From contig JACVVK020000038.1 in assembly GCA_018292915.2 (NCBI GenBank), forward strand, positions 105,001 through 169,000: a DNA stretch of 64,000 nucleotides. Direction: 5' to 3'. The position numbers were made by a program, and so were the translations under genes. Every line of letters begins with the position of its first letter. Position 1 is the first letter of the stretch. Origin of the DNA: Batillaria attramentaria. Lineage: Eukaryota; Mollusca; Gastropoda; Batillariidae. The notes under the pieces are model-generated. The model did no database searches, was not told where the DNA came from, and saw only the letters and a program-made list of their open reading frames with translations. Shown one piece after another: positions 1 through 64,000 of the stretch.

Positions 1-16
1 GTGCGTGCGTGCGCGT

Positions 17-59
17 GTGTGTGTGTGTGTGGTGTGTGTGTGTGTGCATGCAAAAAAAC

Positions 60-124
<65 letters not shown>
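17..124. repeat. (GT)n then (CA)n microsatellite
   Basis: A short GT tract is followed, after an A-rich spacer, by about 60 bp of pure CA. The remaining sequence to about 420 shows no feature I can support. Confidence 0.95.
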
Positions 125-125
<1 letters not shown>

Positions 126-423
126 ACAAAACCCCGGTGTCTTCATTGCCAAACCTCTTTGCACACTTCTACGCAGATCATGTGGTAAACTATGCTCAAA
201 AATTGCATGAATCCGGTCAGATATTTTGGGGGTAAGTTTTCCAGCAAGCCGGCAAGCATTCCTTGACTGTACATGCGTCGTGTAGTAAGGCGTTAGTGAA
301 AGTCGTTGTCTAGGTGATAAACAGCTCCCTTTCTCAGTTTCACGCCGACCGACCCGCTGGAAACACTCAGTGCTACTGAACATTGAAACACTCGCGTGGA
401 AACACTCTGCCCTGGCAGTGCAA

Positions 424-830
424 CCCATTTTGACTTGACCCCGACTTGACCCCGTGTGAAACGAGCATTACACTAACTTCCATTTTGACTTGACCCCGTG
501 TGAAACGAGCATTACACTAACTTCCATTTTGACTTGACCCCGTGTGAAACGAGCATTACACTAACTTCCATTTTGACTTGACCCCGTGTGAAACGAGCAT
601 TACACTAGCTTCCATTTTGACTTGACCCCGTGTGAAACGAGCATTACACTAACTTCCATTTTGACTTGACCCCGTGTGAAACGAGCATTACACTAGCTTC
701 CATTTTGACTTGACCCCGTGTGAAACGAGCATTACACTAACTTCCATTTTGACTTGACCCCGTGTGAAACGAGCATTACACTAACTTCCATTTTGACTTG
801 ACCCCGTGTGAAACGAGCATTACACTAACT
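424..830. repeat. 44-bp satellite, about nine copies
   Basis: A 44-bp unit containing TGACTTGACCCCGTGTGAAA and ending in CATTACACTAA is repeated head to tail about nine times. Copies are nearly identical, differing mainly by CTAA versus CTAG at the junction. The first copy has an internal duplication of GACTTGACCCC. Near-identity suggests recent amplification. No spacer separates the copies, so this is not a CRISPR array. Confidence 0.95.
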
Positions 831-1013
831 TCTTGCTCCCTCGACGAAAAGTCAATAACAATTCACGCATGCGTGATATTCACGATATTCAACTTAGCAA
901 CCAACTGTCGATTCAAATGGAGTTGTCTCTTTCCATCTTTTGCATCTGGCCATGCTGCAGGAATGATCTCTCTCTTCCCTGTCAAATGTCAATGTTTGTG
1001 CTTCGACAAAAAG

Positions 1014-1165
1014 GGTAGGTGGGTGGGTGCTTGGGGGGTTAACGTCCTTTTCCGTGTTACCAAAACGGAGCAACCAGAAAAAGCACACATATTTGTGTCT
1101 CAGCCAAGATTCGAACTCACGACCCCACCATTGAACGTTAAATGCTTCACCGTTCGCCTAGATCC
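1014..1165 (-). mobile_element. SINE family A, old diverged copy
   Basis: Reversed, this reads as a tRNA-like head followed by the family A body and an ACCC-rich tail. Landmarks survive (TTAACGTCCTTTTCC at the 3' side, a TTCGAACTCACGACC box-B complement) but many positions differ from the younger copies, so this is an old insertion. Confidence 0.75.
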
Positions 1166-1420
1166 GAACTTGCGGCACTGTCAGCCGATAAGTAGTAAAA
1201 TTTGACTCTTCGCGGAAAGTGTAGATGGCATTGTTTCGCCAAACAGCTCTACCTGTGATTAAGATAGAGTATTTGGCGCGTACTGGCACACTCACGAGCG
1301 AACCTGGTCCAAACGTAAGTGGGCTTCTTTGAAGCCTGGTAAACAGGGAAACAGCGCGTTTTACGTTTTCACGCCATCAGTAACAAAACGTGCAATATGG
1401 CCCTCTACCGGATGCCTTAC

Positions 1421-1598
1421 CTCCGAAGTCGTTGCCCTAACAGGGCCAGCTGGGCAAGTTCCGCCCGCTCCTGGCGCGTGACTCGCTCGTGCAGGTAGTC
1501 CAGCAGATCGTCCATCTCACAGTCACTGACGTCACCACACGCGCGCACGTGGAAAGCTAGGTCCGTGAAGGTCACCATGACCCCGCTCTTTCTGGCTC
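1421..1598 (-). CDS. RECQL4: RECQL4 exon d (downstream-most recognised)
   Basis: Internal exon of 178 nt encoding a segment that includes VTFTDLAFHVRACGD and LLDYLHERVTRQERAELA. Human RECQL4 has the matching VEFSELAFHLRSPGD and ICDFLYGRVQARERQALA at the same place. The upstream boundary is a strong acceptor (TTCCTGTTTTGTTCACAG). The downstream boundary is a CGGAG/GTAAGG donor. The entry phase needs one base from the preceding exon and matches the phase-1 end of the 22897-23065 exon. It ends in phase 2. RECQL4 is a RecQ-family DNA helicase acting in replication initiation and genome stability; this part belongs to the C-terminal region after the helicase core. The following exon was not recognised in the remaining 1.4 kb and is probably outside the window. 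Confidence 0.9.
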
Positions 1599-1618
1599 CT
1601 GTGAACAAAACAGGAAGA

Positions 1619-1788
1619 CTGGTTGGTTGGTAGCGAGTTTAACGTCCTTTTCCACCACATAGGGGTGATATCAAAGACGGGACAGCGAGAAAAAGCCCAG
1701 CACAAATATTTGGCCCCAACCGGGAATCGAACTCACGACCCGAGCATTGAAAGTCCAACGCTCTACCATTCGGCCACCCCGGCTCCCC
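1619..1788 (-). mobile_element. SINE family A
   Basis: A complete copy in reverse orientation. Read on the minus strand it begins GGGGAGCCGGGGTGGCCGAA, contains a box-A-like TGGCCGAATGG and a box-B-like GAGTTCGATTCCC, and ends in an AACGTT/AACCAACC tail. It lies 20 bp upstream of the RECQL4 exon d acceptor, so it occupies the polypyrimidine/branch-point neighbourhood of that intron. Confidence 0.9.
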
Positions 1789-2515
1789 GAAGAAAAACCT
1801 GAAAAGGAATACATCTTCCTGTCGAACAGTTGTGTACGCGCGGGTAGTGCTTTACGATCTTGCGGTGAAAATGTGTACCAGCCGCCATTAGTGATGCACT
1901 AGGGAAAAGTACACAAAATCCAGAGTACAGTCCCCTTTCGCTGTCTCGTATTTCCCACACCTATAATTTCAGTCTCTGCGGACCTGTCGGGCGACACAGA
2001 AAACGTACAGCGACTTCGTTCGGGATTTCTAACGTTTGCAGTGTCACGGTAGGATCTTATAGTTGTCACACCGGTTGCCACCCAACCGACACACAGTCAA
2101 ATTCCCAACTGCCCCACAATGCTCCAGCCCTTGTAAATGTAGGAACTCGGGTCTCGTGAATTAGGCCGTGGGCCAGAGGCCTCTAAAAGGCCTAGTTTTT
2201 GAGTTTTTTTCAAATTTGTGCAAATCACTACATTTTAAGTGTACCTAAATGTAAATTTCACGCTGATTTCAAATCTGAAGAGATCCCAAACGTAAGTATG
2301 CGCACTACTTCAGAAAATGAGGGACAAGTCTGTGATGACCCTTCATAAGAAGTATCAATACTGTGATGTTTTGTGGCTGCAAATGATGCACTATTCTATT
2401 CAAAACAATCTGTCTTGTCCCTTTTGCCTATGACAATATAAACTATACATGATTAGTAAACAAATTTGGCAGTTAAGGTTACTTGCAGGTAGGAAAAATA
2501 TAAGAGAGATAATAA
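1789..2515. other. unassigned intronic sequence
   Basis: No open frame, repeat or RNA gene that I can support. Lies within the 21-kb RECQL4 intron. Confidence 0.6.
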
Positions 2516-4010
2516 GAAGATAAGAACTTTATTAATCCCCTCAGGAAAATTTATCGTGTACAGCTCTTGATCACATAATACACAGTACAACTATTATGAC
2601 ACAAGAACAAAATCTCCATGAAGAAATCAGCCATGCACCCACACGCGCGTCCACCCATCACTATATATATGCACCCACACACTTAAGTGACTTATCCATA
2701 GTCATAGCATACACTCTTCTCATGCATACTGCCATGCCACACACCACAAAGTGAAATAACCTGCACACATAATACATACTACATAGTGAAGCTATGTATT
2801 ATAATTACATTATTAAAAACAAATCTACAATTCAGGGGATACTACTATAGTTCATCATAGGCACTGATCTACTGGTGTACGCCTATGTAATTTACACCAT
2901 GCATCCACGCACTCTTCACTCATACACCCATCAAATACACTCCTGGCAGAAATACTGTTATGAATTTCATGATTAAGAAGAAAACTGTAATTCAAAATAA
3001 TTCAGTCCATCACAAAAACAAAATCTCCACATAAAATCAACCATGCTTTGCACACTTATCTGCTCATCCACATATCACATGCGCACACACACTCAGCCAT
3101 AGTCGTACACTCCACACCTCCACGCCGTACATCACCTGGTGAAATACATTCGGATTTCCAATGCACTAGTCATCTTGCCTCATAATTTCAAACATAATAT
3201 AAAAAGAACTAAAACTGTTAGAATACTTTGAGAACACAACCACAACAGGGGTTATTTCACTTTAGCAGCATACTGTACAGCAGCAACAGGTAGTGGACGG
3301 CACGCTCTGAAAACAGACTAAGACCTACAGTTATCTGATCAAAGCTAAGTTCTAATCATCAATTAAACGCTTTAGTAGCTTCAGGCAAGAAAGATCTCCT
3401 ATGCCTTTAAGTTTGGCTTGCAGGAGTAATTATTCTCCCACTGAATGTACTTCTCTGGCCCTCGATGAGGCTGAACAGGGGGTGTCAGACACTGGACATG
3501 ACAGAGATGTTTTTTTTCTCAAGTCTCTTATAATAAATTATCACTTCAAGCCTCTTCTGGGGTTTCCCCACCACTGACTCAGCTTTCTTTACAACTTTGT
3601 CCACTCTACCCCTGTCCTGTTTTGAGATCTGACTACCCCAACAGACACAGCCCAAAAAGAGGACACTGCCTACAAAAAGTACAATGGACTGTATGTATAC
3701 ATGTGTGTAAAACATGTTCAGAATTTTCTCACTAGCATCAAAAGAGTGTAATTTCCTCAAGGAGTACAGTCTGGATTGAGATTTCTTTATCACATGATCA
3801 GTGTTAGCATTCCAGTTCAGTCTGCTGTCAATAATCACCCCCAAGTATATAATATATAGGTCAACCCTCTGAAATACCTCCCCCTTAATATCTACAGGAT
3901 CAACATACTTGGCTTTTTTCCCTGAAATCAATGACCATTTCTCTGGTCTTACCAATACTGAGATGTAAAAAATGACACCACTCAACAAAGTTTATTGTAA
4001 AGATGGGCAA
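2516..4010 (-). mobile_element. 5'-truncated LINE, RT C-terminal end (Rex1/L2-like)
   Basis: On the minus strand, 3988-3485 encodes the C-terminal part of a non-LTR reverse transcriptase. It has YLGVIIDSRLNWNANTD followed by KKSQSRLYSLRKLHSF, the typical thumb-region pattern of Rex1/L2/CR1-like elements. A frameshift near 3905 and in-frame stops (after SVMSSV and further on) break it. The reading continues recognisably to about 3360 (SLIEGQRSTFSGRII). The 3' end at 2516-2560 carries GGGATTAATAAAGTTCTTATC, a characteristic LINE 3' terminus with a polyadenylation-like AATAAA. The clade is a guess from memory; the RT identity is firm. Confidence 0.85.
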
Positions 4011-4469
4011 CAAACATCATAATATATTATATTGGGAATGAGGAGATTGAGACGCAGCAGTATGCAATAAAGCTGAAAAAAAAACAAAAAAACTCCTGAC
4101 TGAGTACAGTGCCATTAGTATTTAAAACGATAAAGTTGAACAGCATAATGAAACAGTAATGCTCATAATTACTTACAATACAAGGCAGAAAACTGCATGG
4201 TCTGTTTTCACGGTCTCTTGGTGTAGCACCTGAATGCCCTGTCTCATCATCTGACTGGTCTGTGAGAATTTAAACTGGTGTTGTCACACTCTCAGATATT
4301 GTGGCTTTAATTGTTAATACCTCAGACGTCACTGTCAGAATTTACACTGGCATTGCCTTAGCCCCCAAATGGGGCCAATGCTGTGGCTTTACCTGTAATT
4401 TCTGTCACCTCAGATATCACTGTCATACTCTGATGTGTCACTGTCACAATCTGAAGCACCATCACACAC

Positions 4470-4765
4470 CTGGCTCTCAGCTTCATCTGCACTGTTAGCT
4501 ACATGTAAGATGTCTTGTGCAGTGGCAAGAATCTCTCTCTTTACAGTCCCACTGACATCAGCAAATTTGTCCAGCCAAACTTCATTAATAGAAGTACCAC
4601 ACATCCACACCAATAAATTGAACAAGCCCACAAGAACCATCTCCATAGCATGCTCCGTTGTGAGATCCTTGCTGTCAGCAGGCCATACTGCTGGTGATGT
4701 CACTGACATGACCTGCTCCCTCAGATACATGCTCCCATGGTAAAGTTGCCTCTTGTTGGCCTCAT
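4470..4765 (-). CDS. exon of an uncharacterised repeated gene family
   Basis: An exon-like frame on the minus strand. A good acceptor (ACAATATTTTTCAG) precedes GATGAGGCCAAC, and a CAG/GTGTGT donor lies at 4469; alternatively it runs to a stop at 4410. The product contains RQLYHGSMYLREQV, PADSKDLTTEHAMEMV, LVGLFNLLVWMCG and ILATAQDILHVA. This order (LYHAA.., WPP..DLT.., LFNFLAW.., QDIV) recalls a large family of uncharacterised proteins repeated in cnidarian, mollusc and fish genomes, probably TE-derived. Function unknown. If it reads through the donor, the tail is acidic (DCDSDTSEYDSD). It sits in the RECQL4 intron on the same strand. The phase does not join directly with the 5132 exon, so an exon is missing or this is a broken copy. 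Confidence 0.55.
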
Positions 4766-5131
4766 CTGAAAAATATTGTACCAGCAACAGGCATATAGTG
4801 ACCTTAGGCAGGATGCTTGGCACAGCTGAAATACTCCCCGATCCCCTCCCCAAACAACTCAATTAGTACTAATCTAGGAAGTAGTGGAACTCTCAAATTT
4901 TTTTTTTTTTTTTTTAATATACGCTATTCATCGTGCTACGTTGAAGCTGACCGTGACTACAAAGAAGTCTAGACCTGTCTATATTATGAGGTCCGGCAAC
5001 GTAATTATCAAGATCACTGAAAAATGCTCATATTATCATTGTGATTACATACTATTTTCACGAACTTCTCATTCAGTTTAATAAATCAAACCTAATCCGA
5101 AGCACCACGTACAAAAGTTGCAGAAACTTAC
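4766..5131 (-). other. intron-like spacer with 18-bp poly-T
   Basis: Lies between the two exon-like pieces; holds a T tract at about 4899-4916 and no other feature. Confidence 0.5.
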
Positions 5132-5343
5132 CTTGAACTATGATATGCCTGTAATCGATTGTAGCATTTCTTGTGAAACCCTGCCTCGTCAACGTTGAGG
5201 TCACTAAAGGCTTCCAAAGAATGACGAGCGACGTCTCCTTGAGTGCAGACGAACAAAGACCACCTTTCGCGACATTCCGAGACTCTTTGCATCGTTTTCT
5301 CGCTGAAAGAAAACTGTTTCACTACTGTTGGTCGCCCGTACAA
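5132..5343 (-). CDS. putative 5' exon, same uncharacterised family
   Basis: Minus-strand frame ending at a strong donor (TTCAAG/GTAAGTTT). It encodes SFSEKTMQRVSECRERW near its start and DEAGFHKKCYNRL near its end. N-terminal F(T/S)EK...C...W plus GFH..CY.R is a pattern I associate with the same uncharacterised, multicopy protein family as the 4470-4765 exon. No in-frame ATG precedes it. The first ATG nearby (MAADACTGDQQ) is in another frame and stops at once. The true start may be the internal ATG of MQRV, or the exon may be broken. Exit phase is 2, incompatible with direct joining to 4765. Confidence 0.5.
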
Positions 5344-6076
5344 GCGTCGGCAGCCATGTTTGTTTCCAAGCGTAGTCTCTTTCTGATTGGTCGAAAAATT
5401 AATTTATTCATCAAGTGAATGAATCGGCGCCTCTTCAGTAAAATCCGATTACCTCCCTTACAAGCTCTTTCTAATTATCTTTCATCCGCGATTAAAAACC
5501 AGTGCGCAACATTTCAGCTGAGATCTCCCAGTTTCTATCTAGTTATGGTGTATTATTGATGATAAAAACCAGAAAATGTCATTTGCATTGCAAAAATATT
5601 TTATGACACGAAAACCGAGGGCGGCCCACGGCCTATCAGATGAATCGGACTAGCATCTGTTTGGCCACTTTCTCGAACAGGGTGTTTCGTGTTGGTGGCC
5701 TGTACAGCAGATAGCCACACTTTCACCGCGGCCACTCGAGTGTTCTCATACATACTCTGGTCCACTGGCTTGGCATTCACTCCCCCTCTCTCTCCGTCAG
5801 TCACCCTCCGCTGAAACTTTCAAAAGGAACCTCCAACCTTATGTTTGTGTCCCTGAACACAGCGAACTTTGCCTGTTTGATATGTCCTCTCTCTGATATA
5901 TTTTTCTCATCTTAATTTCTGTACAGCTGTAGTAATTGAGGCATACACCCGTAACTGCTGATTGTCCACTGTCAATGAATTTAGTAGCTTGGTTGTAGAC
6001 CTGTACTAAACTGAACCACGTGACGGGGACTCCAGTTCTCACTTCCTAATTCTATGCGAGCAGAACATAGGGAGGG

Positions 6077-6079
<3 letters not shown>
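5344..6079. other. unassigned sequence
   Basis: No recognisable gene or repeat beyond scattered short frames. Confidence 0.5.

Positions 6080-6147
<68 letters not shown>
6080..6147. repeat. (TG)n microsatellite
   Basis: About 34 uninterrupted TG units. Confidence 0.97.
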
Positions 6148-6148
<1 letters not shown>

Positions 6149-7133
6149 CTTTCGTGTTCTATGCATTTTCTCATTTGTATTTTGTTTTATCAGGTTGGTT
6201 GGGGTTTATTCTTGAACGCTAAGAACTGTTACGTTACAGGCAGGTTACAGCGCTTTTATTAATATTATTATTATTTCAACCGTGGCAGATTCCATTGCTA
6301 GGGATATGGCGTTTGCGGCCGTGTGCAGACACTCAGTCGGCTGTCACGTGACCCCATTACGCTGAACTAGACAATCAGTCGGGATCTGAGTCTCAAAGGA
6401 CCAATTGAGTTGATGCCACATAATGTCCTGCACAGTTTCTGGCACCACTAAAACAGTAGTTAGGCGCCATTGTCTGCTGTCAGGCATCCGCTTCACCGTC
6501 AAACGGGGCTTACACGCACAAAGGTCACGTGATGTATGGCAGCAGAACAACGCTGCGCCAGCTGTGGCGGTAATCGTTCAATTCAAAAAGAAAAAGATCG
6601 TTACTTCACCGCGAGTGCAAAACGCAACGGACTAAAAGTGCGGGGTTTTTTTTTGGTTTTGTTTTGGTCAATACTGCACTACTGAAAACTTGTCCTGCCA
6701 ACGTGTCCTGAATACAGCAGCCAACTCGGCAAAATGGGCTGACCTGATTGTGTTGCTCAGCGCACAAACACAGTGCTCGATCAGCAAGATGTAATCGCCA
6801 GTATTCCGGTCTAACCTCATGTGGGTAACGACCTACAAACAACACATATAGCGCAGTCAGTATTCCAGTCGCCACAGCCTTTCGGAAATATTTTGGTAGA
6901 ACTGTGATGCTGTGCATATTTATTGGAAACAGATGTTTGAAAACGTGTGGCCTAACTTTTCTCAACCACGGATACGACTGAATTAAATTTGATTTGAAAT
7001 ACCGCATTTATCCACGAAAAGGAAATTGCTTTTGCCCAAAGTACGACAAGACAATAAGACACGGCAAGACTTAAGAATTAACAACACAACTTCGCATAAC
7101 TTAAGATATTTATAACTCTAACCTCTCATGCTC

Positions 7134-7136
<3 letters not shown>
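6148..7136. other. unassigned sequence
   Basis: A 133-codon minus-strand frame (6606-7007) exists but shows no recognisable motif and no convincing splice or start context. I see nothing else. Confidence 0.5.
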
Positions 7137-7180
<44 letters not shown>

Positions 7181-7196
7181 ACACACATACACACAC
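7137..7196. repeat. (AC)n microsatellite, interrupted
   Basis: AC tract with two ACAT interruptions. A separate C tract lies at about 7396-7412. The rest up to 7802 is unassigned. Confidence 0.95.
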
Positions 7197-7890
7197 CTGC
7201 CGCAGCGGGGATCTGAATAAATGATCGTGTACAAAAAAAATTAATCTACGATTCTAAAATAGCTGACGATCTCGGTGTAAGTGAAAACTTGGGCGAAAAT
7301 GTGCATTTTTTTCCGTTTCTACCGGAGCTACAGACATCGCTCGCTCGCCAATGTGAGGTGGAAAAAATAACGTTTGAAATGAGCCTACAATTTACCCCCC
7401 CCCCCCCCCCCAAGAACTTCAAGCGACGATGGTGTCAAATGTAATCCTGCTCTGCAATTGACGTGTATTCCAAAAACCTTCATGAGAAAATGTGAAAAAG
7501 TGACGTCAGTGAATGATGTCAAAGTGCTATTTTGGACAAGTGTCATTCCCTGAAAAGGACTCGATTTAGGCTGATCTGACTTAAGCCGAGAAGACAGGGA
7601 AAGACAGAAAAGAGTGGCTGTTATAAAATGATTCAGGTCACATCCTCCTGGATAACCTTCTCTCTGCAGAAAGTCTACAAAAAGCGACTCCGTAGAAAGT
7701 TATCGCCGAAATCAGTTGGGGGCTGAATTACCAAACCCACTGTGCAAGCTTTGGCAAAGATGTCGATGAGAATTACACCCACCGTCATTTGTAATATGTC
7801 CAGGGCCCGTATGTAAAACTCGAGGTTCATTTAACTCACTGCTACGGGCCTAACCCAGACTAGGACAAAAGAAACCCAAAACAAAATTAA

Positions 7891-8885
7891 ACTAGAGAGG
7901 CAAAAGCCTCCATGGCTCCCTTGTAACACAGGTCAAGGTCATTCACAAGAGTATGTTTGTAAAGCTCTTATCACTATCCATTATCATGCCGAGTAGTGTC
8001 TCTGGCGTTCTCAGTTCATGGCAATATTACAATTTCCCCCAAAACAGTTTGTATGGCCTTGACCTTTGGTCAAAGTCATTCAAATGAGATCTCATCAATG
8101 TCTATCATTATGCCAAGTTTGATGCCTCCAGTATTTGTAGTTCCTCCGAAAACAGTAATACTAAAATTCACAACAGACAGCTTTAATGACCTTGACTGAA
8201 GAAAGGTAGGTCTCATTGCTGTCTATCATCATACCTCGTTTGGTGCCTCTGCTCTTTGTTGTTTTGGAGAAAATGCCAAGGTTAAAATTTCAACAACAAC
8301 AAAAAACCGCTTGCATGACCTTGACCTTGACTAAAAGTCACTGAACACAGATACGTCTGTAAAGGTGCTGCTAATGTCAATCATCGCACATATAGTTTGA
8401 TGCTTCTGATTCTTCTGGATTCTGAGAAAATGCAAATGTAAATTTTCCCAACAGACTGTTTTAATGACCTTGACCTTGGGTCATTTAAGGTGGTATGTGT
8501 GCATAGGTCTTATCACTGTCTATCAGCACGCCACTTTTGGCGCCTATGCTGTTTGTTGTTTCTGAGAAAATGCCAATGTTAAGGTTTCACAAAAATATCT
8601 TGTACGGCCTTGGCCTTGACCTTGAGACAAGGCCACTGACTACATGTATATCTGTAAAATTTTTATCAACGTCTATCATCATGCAAAGTTTAAAACCTCT
8701 GGTGTTTGTAGATTAGGAGAAAATGCCAATGTAAAATTTTCAAACAGAGGTTTAGTGACCTTGACCTTGAGTCAAGGTCACTCAAAATGATATGTTTTGA
8801 AAGGTCTTGTGGTTGTCTATCAGCATGCCAAGTTTGGTGCCTCTGCTGTTTGTAGATTCTGAGAAAATGACAATGTTAAAGTTTT

Positions 8886-8937
<52 letters not shown>

Positions 8938-8983
8938 GACGGAGGGTTAATACATAGACTCCCATTGTTACACAAGGGAGCCA
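7891..8983 (+). mobile_element. Pearl-like tandem-array element A
   Basis: Starts ACTAGAGAGGCAAAAGCCTC then TGGCTCCCTTGT; ends ACAAGGGAGCCA, the inverse of TGGCTCCCTTGT. Between them are about seven tandem monomers of roughly 130-150 bp, then a 44-bp (AC)n tract, then a unique 3' end containing GACGACGGAGGGTTA. Short terminal inverted repeat, tandem core, microsatellite and terminal tail reproduce the architecture described for Pearl elements of oysters (non-autonomous, possibly Helentron-driven). Each monomer carries TGACCTTGACCTT paired with TCAAGGTCA or variants. Non-coding. Confidence 0.75.
8889..8932. repeat. (CA)n inside Pearl-like element A
   Basis: Occupies the fixed position just before the element's 3' tail, as in copy B. 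Confidence 0.95.
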
Positions 8984-9208
8984 ATAAAAAAACAAGGAGG
9001 AACGGCCCCGTCCTACAAAGTTGTTTCTCCAAATTTCATTTTATTTTTTCTGTTTTGTTGTTATTGTTGCCGGTTCTCCCCTCTCCAAGTTCTACCAATG
9101 ACACTAGATCCTCTACGACCTCGACCGATTAGTCACGTGACTGGGGGTGGGGGCCGGGTGGGGGGAGAGAGAGAGAGAGAGAGACAGACAGAGACAGAGA
9201 GAGAGAGA

Positions 9209-9380
9209 GTGGGTGGGTGGGTGTTTAGGAGTTTAACGTCCTTTTCCACCACGTAAGGGTGATATCTAAGACGGGGCAACGAGAGAAAGGCCAGCACACA
9301 CATTTGGCCCCAGCCGGGATTCGAACTCTCGACCCGAGCATTGAAAGTCCAACGCTCTACCATTCGGCCACCCTGGCTCC

Positions 9381-9382
<2 letters not shown>
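9209..9382 (-). mobile_element. SINE family A inserted in (GA)n
   Basis: Complete copy flanked on both sides by GA/TC repeat, so its target site was a microsatellite. Present at the homologous position in the inverted twin (38955-39128). The insertion therefore predates the duplication. Confidence 0.92.
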
Positions 9383-9418
<36 letters not shown>

Positions 9419-10371
9419 CAGTTCCGTGAACTAAACATTGGACGTCAGCCTCAGGCAGGTCGTCATACACAGACAGAGAGATGACGTCAATTCCGCGAAC
9501 TAAACATTTTCACGTCAGCCTCTAGCACTGCCATCGTCTGAGGAAGCTTGTTTATGTCTTGTGATTTCCCTGTTGGCTTTGTGGCTTCCCCGATTGAATT
9601 ATTTTTCACATGAAATCTGGAAGATCTAGAGGGCTGGTGAAATGTCGGAGGCAGTGACGATACTTGCTTATTTTGTCTGTGAACTAAGCGTTTGACGTCA
9701 GCTTCACACTGGTGGTATGACAGATGATGCTTGTGCATGTCTTGTGATTTCCCTGTTGCTTTTGTGACTTCCCTGGCTGAACTAATTTTTACATAAAATC
9801 TGGAAGATCTAGAGGGCTGGTGAAACATGGACTAGAATACCTTGGATTGTACTTATGAAATCGAAAATTTGGAACTCTTTTGACCGGTGCTTCTCGCAGA
9901 AACTTGAAAAAGTTATGTTTATCTAAAAGTTCAGTTATTCTAAATGCTAAAGATATAATAGTGCAGTAGTTCCTGTCATATGTGCAGTTGTCACACTAGA
10001 CAAAAACGCCGGGATGATAAGTAATTTGCAGTAGTCTTTTCATAGATATTTGATCTTATGTGCAAACCACCCCTACCTCGGAAATATTTTTTTTACAAAA
10101 AAACCAGTCAGAGCTACAGAGCTGTAGCACGAATCAAGGCAGTGTGATTGGGTGAACTTCCAAAGTCTACAAAATGAAGGAATTTGAACAACTTTTTCGA
10201 TAAAGAATCGTAACATGACCGATTTTTTAAAAAATCGGCGATAACTCTTCTGAAAATGCGGCAGGTTAAAAATCGTGAAAGGTAGCTCTGGAGAAGGTGA
10301 TTTCCCATTTTATCTCAAAGTAAAAAGGCCTCCATCGAGGTGGTTTAGGAGATAGCCATCATTACATCCGT

Positions 10372-10373
<2 letters not shown>

Positions 10374-10419
<46 letters not shown>

Positions 10420-10432
10420 ACACACACACACA
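10374..10432. repeat. (CA)n microsatellite
   Basis: The counterpart in the 38-kb twin is a much shorter (TG)n at about 38009-38030, so the tract changed length after duplication. Confidence 0.95.
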
Positions 10433-10608
10433 CGTCATTCCCGCCAAAAAGAACGCAGCAGCATAGTGTGCACGTCAAGTGTCTATGACGCAGGTTTCGT
10501 TACGTCACTGTGTGCGTGAAAGTATGTATTGTGTGGAGAAACGTCACAGTCTTGTTTTGTATCACTGAAACTTGCTGCTGCGCGCAGCAAAATCTGCCCC
10601 GTCTCATA

Positions 10609-10636
10609 AAGTTGTTTCTCTATAGAGAAACAACTT
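10609..10636. repeat. 28-bp perfect palindrome
   Basis: AAGTTGTTTCTCTA followed by its exact inverse. The same palindrome lies at 37786-37813 (plus an overlapping partial second copy) and, with mismatches, at 31461-31488. In all three it sits at the end of the same repeat, next to TATAAAG and a CAGCAGCAAGTTTCAG stretch. Confidence 0.9.
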
Positions 10637-10637
10637 A

Positions 10638-12090
10638 AAACTAGAGGAGCAAAGCCTCCTTGGCTCACTTGTGAGATGGGTCAAGGTCATTCAAAAGAGT
10701 ATGTCTGTAAAGTTCTTATCACTATCTATCCTGAAGTAATGTGTCTCTTGTGTTCACAGTTCCTAAGAAAACGGATAATGGCAATATAACAGTTTTCCCA
10801 GGACAGCTTGTATGACCTTGACCTTGGGTCAAGGTCATTCGAATGAGATCTGTAAGAGCTTATCAATGACTATCATTACGCCAAGTCTGATAGCTCTAGT
10901 TTTCTAGTTTCCTTGCAAATGGTAATGTAAAATTTCACAACAGACAGCTGTAATGACCTTGACCTTCAGTCAAGGTCATTCAAAAGGGTATGTCTGCATA
11001 GGTCTCATTTCTGTCTATCATTGTGCTTTGTTTGGTGCCTCTGCTGTTTGTTGTTTCCAAGAAAATGCTAACATTAAAGTTTCCGCAAAACGTCTTGAAT
11101 GGCCTTGACCTTGACTCAAGGATATTGAATACAAGTATGCCAGTACAGGTTTTGTCAATGTCTATCACCATGCAAAGTTTGATGCCTCTTATACCCCTAG
11201 ATTCTGAGAAAATGGCAATTTTAAATTTCCAATGAGACAGCTTTAATGACCTTGACCTTCAGTCAAGGTCATTCAAAATGGTATGTATTGGGAGGTCTTA
11301 CTGCTGTCTATCAGCAAGCCAGGTTTGGTGTTTCTGCTGTTTATTGTTTCTGAGAAAATGCCAATGTTAAGGGTTTGGAAGCTTTTCTGCAAACAGCTTG
11401 TATGGCCTTGACCTTGACTCAAAGTCACTGAATACAGGTATGTCTGTAAAGGTGCTGTCAATATCTATAATCATGCAAAGTTTGATGTCTCTTGCTTTTC
11501 TGGATTCTGAGAAAATGCCAATGCAAAAGTTCCAAACGGACAGCTTTAGTGACCTTGACCTTGGGTCACGGTCAATCAATATGATATGTTTTAAAAGGTC
11601 TTATGGCTGTCTATCAGCAAACCAAGTTTGGTGCCTCTGCTTTTCATTGTTTCTGAGAAAATGCCAATGTTAAGGTTTTGGAAGGTTTTCCGCAAAACAG
11701 CTTGTTTGGCCTTGACCTTGATCAAAGTCACTGAATACAGGTATGTCAGTAAAGGTGTTGTCAATGTCTATCACCATGCAAAGTTTGATGTCTCTGGCTT
11801 TCCTAGATTCTGAGAAATTGCCAATGTAATATTTCCAAACAGACAGCTTTAGTGGCCTTGACCTTGGGTCAAGGTCAATCAATATGGTATGATTTTAAAG
11901 GTCTTATGGCTGTCTATCAGCGTGCCAAGTTTGGTGCCTCTGCTATTTGTAGATTCTGAGAAAATGCCAATGTTAAGGTTTACTGCGGACACACACACAC
12001 ACAGACAGACAGACAGACACACACACACACACACACACACAGACGACGGAGGGTTATTACATAGACTCACTTTGTTACACAAGTGAGCCA
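10638..12090 (+). mobile_element. Pearl-like tandem-array element B
   Basis: Starts ACTAGAGGAGCAAAGCCTCC then TGGCTCACTTGT; ends ACAAGTGAGCCA (inverted). It contains about nine tandem monomers of roughly 145-155 bp in which two types alternate. One type carries GACCTTGACCTT with GTCAAGGTCATTC. The other carries GGCCTTGACCTT with CTCAAAGTCACTGAATACAG. This gives a dimeric repeat of about 300 bp. The array is followed by an (AC)n/(ACAG)n tract and the GACGACGGAGGGTTA tail shared with element A. Non-coding. Confidence 0.78.
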
Positions 12091-12134
12091 AAAAGGAAGC
12101 GAACTCCCTAACCCTGACTTTTACATGCGGGCCC

Positions 12135-12658
12135 TGATTGAGATTTGACAAGAAACAGCGGGTGTGTTCAGTCATGCGTGCCATGCAAGCAGCTGCAAAG
12201 ATGAAATCGTGAACGGGTTAAACTGCAAGCCAATCAATCGCCCAAACAATATTAACAGGTGGTCGTCAGACCAACACGGGGGGGTGGGGGGAGGGGGGAG
12301 GGGGGTGTAACCTCGCCACGTCAAGCACGAGCAACACAGTTGTAAGCGTTGAGGGGCCGTCCAAATAGTGCGAGGCAGGTACGCCTATCCGAAGGCATGC
12401 GAGGACAGGTTAGGAAGAGCTAACTCATCGAATATCCCCGAAAAAAACAATGTGATTTTGATAGTTGTGTGTGTGCGACTATTAAGGAACAGAGCCAGTT
12501 TTCACACCTTTCGGGATATCGACATTTTCTCGTCGTAAACCTGCGTTACACCGTACATCTTCAAGTCACGTGACACGGTGGACGTTATCCCCCGTGACCA
12601 AGTACCCAGTCGATCGGTGACAACGCAAACATCCCTCCTTTCATCTTACACCCGCTGC
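12135..12658. other. unassigned; G-rich run
   Basis: Contains a G-rich stretch at about 12278-12306 with several GGGG runs. Nothing else supported. Confidence 0.5.
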
Positions 12659-12660
12659 TT

Positions 12661-12695
12661 GGGGGCCCGGATAGCTCAGCTGGTAGGGAGTTGGG
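12661..12695 (+). mobile_element. tRNA-like SINE head fragment
   Basis: GCCCGGATAGCTCAGCTGGT is a typical tRNA 5' half with a box A. The match stops before any box B, so this is a truncated SINE head and not a tRNA gene. Confidence 0.5.
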
Positions 12696-13453
12696 TTGTG
12701 AAAGATGCTAACGTTACCATTTTAATGCTCACAGATCGTCTACGCTGTGTTCGTGGTACTGTATCTATCATCACAACACTGTGCAGTTTTGTTGAGATTA
12801 TAGACTTTAAAACCGACCAGTCCCGCTCCCGAAGGCCATCAGTTGAAGACGTTAGCGTGAGAATAAAGAAAGATTTGACAGCGCGGCGTTGTTATTGTTA
12901 ACTACAGTTGCCTGTTGCCAGTGTAGGGTAGTATCACTATAGGAGTACCGACACTAATGCACGTGAGATTCGATGGATGTCATACGCTCATGTTAATCTT
13001 AGCCTAAACTCTCTCTCCCCTTAAAAAAACAAAACAATGTTAAATATTGACACCACATAATCGTTATATGTTGCCTCTTTTGTCTTCGAAAAAAAGAAAG
13101 AAAAAGAGCAGGTGTGTGTATCTGGTAGCCCATCACCTGACAGTGTCGGCGATCAATACTGTACAGCTACCGTGAACAACTAGAAATAGCAAGGCGTCTC
13201 AAAACCTTTTCCGTGGACAAACAAGAGACGTATAAGAGTATAATATACCTTATCCTAACCTGTTTACAAACTGGCTTGGGTAAACTTTATCTCCCCAGCG
13301 GTCGCGACGGGCATGTAAATGTCTTGGCACTACTGGCCGCAGCTCTTGGTGATGACTCATAGATTTCTGATACGTTAGAATCTCAACACGTTTGTCGGGC
13401 ATACAACAACGCTGTGGAAGACTTTTCATCGGATCCGCTTAAATCATGCATCA
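12696..13453. other. unassigned sequence
   Basis: No supported feature. Confidence 0.5.
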
Positions 13454-13980
13454 GGGCCCGCATGTAAAAGTCGGGGTTAGGGAGTCTAGCCCCGGGTTAG
13501 AGTCTAACCTCGAACTAAATTAGCTCTAGGGTTAAACTGTCTATTGTTTTTTTGTTTCTTCTTGTTCTTGTCGTTCGCCATTTACAACGTCAGGCCGGAT
13601 AGTGAGATAAATGATGTTGGGGTTGTTTTTGTTTTTTTTTTTTGTTTTTTTTTTTTCATCTCGTCTCTGTTTCCATAGAGCTTGGATTGTAGTGGGGTTT
13701 CTGCTGGCCATACTTCGTGTCTCAGCTGTTGGAGTAGTTTGCACTATTGCAGAACATGCTCTGTGGTTTGGTCGTCTTCGCCACAGGATTTTTGTTTAAA
13801 ATCAGGAAGCGGGTCCATTCCAGCAAGGTGCCTATGCCGTCATAGAAGGATTTTTGTCTTCCTTTCTTCGCTTCCTTGTTTATTTAATTTTGTTTTGGGG
13901 TTGTTGTTTTTTTTTTGTCCTAGTCTGGGTTAGGCCCGTAGCCGTGGGTTAAATTAACCTCGAGTTTTACATACGGGCCC
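13454..13980. mobile_element. GGGCCC-ended inverted-repeat element
   Basis: The left end GGGCCCGCATGTAAAAGTCG and the right end CGAGTTTTACATACGGGCCC are inverted. The 527-bp interior has T-rich stretches and no convincing coding frame, as in a non-autonomous DNA element. Relatives: the 7803-12134 composite (opposite orientation) and a solitary left end at 46670-46755. Confidence 0.75.
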
Positions 13981-14012
13981 AGAATCAGTCATTTGGGACA
14001 CACTAGAACATG

Positions 14013-14418
14013 TGAGACCATTCTGGTTTGCGTGTATGCTGTTCTACGTCTGTACAAGTGTACCAGACGATGTTATTGGGTTGGTTTGCGTGTATGCTGT
14101 TCTACGTCTGTACAAGTGTACCGCGCACTGAGCAGACGATGTTATTGGGTTGGTTTGCGTGTATGCTGTTCTACGTCTGTACAAGTGTACCGCGCACTGA
14201 GCAGACGATGTTATTGGGTTGGTTTGCGTGTATGCTGTTCTACGTCTGTACAAGTGTACCGCGCACTGAGCAGACGATGTTATTGGGTTGGTTTGCGTGT
14301 ATGCTGTTCTACGTCTGTACAAGTGTACCGCGCACTGAGCAGACGATGTTATTGGGTTGGTTTGCGTGTATGCTGTTCTACGTCTGTACAAGTGTACCAG
14401 ACGATGTTATTGGGTTGG
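14013..14418. repeat. 69-bp minisatellite, about six units
   Basis: Units contain ATGTTATTGGGTTGGTTTGC and GTACAAGTGTACCGCGCACT. The outer units lack the CGCGCACTGAG part. Because 69 is divisible by three, all frames stay open and produce repetitive ORFs on both strands. These are not taken as genes. Confidence 0.95.
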
Positions 14419-14545
14419 GACTGAGTGATGGATTCAAAATACGCTAAGACAGCAGACAAGGCAAATTTATTCCCAAATGTAAGAATAAACTTCAGTCCGT
14501 CCGCAGCGCAGCTAGTAAGATGATCGGCATTCAACAAGACGGTGT

Positions 14546-14662
14546 GAATAGTTTGTATCACAGGTTGTATCACAGGTTGTATCACAGGTTGTATCACAGG
14601 TTGTATCACAGGTTGTATCACAGGTTGTATCACAGGTTGTATCACAGGTTGTATCACAGAGT
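14546..14662. repeat. 12-bp minisatellite (TTGTATCACAGG)n
   Basis: Nine to ten nearly perfect copies. Confidence 0.96.
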
Positions 14663-15630
14663 GATGTTCGGGAAAAGCCACTCAGTCTGCTTCCGAAGTT
14701 CCGACACTGCTCACCCCATGAACCCACAATTCATCACTCTCCCCTCCGGCACAAGGTAAATAAATGCTCTGGCTAAAAGGAAAACCCTCAAGAATTCTCT
14801 CATTCCCCGTGCTGTTTAGACAATAGCTGAATAACAAGGAAAAACTAACAAGTAGTCTGCTGGCTGTTACTGTTGTAGTGTTGACATACGTTGAGCAGTT
14901 GCGTTGTGTTCAGTTCTGTGTTATGGTTACAATGTTTTTGCTGATGTTATTATTGTAAATCGGAGTGTCAAAGTCAAGTACACTTCGCGCGTGAAGATCA
15001 CACGAGGTGCAACTGGCCCTAGAGAGTGGATATGGGCCAATTCATTATTCCACAATAAATTGCTTGCCAAAAACAAACAAAAAAACGGCACCCAAAAGTC
15101 GTTGTTGTGGTCCTGTTTTATCGGCTGTTCCATCTCCCCCCCCCCCCCCCTCAAGGTTTTGACTCCGCACGGATACGAAAATGACCTGTTACGGGCTGCT
15201 CAAATATAAATATGCCCGCCAACTTTGAGAAACAGGGCTCCCTAAACTGTGCGTCTGTGCGTAATTTACGCACTGAAGAAAAACTTTACGTACTAAAAAA
15301 AATTCGAGGGGGTACGTTGAAGCATTATGAACGCGATCTGTGCTTAGCTTGACGCACTACCTCTGCACTACCGTGCGTACGCCTATAGGCTTGTTGTGAT
15401 CGAGTGAGTGTTCTCCCTTGCCTTGGCCGCGTTCAGTTCGGTTCTGTTTTTGGTTCTGTTTAACGCTCGCAGGCGTTAACTGTCTACTGCTGCAGATCGG
15501 CGGCTACTACAGCCACTCTCGTGTAGTGAACGTGCCCCATCTTTTTCCACTTCTGCGCTCGAAACTATGGACGAAAGATTTTAGAGTCAGTGCTCTTGTT
15601 ACCGATCGGATTCGCTTTCTCTGTGACGAA
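14663..15630. other. unassigned sequence
   Basis: Contains a C tract at about 15137-15150. No supported gene or element. Confidence 0.5.
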
Positions 15631-15632
15631 TC

Positions 15633-15851
15633 ATGCCACCGAAAAAAGTGAAAGTTCAAAAGACTATGGACTTTTACGTCAGTGGAAAAGTTGTGGAGGT
15701 CTCGAGCCCTCGCCCGGCAGCGGGTGCACTTCGGCCGGCGTCGCATAGCTACGATTCAGACGCCGCATCAGAGTCGGCACAGAGCAGCGGCAAAAAGTCG
15801 GAGTTTCCAACTTTCAAAACTGAATTGTACCCACTTCATTTAATTATATGA
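15633..15851 (+). CDS. possible first coding exon, unrecognised
   Basis: A 72-codon frame with a good-looking N-terminus: ATG in the context ATCATGCCACCG, product beginning MPPKKVKVQKTMDFYVSGK. A basic, nuclear-signal-like start is followed by a Ser/Asp-rich low-complexity segment (HSYDSDAASESAQSSGKK). Base composition is GC-rich compared with the surroundings. It would be an antisense nested gene inside the RECQL4 intron. No donor was identified and the downstream sequence runs into a (GC)n(AC)n tract. It could be the 5' end of a transposon-related gene or a chance frame. Confidence 0.3.
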   Translation: MPPKKVKVQKTMDFYVSGKVVEVSSPRPAAGALRPASHSYDSDAASESAQSSGKKSEFPTFKTELYPLHLII

Positions 15852-15876
15852 TTTGAAGTTGATAAAATTCAGTTTT

Positions 15877-15879
15877 GCG

Positions 15880-15949
<70 letters not shown>
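15877..15949. repeat. (GC)n(AC)n microsatellite
   Basis: GC dinucleotides passing into about 31 AC units. Confidence 0.96.
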
Positions 15950-15950
<1 letters not shown>

Positions 15951-16126
15951 CTGTTCAGCAGTATTTACTGAATTTATAATTCCATGCACTGAAAAACTTG
16001 AGAAATGATTCTGACCCTTTAAAAATTGAAAGTAGAGGTACAAAGACCCCCTAAAATTTTGAACTGGGGGTCAGTGGACCCTTTAGGTCTGTAGCTTTTA
16101 GGGAGCCCTGAGAAAAAGACATACTT

Positions 16127-16410
16127 ACTAAGGCGCATGGCGCACTCAACTGCACAATTACTGTACGCCCCCCCCCCCCCCCCCCCCGTAAAAAAAGGTA
16201 AATAAAAATAAATAAATAAACTTAGGTGCACAGCGCACTCAACTGCACAATTAATGTACCCACACCCCCCGCCCCCCCCCCCCCCCCCAAAAAAAAAGTA
16301 AATGAAAATAAATAAATAAATAAACAAATAAGTGAACAAATCAACTGCACTAAAATTACTGTAACTCCGCACCCACTCCCCCCCCCCCAAATAAATAAAT
16401 AAATAATAAA
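16127..16410. repeat. three degenerate ~105-bp units with poly-C and (AAAT)n
   Basis: GCGCACTCAACTGCACAATT, then a C tract, then an A-rich AAATAAATAAAT stretch, recurs three times with decay. Poly-C lengths differ between copies. Confidence 0.8.
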
Positions 16411-16444
16411 CAAGACAAGTTTAAGTTTACGAATAAAAACTGTC

Positions 16445-16512
16445 ATGGCGTGGCGTGGCGTGGCGTGGCGTGGCGAGGTGTCACGTCACGTCACGTCACG
16501 TCACGTCACGTC
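16445..16512. repeat. adjacent (TGGCG)n and (TCACG)n arrays
   Basis: Two pentanucleotide arrays of five to six units each, joined by GAGGTG. Confidence 0.93.
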
Positions 16513-16747
16513 TGTGATCTTCCTAGCTGTACACACTGCTCCTATCTGTATAATGAGTCTTATCCGCTACACATCCTAAGTGAGAAGGGTATTATGGAAT
16601 GGTACGCAGTTGATTAACACTATCGGTACTGTGTTTACATTCCTGGAGTTGAATAAAGTAGAAAAGAAGGGGAAAAAGGGGCATTATGAAAAATTCATAG
16701 AATACGCGATGCTCCCCGAGATGGGGGGTACACCGGTCACAGCGGGA

Positions 16748-16789
<42 letters not shown>

Positions 16790-17720
16790 AACAATAACCA
16801 CTGATGGCAGCTTGATACGCTAAGCCTTGCTATTGACAGCTGTTTAACTCGCCTTATTTTGGAGTATTTTGGTGCACATTCACTACAAACATAGGCATCT
16901 GCAACATAATATAGGGCCACGGCCTTTACTCGTGCAAGCCGGACACTAGGTGGGTGCCAGTGGTGTAGGTTCCTTTACAAGTGCAAATACGGTACTGCAG
17001 TGAATTAGATTGCTACATTGTTTGCTTCATTTCCCGCTACATTGTTTGCTACATTTCCCGCGCAGGGAGGTGTTATTAACTAGCACGGACTCCACTGCCA
17101 GCGTACTGATAGTAGCTATTTAACTATAGTGCTACCACACACGTCATATTATATTATATTATATTATATTATATTATATTATATTATGATCTTCAGCTAA
17201 CACGCCAGGCAGTCCTTTTCGTGCTGATGACCTGTTCAAAGGTTGTGAGCAAAACAACACGACCCTGTCGGTGACCGGTCATATACATCTCTCTCGCACT
17301 GCTGCTTAAACAGTCCATTATTGTAATGACAGTGGTCAGCTGTGGTCGTCTTACTCGTAGGGTTTTAGTCCGCTCTGCACGCCGCTAGAACTGTGAAGTC
17401 TCTCACGTCATGACCAACGCCATTAGTACCACTCGAGAGGATGTTGGGTTTCAATCAAGATGGCGAAAGGTTTTGTGGTGCTATTTCGATTCACAATTTT
17501 CGCGAAGACGACTATCAAATATAGTCATATGTTTGGAATTTGGCAATGCCCGCATCTTTACCCTGTAGCAAGGTCTGAATGTTTTAACGTGCACATCGTC
17601 ACCTGCTTCCAAACCCCCCCCCCCCCCCCCCATTTCTTTTACACAGGCAGAGCAAAATTCAACCAGTGCTTCCAGTGCTGTTCACATCTGACAATAGCAA
17701 CACTCGGTACTTCAGTTCAC
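16513..17720. other. unassigned with (GA)n and (ATATT)n
   Basis: Contains (GA)n at 16750-16788, a short duplication around CTACATTGTTTGCT at 17011-17060, (ATATT)n at about 17146-17186 and a C tract near 17616. No gene supported. Confidence 0.7.
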
Positions 17721-17723
17721 TGG

Positions 17724-17889
17724 GTGGGTGTTTGGGGGTTTAACGTCCTTTTCCACCACATACGCGTGATATCAAAGACGGGGCAACGATGAAAAAGCCA
17801 GCACAAACATTTGGCCTCAGCCGGGATACGAACTCACGACCAAAGCATTAGAAGTCCAACGCTCTACCATTCGCCCACCCCGGCTCCCC
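17724..17889 (-). mobile_element. SINE family A with 14-bp target duplication
   Basis: Complete element flanked by the identical CTTCAGTTCACTGG at 17710-17723 and 17890-17903. This defines both ends of the family and shows LINE-type target-primed insertion. tRNA-like head at the right end, ACCC-type tail at the left. Confidence 0.95.
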
Positions 17890-17903
17890 CTTCAGTTCAC
17901 TGG

Positions 17904-19436
17904 ATCTCAGCTTGCCGCCAAAGCTTCTCAATCTATTTAGCACCAAAACAACTCCCCGCATTTCCAGTAACCCCCGTCACGTGGCGATTGTCTGCGTGAC
18001 TCCGGGTTCGCGCGACAAAAAGTTATTTTAGAAAAACATCGCCACGCTGTTTGACGTACCAGTACTAGAACTGATCAAAATGCTACTCATGTTGTCTAAA
18101 TCACCCCTTTCAACACAATCATGTTCTTTAATTGACCGAGCAGCTTGTCGACCACTTGATTTCAAGTAACATGTTCTGGTTGTGTATGTGGGTGGGAGGG
18201 GGGATTAGAATGGTGGGGGCGGGGAAGGGGGAGACCTGCGTCATCGACGTGTCCATAACGTCTCGCTAATCCATGCGAATTGCGCTCATTATCAGTGCGT
18301 ATGCGGCTGATTGCTCCCTGGTCACGCCGATGGCCGTCAGCATACAGACTGCCAGCTACACCAGACGCACTGTACAGATCGACCAGCGCGGGTAGACGCC
18401 CTTACTTTGTGATACGCTGTGTGCTGGTGATACGTAGGTAAACACACACTAGCTTGCTATACAGGCACCGAGCCTGGTGATCGGCCTTGCCATCGATGAA
18501 AGGTTGCACACTAAAATCTCAAACGATGCCCACTTCCTGCCGCTTTTCCAGCTTTACCTGCTTGCAGGTGGGTGCGCCAACCTCTTACAGTGACTGTGTA
18601 GTACATGCATTAAATATACCGCACAAACTTATACTTTGTCAGATACAAGCCTAAATAGCAAGCTAGTATCCCCACGTCACAGCGTATCACAAGGCAAAGG
18701 GCGAGTACCCATCCTGATAACGCCAACCTTCTCGAACATGCTAACCACAAACACGAAAAGACTGGTGAACTGTGAGACGTGTGGTCAGAGTGCCCACAAG
18801 TTGCAGGGAACTACAGCATGGGTGAAGCTTTTCCATTATCAAAAAACTGAAAACCAGGCCGGGGTCCAGGGGCCGCGTGGCGCGAAGGGGAAAAGCCCCT
18901 CTCGGGGGTTCGGGGGGGGGGGAGGGGGGGGGCGAAGCCACCCGACCGAAATTAATGAAAATGATGTTTTTTACGGTAATTAGAAGGCCTCTCCATTCCA
19001 GCCAAAGGCTTGTTAGTTGAACGTGAAAAGTTGAAAGAGAACATGAAAGAAAGCATGCTGTTTCTCTGTTGAGAGATTTACCCTTTTTTCCGCACATTTT
19101 CAAAAAGGTCTGATCTTCTGAATTATCTCGTGGTTTGGGTCAAGGGGCAATGCATCCCTAGGTGGAAAGGAGCCACAGGCAACACACTGAAAAAAAACCA
19201 CCGCGAGACTGACTGGCACGATTTTTTTTTTCAACTGACCAGCCATCCCAATGAATATTTCGATCAGCACAGTTCGTAAGAAGAACGTCTTGTAAGTCCA
19301 TAAGCAGAGATTCGATAGAAAGGTGTTGATCTCTTCTGACGTAACGTCATGCGTTCGCCAAGTAGTGTGTTGGTAACAACTTTCGGTTTCATGTGATCGG
19401 CACATATCGATCAGTCACCATGAGGTCCAAGTATCG
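17904..19436. other. unassigned; G-rich patches
   Basis: G-rich stretches at 18190-18235 and 18862-18935, the latter resembling a decayed GGGTCCAGGGGC-type repeat. No supported gene. Confidence 0.5.
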
Positions 19437-19816
19437 GGCTGTCGGTGGTCTAGTGGTTAAGAGACTTGTCACCAATGCGAGAGGGCAGGGGTTCGAGTCC
19501 CACTCGGGGTAAATAAATTTTCCTTCTCGTATGTGGCACCGATCATTCGGTCGGGGGTTCTCTCCGGGTACTCCGGCTTCCTCCCCATCTGCTTTGGAAA
19601 TGTTCAGCCCACAAAATTTGAAAAATAAATAAGCAATTCCGAAACTTAAATAGCTGAGCTGGCCCTTCGCACCACGTGATTGTAATGTGTTTATGTCCAG
19701 TGTGTAAGACAATGTGTGTGATTCACGTGAACGTGCGTGCTGGTTCAGTTCGCGGCGCTATGAGCCGATTCATGAAACTGGGTAAAGTGCCTATATGCAA
19801 TTATTATTATTATTAT
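19437..19816 (+). mobile_element. SINE family B (tRNA head, conserved central domain)
   Basis: The tRNA-like head has box-A-like GTGGTCTAGTGGTTAAG and box-B-like GGGTTCGAGTCCC. The central segment TTCTCTCCGGGTACTCCGGC is a highly conserved central-domain type seen in widespread animal SINE superfamilies. The 3' part, GCGGCGCTATGAGCC and GTGCCTATATGCAA, ends in (ATT)n. Near full length. Confidence 0.88.
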
Positions 19817-20074
19817 CACTTATCTTCTTTCACCGAACGAAAAAAGTTGTTTCACTCAACCCCTGAAAAACATTAGCCAGTCATACAAACTGTCGAAAAT
19901 CGATCGACATTCGTGATGGCACAGATAACATCTGTGTCTCTGGTGATGGTAAGGGCCTATCATCTCATCATTAGTTTCACTGCTACGGCTGTCAGTTTCA
20001 CTGACACTGTCATTGTCTTCCATTTTACTGTCCATTACTGCCAACGAACTTTAGACACCTCCGCTGCGGTATAA

Positions 20075-20142
20075 ATGTACCCATGAAAGCCCGTTTCTGA
20101 AGGACGTTAAACCGTCACTCTTCCTCCCTCCCTCCGTCCGTC
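20075..20142 (+). mobile_element. SINE tail fragment
   Basis: GAAGGACGTTAAACCGTC followed by CTTCC/CTCC-rich tail resembles the 3' end of family A, but the body is absent. Confidence 0.3.
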
Positions 20143-21115
20143 CGTATCTGAAACAACAAAATGGCGCCACGAGGGTTCACACCAGCCTCCGCCGCATAAC
20201 ACATTTACCTGTAAGAAGCTCGCGGCATACGGAACAGAAAACGGCGGAGCTTGCGAAAATACGGACCTCCAAAACCGACTTCCAAAACGAGAGAGCGCAC
20301 TTACGTTTTATCGCCCTTGGTTGCCGATCCGACGAAGCATGTCCGTACATCGCACAGCACAGAGTTTATATATTTATGTTTTGTTTGTTTGTTTGTTTTC
20401 AAAAACCGGAATTTCCGTCTGGAGAGAAGAGTTTCACGGATGCCACAGTAAACCATACTATGCTGTGGCTCACTGGGGTGGCTAGTAACCACCTTCTGAT
20501 AAACTAATTACCATGCCAACGGCAAAAATGAGCACCTAACAACCGAAGAACCATAAAAGGAAATACGTGGCATAACCTTGTTTAGTTCGTGCCCACACCA
20601 AGACACTACAACCCCACCGTCAGATAACACGGCTTGTTACGTTGCCTTCCCAGTGCTGATGTCCTCAGAATTCAGGAAGAGAGAGTGAACGAGTATTTAG
20701 GGGTGACGAAGTGCAACCAGCAAACACTATTTTACGGTTAGCGAGGGTAGGGGGAGAGAAGAAGACTGACTGGTATCAGAGCGTTCAATTATTTCCCTTT
20801 GTGGCCGTCTAGGTGAATGGCCGTAAATAAGACTGATTCCCGGATGAGCGCCAATACCTGGTGGCACTTTCCTGCTTCGTTGTTGTTTTGTGCTGGTAGA
20901 GGACAATGAACCGGGTATGACTAAAAACAAGACAAGTCGACATAAAGCAGATACTGCAACTTACGGGGTTACGGTGGGCGTGGAGATTCTCTTATTGAAA
21001 TAATGTACTGCAAATACGATTCAGTGCTAGTTGTACGCTCCAGTCGTTCTTATAGCATTAGTGTAAATACCTACCTACACAGCGGTTTTGTCTACTGATT
21101 ACTCTTTGCTTTGTG
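20143..21115. other. unassigned sequence
   Basis: Short (GTTT)n at about 20379-20398. No gene supported. Confidence 0.5.
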
Positions 21116-21700
21116 TCGCCTGCAATGAAACTCGTCCTACTTGTAGTGATACTGAACTATGTGTTATTAACTTGCCTTTGTTCGTTCAGCATGCTCGCTT
21201 TCAGCATAGAGCTTTCACAGGTCAACGTCGCCTGAAATAAAACTCATCCTATTTATAGTGATACTGAACTATGTGTTATTAACTTGCCTTTGTTCGTTCA
21301 GCATGTTCGCTTTCAGCATAGAGCTTTCACAGGTCAACGTCGCCTGAAATAAAACTCATCCTATTTATAGTGATACTGAACTATGTGTTATTAACTTGCC
21401 TTTGTTCGTTCAGCATGTTCGCTTTCAGCATAGAGCTTTCACAGGTCAACGTCGCCTGAAATAAAACTCATCCTATTTGTAGTGATACTGAACTATGTGT
21501 TATTAACTTCCCTTTGTTCGTTCAGCATGTCCGCTTTCAGTATGGAGCTTTCACAGGTCAACGTTCTACTCGTGCACCAAAACCCATTACACAAGCTATT
21601 TAGTGTGACACTGAACTATGTCCTGTCAACTGGCCATAAGTGTCCGTTCACTTTATGTCCGCTTTCAGTAGAGAGCTTTCACATGTCAATGTTTTACTCG
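21116..21700. repeat. 112-bp satellite, about five units
   Basis: Units contain GTGATACTGAACTATGTGTT and TTCACAGGTCAACGTCGCCT. The first three or four are nearly identical at a 112-bp period; the last two are diverged and partial, indicating growth from one side. Confidence 0.93.
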
Positions 21701-21975
21701 TACGCAAAACCCTTCATCCGCTACAACTGTGCCAGGTTAGGGTTGCCAGGCATTTGAGGAAGCTGAAAAAAAAATGAGAAAACATTTTTTCTTTCTTCTT
21801 TTCTGAACTTTAACTGAAAATTTGTTTGAAAAGGCCTTCTCACCAACGCTACCGGAAAAAAAGGACCTAAAAGTCTATCAAATTCATGGCGCTTAGGTCG
21901 TACTTCCAGATGACGGCATACCCACCATTGTAGCTGAGAATAAAGCATGTTAAGGTATCCCTTCTCCCTTTGGTA

Positions 21976-22302
21976 TACGGACGGTTGCGTGTTTGGAGTT
22001 TGACGTCGTTTCCCAACACGTACGGGGGATCCGGGGGTGGCCGAATGGTAGAGAGTTGGACTTCTAATGCTCGGGTCGTGAGTTCGTATCCCGGCCGGGG
22101 CCAAATGTTTGTGCTGGCGTTTTCATCGTTGCCCCGTCTTTGATTTCATCCGTATGTGGTGGAAAAGGACGTTAAACCCCCAAATACCCACCCACCCTTC
22201 CACCGCGTATGGGTGACATCAAAGACGTGGCAACGAGATAAAGGCCAACACACATATGTATAAAAGTCCAACGCTCTACCATTCCACCATCACGGCTCGC
22301 CC
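21976..22302 (-). mobile_element. SINE family A (minus), split by another SINE A
   Basis: The left part (21976-22027) and right part (22193-22302) make one reverse-oriented copy interrupted by a forward copy. The sequence either side of the break, ACACGTACGGGG and CACCGCGTATGGG, looks like a decayed target duplication. Confidence 0.85.
22028..22192 (+). mobile_element. SINE family A nested in SINE A
   Basis: Forward copy beginning GGTGGCCGAATGGTAGAG and ending in ACCCACCCACCC. It is less diverged than its host, hence younger. Confidence 0.9.
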
Positions 22303-22739
22303 TTTGTCACACACGTGAGCCAAAAATGTCCAGCAACAAAGATCTAAGAGGAGGCCAAAATAGCAGCTGGGAGCCAAGCTGTAGAGGAAAAAGTAAAACT
22401 AGGGAAATCGGCAATGGTGATTACCACAGAACAGGTCATTTCCTTTAGTTCCTCACAAATGAAATCGTCGTTACCGTTTGGGTGGAAAACACCCCGGGCA
22501 TGGGGACAAAATCCAATTCAAGTACTGCACGCATCACTTACTGGAACGAAATTTACTAGCTTTGCCGGCCGATTGGTCATCAAGAAGAAGAAGGAGGGGG
22601 GAGGGGGGGGAGGGGGGGTGCGTGGTGCATTACGCGCAGAATATAATTTAATATGTTTTAGAGCTTAAGCCCGACCACCCCCTGCCCCCTATATAATTAG
22701 AACTGCTATAAAGAACAAGCCACTGTACACCACTACCAA
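22303..22739. other. unassigned; G-rich run
   Basis: G-rich stretch at about 22593-22620. Nothing else supported. Confidence 0.5.
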
Positions 22740-22880
22740 CCACTTCAAGCCACTATTACGCAAGGCGTAGACCTTTCCCGCTAGACCCATAACCGCTGCA
22801 GATTACGTCATAGTGGCTTGAAGTGGCTCCTATTGATCCAAAGATTTGAATTAAAATTGTGATTTTTTAATTTGCATGGG
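22740..22880. mobile_element. MITE-like element, copy 1
   Basis: CCACTTCAAGCCACTATTACG is inverted at 22806-22826 (CGTCATAGTGGCTTGAAGTGG). Similarity to the copy at 47270-47417, which is in opposite orientation, extends about 55 bp beyond the right arm. It ends just before the donor of the next RECQL4 exon. Confidence 0.7.
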
Positions 22881-22896
22881 TTTTCGAGATACACAC

Positions 22897-23065
22897 CTCC
22901 TTCACCAAAGTTCCACTGTAGAGTACGGAGTTCTCTCTTGACCGGCCCCGAGTCCCATCCCATACTGTCGCTGACGTCCACCACAGGGAACTGGACACTG
23001 GCCGCGGTGCTGAAACTCTTACCACGCATCTTGTGACGAGCTATTGCCACCGCCACTGGCGGACA
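22897..23065 (-). CDS. RECQL4: RECQL4 exon c
   Basis: Exon of 169 nt. It starts in phase 0 with CPPVAVAIARHK and continues to VQFPVVDVSDSMGWDSGPVK and RELRTLQWNFGEG. Human RECQL4 has CPPLAVCLAQ, then VEFDMVKLVDSMGWELASV and RRALCQLQWD in the same order. Acceptor: TGTGTTTCTGTGGGCAG. Donor: GAAGGAG/GTGTGTAT. Exit phase 1 joins the GGA-GCC start of exon d after a 21.3-kb intron. The segment forms part of the RECQL4-specific domain that follows the helicase core. The hydrophobic reading upstream of the acceptor is intron. Confidence 0.93.
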
Positions 23066-23472
23066 CTGCCCACAGAAACACACGGTTACACTGAACACGA
23101 TACATGTACACACTGATATCACGAGATGCACAGAAATGAAAGGCACTTTATCACTCTCGTGTGACCTTGCCATTCATTTTATGAGACGCCTCTCAAAAAG
23201 ACATTCTTATCAACTGTCAAAAGTGCAAGTAGGGCAAATGTTCAGCCAAAATGTAAAGTTTAGCTACACGAAACTTGCACCAACGCCCCTGGGATTCTTG
23301 CCGTTGTAACTTTTTCCTGTTTTCCCTTAAAACGGGGTGGGGGTCTTGGTAGGTTTGTTGCTGCTCGTTGCTGTTGCTCGTTGCTGCTCGTATAAAATGT
23401 ATGTCGTTTAGACAGGCAGCTGTTGCACCAAACCTACGTATCGCATTCGTGCTTCATAAATGCATGAATCCC

Positions 23473-23533
<61 letters not shown>

Positions 23534-23848
23534 GTCAAAGAAGATTCCGTAAAAAATAGAAAGAACGAAGACTAAATAGTAAAAACCCTGCCAGCCAGCT
23601 AAGCAAGCAAGCAACCCACTAACCGCCCAACCCACACGCAAGCAGGCTGACACGGGCGTCCTTGACGCTAAAAGCGAAAGAGAAGCGAAGTGTCACCCTC
23701 TCCCTGTTTCCAATGCCATCACACACAATTTCCGCGCCACCCGTTTGTTTTCTCTGAATGCAAACGTGTATTTGTCCGACGCCAGAAAACAAGTATCGAT
23801 GATGTAGCGAACGTCTACAATTACGCCGATAATGCGAAAGACAAACAA

Positions 23849-23921
<73 letters not shown>

Positions 23922-24041
23922 TGTCTGTGTCTGTGTGTGCGCGTTGCGGCGCTCTCTCTCTCCCTCTCTCTTTTCTTGTGTGTGTGTGCCTGTGTCTGTG
24001 TGTGCGCGCGCGCGGCGCTCTCTCTCTCCCCCTCTCTTTTC

Positions 24042-24121
<80 letters not shown>

Positions 24122-24134
24122 CACACAACATTAC
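23066..24134 (-). other. RECQL4 intron between exons b and c (1.07 kb)
   Basis: Contains (CA)n at 23474-23532 and a double array at 23855-24122. In that array a spacer of TGTCTGTG, GCGGCGCTCTCTCTCTC and TTTTCTTGTG occurs twice between (GT)n tracts. The last GT tract ends about 13 nt from the exon b donor. Confidence 0.9.
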
Positions 24135-24265
24135 CTTTCTGGCGACAGCTTGTAACTGGGCCGGTCCACCGTAACACTGCAGCTGACAGGTAGCATACAC
24201 GGGAGACAGGTTGGCAATAAGATGAGGGGCGTGCAGTTCCAGGTAACACAGTAACGTTTCCACAC
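24135..24265 (-). CDS. RECQL4: RECQL4 exon b
   Basis: Exon of 131 nt encoding (G)[17 protein letters not shown] and [18 protein letters not shown]. Human RECQL4 reads [17 protein letters not shown] and [18 protein letters not shown]. The match is dense and gap-free. Acceptor: CTGTCGCCAG/GTGTGG. Donor: AGAAAG/GTAATGTTG. It starts with the two bases that complete the phase-1 codon of exon a and ends in phase 0 to meet exon c. The donor is followed after about 13 nt by a 78-bp CA repeat on the transcribed strand. The cysteines here probably belong to the zinc-binding region known in human RECQL4 (inference). Confidence 0.95.
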
Positions 24266-25204
24266 CTGGCGACAGATCGTATCAACGGCACAGCTACACG
24301 ACCATACAGGAAAGTATGACGGTGAATGGCGTGGGAATGTTTCAAACTTGGCGGAGAGAGAGAGAGAGAGAGACTTAAGTTTACTGAGCGGAGACGGAGG
24401 GAAAGAGAGGGAGGAGAGGGAGAAGGGGAGGGGGATGAAATGAAATCATCTTCATTTACAAAAGGAACGTTGTTGGTCTGCACACGTCAGGGACGCAGCC
24501 GAAAAATCAACCTCAGCCCTGAGGTAGTTTGCGTGATGTACTCTTGCTGTGCACCAGAGATCACGTGACTTTTCGCTTTGTCCCAATACTGTTCAGACCA
24601 ATTTTTAAACTTGTAGTTTCTAAAAACTTCAAATATCCAAAATACCAAAAGGAACAAAATTCCATGTGAGTGCATGGTGTGGGAATGTTTAAGGGACAGG
24701 GAGAGGGAGGGGGGGAGAGAGAGAGAAAGAGAGAGAGGACCCCCCACCCCCCCCCCCCCCCCCCCCAAAGTTTTGTACAAGAGAGTATATTGCTAGAACG
24801 CAGGGCTGGTGCCGGTGAAAATAGACACATAAAAATCGATTATTTCGGCCTCAGAAAATACACGGAACTGGCGGTTTACAAAAATGAATGTATAATCATA
24901 CTGCACTCTACTATACGCCCGTAACGCTGGCCGCATGATTGGGCTGACACGGGCAGGATGAGAGTAAGTGAACGATAAATAATGACGTGCCCAGTGGGGA
25001 CAAGTGGCGAACCGGCACAAGTGAAAATCAATAGAACTTTGAAGGCAGGACGCCATAGCCCATCGGACCTGGCGATGTTCAGCAAGGAGTTGAACAAAGC
25101 AGTGAGAAAAGTGACTGTCAGTGGGAGGACACAGTCGGTGTGACAAACGGGATGTGTTCCCAAACTTCAGAAACCCCGAGGCACGTCCCGCTTAAAGCTG
25201 GCTG
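24266..25204 (-). other. intron sequence with GA-rich and poly-C tracts
   Basis: Part of the 7.9-kb RECQL4 intron. (GA)n-rich stretches at 24353-24435 and 24700-24737, then poly-C at about 24740-24766. No gene supported. Confidence 0.6.
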
Positions 25205-25330
25205 TACTCCCTCTAGTCTAAGGAACACGTTGACTAAAGATTTGTTTCATTAGGGGAGTGTTTCCAGCTTGGGAGTAAATATGGCGTGTGAGGGTGGAGT
25301 ATGTATGGTTTAGCCTAGAGGGAGTACATA
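25205..25330. mobile_element. short MITE-like inverted repeat
   Basis: TGTACTCCCTCTAGTCTAA at the left is inverted at the right (TTAGCCTAGAGGGAGTACA). The arms are 19 bp with one mismatch, total about 125 bp. Confidence 0.55.
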
Positions 25331-25417
25331 CAAAGCGGGAAGTGCCCCTGAGTATAGGGAGCTGGGGAGTACATCCCGCGTGTTACAGTCGGCTCACACA
25401 TGTCTGTCGCTTACGTG

Positions 25418-25454
<37 letters not shown>

Positions 25455-25792
25455 AAGATTGCACGGACGCGCTGTAGAGGGAACTAGGCCAGATATAAAG
25501 CTAACGACAATACTTTCATTCCCCACGGTGGAAGATGGTAGACTTTAAAGCCATTGTTTCACACTTGCTGTTGTATTTTGCAATCTAATCTTCTAAAGAA
25601 TAGAAAGAAAAAAATATGGAGAGAGTGAGAGCGAGAGAGACACAGAGAGAGAGAGAGAGCGCTGCGCAAATCTTTTATTTCAGGCACGTCATGTCTGCAG
25701 CGGCCAGTGCTAATAAGTTAATCTCTCTTTCACACACAGGATATGACTGCGCTTGTATTTCACATGGGAGCGGTAGATGGCTTGGGATTAAT

Positions 25793-25828
<36 letters not shown>

Positions 25829-26756
25829 CGCGCAGCATCAGCAGTCCTTAATTATCTGCATCATTTGAAATTCCCATCACTACAGACTTGCAATACACCG
25901 TGACTCGCCCAATCTAGCTTTAGATCCCGACCTGACAAAAGACGACGACATTCATACTGCACTGGCTCTCCTCCTGGGAATTACCTCGCCTGTCGCAAGA
26001 AACACTGACAAGCATAAATTTCATCCCCAGTGCCATACGAAGGCATCAGGTTCAAACGAACGACTGCTCAGCTCAGTGAGGTGTTCAGTGAGACTCCGAT
26101 CAAATTTCAATACGGCGTGCACACTGGGGGGAAAGTCAGGACTGCCACAGTGTTTCCGGTGCTGCTTGATTCGAAAGTCTCAATACGGCTTGCAAACAGG
26201 ACGCAGAGTGTTTCGGGTGCTGCTCGATTCAAAGTTTTCATTAAATTTGAATACGGCTTGCGCACTGCAGGTAAGGCGAACTGACCGGGAATGGTTCAGA
26301 AGCTGCTGCTCTAACAGCAATTGCACTCTGAAAGCCGCGACACGCCTGATATGCGAGTATTGACGCGTCTTCCCAATGGAGGTGGTGTTTGAACCTCAAG
26401 TCATTCGCTGGCTGCTACACGGTCCGGCATTTCTCCCACTCACACAAACAAACATGTAGACAACACCAACACAGAGTGTTTCCATTTCCAAATGTGAGAA
26501 GCACCGGAAAAACCGCTTGAATTTCGGTATGTCGGCGTGACGAAAACATAAAACAACTTCCACCAACAGATGACTACAATGTGCGCGCGCTTTGAAAGTC
26601 CCCCCCCCCCCACCACCACCACCACCCCTCCTCCCAGCCTTGGTTTCCTATACTATAGTATCCCCCCCCCCTCCCTCTTGTTCGCTTTTACCTCGGCAAA
26701 CCCCCCGCCCCCCCCCCCACCCCCCAAATATCCAAACAAACAAAAACACAAGACTG
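25331..26756. other. unassigned with microsatellites and a ~55-bp degenerate repeat
   Basis: (AC)n at 25421-25450, GA-rich at 25620-25660, (CG)n(AG)n at 25794-25828. Units containing TTTCGGTGCTGCTTGATTC/CAATACGGCTTGC recur about four times at 26085-26280. C-rich patches at 26600-26730. Confidence 0.65.
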
Positions 26757-26985
26757 GGGTGAGCGGTGGTCTAGTAGGTACTAGGTAGCGTGTCGGACTT
26801 AGCCGCTGCGCTACTGAACGGCCGTCACCAATGTCATGGCGATGAAGCGTGGTTTCCAGCCCAGGTCGAGCTTGTGATACGTGATACCGGTTTTTCCTGG
26901 CTACCGGGCTGCTCATTAGGGGTCTTTCTCCGGGTTATCCGGCTTTCCTCAACCAGCAAAATTGATAAATAGGATAGGCAAGTTG
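26757..26985 (+). mobile_element. SINE with family-B-like central domain, diverged
   Basis: The head GTGGTCTAGTAGGTACTAGG resembles family B. The central TTTCTCCGGGTTATCCGGC is the same conserved domain as in family B. The 3' part differs and ends near GATAAATAGGATAGGC. A separate subfamily sharing the central domain. Confidence 0.65.
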
Positions 26986-27333
26986 GATGGCGCCGCACCG
27001 TGGCGACGCGCTTCCGAATTTAGTCGCCAAACGTTTTGAATCAAAGCAGCAACAGAAAAACAATCCGCCATCTTGACTACACCCCATGTTGCAGGCTGAT
27101 TTAAAAAAAAAAGAAAAAAAAAAGGCTGGGCCCAAATGACAGGTCTTCGGTAGCACGTCGTGACTACGTACAACTTCATTATTCGGCCAACGCTGTCTTC
27201 GGTGTATGACGGAGATCTCGTCCCCTCACGAGAACTGTCTCGGGTATCACACGGTAATAAGTACTTGCCCCCTCACGTCATTAGCTTTCAGTACCTTCAG
27301 GTCGATGCTAAATTAAGAACCGTATTAATTTTG

Positions 27334-27489
27334 GGGGGTGGGTGGGTGTTTGGGAGTTTAACGTCCTTTTCCACCACATACAGGTGATATCAAAGACGGG
27401 ACAACGAGAAAAAGGCCAGCACAAATATTTGGCCCCAGCCGGGATTCGAACTATGGACTCCAGCTATGAGAGTCCAGCGCTCTACCATC
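27334..27489 (-). mobile_element. SINE family A, tRNA head truncated
   Basis: Body and tail intact; the copy stops at CTCTACCAT, inside the tRNA-like head. This agrees with 5' truncation during reverse transcription. Confidence 0.9.
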
Positions 27490-27511
27490 AGTATTTTTTA
27501 AAAAAAATTGT

Positions 27512-27512
27512 G

Positions 27513-27557
<45 letters not shown>
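27512..27557. repeat. (TG)n microsatellite
   Basis: About 22 units. Confidence 0.95.
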
Positions 27558-27563
<6 letters not shown>

Positions 27564-27604
27564 GGGATATACTTTCTGAGGGATTAAAGTGAAATTCGAC
27601 ACCA

Positions 27605-28505
27605 GGGGACCTATGCATGGACACGACCTAAACGCGTAGGCCCTGCCTAAATTCGTAGGCTCTGACTAAATCTCGGAAATCGGTATGCATGGACACAGAC
27701 AACGGGGTAGTCAGGGCCTAAACGGCAGCCTAAACGGCCCCGATTTAGTCACGCGAAATCGGCGGCCTAAATGCCGTAGGCTCGGCCTAAACGACAATCA
27801 GCATGGCGTTTTTCGGTGTTGTGGAGTTTCATTCGACTATGCCAAGGCCTAGATCATGTTTTATGGGTATATGTACTATACTGCGAGCGTCTTTGGTGTG
27901 TACTGTTTTGCATGGCACTCTCATCAGTGGCTCAGCCGATCCGGTCAGCATGTCACTGTGACCTGCGCTGTGCCAGTCTCACCAGTCTAAAGATTTCTGC
28001 ATTTAGTTTGCTCACCTTCCTTGAGAGGTGATATGGGAGTATGTCATCCATTCCGTAAGCAATATTCCCCTTTATTTCTGTTGTTCAGTATTTTTACGTC
28101 TGAGTCCGGCCCGGAGGTTCAACTTGACTCGCAGAAACTGATGCACAGTGCCGCGTGGTGGGTCAGTCTGCCACATGTACCGGCCGACTGACCGGCCGCG
28201 CGCGGTGTGTATTGCGTGAGGCATCCCGCTGGCTGTTCCTTTCCGGCGGCACTGGGCTGTTTCGTTGAACACATGTGCATGCGTACTCTCACAATTGGCT
28301 GGGGAATACCGGAATCCCACACTCTAAATTTAGATAAAGTAGATGACGTCACGTAGGCCGACTTCAAGTCTGAGACTTGGTTGTCTGGGCTGTTGTCCGC
28401 GTCCATGCATAGCGGTTACGCGAGAAATTTAGACCGAGACTGCCAAGTCTGAGACTTGGCGTTTAGGCTGTGCCTACGGAAGGTTGTGTCCATGCATAGG
28501 TCCCC
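27605..28505. mobile_element. 0.9-kb terminal-inverted-repeat element
   Basis: GGGGACCTATGCATGGACAC at 27605-27624 is exactly inverted at 28486-28505. A second inverted pair, TATGCATGGACACAGACAAC and GTTGTCCGCGTCCATGCATA, lies further in (27683 and 28394), so the ends carry subterminal repeats of GCATGGAC and GCCTAAAC. The palindrome CCAAGTCTGAGACTTGG lies near the right end. No intact transposase frame: a non-autonomous DNA element. Confidence 0.8.
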
Positions 28506-28630
28506 ACGACTGTAAACGAATACTGCAGAGCAATTTGTGCACTAAAATTAGTGTTGTGCCAAGCGATGACGTCAGAGATCAGCATCAGGATCCGGGAGAT
28601 CAAGCTGCAGTTGTCACTGTGGCACACACA

Positions 28631-28661
<31 letters not shown>

Positions 28662-30045
28662 ACTCTGTCTCTCTCTCCTCCGCCCCTTCTCCTCACTTTC
28701 CTCCAATCCCATGCCACGTATCCTTGTCAGATGATACTACTGATGTTACGACAAAATTCTTACTTGGTAGACCGTCGTCGGGAGGGTTCATTGTTCTCCA
28801 CACACCTCGCGTGGTCTACGGAGTATCCTGTTTTCGGTATCCGGTCGTAAGTTTGAATTCCTCAAACACCCACCCACCCCTCTCTGTCTGAGTCTCTCTC
28901 TCTCTCTCTCTCTCTCTGAGCGTGCGCGTACGTTCGTGCGTCAGTGCGCGCGTGTGCATGTGTGTGTATTTCGACCGACATCCCGACCAAACCGGAAAGT
29001 TAATTCCGCGCTCAATATGGCTTTAAGCAGAAAGGAGGAGAAGCTAGAAATATTCTGACACAACTTCTCCATTGCGTAACCTTTCCGGCAGACCTCACAT
29101 CGACTGCGCTAATCTCAGCACACCTCCCGAAATCGACAAGGACCGAATGTCCCGCCCTTGGATCGAGAGAGAAGCGAGGCACATTGCCCGATCGGCAAGG
29201 GGGAAACTGAATTTCGCCGCTCCTAATACCGCAGAGATTTGTGTGTCGGTTTTCATTTGAACTTCGTCACCTTCTGCCGTGTCTGCTCAAATTGTGGGGC
29301 TGGCAACCCAGGCTGGCCAAACGTGGTATCTTGGCTTGCAAATTACAGTCCGGCCCAACATGGCGTGAAATCCTAGCTTCTCGTCACAGAGGGCTATAAC
29401 AACGAGGCACATCAGTAAAACCGATTGGGGTTGCCTCCCCAGAAGAGCTCTTTCTGTTTTGAAATACTTTGTGACGGTATATGGATCTGATAACGTGAAG
29501 ATAGACGTGCAGGTAGACGTTAAAGGTATGTGGGAGTGGTTTGTGTTGTAATCGTGTTACAATCGAGTTACTTACATTTACCTAATGTTGGAACATGTAA
29601 TTAGCGGTTGGTTGGGAGAAAACATCCTGTGAGGGAGCCACCCTTTTTTTTTCTTTTTTTTTTCCTGCGTGCATATTTGTTTTCAAAATGTATCGTCTTC
29701 TACGGTTCCGTGGATATCTAGGTATGAGGCCTGTAAGCAGACCACCACCCACAGACTGGTCACTGCATGACGAGGTGATTATAGTATTTAGGCCCAGCCG
29801 GGAGCTAGCTGGCTGGAACTACTCGTGTCTGTATTACTAATTAGTAATCAGTGTATACGTTAAATATAGTCCCACTGCCGGAGCAAGTCTCCCCCCCTCC
29901 CCTCCACACACACCAGCCTCCCCCCTCCCCCCCCCCCCCCAAAAAAAACAAAAAAAAACGCCATTCCGTTTTGCCTGCATGTATGATGTGAACTACCATT
30001 CAGCCATCCCACTCGTCTGGAATGGCACCTTTAACATGTAAATAC
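28506..30045. other. unassigned with (CT)n tracts
   Basis: (CT)n at 28627-28659 and 28893-28918. T-rich patch at 29644-29665 and C-rich at 29890-29940. No gene or recognised element. Confidence 0.55.
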
Positions 30046-30270
30046 GGGGCGGTCGGTGATCCAGTAGTTAAGAGACTTCATCACCAGTGCGAGAGGTCAG
30101 GTTCGAGTCCCACTCGGGGCAAAGAATATGTTTATGCCCAGTGTGTGAGAGAACGCGTGTGATTCACGTGAGCGTGTTGTGTTCAGCTCGCGGCGCTTTG
30201 AGACAATTCAAGAAATTTGATAAAGCGCCTACACAATACTTATCACCATCATTATTAATATCATCATCAT
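30046..30270 (+). mobile_element. SINE family B, internally deleted
   Basis: The tRNA-like head (GTTCGAGTCCCACTCGGGGC) joins directly to the 3' part (TTTATGCCCAGTGTGTGAGA). The whole central domain is missing. Tail ATCATCATC. Confidence 0.85.
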
Positions 30271-30354
30271 CCATGCATGCATGTGTACAAGGCCACAGTG
30301 TTACCGTAAACGAGTCTGCACGTGGATTTCGACTCGTTTTGGTACGGGAAAACC

Positions 30355-30435
30355 TCCAAGCAAAGGGGATTTGAACCCAATAGCTCAGAATCTGCAGACC
30401 AGTCCAAACCACTGGGCCAAACCACTGTGAATGTA
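30355..30435 (-). mobile_element. tRNA-like SINE head, other family
   Basis: Read on the minus strand: a box-A-like TGGCCCAGTGG and a box-B-like GGGTTCAAATCCCC at roughly tRNA spacing. No cloverleaf was verified and the flanks do not match families A or B. Confidence 0.45.
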
Positions 30436-30727
30436 GTGACAGCTGCTAATGGCCCGACTCGGGATGAACTTGTCTTGAAGCAGACGTGGGTTCCGACAGC
30501 AAGAAGCCAGGCCGTGTGGGCTGATGGAAGTATGGGGAGTATCACAATCAATACATGGAAAATCTATCTCACTATCTGGACCATGACAGGGCCAAAGGAA
30601 GTGAAAATGTCAGAATCGTGCCTAGGGTGAACCTGAAGGAGGTCTCCTTCATTTTACATGGTTATTTTTACACCTCAAACCTCTCTCTTTCTTCATACTT
30701 CAATCCAGCGTTTCAACCATATAGTGT

Positions 30728-31012
30728 TTAGCTGTTTTTTGGTGGTTGTTTTTTTTGTGTCTGGGTTTTTTGTGTTTGCTTCTGTTTGTTGTTGTTTTGG
30801 GGGTGTTTGTTTTTTTTAACTTTTTGTTGTTATTCTTTTGTTTTTGTTTGTTTTGTTTGTTTGTTTTTTGGGGGGTGTTGGTTTTTTGTTTTTGTTTCTT
30901 TTGTTTTGTTGTTGTTGGTTTGGGGTTTTTTGTTTGTTTGTTGTTGTTTTTTTGTTGTTGTTGTTTTTTTGTTTGTTTTTGTTTTTGTTTTTTTTGGGGG
31001 GGCGGGGGGATG
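30728..31012. repeat. T/G low-complexity region
   Basis: Runs of T broken by single G or GG (GTTTGTTTG, TTGTTGTTG). The ORFs of Phe/Val/Cys or Asn/Lys/Gln here are composition artefacts. Confidence 0.85.
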
Positions 31013-31369
31013 TCTTTGAGGTGCGTGTGCTTGTGCGAAGCTCTTCGGTTGTGAACAAAATGTTACTTCGCATTTATATTACGTCTTTGTAATATCGTCG
31101 TGTGCCCTATAGGGTATGGTTATCACATAGTTTGTCAAGTTCAATATTGCATAATGCTATACACGATACGGTGTCGCCCTTTCTCTTACAGCCAGTTCCA
31201 ACAATATGTGTTTGTAAATGGACGGTCAGTGACATACGCTTCACACTCTCCCCTTACACAATTTCTGCTTCACGCTGCCAAACATTATGCGCAATCCTAT
31301 ATCGTATAGAGAAAGGCACACACTGTGTGAACATAATTCTGTGTGTAAAAGCAAACCTGTGTGCGCGAA

Positions 31370-31490
31370 AGAGTAAGTATTGTCTGGAGAAACGTCACAG
31401 TCTTGCTTTTTATCGCTGAAACTTGCTGCTGCTGGCAGCGAAATCTGCCCCATCCTATAAAGTTGTTTTTCAATAGAGAAACAACTTAAA
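31370..31490. repeat. third copy of the palindrome-ended repeat
   Basis: GTATTGTCTGGAGAAACGTCACAGTCTTG and the CAGCGAAATCTGCCCC stretch are followed by an imperfect GTTGTTTTTCAATAGAGAAACAAC palindrome. This matches the ends of the 10.5-kb and 37.8-kb segments but is more diverged. Confidence 0.75.
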
Positions 31491-31920
31491 AATGACATGA
31501 TGCTCGGTTTTTTTTTTTTTTGTTTGTTTGTTTTTTTTCTGCGTGAGCAGAATCACACCAGCAGCACACGATCACATGCATCATATCGGTTACATATACG
31601 GCAATTATAATTCTCGCTGACGTTACAATATGCCTCTCCTCACAGCAGTTGGCGAGATATCATAAAGTATTCATTTTCCTAGTCACGAGTCTACACTATC
31701 GACCGAAAAGCAAAGGTTAAATGTGTTTGTAATATTACTTCCTATCTCCTGGGACTATTTAGAGAACAGTCACAGGCAATTCACAACCGACCATATCATG
31801 ACGTTGGAAACTAATTGACAGAAGCGGTAAGGTTATGAAGCAAATAAACCCGCCTAGCTCAATGTTGGGGTTTACAGGTCTGATGAGTCGACAACACGCA
31901 GCAATAAACAAAGAGTGTAC

Positions 31921-31940
31921 AAGAGGGAGAGGGAGGGAGA

Positions 31941-31983
<43 letters not shown>

Positions 31984-32064
31984 TGAAATAACTTTATTTG
32001 AGACAGAGACAGACAGACACACACAGACACACACACAGACAAACAGAGAGACAAAGATAGATGA

Positions 32065-32160
<96 letters not shown>
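31921..32160. repeat. (GA)n, (ACAG)n and 94-bp (GT)n
   Basis: (GA)n at 31921-31981, CAGACA-rich at 32001-32055, then about 47 GT units at 32067-32160 ending 6 bp from the RECQL4 exon a donor. Confidence 0.96.
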
Positions 32161-32163
<3 letters not shown>

Positions 32164-32166
32164 TAC

Positions 32167-32281
32167 CCTCCTCCCGTACATCCAGTTCCTGCACAATGCC
32201 CTGTATGGGTAAGGCCCGCTCATGACCAGCACACACTCTGTCTGTTGGCTCCTTCTCTCCTTCACCCTCACTCACACCTGT
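32167..32281 (-). CDS. RECQL4: RECQL4 exon a (upstream-most recognised)
   Basis: Exon of 115 nt. The first half is a hydrophilic linker (VSEGEGEKEPTD), then RVCAGHERALPIQGIVQEL and DVREE. Human RECQL4 reads RVCMGHERALPIQLTVQAL and DMPEE. Acceptor: GATGTGTGTACAG (a second AG four bases on is also possible). Donor: GAGGAGG/GTACGT. It starts in phase 0 and ends in phase 1, matching exon b. The intron continues as GTACGT and then about 47 AC units on the transcribed strand. Upstream helicase exons (DEAH box, arginine fingers) were not seen on the minus strand to 64 kb and probably lie beyond the window. Confidence 0.93.
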
Positions 32282-32629
32282 CTGTACACACATCAACACG
32301 ACACCTTTATTTACTTCATCATCAACATCAACATCATCGTCGTCATCATCATCAAACCATCATCGTCTAACAATTTACATTATCATAAACCTTCCAACAT
32401 ATATCCTTTGTTTCCCTGTATTCAACAGGTGATGAAAAGAACACAGTCCATTTTTTTGTCTCTTTTTTTCTCTCTCTCTTTAAAAAAAAAAAAAATAGAT
32501 CACTGTTGATAACAATATGTAATATGCAATATGTTGAGTTTGAACTAGTGCACCAAGGAATTTTTTTACCATTCCCCAGCGAATGCTAGTGTGTTCTGAA
32601 GCATAAAGTTTTTTAACTTTAACTAGTGC

Positions 32630-32841
32630 GACCTTGACCTTTCATCAAGGTCGTTCAAAGCGATCTGATTCGAAAGGACTTGTCACCAACTACCATAGTG
32701 CTACGCTTGGTGTTTCTACTTTTTACAGTTGCCCAGAAAAAAGCCAATATGAAAGTTTACAAGAGACAGACGGACAGACGACAGACAGAAAGACGACAGA
32801 GGGTTATTACATAGACTCACTTTGTTAGACACGTGAGTCCA
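32630..32841 (+). mobile_element. 5'-truncated Pearl-like element
   Basis: One diverged monomer (GACCTTGACCTTTCATCAAGGTCG) is followed by a CAGACGG/ACAGACAG microsatellite and the family 3' tail (GACGACAGAGGGTTATTACA to GACACGTGAGTCCA). Confidence 0.75.
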
Positions 32842-32855
32842 AAAACGCTGCGCGC

Positions 32856-32888
<33 letters not shown>

Positions 32889-33540
32889 CACACACACAGT
32901 TCAGTCAAAGACCGTATCTACGGTCTTTGGTTCAGTTCTAGAGTAAAAGCGTATGAAGATGATCACCTTTCACGAACCTCCCCCCACCCCACCCCCCACC
33001 CCCACAAAGAATAAATTAAAATAAAATAAACTCCTAAACTAACGGAGCGTTCAACAGACAAAGATTATATTCAAAAAATACCTTGTTTCTCTCACTATAA
33101 CCGCCTGCAGTGAATTACTGGGTGATCACAACAAACCATAACCCTACACCCACATTGCAGAAAAAAAGCCCGAATTTCATGCCCGTCCAAGCTAGAGGCA
33201 AAACCGATAGGGCGCACCCCCCCTCCCCCCCCCCCCCCCCCCCGCAAACTTCCCCCAACCCTCACTAGTCCCCAAACCTTCACACCCGTCGACCACATAA
33301 CGCCCGCTTTTCCCGGTGAAAGTAAATTAATCGTTTGAACTCTGGCTGCTCCTTGAATGCTGTGGGACGTGGACCTGTCACTGTGACTACTACCACGGCT
33401 CCAAATGTCGGGCAAATCCATGAAACTTGCACCTTTTCTCACACATCGCCAAGGACACATCAAACGTGGCCGTGTTCGGATTGAAGTGTGTTGAGGGTTC
33501 AGCTGGACTATTGCTGTCCACCGTCACCCCTCCCCTCTCT
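32842..33540. other. unassigned; microsatellite and poly-C
   Basis: (GC)n(AC)n at 32850-32898, C-rich at 32980-33003 and poly-C near 33218-33243. No supported exon. Confidence 0.5.
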
Positions 33541-33727
33541 TTCGGTCTCGTGGCCAAGGCATCTGACTTCGGGTCCCGAGCTGCATGGTTCGAATCCCCG
33601 GTGGGCAGGAATTCGGTAGCGTATTTCTCTACCAAATCCGGTCAAAATTCACGCGCAGACTCGTCCGTTGTGCCTGCCTCGCCTTCGTGTACACACGCAC
33701 AACATCAAGTGTGCACGTTAAGCATGA
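33541..33727 (+). mobile_element. tRNA-derived SINE, additional family
   Basis: Box-A-like CGTGGCCAAGGC and box-B-like GGTTCGAATCCCC at tRNA spacing, then a body containing TAGCGTATTTCTCTACCAA and a 3' part with GTGTGCACGTTAAGC. Not family A, B or C. Single copy seen, so the ends are approximate. Confidence 0.55.
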
Positions 33728-33739
33728 TAATTTCACGGG

Positions 33740-33905
33740 GTGGGTAGGTGTTTGTGGGTTTAACGTCCTTTTCCACCACATACGGGTGACGGGGCAACGA
33801 TGAAAGGGCCAGCACAAATATTTGGCCCCAGCCGGCATACGAACTCACGACCCGAGCATTAGAAGTCCAACGCTCTACCATTCGGCCACCCCGGCTCCCC
33901 CCCCC
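33740..33905 (-). mobile_element. SINE family A
   Basis: Complete copy; likely target duplication TAATTTCACGGG (33728-33739) and TAATTTAACGGG (33912-33923) with one mismatch. Confidence 0.9.
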
Positions 33906-33923
33906 ACCCCCTAATTTAACGGG

Positions 33924-35085
33924 CGGGGCCGCGGAATGGAACCCAGGTAACCTGAATACACAACTACACTGACATTCGTCCTCACAATGTTGAGGTTGGT
34001 CAGTTCCTAGAAAGAAGAAGAAAAAGGTTTGTCTTCGATCAAACCTGAGACGCGGATGACACCAACCAACCCAAAACTGCACGCGCTCATTTCGCCTCTC
34101 GTCTCATCTCTGCCACTGTTGGTACTACGAGCAACGCAAATATCCGTGCGCTGCGTGCTTGACTCGTACTCTGCCCAAACCATTTCCGCCGCACGAGACA
34201 CACGAAACAACCGAGCTGGAACCGAAGCACTATGCCAACAATTGATCACACCCGCTTTGACCGCAAAGTAGATCCTGGAAACGCGAGCCTCGTTTGATTA
34301 CCGTCACTTTAGTTGTAAATCTTTAGCGTGTTGTTAACAGATTTCATAGCAGCTACGACATCTCTATCGCCAAATACATGGAATTGAAGGACACCGAGAG
34401 ATAAATGGTGGTATAACTTGTGGTAGTGACTAGATTGTAGTGACGTCACAGTTGAAGCGAACTGAGGTCATCCCTAAATTGTTTTCTTCGATTTGAAAAG
34501 CTTTCATTTTTCATTGAAACTTCTGCAAACATAATACAATTCCAAACCGTGGCTGAGACGAGTTGGTGGTGACGTCACAGTAGCAGCGAGCTGTGTGCAA
34601 CCATCCAACTGACGACAAAAAAAAAACAAACAAAAAAATCGTTTCGATCAAATCGATCCAAGTCCGGGAGCTTGGAGGGACTCGTGACATTTCACACAAA
34701 ACACGCACCCCCAGCACCGGCACGTGCACCACACGCGGTAAAAGAATGCTTTGCCCTACTCTGTGGTCATCTGGCCAAAGTGTCTAAACGACGTGGACTT
34801 GATAGGCTCTAAAACCCCTTTACCACATCACGCTCCTACTTCCTGCTTGATGATCTCCGGGTCAGAATTTTGACGTTGCGGATATAGCGTGCTTCGTCAC
34901 CACTTTCTGCACCCATCTCATCTTCCTGTTCGTGTGACAGGCGGTCTCAAAGGTGTTTACGCGTATCAACACTGGGATCAAACTGCCAGTGCAAAAAGGC
35001 GGGGGTTGATCACGTGACTTGAAGGTCTACAGGCGGCAGGCATCTATCGTAGGCGAAAGCTGCCAAAATGGCATGGCTCTTTTGC
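33924..35085. other. unassigned; two CRE-like sites
   Basis: GTGACGTCACAGT occurs at about 34440 and 34569, each followed by a similar GCGA(A/G)CTG, as in a decayed 130-bp direct repeat. TGACGTCA is the CRE palindrome; function here is not implied. Confidence 0.45.
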
Positions 35086-35425
35086 TGCATGAATATCGTC
35101 ACTCCTGTTTTCCTGCAGAAAAACAAATTGTACGTTTTCCGGAGAAACATCGAGAAAAACAGAATTGACAAAATATAAGTTTTTTCCCTGCAGGAAACTG
35201 ACTTTTCAGTGCAGACAATACAAGCGAGAGGTGATGAAATAGCAGGGGGAAAAAACTCTGCAGAAAAAAAAATTCTGCAGAAATGCCCGTTTTTCTCCGA
35301 AAAAGTTTCATTTTCTGCAGAAACACAGTATTGTCGATTTTCTGCAGAAAAGCGCCAATTTCCTGAAAAATAAGCCATTTTTTTCCGCAAAAAGTGCCAC
35401 TGGCCTGCAGAAACACTACCGTTGT
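35086..35425. repeat. degenerate repeat rich in TTTCTGCAGAAA
   Basis: CTGCAGAAA or its complement occurs about nine times with irregular 25-40 bp spacing between GAAAA/TTTTC blocks. Confidence 0.7.
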
Positions 35426-36227
35426 GTCACCCTCGCTAGTGTTTCTTGCAAAAAAAAAAAAAAAGATTGTGTTCTTTTTTTTCCCAGCGGAAAATTCAGT
35501 TTTCTAAATGGGGGGGGGGGGGGACCCTGCTACACTGCCATTTCCATTTTCTGCCGACAAACTGTTAGTGTGGCAGCTTTCGCCAGCGATAGATGCATGC
35601 TCCCCTTATACTCCATGCCCCTTTGAGACCTTCAGGTCACGTGGCAACCCCTGTGGAAACGATCATCGCACTCTGGGACTTCAAATCTCAGACGCCCACG
35701 GCAGGTCTTCGACCATCATTTTGCGTGTCTGTGAACACTGCATGACCCGAAATGTCTCACGACAGATTTCCAGTTCCACCACACCATCAACGAACTCCCA
35801 TCCCCCCATCCCCATCCCCTCTCATCCCCTCCCATTAATCTGCCTTCCGACGCGTAAGCCGTACTTCAAAACAGGGCAGTTTTCCTTTGAGGATCACACT
35901 TCAGGGACTCCTGTCAACTCACCACTAAGAAGCATTCCGGTAACAGCAGACGATCTCTGCTTCAAATGGAAGGAAAATCGACAGACTGCCAGCAATGACT
36001 TTATATAAAACAGTAGACGAGAAAGAAAAAAAAATTGCGCACCTAGTACCTGTGAAGGTCCAGCTGAGGCGTACTGTAAGATGCACGACAATTTGCATTC
36101 CTCCCTCCTCTGACAAACTGAGAAAATCTATACTAAAATGTCAGTACCAAATTGGGTGTAGTTGTTGTTGCCGTTTTGTTTTGTTGTTTTGGGGGTGGGG
36201 GGGTGGATGTACAGGGGGGGGGGGGGG
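35426..36227. other. unassigned sequence
   Basis: A-tract at 35450-35464 and G-run at 35511-35523. A plus-strand frame at 35880-36008 looks weakly coding but lacks any recognised motif. Confidence 0.45.
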
Positions 36228-36241
36228 GTGCGGACGTACAG

Positions 36242-36398
36242 GAGCGTTGGACTCAATGCTCGGGTCGTGAGTTCGAATCCCGCTGGCTGGGGCCAAATAT
36301 TTGTGCTGGCCTTTTCTCTCGTTGCCCCGTCTTTGATATCACCGTTATGTGGTGGAAAAGGACGTCAAACTCCCAAACACCCACCCACCCACAAGCGT
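36242..36398 (+). mobile_element. SINE family A, 5' truncated, with target duplication
   Basis: Begins inside the tRNA-like head at GAGCGTTGGACTC. ACGTACAG flanks both sides (36234-36241 and 36399-36406). A (GA)n tract follows at 36405-36454. Confidence 0.88.
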
Positions 36399-36401
36399 AC
36401 G

Positions 36402-36454
<53 letters not shown>

Positions 36455-36456
<2 letters not shown>

Positions 36457-36850
36457 GGACTTTGAAACAGACTCATTTAGTGGAAAGTGCTTGTCCACAT
36501 CCGGCCGGGCAAACGCTTGCAGTTTACAGTGCCTAGCAAGGACCCGTTCTCTATTTCACCCTGTATTTGGCAATGCCACCAAGCAATCCCCAACTTGGAA
36601 ACTTTCCGTCTCGCTCAAGCCGTTCCCCCGGAAATCTGAAAGTCAAACGAAGACGAAGAAGAGGGTGGAACTAGTTGATCAATGTCCCAATGCCGGCCTG
36701 TAATCTAGACAAAGTGTGACACTGGCATGCAATTGCCGGAACAGCACACCGCACAACAGCAGGCCCCAACATGGAAACGAAGACGTTGGACAAACGAATT
36801 TGTGCAGTGCAGACTTGGAATCTTCCACCAACTGCCCCCCCCCCTTCCCC

Positions 36851-36930
<80 letters not shown>

Positions 36931-37090
36931 AATACAAGAAAACACACGAACCTGTCGCGAAAGCGCATTGGACACTCTACGGACGAACGGACAGAAAAGT
37001 GTGTGTATTGAGAGATGTACGGGGAGGGAGTGAGGACAGCATCATTTCTCTGCGAAAAAAATTGAGTTCCATGTTTGGAAACACTTCCTG
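36455..37090. other. unassigned with 77-bp (AC)n
   Basis: (AC)n at 36852-36928. No gene supported. Confidence 0.6.
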
Positions 37091-37640
37091 AAGCGGCAGA
37101 TTTCGCTGCGCGCAGCAGCAAGTTTCAGTGATAAGAAGTGAGAGACTGACGTCAAATGTTTGGTTCACAGACAAAATCTGCAAGTATCGTCACTGCTACC
37201 GACATTTCACCAGCCCTCTAGATAATAATAATAATAATAATAATGATGATGAGTATTGTATAGGCGCTTTTCCCAATTTCATGAATCGGCTCAAAGCGCC
37301 GCGAACTGAACCCAACACGCATGCTCACGTGAATCACACGCATCCTCTCACACACTGGACATAAACACATTACAATCACGTGGTGCGAAGGGTCAGCTCA
37401 GCTATTTAAATTTCGGAATTTAGAATTGCATTTATTTTTTTCAAATTTGGTGGGCTGAACATTTCCAAAGCAGATCTTCCAGATTTTATGTGAAAAATAA
37501 TTCAGTCGGGGAAGTCCCAAAGCCAACAACCGGGAAATCACAAGACATGAATGAACAAGCACCCTCAGACGATCTCGGTGTAAGAGGCTGACCTCAAATG
37601 TTTAGTCCACGGAATTGACGTCATCTCCCCCCCCCCCCCC
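37091..37640 (+). repeat. fragments of the 1.6-kb segment, split by a SINE
   Basis: CAGCAGCAAGTTTCAGTGAT, then GTATCGTCACTGCTACCGAC to CCAGCCCTCTAGAT, then (after the SINE) ATCTTCCAGATTTTATGTG to ATTGACGTCATCTC. This is one older ~170-bp unit of the segment, interrupted by SINE B. Confidence 0.8.
37224..37471 (-). mobile_element. SINE family B, 5' truncated
   Basis: Inserted in CTCTAGATCTTCC with a 4-bp AGAT repeat on each side. It has the (ATT)n tail, the GCGCTTTGAGCC part and the body up to TTTGGAAATGTTCAGC. The central domain and tRNA head were never copied. Confidence 0.88.
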
Positions 37641-37785
37641 GGCAACAATAACAACAGAACAGACAAAATAACGTGAAATTTGGAGAAACAACTTTGGCCG
37701 TTATGGGGCCGTTCCTCCTTGTTTCTTCTTCTTTTGTTGTTGTTTGTTTGTTTTTCGGGGGATGCTTTTTTTTCTCTTTTTTTTT

Positions 37786-38913
37786 AAGTTGTTTCTCTAT
37801 AGAGAAACAACTTTTCTCTATAGAGAAACAACTTTATGAGACGGGGCAGATTTTGCTACGCGCAGCAGCAAGTTTCAGTGATACAAAACAAGACTGTGAC
37901 GTTTCTCCAAACAATACTTACTTTCACGCACACAGTGACGTAACGAAATCTGCGTCATAGACACCTTACGTGCACACTTTGCTGCTGCGTTCTTTTTGGC
38001 GGGAATGACGTGTGTGTGTGTGTGTGTGTGGACGGATGTAATGATGGCTATCTCCTAAACCACCTCGATGGAGGTCTTTTTACTTTGAGATAAAATGGGA
38101 AATCACCTTCTCCAGAGCTACCTTTCACGATTTTTAGCCTGCCGCATTTTCAGAAGAGTTATCGCCAATTTTAAAAAATCGGTCATGTTACGAATTTTTT
38201 TCGAAAACGTTGTTCAAATTCCTTCATTTTCTAGACTTTAGAAGTTCACCCAATCACACTGCCTTGATTCGTGCTACAGCTCTGTAGCTCTGACTGGTTT
38301 TGTGTAAAAAAAAATATTTCCGAGGTAGGGGTGGTTTGCACATAAGATCAAATATCTATGAAAAGACTACTGCAAATTACTTATCATCCCGGCGTTTTTG
38401 TCTAGTGTGACAACTGCACATATGACAGGAACTACTGCACTATTATATCTTTAGCATTTAGAATAACTGAACTTTTAGATAAACATAACTTTTTCAAGTT
38501 TCTGCGAGAAGCACCGGTCAAAAGAGTTCCAAATTTTCGATTTCATAAGTACAATCCAAGGTATTCTAGTCCATGTTTCACCAGCCCTCTAGATCTTCCA
38601 GATTTTATGTAAAAATTAGTTCAGCCAGGGAAGTCACAAAAGCAACAGGGAAATCACAAGACATGCACAAGCATCATCTGTCATACCACCAGTGTGAAGC
38701 TGACGTCAAACGCTTAGTTCACAGACATAATAAGCAAGTATCGTCACTGCCTCCGACATTTCACCAGCCCTCTAGATCTTCCAGATTTCATGTGAAAAAT
38801 AATTCAATCGGGGAAGCCACAAAGCCAACAGGGAAATCACAAGACATAAACAAGCTTCCTCAGACGATGGCAGTGCTAGAGGCTGACGTGAAAATGTTTA
38901 GTTCGCGGAATTG

Positions 38914-38955
<42 letters not shown>

Positions 38956-39125
38956 GGAGCCAGGGTGGCCGAATGGTAGAGCGTTGGACTTTCAATGCTC
39001 GGGTCGAGAGTTCGAATCCCGGCTGGGGCCCAAATGTTTGTGCTGGCCTTTCTCTCGTGGCCCCGTCTTAGAAAGCACCCTTACGTGGTGGAAAAGGACG
39101 ATAAACTCCTAAAACACCCCACCCA

Positions 39126-39167
<42 letters not shown>

Positions 39168-39368
39168 GTCTGTCTCTCTCTCTCTCTCTCTCTCCCCCCA
39201 CCCGGCCCCCACCCCCAGTCACGTGACTAATCGGTCGAGGTCGTAGAGGATCTAGTGTCATTGGTAGAACTTGGAGAGGGGAGAACCGGCAACAATAACA
39301 ACAAAACAGACAAAATAACATGAAATTTGGAGAAACAACTTGTAGGACGGGGCCGTTCCTCCTTGTTT
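37786..39368 (+). repeat. 1.6-kb segment, inverted twin of 8990-10636
   Basis: Starts with the 28-bp palindrome (one and a half copies here) and ends GGGGCCGTTCCTCCTTG. Contains the tandem ~170-bp units (113-codon frame at 38573-38914), a nested SINE A and flanking (CT)n tracts. Similarity to the other copy is very high along the whole length except microsatellite lengths. Confidence 0.87.
38955..39128 (+). mobile_element. SINE family A inside the duplicated segment
   Basis: Same insertion as at 9209-9382, (CT)n on both sides. Confidence 0.92.
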
Positions 39369-39443
39369 TTTGTTTTTGTTTTTTTGAAGGGGCGGGGCGG
39401 GGGCTCAAAGGTGCGCATTTGACATATGAACGCACGACCTACT

Positions 39444-39900
39444 GGGCGCTCTCCTTTCATAGTGCTGACGCAGAACTTCAGGAAACAGCTACCATGCTGT
39501 CTAACGCCATGGTAACTAAACTCAAGATTACACGCGTCAGAGAACACATTTGACATATGAACGCACGATTTAAACTTAGTCGCCTTTCTGTGCTACGTTT
39601 TCCGGGCAGTACAACAATATCCCTGCATGCGTTGCTAGCAGTCTGGGAATTTGCTGTCTATTTTCGGCCCCGGACGTGAGCGCCACATTGGTACAGACTG
39701 TCACATCCTGCTGTGGTCATGACCATCCTTAGCGCTCTACATGTCTGTCCTCCCCTTCCTCCTCGTGTTGTTCTACTTCTCAGCACAACAGTAACGGGTG
39801 TTCTCCTGTCTACGTGCTGACGCAGAACTTCAGGAAACAGCTACCATGCTGAGTCTAACGCCATGGTAACTAAACTCTTACACGCCTCATAGAACTCGGA
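39444..39900. repeat. direct repeat pair of about 100 bp
   Basis: GCTGACGCAGAACTTCAGGA to CGCCATGGTAACTAAACTC occurs at 39462-39522 and 39817-39878, 355 bp apart, with small indels. Confidence 0.85.
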
Positions 39901-40118
39901 AATCAGGACCAGTCGATCTGATAGGTCAACGACCCTTTCCAACAAAAACAACAAAACTGGTTCCACAGACAGGCCACAGGCCAATACATTAGGACAACGT
40001 TAAAAAAATGGATGCGTATTAGTTCAATCCAACGGCAAAAAAAAAAAAGTAATTAGGAAAGGAACATTAGAAAACCGAACCCGAGGAAGGGACGTCGGCA
40101 ACTCATACTACATGCCGC

Positions 40119-40149
<31 letters not shown>

Positions 40150-40153
<4 letters not shown>

Positions 40154-40298
40154 GATCCTTTATTTTACAACGGAAGAAGTTATAGGCATACAAAGACCAT
40201 TTTCAAACTTGCCGTTGCTACACTACCATAAAAAAAAGAAAATTAAAAAAAAAAAGACTAAGAAGAGAAGGAGACAAAAATTACCTAAGAAAAGGAAA

Positions 40299-40373
<75 letters not shown>

Positions 40374-40972
40374 GACAGATAGACAGATAGACAGATAGAT
40401 AGATAGATATACGCACTCGCGCGGCAAGCATAATTATACACAAAATCATGCTATCACTTATGATGTACATACTCATGGGACTAGCGCAGGTGTATCACTG
40501 TTTATGTAAATTGCGTGACAGGTTTTGGTTGAAGAGACTTTTTCCTGAATGATGACTGCGATCCCTTGTTAGTAATGCTTAGAGGGAGTTTGTTCCAAAG
40601 AGAGGCACCGGAGAAGCAGAGACTTGATTTAAAAATATCTATTCTCGGACGTGGCGGTATAAAGCGCTGCGTTGATGAGGGATAGCGTGGATCAGACGAG
40701 GTAAAGAGGCTGCTGATGTACTGTGGCAGGACGCCTTTGCGGATTTTGAACATAAACATACCTTTATTTAAGATCAGTTGTTTCGGAAGAGAGAGCATTT
40801 CTAGCTTTTGGAGTTTCTGGTCAGTTGTTAGTGTGGGGTCGGGAAGGATCAATTTTGCTGCTCTCCTGTGTAAGGAGTTTAGTCTCTTCAGATGGACATC
40901 ACTGCATCCGTCCCAGAGTGTGGACGAATAGTCAATGTGGGGTTTAATATTGGCGTTATAAAACGATTTTCG
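40150..40972 (-). mobile_element. LINE 3' fragment (CR1/Jockey-like RT C-terminus)
   Basis: The minus-strand frame runs from about 40950 to 40502: NANIKPHIDYSSTLWDGCS, then LHRRAAKLILPDPTLTTDQK, KKGVLPQYISSLF-like and RPRIDIFKSSLCFSGASLWN. This is the conserved C-terminal end of many non-LTR reverse transcriptases. The frame is open over about 150 codons. The 3' UTR ends AAAATAAAGGATCGTTATC then (CT)n. Insertion is next to (CT)n at both ends. Confidence 0.88.
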
Positions 40973-41160
40973 AGAGAGAGAGAGAGAGAGAATATCAATG
41001 AAGCTTTATTTGTCAACGGTAAACATACTGACATTGTTGTCCACATAGTCGTTTTACGTATCTGCCGTTGCTATAAACTACTGAAGTACTACATCTAAAG
41101 CTACGACTACGGAAAAGAAAAAGAAGGCGAAAAAAAAATCAAATGTGCCCACATGCTCAC
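40973..41160 (-). mobile_element. LINE 3'-end remnant
   Basis: On the minus strand TGACAAATAAAGCTTCATTGATATTCTC ends in (CT)n, the same style of terminus as the element at 40150. A further look-alike (GAATCAATGAAAATTTCATT) is at about 41593-41620. Confidence 0.45.
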
Positions 41161-41167
41161 GCTCACT

Positions 41168-41169
41168 CA

Positions 41170-41245
<76 letters not shown>

Positions 41246-41311
41246 CTAAAAACGAGAGAGAGAGAGAGAGGGGGGTGGGCGGGCACACACACACTGTGAC
41301 ACACATACAAA

Positions 41312-41376
<65 letters not shown>

Positions 41377-41381
41377 CTAAA

Positions 41382-41423
<42 letters not shown>

Positions 41424-41530
41424 GTGGGCGGGCACACACACACTGTGACACACATACAAACAAACACACACACACACACCTAAAAACGAGAGAGAGAGAG
41501 AGAGAGAGCGAGAGAAGGGGGGTGGGGGGG
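41168..41530. repeat. higher-order (AC)n/(AG)n array
   Basis: The block (CA)n, CTAAAAACGAGAGAG, (GA)n, GGGTGGGCGGGCACACACAC, TGTGACACACATACAAACAA recurs two and a half times at about 140 bp. Confidence 0.92.
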
Positions 41531-41620
41531 CGGGCGGGAGAGACGGGGGGTGGGGAGGAGTGGCGAGAGGGGTTACGGGGGAGAGAGAGAGAGAATCAAT
41601 GAAAATTTCATTTATCAGCG

Positions 41621-43296
41621 GTACAGGTAGTTAAATGTGGGATAGCCTGATTCCATTCCTGCTATTGCTAGTGTTGAGAGAGAGAGAGAGAGACTAGCTG
41701 TATGGGAGTTATTACAAGAAGACTGACATCTCCTGCACATACAACCAACCAGTGCTCTGGTTTCTAACAACGGGCACGCACCTCACTGAACATAGCTGTC
41801 GCGCGCGGCCACTGCATGCTCCGCATCTCATTAAAATCCATATCGTAAAATGCGCATAACTCTTTCTTAATGATTCACTCGTCTCCAGTGCCGTTTGACT
41901 GTGTGCGTGTATCCACTATACAAAAGCTGGGCACGCCATTTGACTCAGCTGTCACACCTAGCAAAAGCTTTTCAAACTTTGTCGCCGATATTGTTACATT
42001 TACATAGTGCCAGATGGTTCTCGCAACTCGGCCAAGTCGCAAACAGCGCCAGTTTCACAGTCAGCGCTTAGTCCGGACAAAAGGCAAGGACTTTTAAAGC
42101 GTACATCTTTCATCAAAATCCGATCGACGAACGTAAAGAAGTAGCATCGCTGTGAAGAAACAGCGAGGACAAGAGAGGGGAAAAAAAAGCTGTCACACAT
42201 CGGTCTTGTTAAGTTTTGGCTGTTTGCAACCACTGGCCAGACGGGAGTTTAATACCGCTGAGATATCGAGAGAAATCTGTGCGCGCGTGCCAGACGGGGA
42301 GAAGGAAAAGGAGAGAGAGAGAGAGAGCGCGTGGAGGTGGAAGACGGTGTTCACAATCTGACAGCCGACGTGCAGGACGGCGACAAGAGACCGAGACCGA
42401 AGCACATTGGCGCCGGCAGGGCATTAGCTACCTCCAGGCATGACCAGTGACCAGGTGATGGTAGGGACTGCTTCTGCAATTGTGAGTGACAAGAAACCTA
42501 CATGACATTGTCACTCATCCCACACGACTGCTAAACCCGACGTGAGTCGCCTCGCAAAGGATTTTGTTTTTTCTAAGGATTTTTCTCCACACCCTCAGCA
42601 TCACACTTTTTCCACAAGGTTCTATAGAATCCAGCGTGTGCTTCAGATTTATTTTAATCGGACGGAAATATATCGGCGACATTCGTACTGGAAACTTCAA
42701 GTTTAACACTGAAAGCTTCCATTTTCTTTCACGTGCTACAAAGGTCATTTAATCTACCGACAATGAAGGAAAACGCGGGAGAAGGGAGAGGATAATTCAG
42801 GAAACGTACTCATCGCCAGCTGCTACACTGCAGGCACGAGCAATATTCGTATTGAAAACTTGGATTTCTGCACCAAAACGCGTTTTCCCCCCCGACGAAA
42901 CAAGGTCGGTTAATCTACTTTAACTCCAGAAAATCTCAGGTAGGGGGAAAAAAACAAGTAAACTCACTCAACCGAAGCGAGCTAACTGCAAGCAAGCGGG
43001 AAGTACACCGGAGTTTTGTACTGCGAACTCTACTTTTTTTTTCACCTCCTCACGCAAAAAAAAAAAAAAAAAGTTTTTTTTTCCTCTCTCTCTCTGTTCC
43101 AAGAGGAAAAACAGTTGGAAGTCGGTGAATGTGCCGGAAATTCAAGGACCAGGTGTGAGTGTGGGAGAGGAAAAGTCAAGTTAGTCATCGTAAGGGAGCT
43201 AACTACAACCACACGGCCGATTCAGCAGTGCACCTGTAGACGTGAGAGATGGCATGATGCAATAAAGAGCGAGAAACGAGTCGAACCGCATTGCTT

Positions 43297-43341
<45 letters not shown>

Positions 43342-44173
43342 ACACACACGCACTTATAGGCAAGTGTCTCCATGCCAAGTCTCCCTCTCTCGTTGCCTGG
43401 TTGTTCCCAGCGGTCGTAATCTCGGTCGACTGCTAGATTGCTTGATTGCTTGCCGGCGCCAGGTGTGTGACAAGGTCAGGTGATGCTGATGGGGAAATTG
43501 TGACCATCAATCAGCCGATCGTTAACAGGTGAGTGCTGCTGTTTCTTCTTGTCGTTACAATGCTGAATGGTGTAGTTGAATCTGTGGTTGTTTGGGGTCG
43601 ATTCTCACCTTGTGAATGTCACTGTGTCACTATGTCTACGTGGATGTTTGTGACCCTCCAATGAGTGGGTCTGACTGACTAATCATTCAATCAACCAAAT
43701 TAGCAATAATCGGCCAGTTTAGGGCAATACGAGACTGCAGGCGCTACAGGACAAATGGGGAGTATTAGTAAGCTTGTGACAAGTATTTTGTCGAACACAT
43801 TGCATTACGCCCAATGCCCAAATGAAGCGATGCCGTGTTTTTAGAACTTCCCGGTCTCTAAATAGTGAAGAAACCAGGCATTAACTCTCTCTATGCCATG
43901 GTCCTCATTTGGGGCCCTCACGTTCACAACGCTTGGCTGCTGATGTCCCTTACCAGATCGCCAACATTCTAGTTTTCTTCTCAATCATGACATCAGAAAC
44001 TAAGAAACCAAAATTGATACAGAGCTAGCAAAATGGTCGACATGTGGTTAAAGGGACGCAATTTCTGCTATTGTCACAGTCGTTACTAGCGCATGCTTTA
44101 GAAGCTTTACTTGACTGGCTCCGCTGTCTCTTGCACTAGAGTGTCGTCTGCAGCATGTTGTCACGTGCTGGCA
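41621..44173. other. unassigned with short microsatellites
   Basis: (GA)n at 41675-41692 and 42311-42327, A-tract at 43057-43072, (AC)n at 43304-43350. No supported gene. The GC-rich patch at 42270-42440 shows no clear promoter signal. Confidence 0.5.
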
Positions 44174-44735
44174 GTTAGTTAGTTAGTGCTTAACGCCGCG
44201 CAAGCAACAAAGACTATTTCGCGGCTAACACAGTCCCATCCTGCCAGGTCCTTTAAAACATAAAAGGCCTAGCTTAAAACATGATGTAAATATATATTTA
44301 AAATTTGTGAAGCTTAAATGAGATCCAGTACAAGATTAATTTCTTCAGGACTAAAAACAATATCACAGATTGTGTTATACTAAGACTAAATTTTATAAAA
44401 TAGGTTAGACTCTTTCAGGAAACTGAAGATGCTGTCAGGGGGGACATCCCTGAACAGTACCCTCAGTGAGTCTGCACGATAATATTTGTCCCTGATCTCA
44501 GCGAGATCTACGCACGAGATCAGGAAATGACAGACAGTGAACGGCTCATGACAAGGGACACACCATGGGGGGTCCTTCCCAATTCCAGAGATGTGAATGT
44601 GTGATGTGGGTATGCCCAATGTGGAGCCGGCTAAGAAAAGTCTCCACGCGCTGATTAGGTCGACACAGCGAGGGAGGTTATCACAGATGTTTGGTAAAAT
44701 CTTGAAAAGTTTGTTCTCCGGGAGGGCAGCCCACT
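44174..44735 (-). mobile_element. LINE 3' fragment, RT C-terminal end
   Basis: Open minus-strand frame from about 44735 to 44386 with ENKLFKILPNICDNLPRC, AWRLFLAGSTLGIPTSHIH, CVPCHEPFTVCHFLISC and VPPDSIFSFLKESNLFYKI. The Cys..Cys..His..Cys cluster followed by a short VPPxxIFxFLKE end is the C-terminus of many invertebrate non-LTR polyproteins. The 3' tail ACTAACTAACTAACTG lies at 44174-44190. 5' truncated. Confidence 0.87.
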
Positions 44736-45000
44736 GGGTCTGTCACGTGTTGGCAGGATGTCAAGCAGACAAGGCCACCAGATACTCGCACTAACAACTG
44801 TCTTTATTCACTTGTGTCACAATGTTTCACGCTCTATCTCTGTATTAGATTTTTTTTCAGCGTGGCCAAACAATCAGCACACAGCTTGTGTCATTGATGT
44901 TTAAAAAAATTATATATATATATTTACTTACTTCCGCTACTTTCAAATTGACCTGATTGAGCGCATGTTTTCGGCTTTAGCGACGCCTTTGTTCCTATTC

Positions 45001-45031
<31 letters not shown>

Positions 45032-46097
45032 TATTATTATATATATATATATAATCATAGAGACAGCTACGAAACCCAGACCTACTTTTCCCGCCAAGCG
45101 TTCGGAGCTACTCGGCTATAAATAGAAGCTAGTTTACATGCGCCCACTGCACACGACCTGCTTTGAGCCTCCCCTGACCCGAACACAGGCCTGACATGTT
45201 TATAACTGGAGATAGAGAACGCTGTCAAGGGCAGAGATTTCACACATTCTGCAAACAGTCGTCTTCAATGCTGGTGTATGCTAGAAGCGCATGGGAGAAA
45301 CGTCCACCGTATCACGTGACTTCATGGTGTACGATGGTACGCTGATTTACGATGAGAAAGCATCGACGTCGATTTGGGCAAACTTCTCCAGACGCCCGGG
45401 ATCAGCAACAAAGCCGATCTAGGGGAGAACTGAACAGCACTCCCTATCTTTTCCTTGCATGCCCTCGAATATTCGCACCTAACTCGCACTCCATGTTTAT
45501 GGCCGTGCTTGTCGTGCTACACGTGGCGAGGTTACCCTCCGTGAAGTTCAACACATGAATCTGCGTGTTTCCGACAAGTCATTTGATCCCTGGCGGAAAT
45601 CAGTCGCTCTCTGGAAAGTAACACACAGGGGACTTCAAAGGGGGAAAAATGCCGCGATGGATCATTTGATTTGATGGATCACCTCAGATGGCGCGGCCCA
45701 CGTGTTGCAGTATGTAAACGTACAAAGAATACAGTATACAGATACACTGTATTGTCTTTTCTCCTCACCGTCATCACACCATTCACCGCTGGCATGAAAG
45801 TGGTATTGTTGGCATGCAATCCCCCCCCTCCCTCCCCCCCCCCTCCTACACACCTACTACATACCAGAAGGGTAGCCACCAACCCTGTACCATCGACTTC
45901 ACTGACGTTAGCTAAGCCTCCGTACTGACGCGAAACACGTTGACCGAGACCTGAGCCGAGACAACTGAAAACTAAGAAGGAAAAAACAAACACACTCCGT
46001 GACAAGGAAAGTGGACAGTTCTGAACAACTTTGTGGTCAATGTGTTATTTCACTGTGTGCACAGAAGCGGTGAATTCTATCGCACTCACCGGCACAG
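44736..46097. other. unassigned with (TA)n
   Basis: AT repeat at 44910-44926 and 45000-45054; C-rich at 45820-45843. No gene supported. Confidence 0.55.
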
Positions 46098-46099
46098 TA

Positions 46100-46277
46100 C
46101 ATTTTCAGCCTGTTTCAGAGATTATTGCCTGCATGAGTTGTCTCCCTTGCCGCAACAAGCATGCATTTTTCCTGGCACAGCACAGAAATGGCACGAAAAA
46201 TGCATGCTTGCTGCGGTTCTGTGTATTCGAGACAGACAACTCATGCAGGCAATAATCTCTGAAACAGGCCGAAAATG
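46100..46277. mobile_element. palindromic MITE, TA target duplication (Tc1/mariner-like)
   Basis: CATTTTCAGCCTGTTTCAGA and onward is matched by an almost perfect inverse at the right end. The arms reach nearly to the centre (GCATGCATTTTTC and GAAAAATGCATGC). TA flanks both ends (46098-46099 and 46278-46279). Fits a mariner-type foldback MITE of 178 bp. Confidence 0.85.
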
Positions 46278-46669
46278 TATTTTACGCTGAATAAGTTGTA
46301 TACTCTCGGAATAAAGTAATCTACCAGCATTTAACTGCAAACACGCATGGTGTGGCTTAGGAGTTTGCAGGCTGAGCAGCGTGCGCGAGACAGCGCTGAA
46401 AATGCCCTGGCACCTCACAGTCACATTTGTGCATTCTTGCACAAAGACCGTCTTTAGACGGTGACATTTTTCAATTCCTTCAAAGTGGATACAAGCTAAT
46501 GAGAATAGCTTTTCACTGTTCACGGTCACGTCACGATTTGTCAAAGGACAATTTTGTTCGAAATCGATACGCATCTGAATCCCATTCGAGTCAATATCTG
46601 GTGTGTTCTTTAGGACTGGCGATGCTGAGGGTTATTATTTCATGCTCATTCGACGAACCAAGTCGGCCC

Positions 46670-46755
46670 GGGCCCGCTTGTAAAAGTCAGGGTTAGTGAG
46701 TTTAGCCCCGGGTTAGAGTCTAACCTCGAACTAAACTAGCTCTAGGGCAAAATTT
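46670..46755 (+). mobile_element. solitary end of the GGGCCC element
   Basis: GGGCCCGCTTGTAAAAGTCA followed by the same subterminal sequence as 13454 (GCCCCGGGTTAGAGTCTAAC). The rest is missing. Confidence 0.8.
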
Positions 46756-47128
46756 GTAACTATTACCGATCTTGAGATATTTTGACATAAATGACAGTAA
46801 AGTACTTTCTTCCGTGCGTATATATCGGGACAGTCTCTCTTTACTCTCCAAGCAGAGAGCGCCAAAAGACATCACTCAGTCTGGCCCATTCTGGCGCTAA
46901 AAGACTTGTCTATTTTTAGAAACCTATTGGTCACGGCCGAACTCGACACACCGAAATGTCAAGAGCTCAGATCCAGACAGGAACTACACTTTGCAGACCT
47001 TTTCCTAATCCCAGTGTCCCCGGTTTTCCCAATCTCAATACTGGTGGACAGACGGCGTGAAACCATGAAATACCCCCCCCCCCCCTCCCCGACCAATCCT
47101 CCCCGCCCCTCCTGTAGCTTGCACCGAT

Positions 47129-47200
<72 letters not shown>

Positions 47201-47269
47201 GCAAGGACAAGGTGTCAAGGAAAAGTGGTGGAACGTAATCTTTCATCCTAGAAAATAAACTCTAAAAAG
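46756..47269. other. unassigned with (GT)n
   Basis: C tract at 47073-47083 and (GT)n at 47132-47199. Confidence 0.7.
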
Positions 47270-47417
47270 TCCATGAAAAAATCGCATTTTTTAATTTTTC
47301 ACTTGAAATCTTCAGATCACTAGAAGCCACTTGAAGCCACGATTACACAATCTGAAGCTGTCTCCGGCCTGGTGGGGAAGGCCAACGCCTTACGTAATAG
47401 TGGCTTGAAGAGGCTCC
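47270..47417. mobile_element. MITE-like element, copy 2
   Basis: Inverted arms AGAAGCCACTTGAAGCCAC and GTGGCTTGAAGAGGCTCC-type, with the same AT-rich extension as the copy at 22740, in opposite orientation. Confidence 0.68.
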
Positions 47418-47618
47418 TACTGTTGTGCAGTGGCTTAACAAGTCTTATCATATAGCGAGTAGGGCGGTGGTCGGTCTCGGGCTGTTAAGAGTTTTCAAGT
47501 ATCTTTTTATTTCATTTCATTTCCCCTTTGCTGGCAATAATCATGTGTTCTCTCTGGTCGTCTTCAGCGGCCCGTATGACCACTCTACTTCCCGTCTCTT
47601 TGCAGACAGCGGTCGTGA

Positions 47619-48030
47619 GGGGCGGTCGGTGGTCTAGTGGTTAAGAGACTTGTCACCAATGCGAGCGAGAGGTCAGGGGTTCGAGTCCCACTCGGGGCAA
47701 AGAATTTTTCCTTCTCTTATGCGGCACTGCTCATTCGGGCCGATCGTCGGAGGTTCTCTCCGGGTACTCCGGCTTCCTCCCCCTCTGCTTTGGAAATGTT
47801 CAGCCCACTAAATTTGAAAAACAAATGCAATTCTAAAATTCCGAAATTTAAATAGCTCAGCTGACCCTTCGCACCACGTGATTGTAGTGTGTTTATGTCC
47901 AGTGTGTGAGAGAATGCGTGTGATTCACGTGAGCGTCAGTGTTGGGTTCAGTTTGCGGCGCTTTGAGCCGATTCACGAAACTGGGAAAAGCGCCTATACA
48001 ATATTCATTATAATGATGATGATGATGATG
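47619..48030 (+). mobile_element. SINE family B, full length
   Basis: Head GGTCGGTGGTCTAGTGGTTA, box B GGGGTTCGAGTCCC, central TTCTCTCCGGGTACTCCGGC, then TTCGCACCACGTGATTG, CGGCGCTTTGAGCCGATTC, GCGCCTATACAATATTC and (GAT)n. The best reference copy of the family in this window. Confidence 0.92.
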
Positions 48031-48968
48031 ACGATGTCAGCTCATACACGACATGACATGCCACATGTGTTTACATACCGACTGAGGGGGGGTGGGGGGG
48101 GGGGGTTAGTTACCAGTGTTTGACGTTGTTTGTCAGGCTGTTTTCACTACAGCTGGGGGAGGATTGGCGGAAAAGAGCTGCTTGGCGTACCTAACGTTCT
48201 GCTGTGCCAACAAATTGAGTTGTCTGCGTCAGACAAGTGCATCACAGCATACAGAAGTGCAAGTGGGAACGGCTCCCCAATCAGAAAATCACTTTGAAGC
48301 TAAACCCCGATGGGGCGCGGAGATAGCGATACGATATCAAGTACTCTTCAAAATCAACAGGGGGAGTTGGGGGGGGGGGGGCATATCCCATCTCGCAATC
48401 GTCAATGTAACCTCAAAAACTTCGCAGTAAAAACACGATTCTTCATCAAGGGAGAGTACTCCAGGTCTCGGGGCACGCTATGCTTTACGTACGGCGTGAC
48501 AAGTACTCACGGTGGTTGCTCGACAATCCGGAATTATGTGCTCGATCATTTTGTCATTCCGTGAGATTTCATTTTCCAAAGTTCTCAATCCGGAAAATTA
48601 AAATTTCGAAAGCTCTCAATCGGAAAAACTTAATTTTCGCGAGTTCTCATCCGGAAATCCGAAGTGTTTCGGAACCTTAACACCTCTGAGAATATCAATT
48701 ATCATACAGCAAGACAACACAACACAAGTAGCTATTTTGTAGACTAAACCCACTGAATGAATCAGCATGAGCCCGGAAAGCAGAATGTTTCACTATACTG
48801 ACTTATGTCCCTTCCAACGTTTTCTATTCCCTCACATTTTTAGAGAAGTTCCAATGTATGCCGGGAAAACAGCCTCCGAAACGCCATATATATAAATATA
48901 TCTCGAGACCCGTTCTTGTAGTTAAAAAGTGAAAACGCTTACAAAATACCACACACATGATGTTCGGG

Positions 48969-48970
<2 letters not shown>
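48031..48970. other. unassigned
   Basis: G-rich runs at 48086-48106 and 48366-48380. A ~30-bp degenerate repeat around (A/T)TCTCA(A/T)TCCGGAAA at 48575-48665. (TC)n at 48971-49024 borders the next element. Confidence 0.55.
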
Positions 48971-49024
<54 letters not shown>

Positions 49025-49027
<3 letters not shown>

Positions 49028-49427
49028 CAGCTCGGGATTCTGTCTCTGCGCAGTCAACATATCCTGAACAAATGTCTACTTGTACATAGTACCATTCACG
49101 GGAATGCCCCGTCATACCTTAAATCACTCATTAAACAACCGACACATGCCATTAGAGGAATGAGAAACGGTTGTATACCACTCCCACTCCCTAGGATAGA
49201 CATATATAAAATGAGTTTTGCTTTCTCTGGGCCCACAGTCTGGAACTCACTACCACCAAGTCTAAAAATTATTCCGTCACGTTCCACTTTCAGAAAAGAC
49301 TGTTTCCCATCTACTTGAAACTGAAACCACTGAACCAGACGTTTACTTCTCGGTAATAAGAAAGTTTCTTTCAAGTTGTCCATTTTGGTGTATAATCTGA
49401 ACAACCATGTCAGTGTGTGTGTGTGTG

Positions 49428-49492
<65 letters not shown>

Positions 49493-49697
49493 GGAGAGTG
49501 AGAGAAAGATTTTTTTTTTTCTTTCGAGTAAATTTTTTTTTCTTTATATTTTGCCTTCTTTTTTTTTTTTTTTGTATCTCCCTTTAATCTTGCCATTGTA
49601 GTCTTTTTTTTTTTTGTGGCAACGGCTGATTGAAAAATAATCATTTTTGGTTAAATCACTTCCGTTGGAAAATAAAGTTCGTTCGTTCGTTCGTTCT
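49025..49697 (+). mobile_element. LINE 3' fragment with (TTCG)n tail
   Basis: Plus-strand frame KQLGILSLRSQHILNKCLL, APSYLKSLIKQPTHAI, LPLPRIDIYKMSFAFSGPTV then WNSLPPSLK, ending at 49318: an RT C-terminus of the CR1/Jockey-like type. The 3' UTR contains a (GT)n at 49416-49490 and T-tracts. It ends GGAAAATAAAG followed by TTCGTTCGTTCG. 5' truncated at a (TC)n. Confidence 0.88.
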
Positions 49698-49699
49698 CT

Positions 49700-49915
49700 C
49701 TCTCTCCACAGGCAATGCCATCTGATAACCCTTTTTAATCTAAATCAGCAGCATGAGAGGACCTCGATGAATGGCATCCTGCGTTTACCATTACCTCGTA
49801 TTGATTTATTCAAAACAAGCCTTACGTTGCTGGAGCTTTACAATGGAATTCGCTCCCTGTATACCGTAAACAAAATTGATCTACTTCTACGTTTAAGCGT
49901 ACGCTAAAACAGTAG
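49700..49915 (+). mobile_element. older LINE RT remnant
   Basis: RLPLPRIDLFKTSL, then a frameshift, then QWNSLP- and STFKRTLKQ-like pieces. The same RT C-terminal segment as the element just upstream, but decayed. Confidence 0.7.
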
Positions 49916-50152
49916 CTGACGGGCCGCATCGAATGTACATTACGCGGCAACATGTCCCTTTAACTTTCCTATACCATTTCCTTCTATGACTTGTATTCAC
50001 AAAGGTCACATGTGTGTGTGTGAATGCGTTCGGACCTGATTGGTGATTTTCTCTATGATTTGGTTTCTTGTAGTTTTTAGTGCATAATTTTCTGTCTTGA
50101 AATATTTTTTTTCTCATTTCAGTAGATGCATTCTGCCGCCCACCCCCCACCC

Positions 50153-50239
<87 letters not shown>

Positions 50240-51226
50240 CTATTAAACATTACGCTGCACATGACACCCTAGAAATGCTTTTAGATTTTAAAAAAATTTC
50301 CCCCCCCCCCCCAAAAAAAAAATCGCAAAACTCCAGCAGTCAAAGTCCCATGTGTAGAGTAATTTCGACAAATTCAATTATTTTCCATTGTTTTTTTTTT
50401 TTTTTTTTTGGTTTTGTTTTTTGCAATGCTAGCATCGGCCACATATCCCCTCATTCCTCTGTCGTCTGCTAGCTCTAGTGCCAGCCGCGCATGATTAATA
50501 CACTACATGCCAGGCTCATTTCCCCTCTTTTTACTATTACCTGACATGCAACTTAATTACAAAGCCAACAAAAAGCCCCACACTGCCATTCTTTCCTCTG
50601 CAAATCTTAAAAAGGGGCAAAACTTCTGTACTATATTTAGCGTAACGATTCCTACATACCCCGGAAGCTATTAGTGTTCTGTAGCCAAAAGGTCCAAACC
50701 TTCTCCGGAAGTGTCCAGGTGGTCAAGACAGACTGCCGAATAAGACGCGCGTTTTTTACTGGTGAAACAAGGGAACTAACAGAAACACTAACAGTCGTAC
50801 ACGGGGCCGTCTGAAAGAGTCCCGCAAATAAACTGAAAGCGATGATGGTATTTCCCTGTGGACATAAAGTTCTCAAGAAAGTGGCAGGGGCAAAACTAAT
50901 GGTGACACTTTAAGTCGTTTTCGGGACACAGTCTGGCAGACTTGCCGGGTTACTCCCCCAGCACCGACACGACAGACGAGACACTCTGCTTGCGCGATAA
51001 AACGCCTTCTAGCGGTTCAAACTAAGAAGCAACAGCCCTCTGGGAGCTAGGTAGTCTTCGTTAAATGTATATGAATTTTCCAAGCTCACAGATTCATCTG
51101 GACTAAAATTAATGCGATGAAACCATTAACCCATGTACGCCCAGCGCCCGATATGGGGTGCACTACAATACAGCTTCTGGACGTAAAATGTTTTGAAAAC
51201 TATTTTGACTAGTTGGAGAATATCAC

Positions 51227-51228
<2 letters not shown>
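49916..51228. other. unassigned with (CT)n(AT)n
   Basis: (CT)n(AT)n at 50152-50237, poly-C/A at 50297-50321, T-tract at 50391-50410. No gene supported. Confidence 0.55.
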
Positions 51229-51300
<72 letters not shown>

Positions 51301-51305
51301 TGTGT
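51229..51305. repeat. (GT)n microsatellite
   Basis: About 35 units. A 19-bp G tract lies at 51374-51392. Confidence 0.96.
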
Positions 51306-51677
51306 GCTACCATGCCCTTAAGCCTCAAACAACTGTTTTTCTATGATTCTAATGTGACTCCTATCAATCAATCGGGGGGGGGGGGGGGGGGGAGAGAGAG
51401 AGAGAAAGAGAGCTCAGCGGAATACATTGCGACTCAGATTGTAGTGTAGTGTTCATAACAGGTTGTTTTGTCCAAACCAGTGTTGCATAAACGGTAACGT
51501 AACACTCCGCATAGCGTGGGCTGTCGGCAGTCAGCAGCCGTGACGTGATTGGGTTGTGTGGCACGTGCATGTGCAGAAAATAACTGAAAACAACACTGTC
51601 AACCCAAAAGTGAAAAATTGGACGCTCGATTTCACGCCAGCTTGGGGCTGTGGCAAACATGCACGCACCCACCCCCC

Positions 51678-51678
<1 letters not shown>

Positions 51679-51756
<78 letters not shown>

Positions 51757-51843
51757 GAGCGCGCGCTCACATACACACGCATACGCAAGCATATTCACAC
51801 GCGCGCCCACACACACACGTACACGTGCATACACGCCCGAACG

Positions 51844-51911
<68 letters not shown>

Positions 51912-51997
51912 AGCGCGCGCTCACATACACACGCATACGCAAGCATATTCACACGCGCGCCCACACACACACGTACACGTGCATACACGCCCGAACG

Positions 51998-52061
<64 letters not shown>

Positions 52062-52147
52062 AGCGCGCGCTCACATACACACGCATACGCAAGCATATTC
52101 ACAGGCGCGCCCACACACACACGTACACGTGCATACACGCCCGAACG

Positions 52148-52221
<74 letters not shown>
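51679..52221. repeat. higher-order CA array, three ~150-bp units
   Basis: Each unit is (AC)n plus a conserved spacer: GGAGCGCGCGCTCACATACA, CGCATACGCAAGCATATTCA, CGTACACGTGCATACACGCC, CGAACGCTC. Spacer starts at 51756, 51910 and 52060. Spacers are identical but for one base (CACGCGCG versus CAGGCGCG). Confidence 0.96.
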
Positions 52222-52223
<2 letters not shown>

Positions 52224-53768
52224 GAATGCAAACAAGCTGCAGACAATTGTGTTGGCTGATATACGATATAGCATGCCAGCGACGACAAACAATGGAAGAG
52301 AACTAGACTGAAAACTGAAACAAGACAGCAAGAGCTCAGTTCGGGGCCTGCTTGCACTAATACATTACTGGCGTTTGGATCAACTGCACTGTGTATAGAA
52401 ACAGTTCTGCAGTGTAAACAATGCAACAACACTTCAGTTTAGTCCCACGCCGTGGTTGCAATGGCACCCCCACTTTCACTCCCACGTCCGTGGTTTAGTC
52501 GCTGGATCTATGAACCTTCATGGCCTTTTCAACAAGGGTATTGGGGAGGAGCTCACCAAAATTTGTGTGATTTTGATTGCAAACATATAGGTAAAAATAA
52601 ACACGAAAACATCGTATGAAGCCGTACTTGTCTCCCTTTAATGAGCAAGACGAAGGAACGAACGAACGGACGGACCAGGCGTAACTTACTTCCCCTTATG
52701 TCAGCATCAAGAGAAAGAAACACAGCAGAGCCTGCTACAATTAATGAGAATCTTCTGAGAAGTAACATCATAAACAAAATTCGTCGTCATTAAACATGTC
52801 GGTTTGATGGACGCTCTCCCGCTCTGCCGAACACACAGGGGAATAACGGATTATCGACTACCGCCCAGCAGGACATTTGTTTCAACTGCTCACAGACACA
52901 TACACACACAAAAACAATCTGTCGGAATAAATCTTCACGAAATGACTGAACTTGTAGCGAAACTGTATTTTTGCACCGGTGCTTACCGCAGACAGCAAAC
53001 CAATATATAAAATGAAAATACGACATGCGTGAAAGGTTATGAACTGCGCAATGCACAAAGATGACATACAACATCGAGGGTGGAAGTAGGAGAGACATAA
53101 CTTTAGTTTAGGGCCAAAACTACGTTTCCCTGTCAACCGCAGATCCACCAAGCAAGATAAAAGTAACGTCACAAAACTGTGCCCAAACTGTCTCTAACCA
53201 GCACAATGAGTAGTTTTCACAATCAGTATGTGTACACGCGCTCTTACGTCCCATTTTCAGGTCGCTGGATCCTAATGGGTTAATTTCGTCAGCCATGCTT
53301 GGTCCCAGCCGCACGAAACGTCGACTTGACGTTTTTGCGTCACACAGGAAGGAGACAAATGGCTCTAATTTTACTGTGGAAATGGAAGAAAAAGCAAATT
53401 CCCCCAATGTTAATGATAGGATATAAATTCAAATCAGGCCAACAAAAACGCAAAATCGGCATTTGGCTCCAAAAGCTCTGCATGTCGTGGTCTTAGGAAG
53501 GAAAAACATTCCTTGGGGATTTTCGGCCTTTTTTGTCTGGAGAGGAATTTACGGGGCAGCACTCTGGGGGATAATGAGTGATGGCCTCCCTTGTGCTCCG
53601 AGATGGTCGCCGATTCTAATTTCCGGTTGTTTTTGCAGGAGCATGGATTTTTACCGCCTGTTAGTGTTCACAGTGTTTGTGGGTTCGATTAGCTGACAAA
53701 ATGCTGATGACGAAAAACAACGGTCCGACCTGTGATCAACACTAGCATTTTATGTGACTGCTTATTGG

Positions 53769-53771
<3 letters not shown>
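52222..53771. other. unassigned sequence
   Basis: No recognised repeat or gene; several short frames without motifs. Confidence 0.5.
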
Positions 53772-53811
<40 letters not shown>

Positions 53812-53813
<2 letters not shown>

Positions 53814-53975
53814 GGAGCCGTGGTGGCCGAATGGTAGAGCGCTGGCCTTCTAATACTCGGGTCGTGAGTTCGTATCCCGACTGGGGCCAAATATTTCTGC
53901 TGGCTTTTGCATCGTTGCCCCGTCTTTGATATCGCCCGGATGTGGTGGAAAAGGACGTGAAACCCCCAAACACCA
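53812..53975 (+). mobile_element. SINE family A in a (TC)n tract
   Basis: Full-length; (TC)n on the left (53772-53811) and again on the right (53979-53992). Confidence 0.92.
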
Positions 53976-53992
53976 AGTCTCTCTCTCTCTCT

Positions 53993-54105
53993 CGTAGTAC
54001 CTTGTAGGTTTTAAGTAGTGTTAGCAACGGAAAGGTAAAAAAAACTTACCTTTTTACGTCAACGATCTCAGCGGCTGTAAAATAAAGTTTTCATTTCACT
54101 TCCTG
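53993..54105 (+). mobile_element. possible LINE 3' end
   Basis: GGCTGTAAAATAAAGTTTTC resembles the AATAAAG termini of the LINE fragments at 40.1 and 49.7 kb. No RT sequence remains. Confidence 0.3.
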
Positions 54106-54581
54106 TCTATTTGTCTGTCTGTGTCTCCAAAGCAACATGATTCATCCTTGCAGGTGCATTAGCTGTAAATTTAATTCGTGTACATCTTTCCCTGTACTGG
54201 TCATAACATATGTTATGGGCTGCACCGCTGGAAAGTCTGCCCCACTGGGTGGAACGTGATATGAGGGATGGAAAACGTTCGTTTTGTAGAAATCCGAAAT
54301 TAACTACGTTACTGCCTTCATTCAGTGAAAGCAGCTACCTCGTTACCCTCCAGCTGCAACGGTTCTTGAAGTGATGGGGACACAGCAAGTAAAGCCACGT
54401 GATCATTTCAAAACTACCAGTAGGAGACTGTTGTAAACACCATCACTCGCTCAGGAACACGTTCCCGCTCGTAGTCTCAGTTTCATTCGTAATTAAACAC
54501 TCTAATGAATGCTTCATGTGCCCAGTAAACACAACTTCAAAGACGGAAAGAGAAATCACGCAGGCGTAGACACTCTCCCTC

Positions 54582-54582
<1 letters not shown>

Positions 54583-54670
<88 letters not shown>
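54583..54670. repeat. (GCGT)n(GT)n(GA)n microsatellite
   Basis: GCGT units pass into GT and then a short GA tract. The sequence from 54106 to 54999 otherwise shows nothing I can support. Confidence 0.95.
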
Positions 54671-55232
54671 AACGCCCCAATAAACAAGCATCAAAGACCA
54701 AGCCATTACTCGCAGCAAGGTTCCGAATGAATACCTTCAGACGAATGGGTCAGCTCGGTGTAAACGTTAATTGATCTCCGAAACACTAAGTTACAAACAA
54801 AAACAAAAAAAAACTCCCTGCGTTTGCGCGAATGGTACTTCATGCACAGGAAAGCCAGAGTGTTAGCGCATGAACGTTGGGTTTGGGCAGCACGCAGTTA
54901 AGCACAAAACTGTATACTTTGATTTAAAAAATGTTTCGTCTCAGAGTAGTTACTGTAAAACAAGAGAGACCTCAATGTGCTTCTGTGTGGTGTTGTATAT
55001 GTTACAGTGAATTTGTGTAATCAGGGATTTCATGAAATCCCTGAAATTTTCAGTAAGTTCATGTAATTACTGTTTCACTCGGGGATTTCATGAAATCCCT
55101 AAAATTTCCAGGGATTTCATGAAATCCCTAAGTTTTTGTCATGGTTTTTACACTATCTTACTGGCTGAGTTTAGTGAATTTGTGTAAGATCAGACAACCG
55201 GTGCCTAGACCCTGAAATTTCACTCGTACCGG

Positions 55233-55620
55233 CCCCTGCAGTGTAGTGGTTAGCACTTCGGACCATGGACCGGGAGACCCGGGTTTGAGTCCCAGCAGAG
55301 GCAAGAGACATTTTTCCTACCTAGGTCGGCTCCTACCCAGAGCAGGTGTGCTATGGGCCTAACGTGGAGGCCGTTGCCACACAGCCGTGATTCACCCACT
55401 TCACGGGTGTGACTTTCGGGATGTATGACACATCCTATGATGTGGATAATTACACATCGGCACCGCAGGTGCTGTAGTTCCCGGGCCTGGTTAACTCCGG
55501 GATATTTATGACAGGAAGCGTGGAATGCAGCCCTGTCCCGCAGTCCCAAACCACACGGACCTCCATAGCATCATCTTACCATCATCCTCATCTCCATCAT
55601 CATCAGTGCACAATCATAAT
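55233..55620 (+). mobile_element. SINE family C (tRNA-derived)
   Basis: The head GCAGTGTAGTGGTTAGCACT with box-B-like GGGTTTGAGTCCC is followed by a body (TCGGCTCCTACCCAGAGCAG, GATGTGGATAATTACACATC) and an (ATC)n tail. Together with a short reverse (TAA)n piece ending GCTTTTATATAGCGC (55694-55787), the insert is flanked by TCACTCGTAC at 55222-55231 and 55788-55797. The insertion is thus inside the Ginger-like element and younger than it. Confidence 0.75.
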
Positions 55621-55987
55621 ATTTTTTAAAAAATGCCCCAGCTTTCGTGCCCTCCGTGGATTCCACTCCATGACCTGGGAGGAACATCACTGAATAATAA
55701 TAATAATAATAATAATAAATTGCTTTTATATAGCGCAGTATCCCAGTGGACGCTGGCAAAGAGTTAGGGCAGAAAAAAATCACTCGTACATCAGATGACA
55801 AGTTCAGAATTGCCTAGACCCTGAAATTTCAGTCTTAGCAGCAGCTCACCACAGCATTCTCACCATGTGACAACTCTGTACACAAACAGTAATTTCTTTT
55901 GACTGGTGAAACTGCATGTTCACGAGGGTACACTAACACTGCAGTCTGCTACATGTACTTACAACTCCCTACCACTCCACTGCAAGC

Positions 55988-56155
55988 ATGTCTCAATCCA
56001 GCATGGAAGAGACTTTCAAAGCGAAGCTATTTGCACGTAACCAAACACACCACAAATATCTGATTCCAAAAGAAGACTACTACAAACTCGTGGAGAGTGT
56101 GAAATCTGCTGCTGGTGGTGGTCAGAGAAAGAGCAGAACGACTATTATCTCCTGA
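55988..56155 (+). pseudogene. N-terminal fragment of Ginger/KRBA2-like integrase protein
   Basis: 55 codons from ATG: MSQSSMEETFKAKLFARNQ, then THHKYLIPKEDYYKLVESVK and GGGQRKSRT. In the family, the last motif is followed by YYLLKKY. Here YYLLTK is present at 56144-56161 but in a different frame and then stops, so a frameshift truncates the product. The integrase catalytic core and zinc finger are absent. Too short to be functional; identity recalled from family pattern. Confidence 0.6.
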
Positions 56156-57122
56156 CCAAGTAAATTTGCTTCACGAAAGGGGGGGAGGGGAAGGGGTGTG
56201 TGTGTGGGGGGGGGGGGGGGTAGGGCAGAGGCTCGAAAATTCTAACAACAGGGGAGCGGGGATTTTCATTATTCCATTTCAGTCAATAAATACCTTTCAC
56301 CTGAGGAGATCTATTACGTCATTTCCAGTATTTGAGGTACACATAAAATTATTCTGACAACATTTTCAGCACCAAGAATACGAGGGGACGAACAGATACT
56401 CTCGCCCCACCCACCCCTCCCCAAGTCCTACGCTAGTGCATGGTTTTCGAAGATGGATTTTACTGTGACATCTTACATGTATGAGTTGCGCGAAATGTAC
56501 TCGCTTGTTTTATCATTAAAAAAAAAAAAAAAACTATGGTCATCGTACACGTATGAGTTGTGCGAAATGAACTTGCACATTTTTTCTTCTTTTACTGTAA
56601 CTATCTTACATATTGGTTGCGCGAAATGTACTTACATTTTTTATTTATTTTGTATCTTCTACTGTGAGAACTTGTATGTTTTGTTTTATACTATGGCTGT
56701 CTTAGATGTAGAGTTCCGTCAGATACACTTGCATGTATTTATTATTTTCACTGATTATCTCAAATGTTTGAGTTGTTTGAGATGTACCTCTATGTGTTTA
56801 CTTTCTTTACCATGTCTGTCCTTAAAAAAACCTACAAAAGATGAGTTGAACGGGATGCACTCCTGTGTTCGGCTTAAGAAAATTATGGGTCAGTGATTTC
56901 CTGAAATCCCTGGCCCTTGAATTCAGGGATTTCATGAAATCCCTGGAAATTTTAGGGATTTCATGAAATCCCCGAGTGAAACAGTAATTACATGAACTTA
57001 CTGAAAATTTTAGGGATTTCATGAAATCCCTGATTACACAAATTCACTGTAACATATAGACTGGAACAAACACAGACAGACAGACAGACAGAGACACAGA
57101 GATCAGGGCCGAATCAGTTTCG

Positions 57123-57123
<1 letters not shown>

Positions 57124-57193
<70 letters not shown>
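57124..57193. repeat. (GT)n microsatellite
   Basis: About 34 units, 66 bp downstream of the Ginger-like element. Confidence 0.96.
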
Positions 57194-57197
<4 letters not shown>

Positions 57198-57482
57198 TGT
57201 TGTTGTTTTTGTTGTTGTAATGTTGTGTTTGTTTGGTTAGTTGTTGTTGTCTTTTGTCTGTTTCTTTGTTTGTTTTTGTTCTTTGGCTTTTTGGTTTTTT
57301 GTTGTTGTTTCAAGAAAAGAAAGAAAGACAAAAATTAAACAAACAAAAAAGTTTTTGTTTGTTTAATCTTTTTTTTCTTCTTTTTTTCTTTTTTCTTTTT
57401 TTTTTTTTGGAGGTGGGGGTGTTGTTTTTTTGTTTTTTGTTGTTGGTTTTGTGGGTTTTTTTGGGAGGGGTTTGTTTTGGGG

Positions 57483-57557
<75 letters not shown>
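57194..57557. repeat. T/G low-complexity then 75-bp (GT)n
   Basis: GTTGTTGTT and TTTTTG runs to 57482, then (GT)n at 57483-57557 and GCAC units. Confidence 0.9.
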
Positions 57558-57558
<1 letters not shown>

Positions 57559-57619
57559 ACGCACGCACGCACGCACACACGCACACACACACCAGAGACT
57601 TGAAGCTACACCCACATAA

Positions 57620-58365
57620 CGTTGTAACGTTCGGGTGTGATAGTAATTCATTCACCTCTTTCAACACAGAAAAATAAACCAGCATTTTCCACCCACAGTT
57701 TCCAAACAGCGTGATTACTGTGGCAACTACCCAACAGAATTCTCACTTCTGTAATCGGTTTTCACACACACACACACATAAAGTACTTATTCAGGAACTG
57801 ACCGAATTACTTGAGTGCATGGCCGATTTCAAACGATTTCCCTTCCCTTTTCATCAACACACCGTTTGCATAATCAGAATTAATCAGCTTGATGGAAACA
57901 GTTTCTGTGGAACACGATGGCGTTTTGTTATCAAAATTTGATTATGTACAGGCGAGCTGTGAATCAAGTATTCTGCGTGAACTGCGCGAGATTTGACCGA
58001 CATGGCGTTGACCCCAGCCTAGCGTAGTGTGGATATTATACAATTGCGTGGGAAAGAACGAGTCGATCCTATTTTATTCTTTTATATTTTTAATGAGCAT
58101 GAGGTAGGAAAAGCCGGGTAACTGACACTGCTGAATAATCAAAGGGCAAATCACCCATCCTGTTTGTCAGTGATAGTGAGAGAAGAGTTGACTGCCCTTA
58201 GGTACGGCAAACAGCTGGAGGAAAATCTGAGTGACGTGGTGACATTAGTAGTAATGTCAATACTAAATGGAAAGTCACGGACCATTTTTCCAACCACTAA
58301 CGCTACTGCGGTTACGTGTATCCTTTCTTCCATAAACAAAACTTGAAAAAAAGAATTGCGCCTCT
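57620..58365. other. unassigned sequence
   Basis: No recognised element or gene. Confidence 0.5.
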
Positions 58366-58421
58366 CTCCCTCTCTCTCTCTCTCATATGTTTGTTTGTGG
58401 TTGTTTTTCATGGCGAAAATG

Positions 58422-58465
<44 letters not shown>

Positions 58466-58505
58466 GTTTGTTTGTGGTTGTTTTTTCATCATCATGGCGA
58501 AAATG

Positions 58506-58567
<62 letters not shown>

Positions 58568-58605
58568 GTTTGTTTGTGGTTGCTTTTCACGGCGAAAATG
58601 AATGT
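58366..58605. repeat. higher-order (CT)n array, three units
   Basis: CATATGTTTGTTTGTGGTTG plus TGGCGAAAATGAAT follows each (CT)n tract at 58384, 58461 and 58563; the CT tracts lengthen along the array. Confidence 0.95.
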
Positions 58606-58874
58606 GGTCTATAGACTACACACGAACTTTCACATGACAAGACGAACGGACAGTATGTGAGAGGGTTGTGTGGAAAGCAAGGTACAGCGTGTAGTCCCCC
58701 TGTCAAATGGCCACCCAAATCCTGCCTAGCTGCAAATCACGCGGAGAAGAAACTCGAAAGGCAAATGACAACGGTCTTAACTGACATGCGCCCCCTACAC
58801 ACATGCCACTTCCGTGGAACCAGTGAGTCTTGGCTAGCCTGATTTCCCGAAGTTAACTTTATCATAGCTAACTG

Positions 58875-58918
58875 CCGGTTGGTTAGTTGGATGTTTAACG
58901 TCCTTTTCCACCACCAGG
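58875..58918 (-). mobile_element. SINE family A 3'-end fragment
   Basis: Only the tail side (GTTTAACGTCCTTTTCCACC) is present. Confidence 0.7.
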
Positions 58919-59294
58919 GCTGAAAATGGTTCATGACGCAAAAAGGAGAAAGAGCATTTAGCGTTTAGTGACAAAGTAGTAAAGCCAGGAACGTGTGTCT
59001 ACAAGAGACAGACACGTTATTAGTATGCTAGGACTGTCTGGGCGTATGCTCCCAGCCTCCGGAATTTATTTTCCTTACAAAATAGACTGAAATCTGTGTA
59101 GTTTGGTGCACTGCAGCATGGTTTTAAGTACTTCAGAGGAGGACACCTTTTTTTTTTCTTTTTTTTTTTTTTCTTTTTTTCTTTTTTTTTTTCGGGGGGG
59201 GGGGGGGGGTATTTTAGAGTTAAAACTCTGTGCAAGTTGGTGTGTTTTCGCATGATTTTAAATGCCTCAGAGGAGGAAACACATTTCTGGGGGG
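58919..59294. other. unassigned; T-tract and G-run
   Basis: T/C tract at 59150-59193, then 19 G. The sequence CTCAGAGGAGGA...C with a nearby GTGCA(A/C)T(G/T) occurs on both sides (59131 and 59268), a decayed direct duplication. Confidence 0.5.
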
Positions 59295-59296
59295 AG

Positions 59297-59478
59297 GGGG
59301 TGGGGTGGGTGTTTGGGGCTTAACGTCCTTTTCCACCACATACGGGTGATATCAGAGACGGGGCAACGATGAAAAAGCCAGCACATATATTTGGCCCCAG
59401 CCGGGATACGAATTCACGACCCGAGCATTAGAAGTCCAACGCTCTACCACTCTACCATTCGGCCACCCCGGCTCCCCC
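59297..59478 (-). mobile_element. SINE family A with small duplication
   Basis: Complete; contains CTCTACCA twice in the head. Flanked by TCTGGGGGGAG and TCTGGGGGAG, a probable target duplication. A second head fragment (AGTCGGGATTTGAACTTAAG) lies at 59608-59660, next to a 27-bp C-rich run. Confidence 0.88.
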
Positions 59479-59699
59479 TCTGGGGGAGAAAACATTTTAG
59501 CCAAAGGTGGAAGATTTTAAGTCCTGACTACATGAAGCTATAAGAAGGGCGGGGTAACGGTGAAGGAAAAAAAACACACAAAAAAAACACACAACTTTTT
59601 TTTATTCCCAGTCGGGATTTGAACTTAAGACCCAAGCATTGGCAGTCCGGCTGGACCCCCCCCCCCCCCCCCCACCCCCCCTCCCCCCCCCGCCCCCCC

Positions 59700-60505
59700 A
59701 AAGTAGCCTCTTTTTCTCGTCACCCTGACGGAAAAAGAGGTGAGAAAATAAAATATGACCTGCCAGGACGACGGGGGAAAAATCTATCTATCGATCAACC
59801 GGTCAGAATTTTGGTGAGTGGGTGTTTGTGGGTCGGACTTTAAACGTTTCCCGGCGATCGATAAGAGAGAAATCTACTGTTCCTTTCATCCACTCGCACG
59901 CCAGAAGTTCTATGATGACGCCAAACATCACAAAGACGTCGCCGCCAAAGGCATGACCTTTCTCCCTCTACGTCGCAGACGTGTCGCTTCAATAGATGGC
60001 ATTTTTCTTGGATGACATACGATCCAAAACTGCTCTCATGACATCAAAGGGTATACTTCTCGCAAATCACATTAGTGATTTTTCCGGCTCTATAGATCAA
60101 CCTAACGCTGATGGATGCGCGACGGAAGGTTGTGTTATTTTGTTTCCTTCTGTCAGTGGTACAATATTCGTACATCTACATACGCGGTAAACATCGTATG
60201 AATATGACATGGTGATGACGTCAATTCTTTCAAAAACAGTGGGGGAAAAAATCTACACATTTACGTATGTCCATGACTGAAACAACCGACCCATATGACG
60301 GATGACACAGACAAATCGCGCTAATACGTGCATGTTTCCGCAAATTATGCATTGTGGAAATTACTTGCTCGCAAGATCTGTATTATGTACACTTTCTTAT
60401 ACCACTCTACCACTATTACAAGTCATGGTATAAAATCCATAATTCACCACATGTGGTATAAACATTGTACCCATGACAACCACGCGTGAATTTTATGGCT
60501 GTACC
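59700..60505. other. unassigned sequence
   Basis: No recognised element or gene. Confidence 0.5.
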
Positions 60506-61507
60506 TAAAGGCCATGTCACACGAGAGGGCAAAAACACTTGAAAACATTGTTTTCAGAAAGAATAGAAACGGAAACGGTAATGACTGCGAAGTGGTTACA
60601 AGTTAAGCAAATAAAAGCGACACAAAAGGGACAGAAACCACTTAACTTTGACAAAGGACGGCACAGGTCGACGTTTCGGCTTACGCCTTCTTCAGGACAT
60701 AAACAAACGGGACATAACTTCAACAAACAAGCAAAAGGTATCTCTGCGGACGTACTGACATACATGGCGCGGAAAAAAAAAAAAAAAAAAAAAAAAGGGT
60801 GGGCGAGAAAAGGAAAAACATACATGGAAGAAAACAATGGCGTAAGGTGAGAAAGACGGTACAGTCAAGCTGTTAACAACGGGTAGAAACGGACAAAACG
60901 GTAGCACATGTAGGAGCAGTCGAATGAGATCAAATAGAAACGGAAACGGTAATGACTGCGAAGTGGTTACAAGTTAAGCAAATAAAAGCGACACAAAAGG
61001 GACAGAAACCACTTAACTTTGACAAAGGACGGCACAGGTCGACGTTTCGGCTTACGCCTTCTTCAGGACATAAACAAATGGGACATAACTTCAACAAACA
61101 AGCAAAAGGTAACTCTGCGGACGTACTGACATACATACGTACTGACATTGTTTTCAGATGTTTCGCTGCGAAACAGTGTGTTTTGTCGTGTGACATACTT
61201 CACAACAATGTTTTCAAAACACTGTTTCGGTCGTGTTTTCAGTTTTAGAGCCTGCCCTAAAATCCGAAAACATGTTTTGTGTTTCAACCAATGAAAGCCG
61301 CCGTGCGGAGTGTCAAGTGACACCTTCCCGTATCCGCTCAGTCAACATGTATGTTTAAGGAAAAGAGACATCGACTTTACCCAGAAACCCCATCCAGAGG
61401 TATTTCATACGCATTGAAGTTCTACATACAAGAAAAGGGTGTCTAGTAAGGTAGGAATGTCTTGACCGTGGCAGGGAAACTTGTTTTCAGTGTGACATCG
61501 CCTTAAA
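60506..61507. mobile_element. inverted-repeat element with internal tandem duplication
   Basis: TAAAGGCCATGTCACACGAG at the left is roughly inverted at the right (TGTGACATCGCCTTAAAG). Subterminal AAAACATTGTTTTCAG and variants recur several times. The interior holds two direct copies of a ~197-bp block (60564-60760 and 60934-61130). No transposase frame. Confidence 0.6.
60564..61130 (-). repeat. two ~197-bp direct repeats, 370-bp period
   Basis: Both copies contain, on the minus strand, CCTGAAGAAGGCGTAAGCCG followed by AAACGTCGACC. This resembles the CUGANGA...GAAAC core of hammerhead ribozymes with a GGC/GCC stem II. Copies are almost identical; an 18-bp A tract follows the first. Confidence 0.8.
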
Positions 61508-61923
61508 GAGTGAACAGGTATTACCCCTAGCAGTGTTCCAGCAGTGTGTTCTGGTGAAAGGATTTGCGTCACAATATGACGCGAAAAGGGACTAAAGAAT
61601 AATTTACATCACGACATGACGTAGTTCGACTTCGTACGGAAATGGGGACGAAGGAGCTTTGCCAGTCGCTTGACGTGGAATTGTTGATCTTTTGCTGCGT
61701 TTTATCAACAAGCGGTCGTGTTTGTGACAAGCGTAAGCCTAGTTCCAGTTCTCTACGAAGACGGAGGCTTCGAAACGGACCAGCTGACTTTTCATAGCCT
61801 ATGGACAAAGCGAGGTAAAGCACCTCAGTCAGTGATGTCGCGTGAAGCATTTGGATTGCCGATGTCAGCTTTCAAGTCAAAGAAATGCAGGTATGGACGT
61901 GGTATAAATAATTATCCCAATTC
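61508..61923. other. unassigned sequence
   Basis: Nothing supported. Confidence 0.5.
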
Positions 61924-62055
61924 GGTGCCCCCGATTACGTAAAATACACCACACTCGTTTGTTGATTTCGACCGTAAAACTGCTCGTTAAAACTCGCAGT
62001 TTTACGGTCGAAATCAACAAACGAGTGTGGTGTATTTTCCGTAATCGGGGGCACC
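61924..62055. repeat. 132-bp near-perfect hairpin
   Basis: GGTGCCCCCGATTACG...AAAACTGC is answered by GCAGTTTTACGG...GGGGGCACC. The 60-bp arms differ by one base and the loop is 12 nt (61984-61995). Confidence 0.95.
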
Positions 62056-64000
62056 TCATTGTGAAAACTCTATTTATTCTCGGGCGGTTAAGAAACATGT
62101 GCCGGTCGGGAAGAAACAAAGCCCGAATATAATATAAAATGAAAAGGAAATGGATGTGGCGACGGTAGACACAGCCAAACCACCTATTCACCCATACGCT
62201 CAGATCAGTCGCAACAACCTTTGTGTTCGTTGCGGTTCATCTTTTCGGAATTTCCGTTTGACACACACTTTCGAGGAGCGATCCAGAAATGAAGATCCTA
62301 TTCTTGAACGGTGACAAAAAAGTCCAAAATTCATTCACAAAGAATGTGGATAAGTCTTGATACCTCGAATGTTACTCGCTGTCTTGGGAGATGGCAAAGC
62401 GAAACAGCTGAACTGAACCGCTGTTCGTGCGAAACTTTGTCAGTGAAATGGATCGTAGCTTCATATCTGATACAGCTCACAAGGTCAATGGCCCTCGTCA
62501 GTCAATGTGTAGAATGTGTTTCTTGACAGACAACTAGCGCGTAAAAACTGAAACATTTTTTCAAGCACAGATTTATCTGCATGTCTGAGCACTTTGACAT
62601 TTTTATGGCGGAATTTTGATGATGATGATGGTGGTGATGTCATACAATGCGCTGAAGAAAAAACTCAAAGCACAGCATGCTCGTAGCGAATGGAGGGGGG
62701 GGGGGAGTGGGAGGGACAAGTTTGAAAGTAACACGGGAAAAATGGGGAAAGGGAGCAGGGGGGGGGGGGGGGGGAGTCTGCGTCAGAACCTGAGAAAAGA
62801 CGGGTCTTCAGAAGGCTCCTGAAAGACTCGGTGCGGGTGCTGGATTTGAACTATGGCGGCAGGGCGTTCCACAGAGCAGGAGCAGAGCACTTTAAGGAGC
62901 AAGCTCCAAAGCACCAGCGTTAAATTAAGCGGACAGCTTGTGACGCGTTTTCTCGCCAGCCGACATAAGAACCAAGTACATGTGAATCTCCACAAAAGGA
63001 ATCCGTCAGGGGTCGTAGCCCGAAGTAGAACTACACGAACCTGACGACGGCCCACCTTGCCAAAACACTGATCAAACTGGATGTCCCTCGGTTATGACAG
63101 CTGTGTGTCTGCAGATCATCTACGGAAGGGAAAAAAAGTCATCAGAATAATGGCGGAAAGCACGACTCTCCTATGAACCGGTCAGTAGGACCTCACCTGA
63201 CGTTCTCTGCTTAAACATGTGACCTATAGTGTCTACTCGGAACTCAGTGGGGAAATCATGGCGACAGTGTTTAACGTATCTGTGAATCTGCAGAGAACAT
63301 GTTCGAGACTACAGTCCGTGCCACCAGGGACTTACATGTAAGTCCTTGGTGCCACGATCGGATGAGCGACTGTAATCAAGGATTCCAATGCGCTAAGCAA
63401 TTCTCTGCGTTTGGAAAAGTCCATGCGCGCTCCGACCCGTCTCTCAGATTTCTCCCGAGCGAAGTCTTTGAAAATGTTCCAGAGCTGATCTGGTTCACAG
63501 TGGCCCGATAAGATGTTTAGTTTTGAACATCCACCGCTTCCTCTTAAAGTTTCTTTTTGTTTTTTTGGTTTTTTTGTTGTTGTTGTTGTTTTTTGTTGTT
63601 GTTTTTTAATGCCTCCACTGTGTGGGCGGTTGACGATGTGACGTCCGAGACTTTGTTCCTGTAGAAGCTGCGTCTCGGGTTTTCTCGCAAGCTCCGGTCT
63701 TCCGCGGCGCAGGCCACCCGCAGTGCTTGCCGGTCTTGCCCACAAATCGTCTGTAATAAAATCGATCAGCAAGCAACGTCGCCGCCATAAACGTTTTCCC
63801 CCTTGGAGTCACTCTCCCCCCAAAAAAGGGGAAATCGCTCTTCAAACCATGACTGGTTTATACCAAATGGACAAGGAGTGTTAATCGGTCCAGCGTGGGA
63901 CATTGTGCCTGCTACCCCCACCCCTCTCCGACCGTCCCTCTCTCTCATACCTCCCTCTGCCTGTCATAAGACATGATTACAGCGAAGACGATTACAGTGT
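62056..64000. other. unassigned; G-runs and small palindrome
   Basis: G-rich at 62693-62705 and 62757-62774. A 30-bp near-palindrome centred on ACATGT at 63323-63352. T/G low complexity at 63550-63606. The stretch 62780-62920 (GGCGTTCCACAGAGCAGGAG) has the look of a dispersed repeat. No exon confirmed. Confidence 0.5.

Follow-up and report, generated by a model that had tools for sequence, protein, structure and literature searches.

Tandem arrays dense in sites of the nuclear-receptor type lie within mobile elements in a window of 64,000 nucleotides from the gastropod Batillaria attramentaria (the whole stretch of DNA analysed here), raising the question of what, if anything, keeps these sites in place, and whether they serve the host, the element, or neither. 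The original prediction had described two tandem-array elements with about 16 monomers between them and a truncated third element near 32.6 kb. This layout was recovered, with 14 full monomers and two halves in the two elements and one more monomer in the third:

7890..8982, minus strand: element 1, non-autonomous and Helentron-like, C/G end class; 6 full monomers and 1 half
10639..12089, minus strand: element 2, non-autonomous and Helentron-like, A/T end class; 8 full monomers and 1 half
32590..32841, minus strand: element 3, truncated; one diverged monomer and the 5′ (minus-strand) module; limits approximate
8957..8982, minus strand: 5′ subterminal repeat and inverted partner of element 1 (GGCTCCCTTGT..ACAATGGGAG)
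12064..12089, minus strand: 5′ subterminal repeat and inverted partner of element 2 (GGCTCACTTGT..ACAAAGTGAG)
8889..8934, unstranded: (CA)n microsatellite at the junction of 5′ module and array, element 1
11989..12041, unstranded: (AC)n microsatellite at the junction of 5′ module and array, element 2
7890..7924, minus strand: 3′ subterminal repeat, palindrome GAGGCTTTTGCCTC and terminal CTAGTT, element 1
10639..10672, minus strand: 3′ subterminal repeat, palindrome GGAGGCTTTGCTCC and terminal CTAGTT, element 2
7929..8886, unstranded: array of element 1, with nine exact TCAAGGTCA
10677..11984, unstranded: array of element 2, with twelve exact TCAAGGTCA

Elements 1 and 2 are kept apart by ~1.65 kb of other sequence, and in the plus direction their monomers follow the orders E-G-H-F-D-B and J-K-I-L-C-A-C-A, respectively.

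The arrays lie in HINE-type elements

Read on the minus strand, the elements are assembled from the parts of non-autonomous Helentrons (HINEs, a group that includes Pearl). Subterminal inverted repeats occur at both ends and co-vary in three places: a pattern that does not fix the co-varying base is matched by 41 5′ ends of the fetched DNA (27 C/G, 14 A/T, none mixed), and the third arm agrees in all 25 of them that also had a recognizable 3′ pattern (21 CGG, 4 ATT); in the other 16, which pool cut stretches and diverged ends, that pattern did not turn up. Among the 40 5′ ends listed, L057, L061, L065, and element 3 deviate at some base and L052 is cut. TTTTT stands immediately outside 30 of the 41 5′ ends, and four of the other 11 are cut by the end of the stretch. 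Beside the 5′ subterminal repeat lies its inverted partner, and the two window copies of this arrangement fold with z-scores of −2.86 and −2.52. Both window elements also possess a microsatellite between 5′ module and array, and a short palindrome near the 3′ terminus that is recognizable from its sequence, its folding energy being unremarkable (z −1.14 and −0.47). By architecture, these elements are of the HINE type and, in layout, Pearl-like. The earlier label "Pearl-like" was thus right in kind, Pearl having itself been re-assigned to the HINEs (accessible text of PMC7492417).

A zero-spacing direct repeat recurs along the arrays

The conserved unit of the monomers is an AGGTCA-type direct repeat with zero spacing (DR0), which reads AAGGTCAAGGYCA in element sense. 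The full monomers of the window carry the following boxes:

8054..8066, minus strand: element 1 monomer 1, DR0-type box (TGGCCTTGACCTT on the plus strand)
8187..8199, minus strand: element 1 monomer 2, box with second half damaged
8316..8328, minus strand: element 1 monomer 3, DR0 box
8465..8477, minus strand: element 1 monomer 4, DR0 box
8611..8623, minus strand: element 1 monomer 5, DR0-type box
8756..8780, unstranded: element 1 monomer 6, DR0 box and exact facing TCAAGGTCA
10813..10837, unstranded: element 2 monomer 1, DR0 box and exact facing TCAAGGTCA
10954..10978, unstranded: element 2 monomer 2, DR0 box and exact facing TCAAGGTCA
11100..11112, minus strand: element 2 monomer 3, DR0-type box
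11247..11271, unstranded: element 2 monomer 4, DR0 box and exact facing TCAAGGTCA
11403..11415, minus strand: element 2 monomer 5, DR0-type box, facing site altered
11550..11562, minus strand: element 2 monomer 6, DR0 box, facing site TCACGGTCA
11707..11719, minus strand: element 2 monomer 7, DR0-type box, facing site altered
11853..11877, unstranded: element 2 monomer 8, DR0-type box and exact facing TCAAGGTCA

TG[A/G]CCTTGACCTT is present in 13 of these 14 boxes, seven of which are exactly TGACCTTGACCTT; five are accompanied by the exact facing TCAAGGTCA, and four combine TGACCTTGACCTT with it. In a sample of 265 monomers, the corresponding counts were 214 for TG[A/G]CCTTGACCTT, 134 for the exact facing site, and 95 for both in their strict form. 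The proposed pairing of TGACCTTGACCTT with a facing TCAAGGTCA in almost all monomers is therefore overstated for the exact pair and stands for the box in its relaxed form. Allowing up to one mismatch, TGACCTTGACCTT occurs 15 times in the window, as compared to a mean of 0.26 and a maximum of 3 in 100 shuffles. TCAAGGTCA occurs 21 times (shuffles: mean 0.90, maximum 4), all within the two arrays and none in the remaining 61,574 bases scanned; a motif scan of element 3 detected neither motif in exact form.

The elements spread through the genome as whole units

Genome-wide counts bore out the expectation that the sites are both dense and dispersed: TGACCTTGACCTT occurs 16,948 times (control, 171) and TCAAGGTCA 67,073 times in 715 Mb (control, 9,457). 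A 20-mer from the 5′ module has 1,270 exact copies and TGACCTTGACCTTNNNTCAAGGTCA has 9,892, each against zero for the control. Among 20 systematic 10-kb stretches, 24 of 25 TCAAGGTCA copies sat in the two stretches that hold elements. When 43 array pieces were sorted by monomer order, EGHFDB accounted for 21, JKILCACA for six, and IMCACANA for four; the arrays are copied as units, with the element spreading whole. The composite motif had no exact copy in the viral and genome collections searched, and the 5′ module had none in the viral collection, the sole one searched for it. A small mobile element has carried short arrays of receptor-like sites across the genome, the site being the part that seems to change least during this spread.

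The box is more conserved than its surroundings

For the conservation argument, we relied on box-centered monomers that were cut in the middle and aligned globally. The cut points delimited 274 intervals, of which 265 were kept and nine were dropped for a length outside 110–190 bases; L002 and L005–L008 were left out for overlap with other loci, and the profile used to find monomers had been built from box-bearing ones. An earlier box-to-rest ratio of 0.25 from local alignment was set aside because the box lay near the alignment end, where mismatches are trimmed.

Across the 265 monomers, which derive from 40 loci, the 13-column box ranks first of 134 alignment windows (0.949 vs. 0.794) and the facing site eighth of 138. 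For the 14 full monomers of the window, the box again ranks first (of 135; 0.951 vs. 0.785) and the facing site only 49th of 139; when the two halves and element 3 are added and gaps count as changes, the ranks become 11 and 17. The direct-repeat box is more conserved than its surroundings, and the facing half-site is less constrained, so that the predicted conservation of half-sites relative to neighboring bases holds for the former and more weakly for the latter. Between monomers of the same locus (459 pairs, 136 monomers), identity reaches 0.934 in the box and 0.663 elsewhere. In 136 monomers, positions 1–2 and 4–13 are nearly fixed, position 3 is only ever A or G, and positions 14–16 vary—edges that fit a DR0. 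All 14 subfamily consensuses built from at least three monomers retain the core CCTTGACCTT, and six of them have an altered facing site.

The reading we favor, detailed below, is that the box is kept as a candidate receptor site. Among the alternatives, the one that survives best—though we regard it as unlikely—is that the box serves the element's own machinery or the maintenance of the array, be it as a Helentron Rep/helicase site or by favoring slippage as a palindrome or recombination motif. This would predict constraint on the spreading lineage, as measured (see next section), and conserved satellite motifs have been proposed as promoters of rearrangement (according to a title cited by PMC7492417). 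Both window arrays start mid-palindrome, arm changes are paired in two variants, one a consensus (CGGCC..GGCCA) and the other in element 3 (CGACC..GGTCG), and ten of 14 folded boxes (13 of the 14 full ones, that at 8187 being omitted, plus element 3) yielded a DNA hairpin z below −3. However, the palindrome is damaged in three of the five A-type window monomers (z −0.72, −0.30, and +0.91; the other two fold, with z −5.14 and −3.16), and fewer than nine of nine outer pairs form in five of the 14 subfamily consensuses, all of which keep the DR0 core. Moreover, the two arms are under unequal constraint, and the box edges together with the purine-only position 3 suit a receptor DR0. A perfect palindrome as the main constrained feature was rejected, as it is lost in several subfamilies.

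Constraint appears to lie mainly on the element as it spreads

We compared shared and private variants in 20 loci that were picked mostly regardless of the box, namely L023, L028, the usable members of L049–L068, and the window, which had itself been noticed through its motif. Shared variants were found in the box at 0.0113 vs. 0.0738 in the background (ratio 0.15; 0.10–0.22) and private variants at 0.0101 vs. 0.0124 (ratio 0.82; 0.51–1.13), with cell-based shared/private odds of 0.19 for the box. Counted as distinct events, the box holds four shared and 19 private variants vs. 201 and 232 elsewhere (odds 0.24, p = 0.0085); cell-based p-values overstate independence, and event counts are weaker. 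Over all 40 loci, the private ratio in the box was 0.60 (0.36–0.82) and the event test was weaker (p = 0.08–0.10). Constraint thus seems to fall chiefly on the spreading element, being weaker—perhaps absent—among private variants, which argues for element-level use of the box over widespread host-enhancer use of inserted copies. In view of the ratio of 0.60 over the full set of loci, the box may also be under some constraint, or mutate slowly, once a copy is inserted.

This comparison bears on the idea of host co-option, by which the many copies would act as enhancers or decoys for NR5A/ERR-type receptors and their sites would be kept by host selection. At 67,073 genomic copies of TCAAGGTCA, such receptors must meet them if chromatin is open, and either locus set shows a lower rate of private variants in the box than in the background; but for private variants in the 20 loci the interval spans 1, and the lower value in the 40 loci is partly explained by half of these having been chosen by an exact box. 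We therefore consider co-option improbable. More doubtful still is the assumption that the box has no function and is an inherited word, either slow to mutate or homogenized by gene conversion. While tandem arrays are prone to conversion and further alignment windows are conserved too, monomers of one locus are just 0.663 identical outside the box and their order is fixed across copies, arguing against wholesale homogenization; and since box variants stand at 0.60–0.82 of background when private and at 0.15–0.26 when shared (both locus sets), low mutability alone is insufficient.

The box is not the sole conserved part of the monomer, as a second block, AATGCCAATGTTA, which holds CCAAT, is almost as poor in shared variants and, over all loci, poorer (0.0145 vs. 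0.0187). No other blocks have so few shared variants, which would suit another transcription factor reading a sequence that overlaps the DR0, with a further factor at the CCAAT block and the monomer as a small promoter or enhancer, but the degeneracy and edges of the box fit a receptor DR0, and we hold this reading to be very improbable. AP-1 was rejected: the spacer is able to form an AP-1-like TGAGTCA, yet positions 14–16 vary and the motif is not retained.

A host nuclear receptor as candidate partner of the element

The NR5A consensus is YCAAGGYCA, and the genome encodes an NR5A-type DNA-binding-domain exon (L076; 80.6 bits to NR5A2, 57.4 to the next family); the zf-C4 family has 98 matches. 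A candidate receptor of the NR5A type is thus present; yet with a DR0 as the conserved unit, NR5A and ERR are not the only candidates, and AAGGTCAAGGYCA would suit NR6A at least as well. The DNA-binding domain of human NR6A1 has 49 matches in the genome, the best-scoring being 55% identical, and in all 49 the match ends by residue 83 of 103, short of the C-terminal extension. Exon L070, which we take to resemble insect HR4, scores near-equally against NR5A2 (64.5 bits) and NR6A1 (60.5). Matches that stop by residue 83 and near-tied scores mean that an NR6A orthologue is not clearly identified. In vertebrates, NR6A1 binds DR0 elements, better as a homodimer than as a monomer (accessible text of PMC10909835), and in vitro, the recombinant TR of oyster causes a shift of a DR0 probe, and of DR1–DR5 probes as well (accessible text of PMC4692385). 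Our literature search returned no report that ties bivalve satellite DNA, Helitrons, and nuclear receptors together. Separately, the 13-mer occurs in the accessible parts of published texts as a primer (one in oyster) and in receptor probes.

Our favored explanation, to which we assign about an even chance, is that the DR0 boxes of the HINE arrays, kept during spread, are bound by a host nuclear receptor that aids the element. Pearl-like HINEs spread as whole units, array included, with a nuclear-receptor-type DR0 in nearly every monomer. During the spread of the family, changes in the box would have been weeded out, while the rest of the monomer drifted to ~66% identity. A putative host protein of the nuclear-receptor class—NR5A- or NR6A-type, possibly ERR or TR—may bind along the array, presumably in the germ line, and could thereby aid copying or insertion, for instance through altered chromatin or transcription. 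After insertion, the box appears to decay near the background rate. Receptor binding of the boxes, like the enhancer or decoy role originally proposed, is a prediction. One difficulty is that repression is the only activity ascribed to NR6A1 in the accessible text of PMC10909835, and a pure repressor would make a poor helper. In addition, oyster elements with related ends may carry unrelated repeats (accessible text of PMC7492417), so that movement does not depend on one particular kind of array.

In a bolder and less likely form, a rolling-circle element might have made a germ-line nuclear receptor its helper, the DR0 array of each copy (six and eight boxes in the two window elements) recruiting the receptor and favoring copying. 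The element would then own most such sites and both depend on and titrate the receptor network. Should binding be true, satellite-like arrays might persist in Helentrons as docking sites that serve the element, and one receptor class would have most of its genomic sites in a mobile element, which would matter for ChIP, motif, and enhancer studies. The comparison of shared and private variants is transferable to other repeat families and helps to separate element-level from host-level selection.

Comparison with known systems

The ISX element of Drosophila miranda is, we assume, Helitron-derived. Binding and selection have been reported there (accessible text of PMC4384637), whereas binding is only predicted here; unlike ISX, the present elements bring an array of sites with every copy, and it is the element in the course of its spread that seems to be constrained. 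With the response elements of NR6A (GCNF) and invertebrate TR, the box shares AGGTCAAGGTCA without spacing, but its second half-site tolerates C (AGGYCA), and it is a candidate site only. The closest likeness in architecture is to oyster Cg_HINE and bivalve Pearl. The main text on Cg_HINE mentions no receptor-type box, the terms "transcription factor" and "binding site" being absent and "receptor" occurring only in a reference title (PMC7492417); its accessible parts do report two relatively conserved segments common to some monomer clusters. In common with our elements, Cg_HINE and Pearl possess a 5′ subterminal repeat with inverted partner, a microsatellite, a short array in one orientation with repeats of mostly 140–180 bp, a 3′ subterminal repeat, and a 3′ palindrome; their insertion sites are T-rich, as those of our elements may be (accessible text of PMC7492417).

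Array-bearing HINE-like elements and their ends

The original prediction, that the span 7891–12090 holds two tandem-array elements and that a truncated third lies at 32.6 kb, was borne out by three HINE-like (non-autonomous Helentron, Pearl-like) copies, of which the first two carry 14 full and 2 half monomers. The window belongs to contig 38 of a 715-Mb assembly of 863 contigs.

Array-bearing elements in the window
7890–8982, minus strand: element 1, 6 full and 1 half monomers
10639–12089, minus strand: element 2, 8 full and 1 half monomers
about 32,590–32,841, minus strand: element 3, a truncated copy of the same kind

Elements 1 and 2 each combine end modules with a CA-rich microsatellite and tandemly repeated monomers of 130–158 bases. 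Read on the minus strand, they share the parts that passages of PMC7492417 (see also PMC4067079) list for oyster HINEs: a 5′ subterminal repeat and its inverted partner, a microsatellite, repeats, a 3′ subterminal repeat and a 3′ palindrome. With the paired base left free, 41 5′ ends in the sampled DNA fitted the pattern, 27 pairing C with G, 14 pairing A with T and none mixed; the third arm agreed in all 25 5′ ends for which the 3′ pattern was also found (21 and 4 by class). That the bases co-vary in all three places is good evidence for a functional role of these ends in a HINE. Deviating ends occurred in element 3 and three other stretches of this genome (L057, L061 and L065). TTTTT stood just outside 30 of the 41 5′ ends, and four of the other 11 were cut by the stretch end.

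Other repeats were noted in the window. The ~1.65 kb separating elements 1 and 2 (8983–10638) consists of different repeat-like sequence. A palindrome, AAGTTGTTTCTCTATAGAGAAACAACTT, lies close to the right-hand end of this stretch and a (CA)n tract occupies 10373–10433; judged by eye, the stretch resembles a second HINE-type family. Elements 1 and 2 together sit inside a 27-base inverted repeat (7801–7827 and 12110–12136; CAGGGCCCG.../...CGGGCCCTG; 85% complementary, 4.3 kb apart), perhaps the termini of a transposon around them; no obvious target duplication was seen there by eye. Similar stretches at about 9235–9380 and 33745–33900, each with a terminal tRNA-like box (GGGATTCGAAC-type), suggest by eye a tRNA-derived SINE, and a minus-strand frame at 3485–3985 with a Pfam ALKBH8_N match (5.9e-9) looks, again by eye, like the terminal part of a LINE reverse transcriptase. 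Local satellites at 443–832, 14064–14398, 21115–21564 and 51692–52213 have very uniform units (44, 69, 112 and about 154 bases; 96–100% matches). Two arrays of a 29-base unit with a palindrome (TCAGGGATTTCATGAAATCCCTGAAATTT) lie about 1.8 kb apart (55021–55136 and 56890–57032), and 37792–37835 contains two copies of a 21-base unit, TTTCTCTATAGAGAAACAACT.

Abundance of the box and its facing site

Nearly every monomer had been predicted to hold paired receptor-type half-sites. The sites themselves—a 13-base motif (the box; exact form TGACCTTGACCTT, core CCTTGACCTT) and the facing site TCAAGGTCA—exceed chance: the box motif with up to one mismatch has 15 matches against a mean of 0.26 in shuffled sequence, and TCAAGGTCA has 21 against 0.90, 9 in the array of element 1 and 12 in that of element 2. 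The exact pair is a minority, however, with an exact TGACCTTGACCTT box and the exact facing site together in only 4 of 14 full monomers. Exact TGACCTTGACCTT occupies 7 of the 14 full boxes and TG[A/G]CCTTGACCTT 13, and exact TCAAGGTCA is found in 5 of 14 full monomers.

Genome-wide, we counted exact matches on both strands and used the reversed pattern of each motif for comparison, obtaining 16,948 copies of TGACCTTGACCTT (control 171), 1,270 of the 20-base 5′ module (control 0), 9,892 of the full composite with its 3-base spacer (control 0) and 67,073 of TCAAGGTCA (control 9,457; ~86% of the copies are thus excess). The TCAAGGTCA excess need not all belong to the HINE-like family, because a tight cluster of three TCAAGGTCA at 20-base spacing near 611,250–611,298 of contig 1 is apparently another repeat with the same half-site. 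The 20 systematic 10-kb stretches contain 25 TCAAGGTCA, of which 24 sit in the two stretches that bear elements.

Conservation of the box among monomers

Our sample comprised the window, three stretches drawn from the TGACCTTGACCTT count, the systematic stretches (two with elements), and 20 stretches of contig 1 chosen by exact boxes plus 20 chosen by the 5′ module. A profile search gave 400 matches and, from these, 283 near-full monomers at 41 loci. Because local alignments trim ends, we re-cut the monomers with the box in the middle, keeping 265 of 274 intervals (40 loci). If the prediction holds, half-sites should be better conserved than neighbouring bases. This was so for the box, which ranked first of 134 13-column windows (0.949 vs 0.794; runner-up AAAATGCCAATGT, 0.898), but the facing site came only 8th of 138 nine-column windows (0.909).

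Variants were then divided into private ones, confined to one locus and mostly younger than the insertion, and shared ones, seen at several loci and stemming from the spreading lineage. At 20 loci whose choice was largely independent of the box, the box was poor in shared variants (0.0113 vs 0.0738 per site; ratio 0.15, bootstrap 0.10–0.22) and closer to parity in private ones (0.0101 vs 0.0124; ratio 0.82, 0.51–1.13), giving odds of 0.19; the facing site had ratios of 0.42 and 0.76, respectively. Across all 40 loci, the box ratios were 0.26 (0.20–0.34) and 0.60 (0.36–0.82; odds 0.44, p = 0.0028); half of these loci had been chosen by an exact box, and this choice depresses the private rate. 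When variants were counted as distinct events, 4 shared ones fell in the box and 201 in the rest, against 19 and 232 private ones (odds 0.24, p = 0.0085), and finer clustering gave odds of 0.26 (p = 0.034); on all 265 monomers, the event test gave p = 0.096 and 0.081. In all four versions of the event count the box ranked lowest among 128 windows for shared events; by private events it ranked 4, 15, 8 and 25. We read this as constraint that probably acted on the box mainly while the elements spread; weaker constraint may have continued after insertion. A second block, AATGCCAATGTTA (containing CCAAT; rotated monomer columns 51–63), which recurs in many monomers of elements 1 and 2, is by cell counts close to the box in shared-variant poverty at the 20 loci and slightly beyond it at all loci.

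The constrained unit

Read in the element's sense, the box gives AAGGTCAAGGYCA: two receptor half-sites in direct repeat with zero spacing (DR0). Its core CCTTGACCTT is unaltered in all 14 subfamily consensuses, with the facing site changed in six; among 136 monomers from the loci chosen largely independently of the box, position 3 takes only A or G, and variation is seen at the three positions past the box. Both putative DR0 half-sites are thus kept, more than a lone monomer site of NR5A or ERR type would need. Passages of PMC10909835 describe DR0 as bound better by the NR6A1 homodimer than by the monomer, and give this receptor a germ-cell role in vertebrates, solely as a repressor. In excerpts of PMC4692385 an oyster TR shifts a DR0 probe (DR3 > DR2 > DR5 > DR0 > DR4 > DR1), and DR0 is among the sites listed for a schistosome TR in part of PMC2045677. 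The same genome yielded 98 matches to the zf-C4 family, and an exon in a further stretch (L076) is NR5A-type (80.6 bits to NR5A2 vs 57.4 to the next family); comparison with NR6A gave no clear-cut orthologue.

From binding onwards we infer the steps: most likely, a host receptor seated on the array would help the element in the germ line. The main rival reading has the box serving the element's own machinery, or the maintenance of the array, as a site. A hairpin is less likely than the sequence itself as the constrained feature, because the palindrome folds poorly in four of the 14 boxes examined and well in the remaining 10; three of the four are A-type monomers, a subfamily of which two other members do fold. 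Recent homogenisation does not account for the shared box, since the 459 same-locus pairs among the 136 monomers (the window's two elements pooled) are only 0.663 identical elsewhere, against 0.934 in the box (0.976 without the A/G position) and 0.844 in the facing site, and the arrays consist of distinct monomers in an order fixed across copies (43 array pieces; EGHFDB 21, JKILCACA 6, IMCACANA 4).

Relation to known systems

Our searches of the text of open-licence papers found no array-bearing HINE with a receptor DR0 kept in its repeats. HINEs with arrays are themselves an already known kind, and ISX, according to parts of PMC4384637, is a mobile element known to disperse protein-binding sites; in the elements described here, the dispersed sites may be bound by a receptor.
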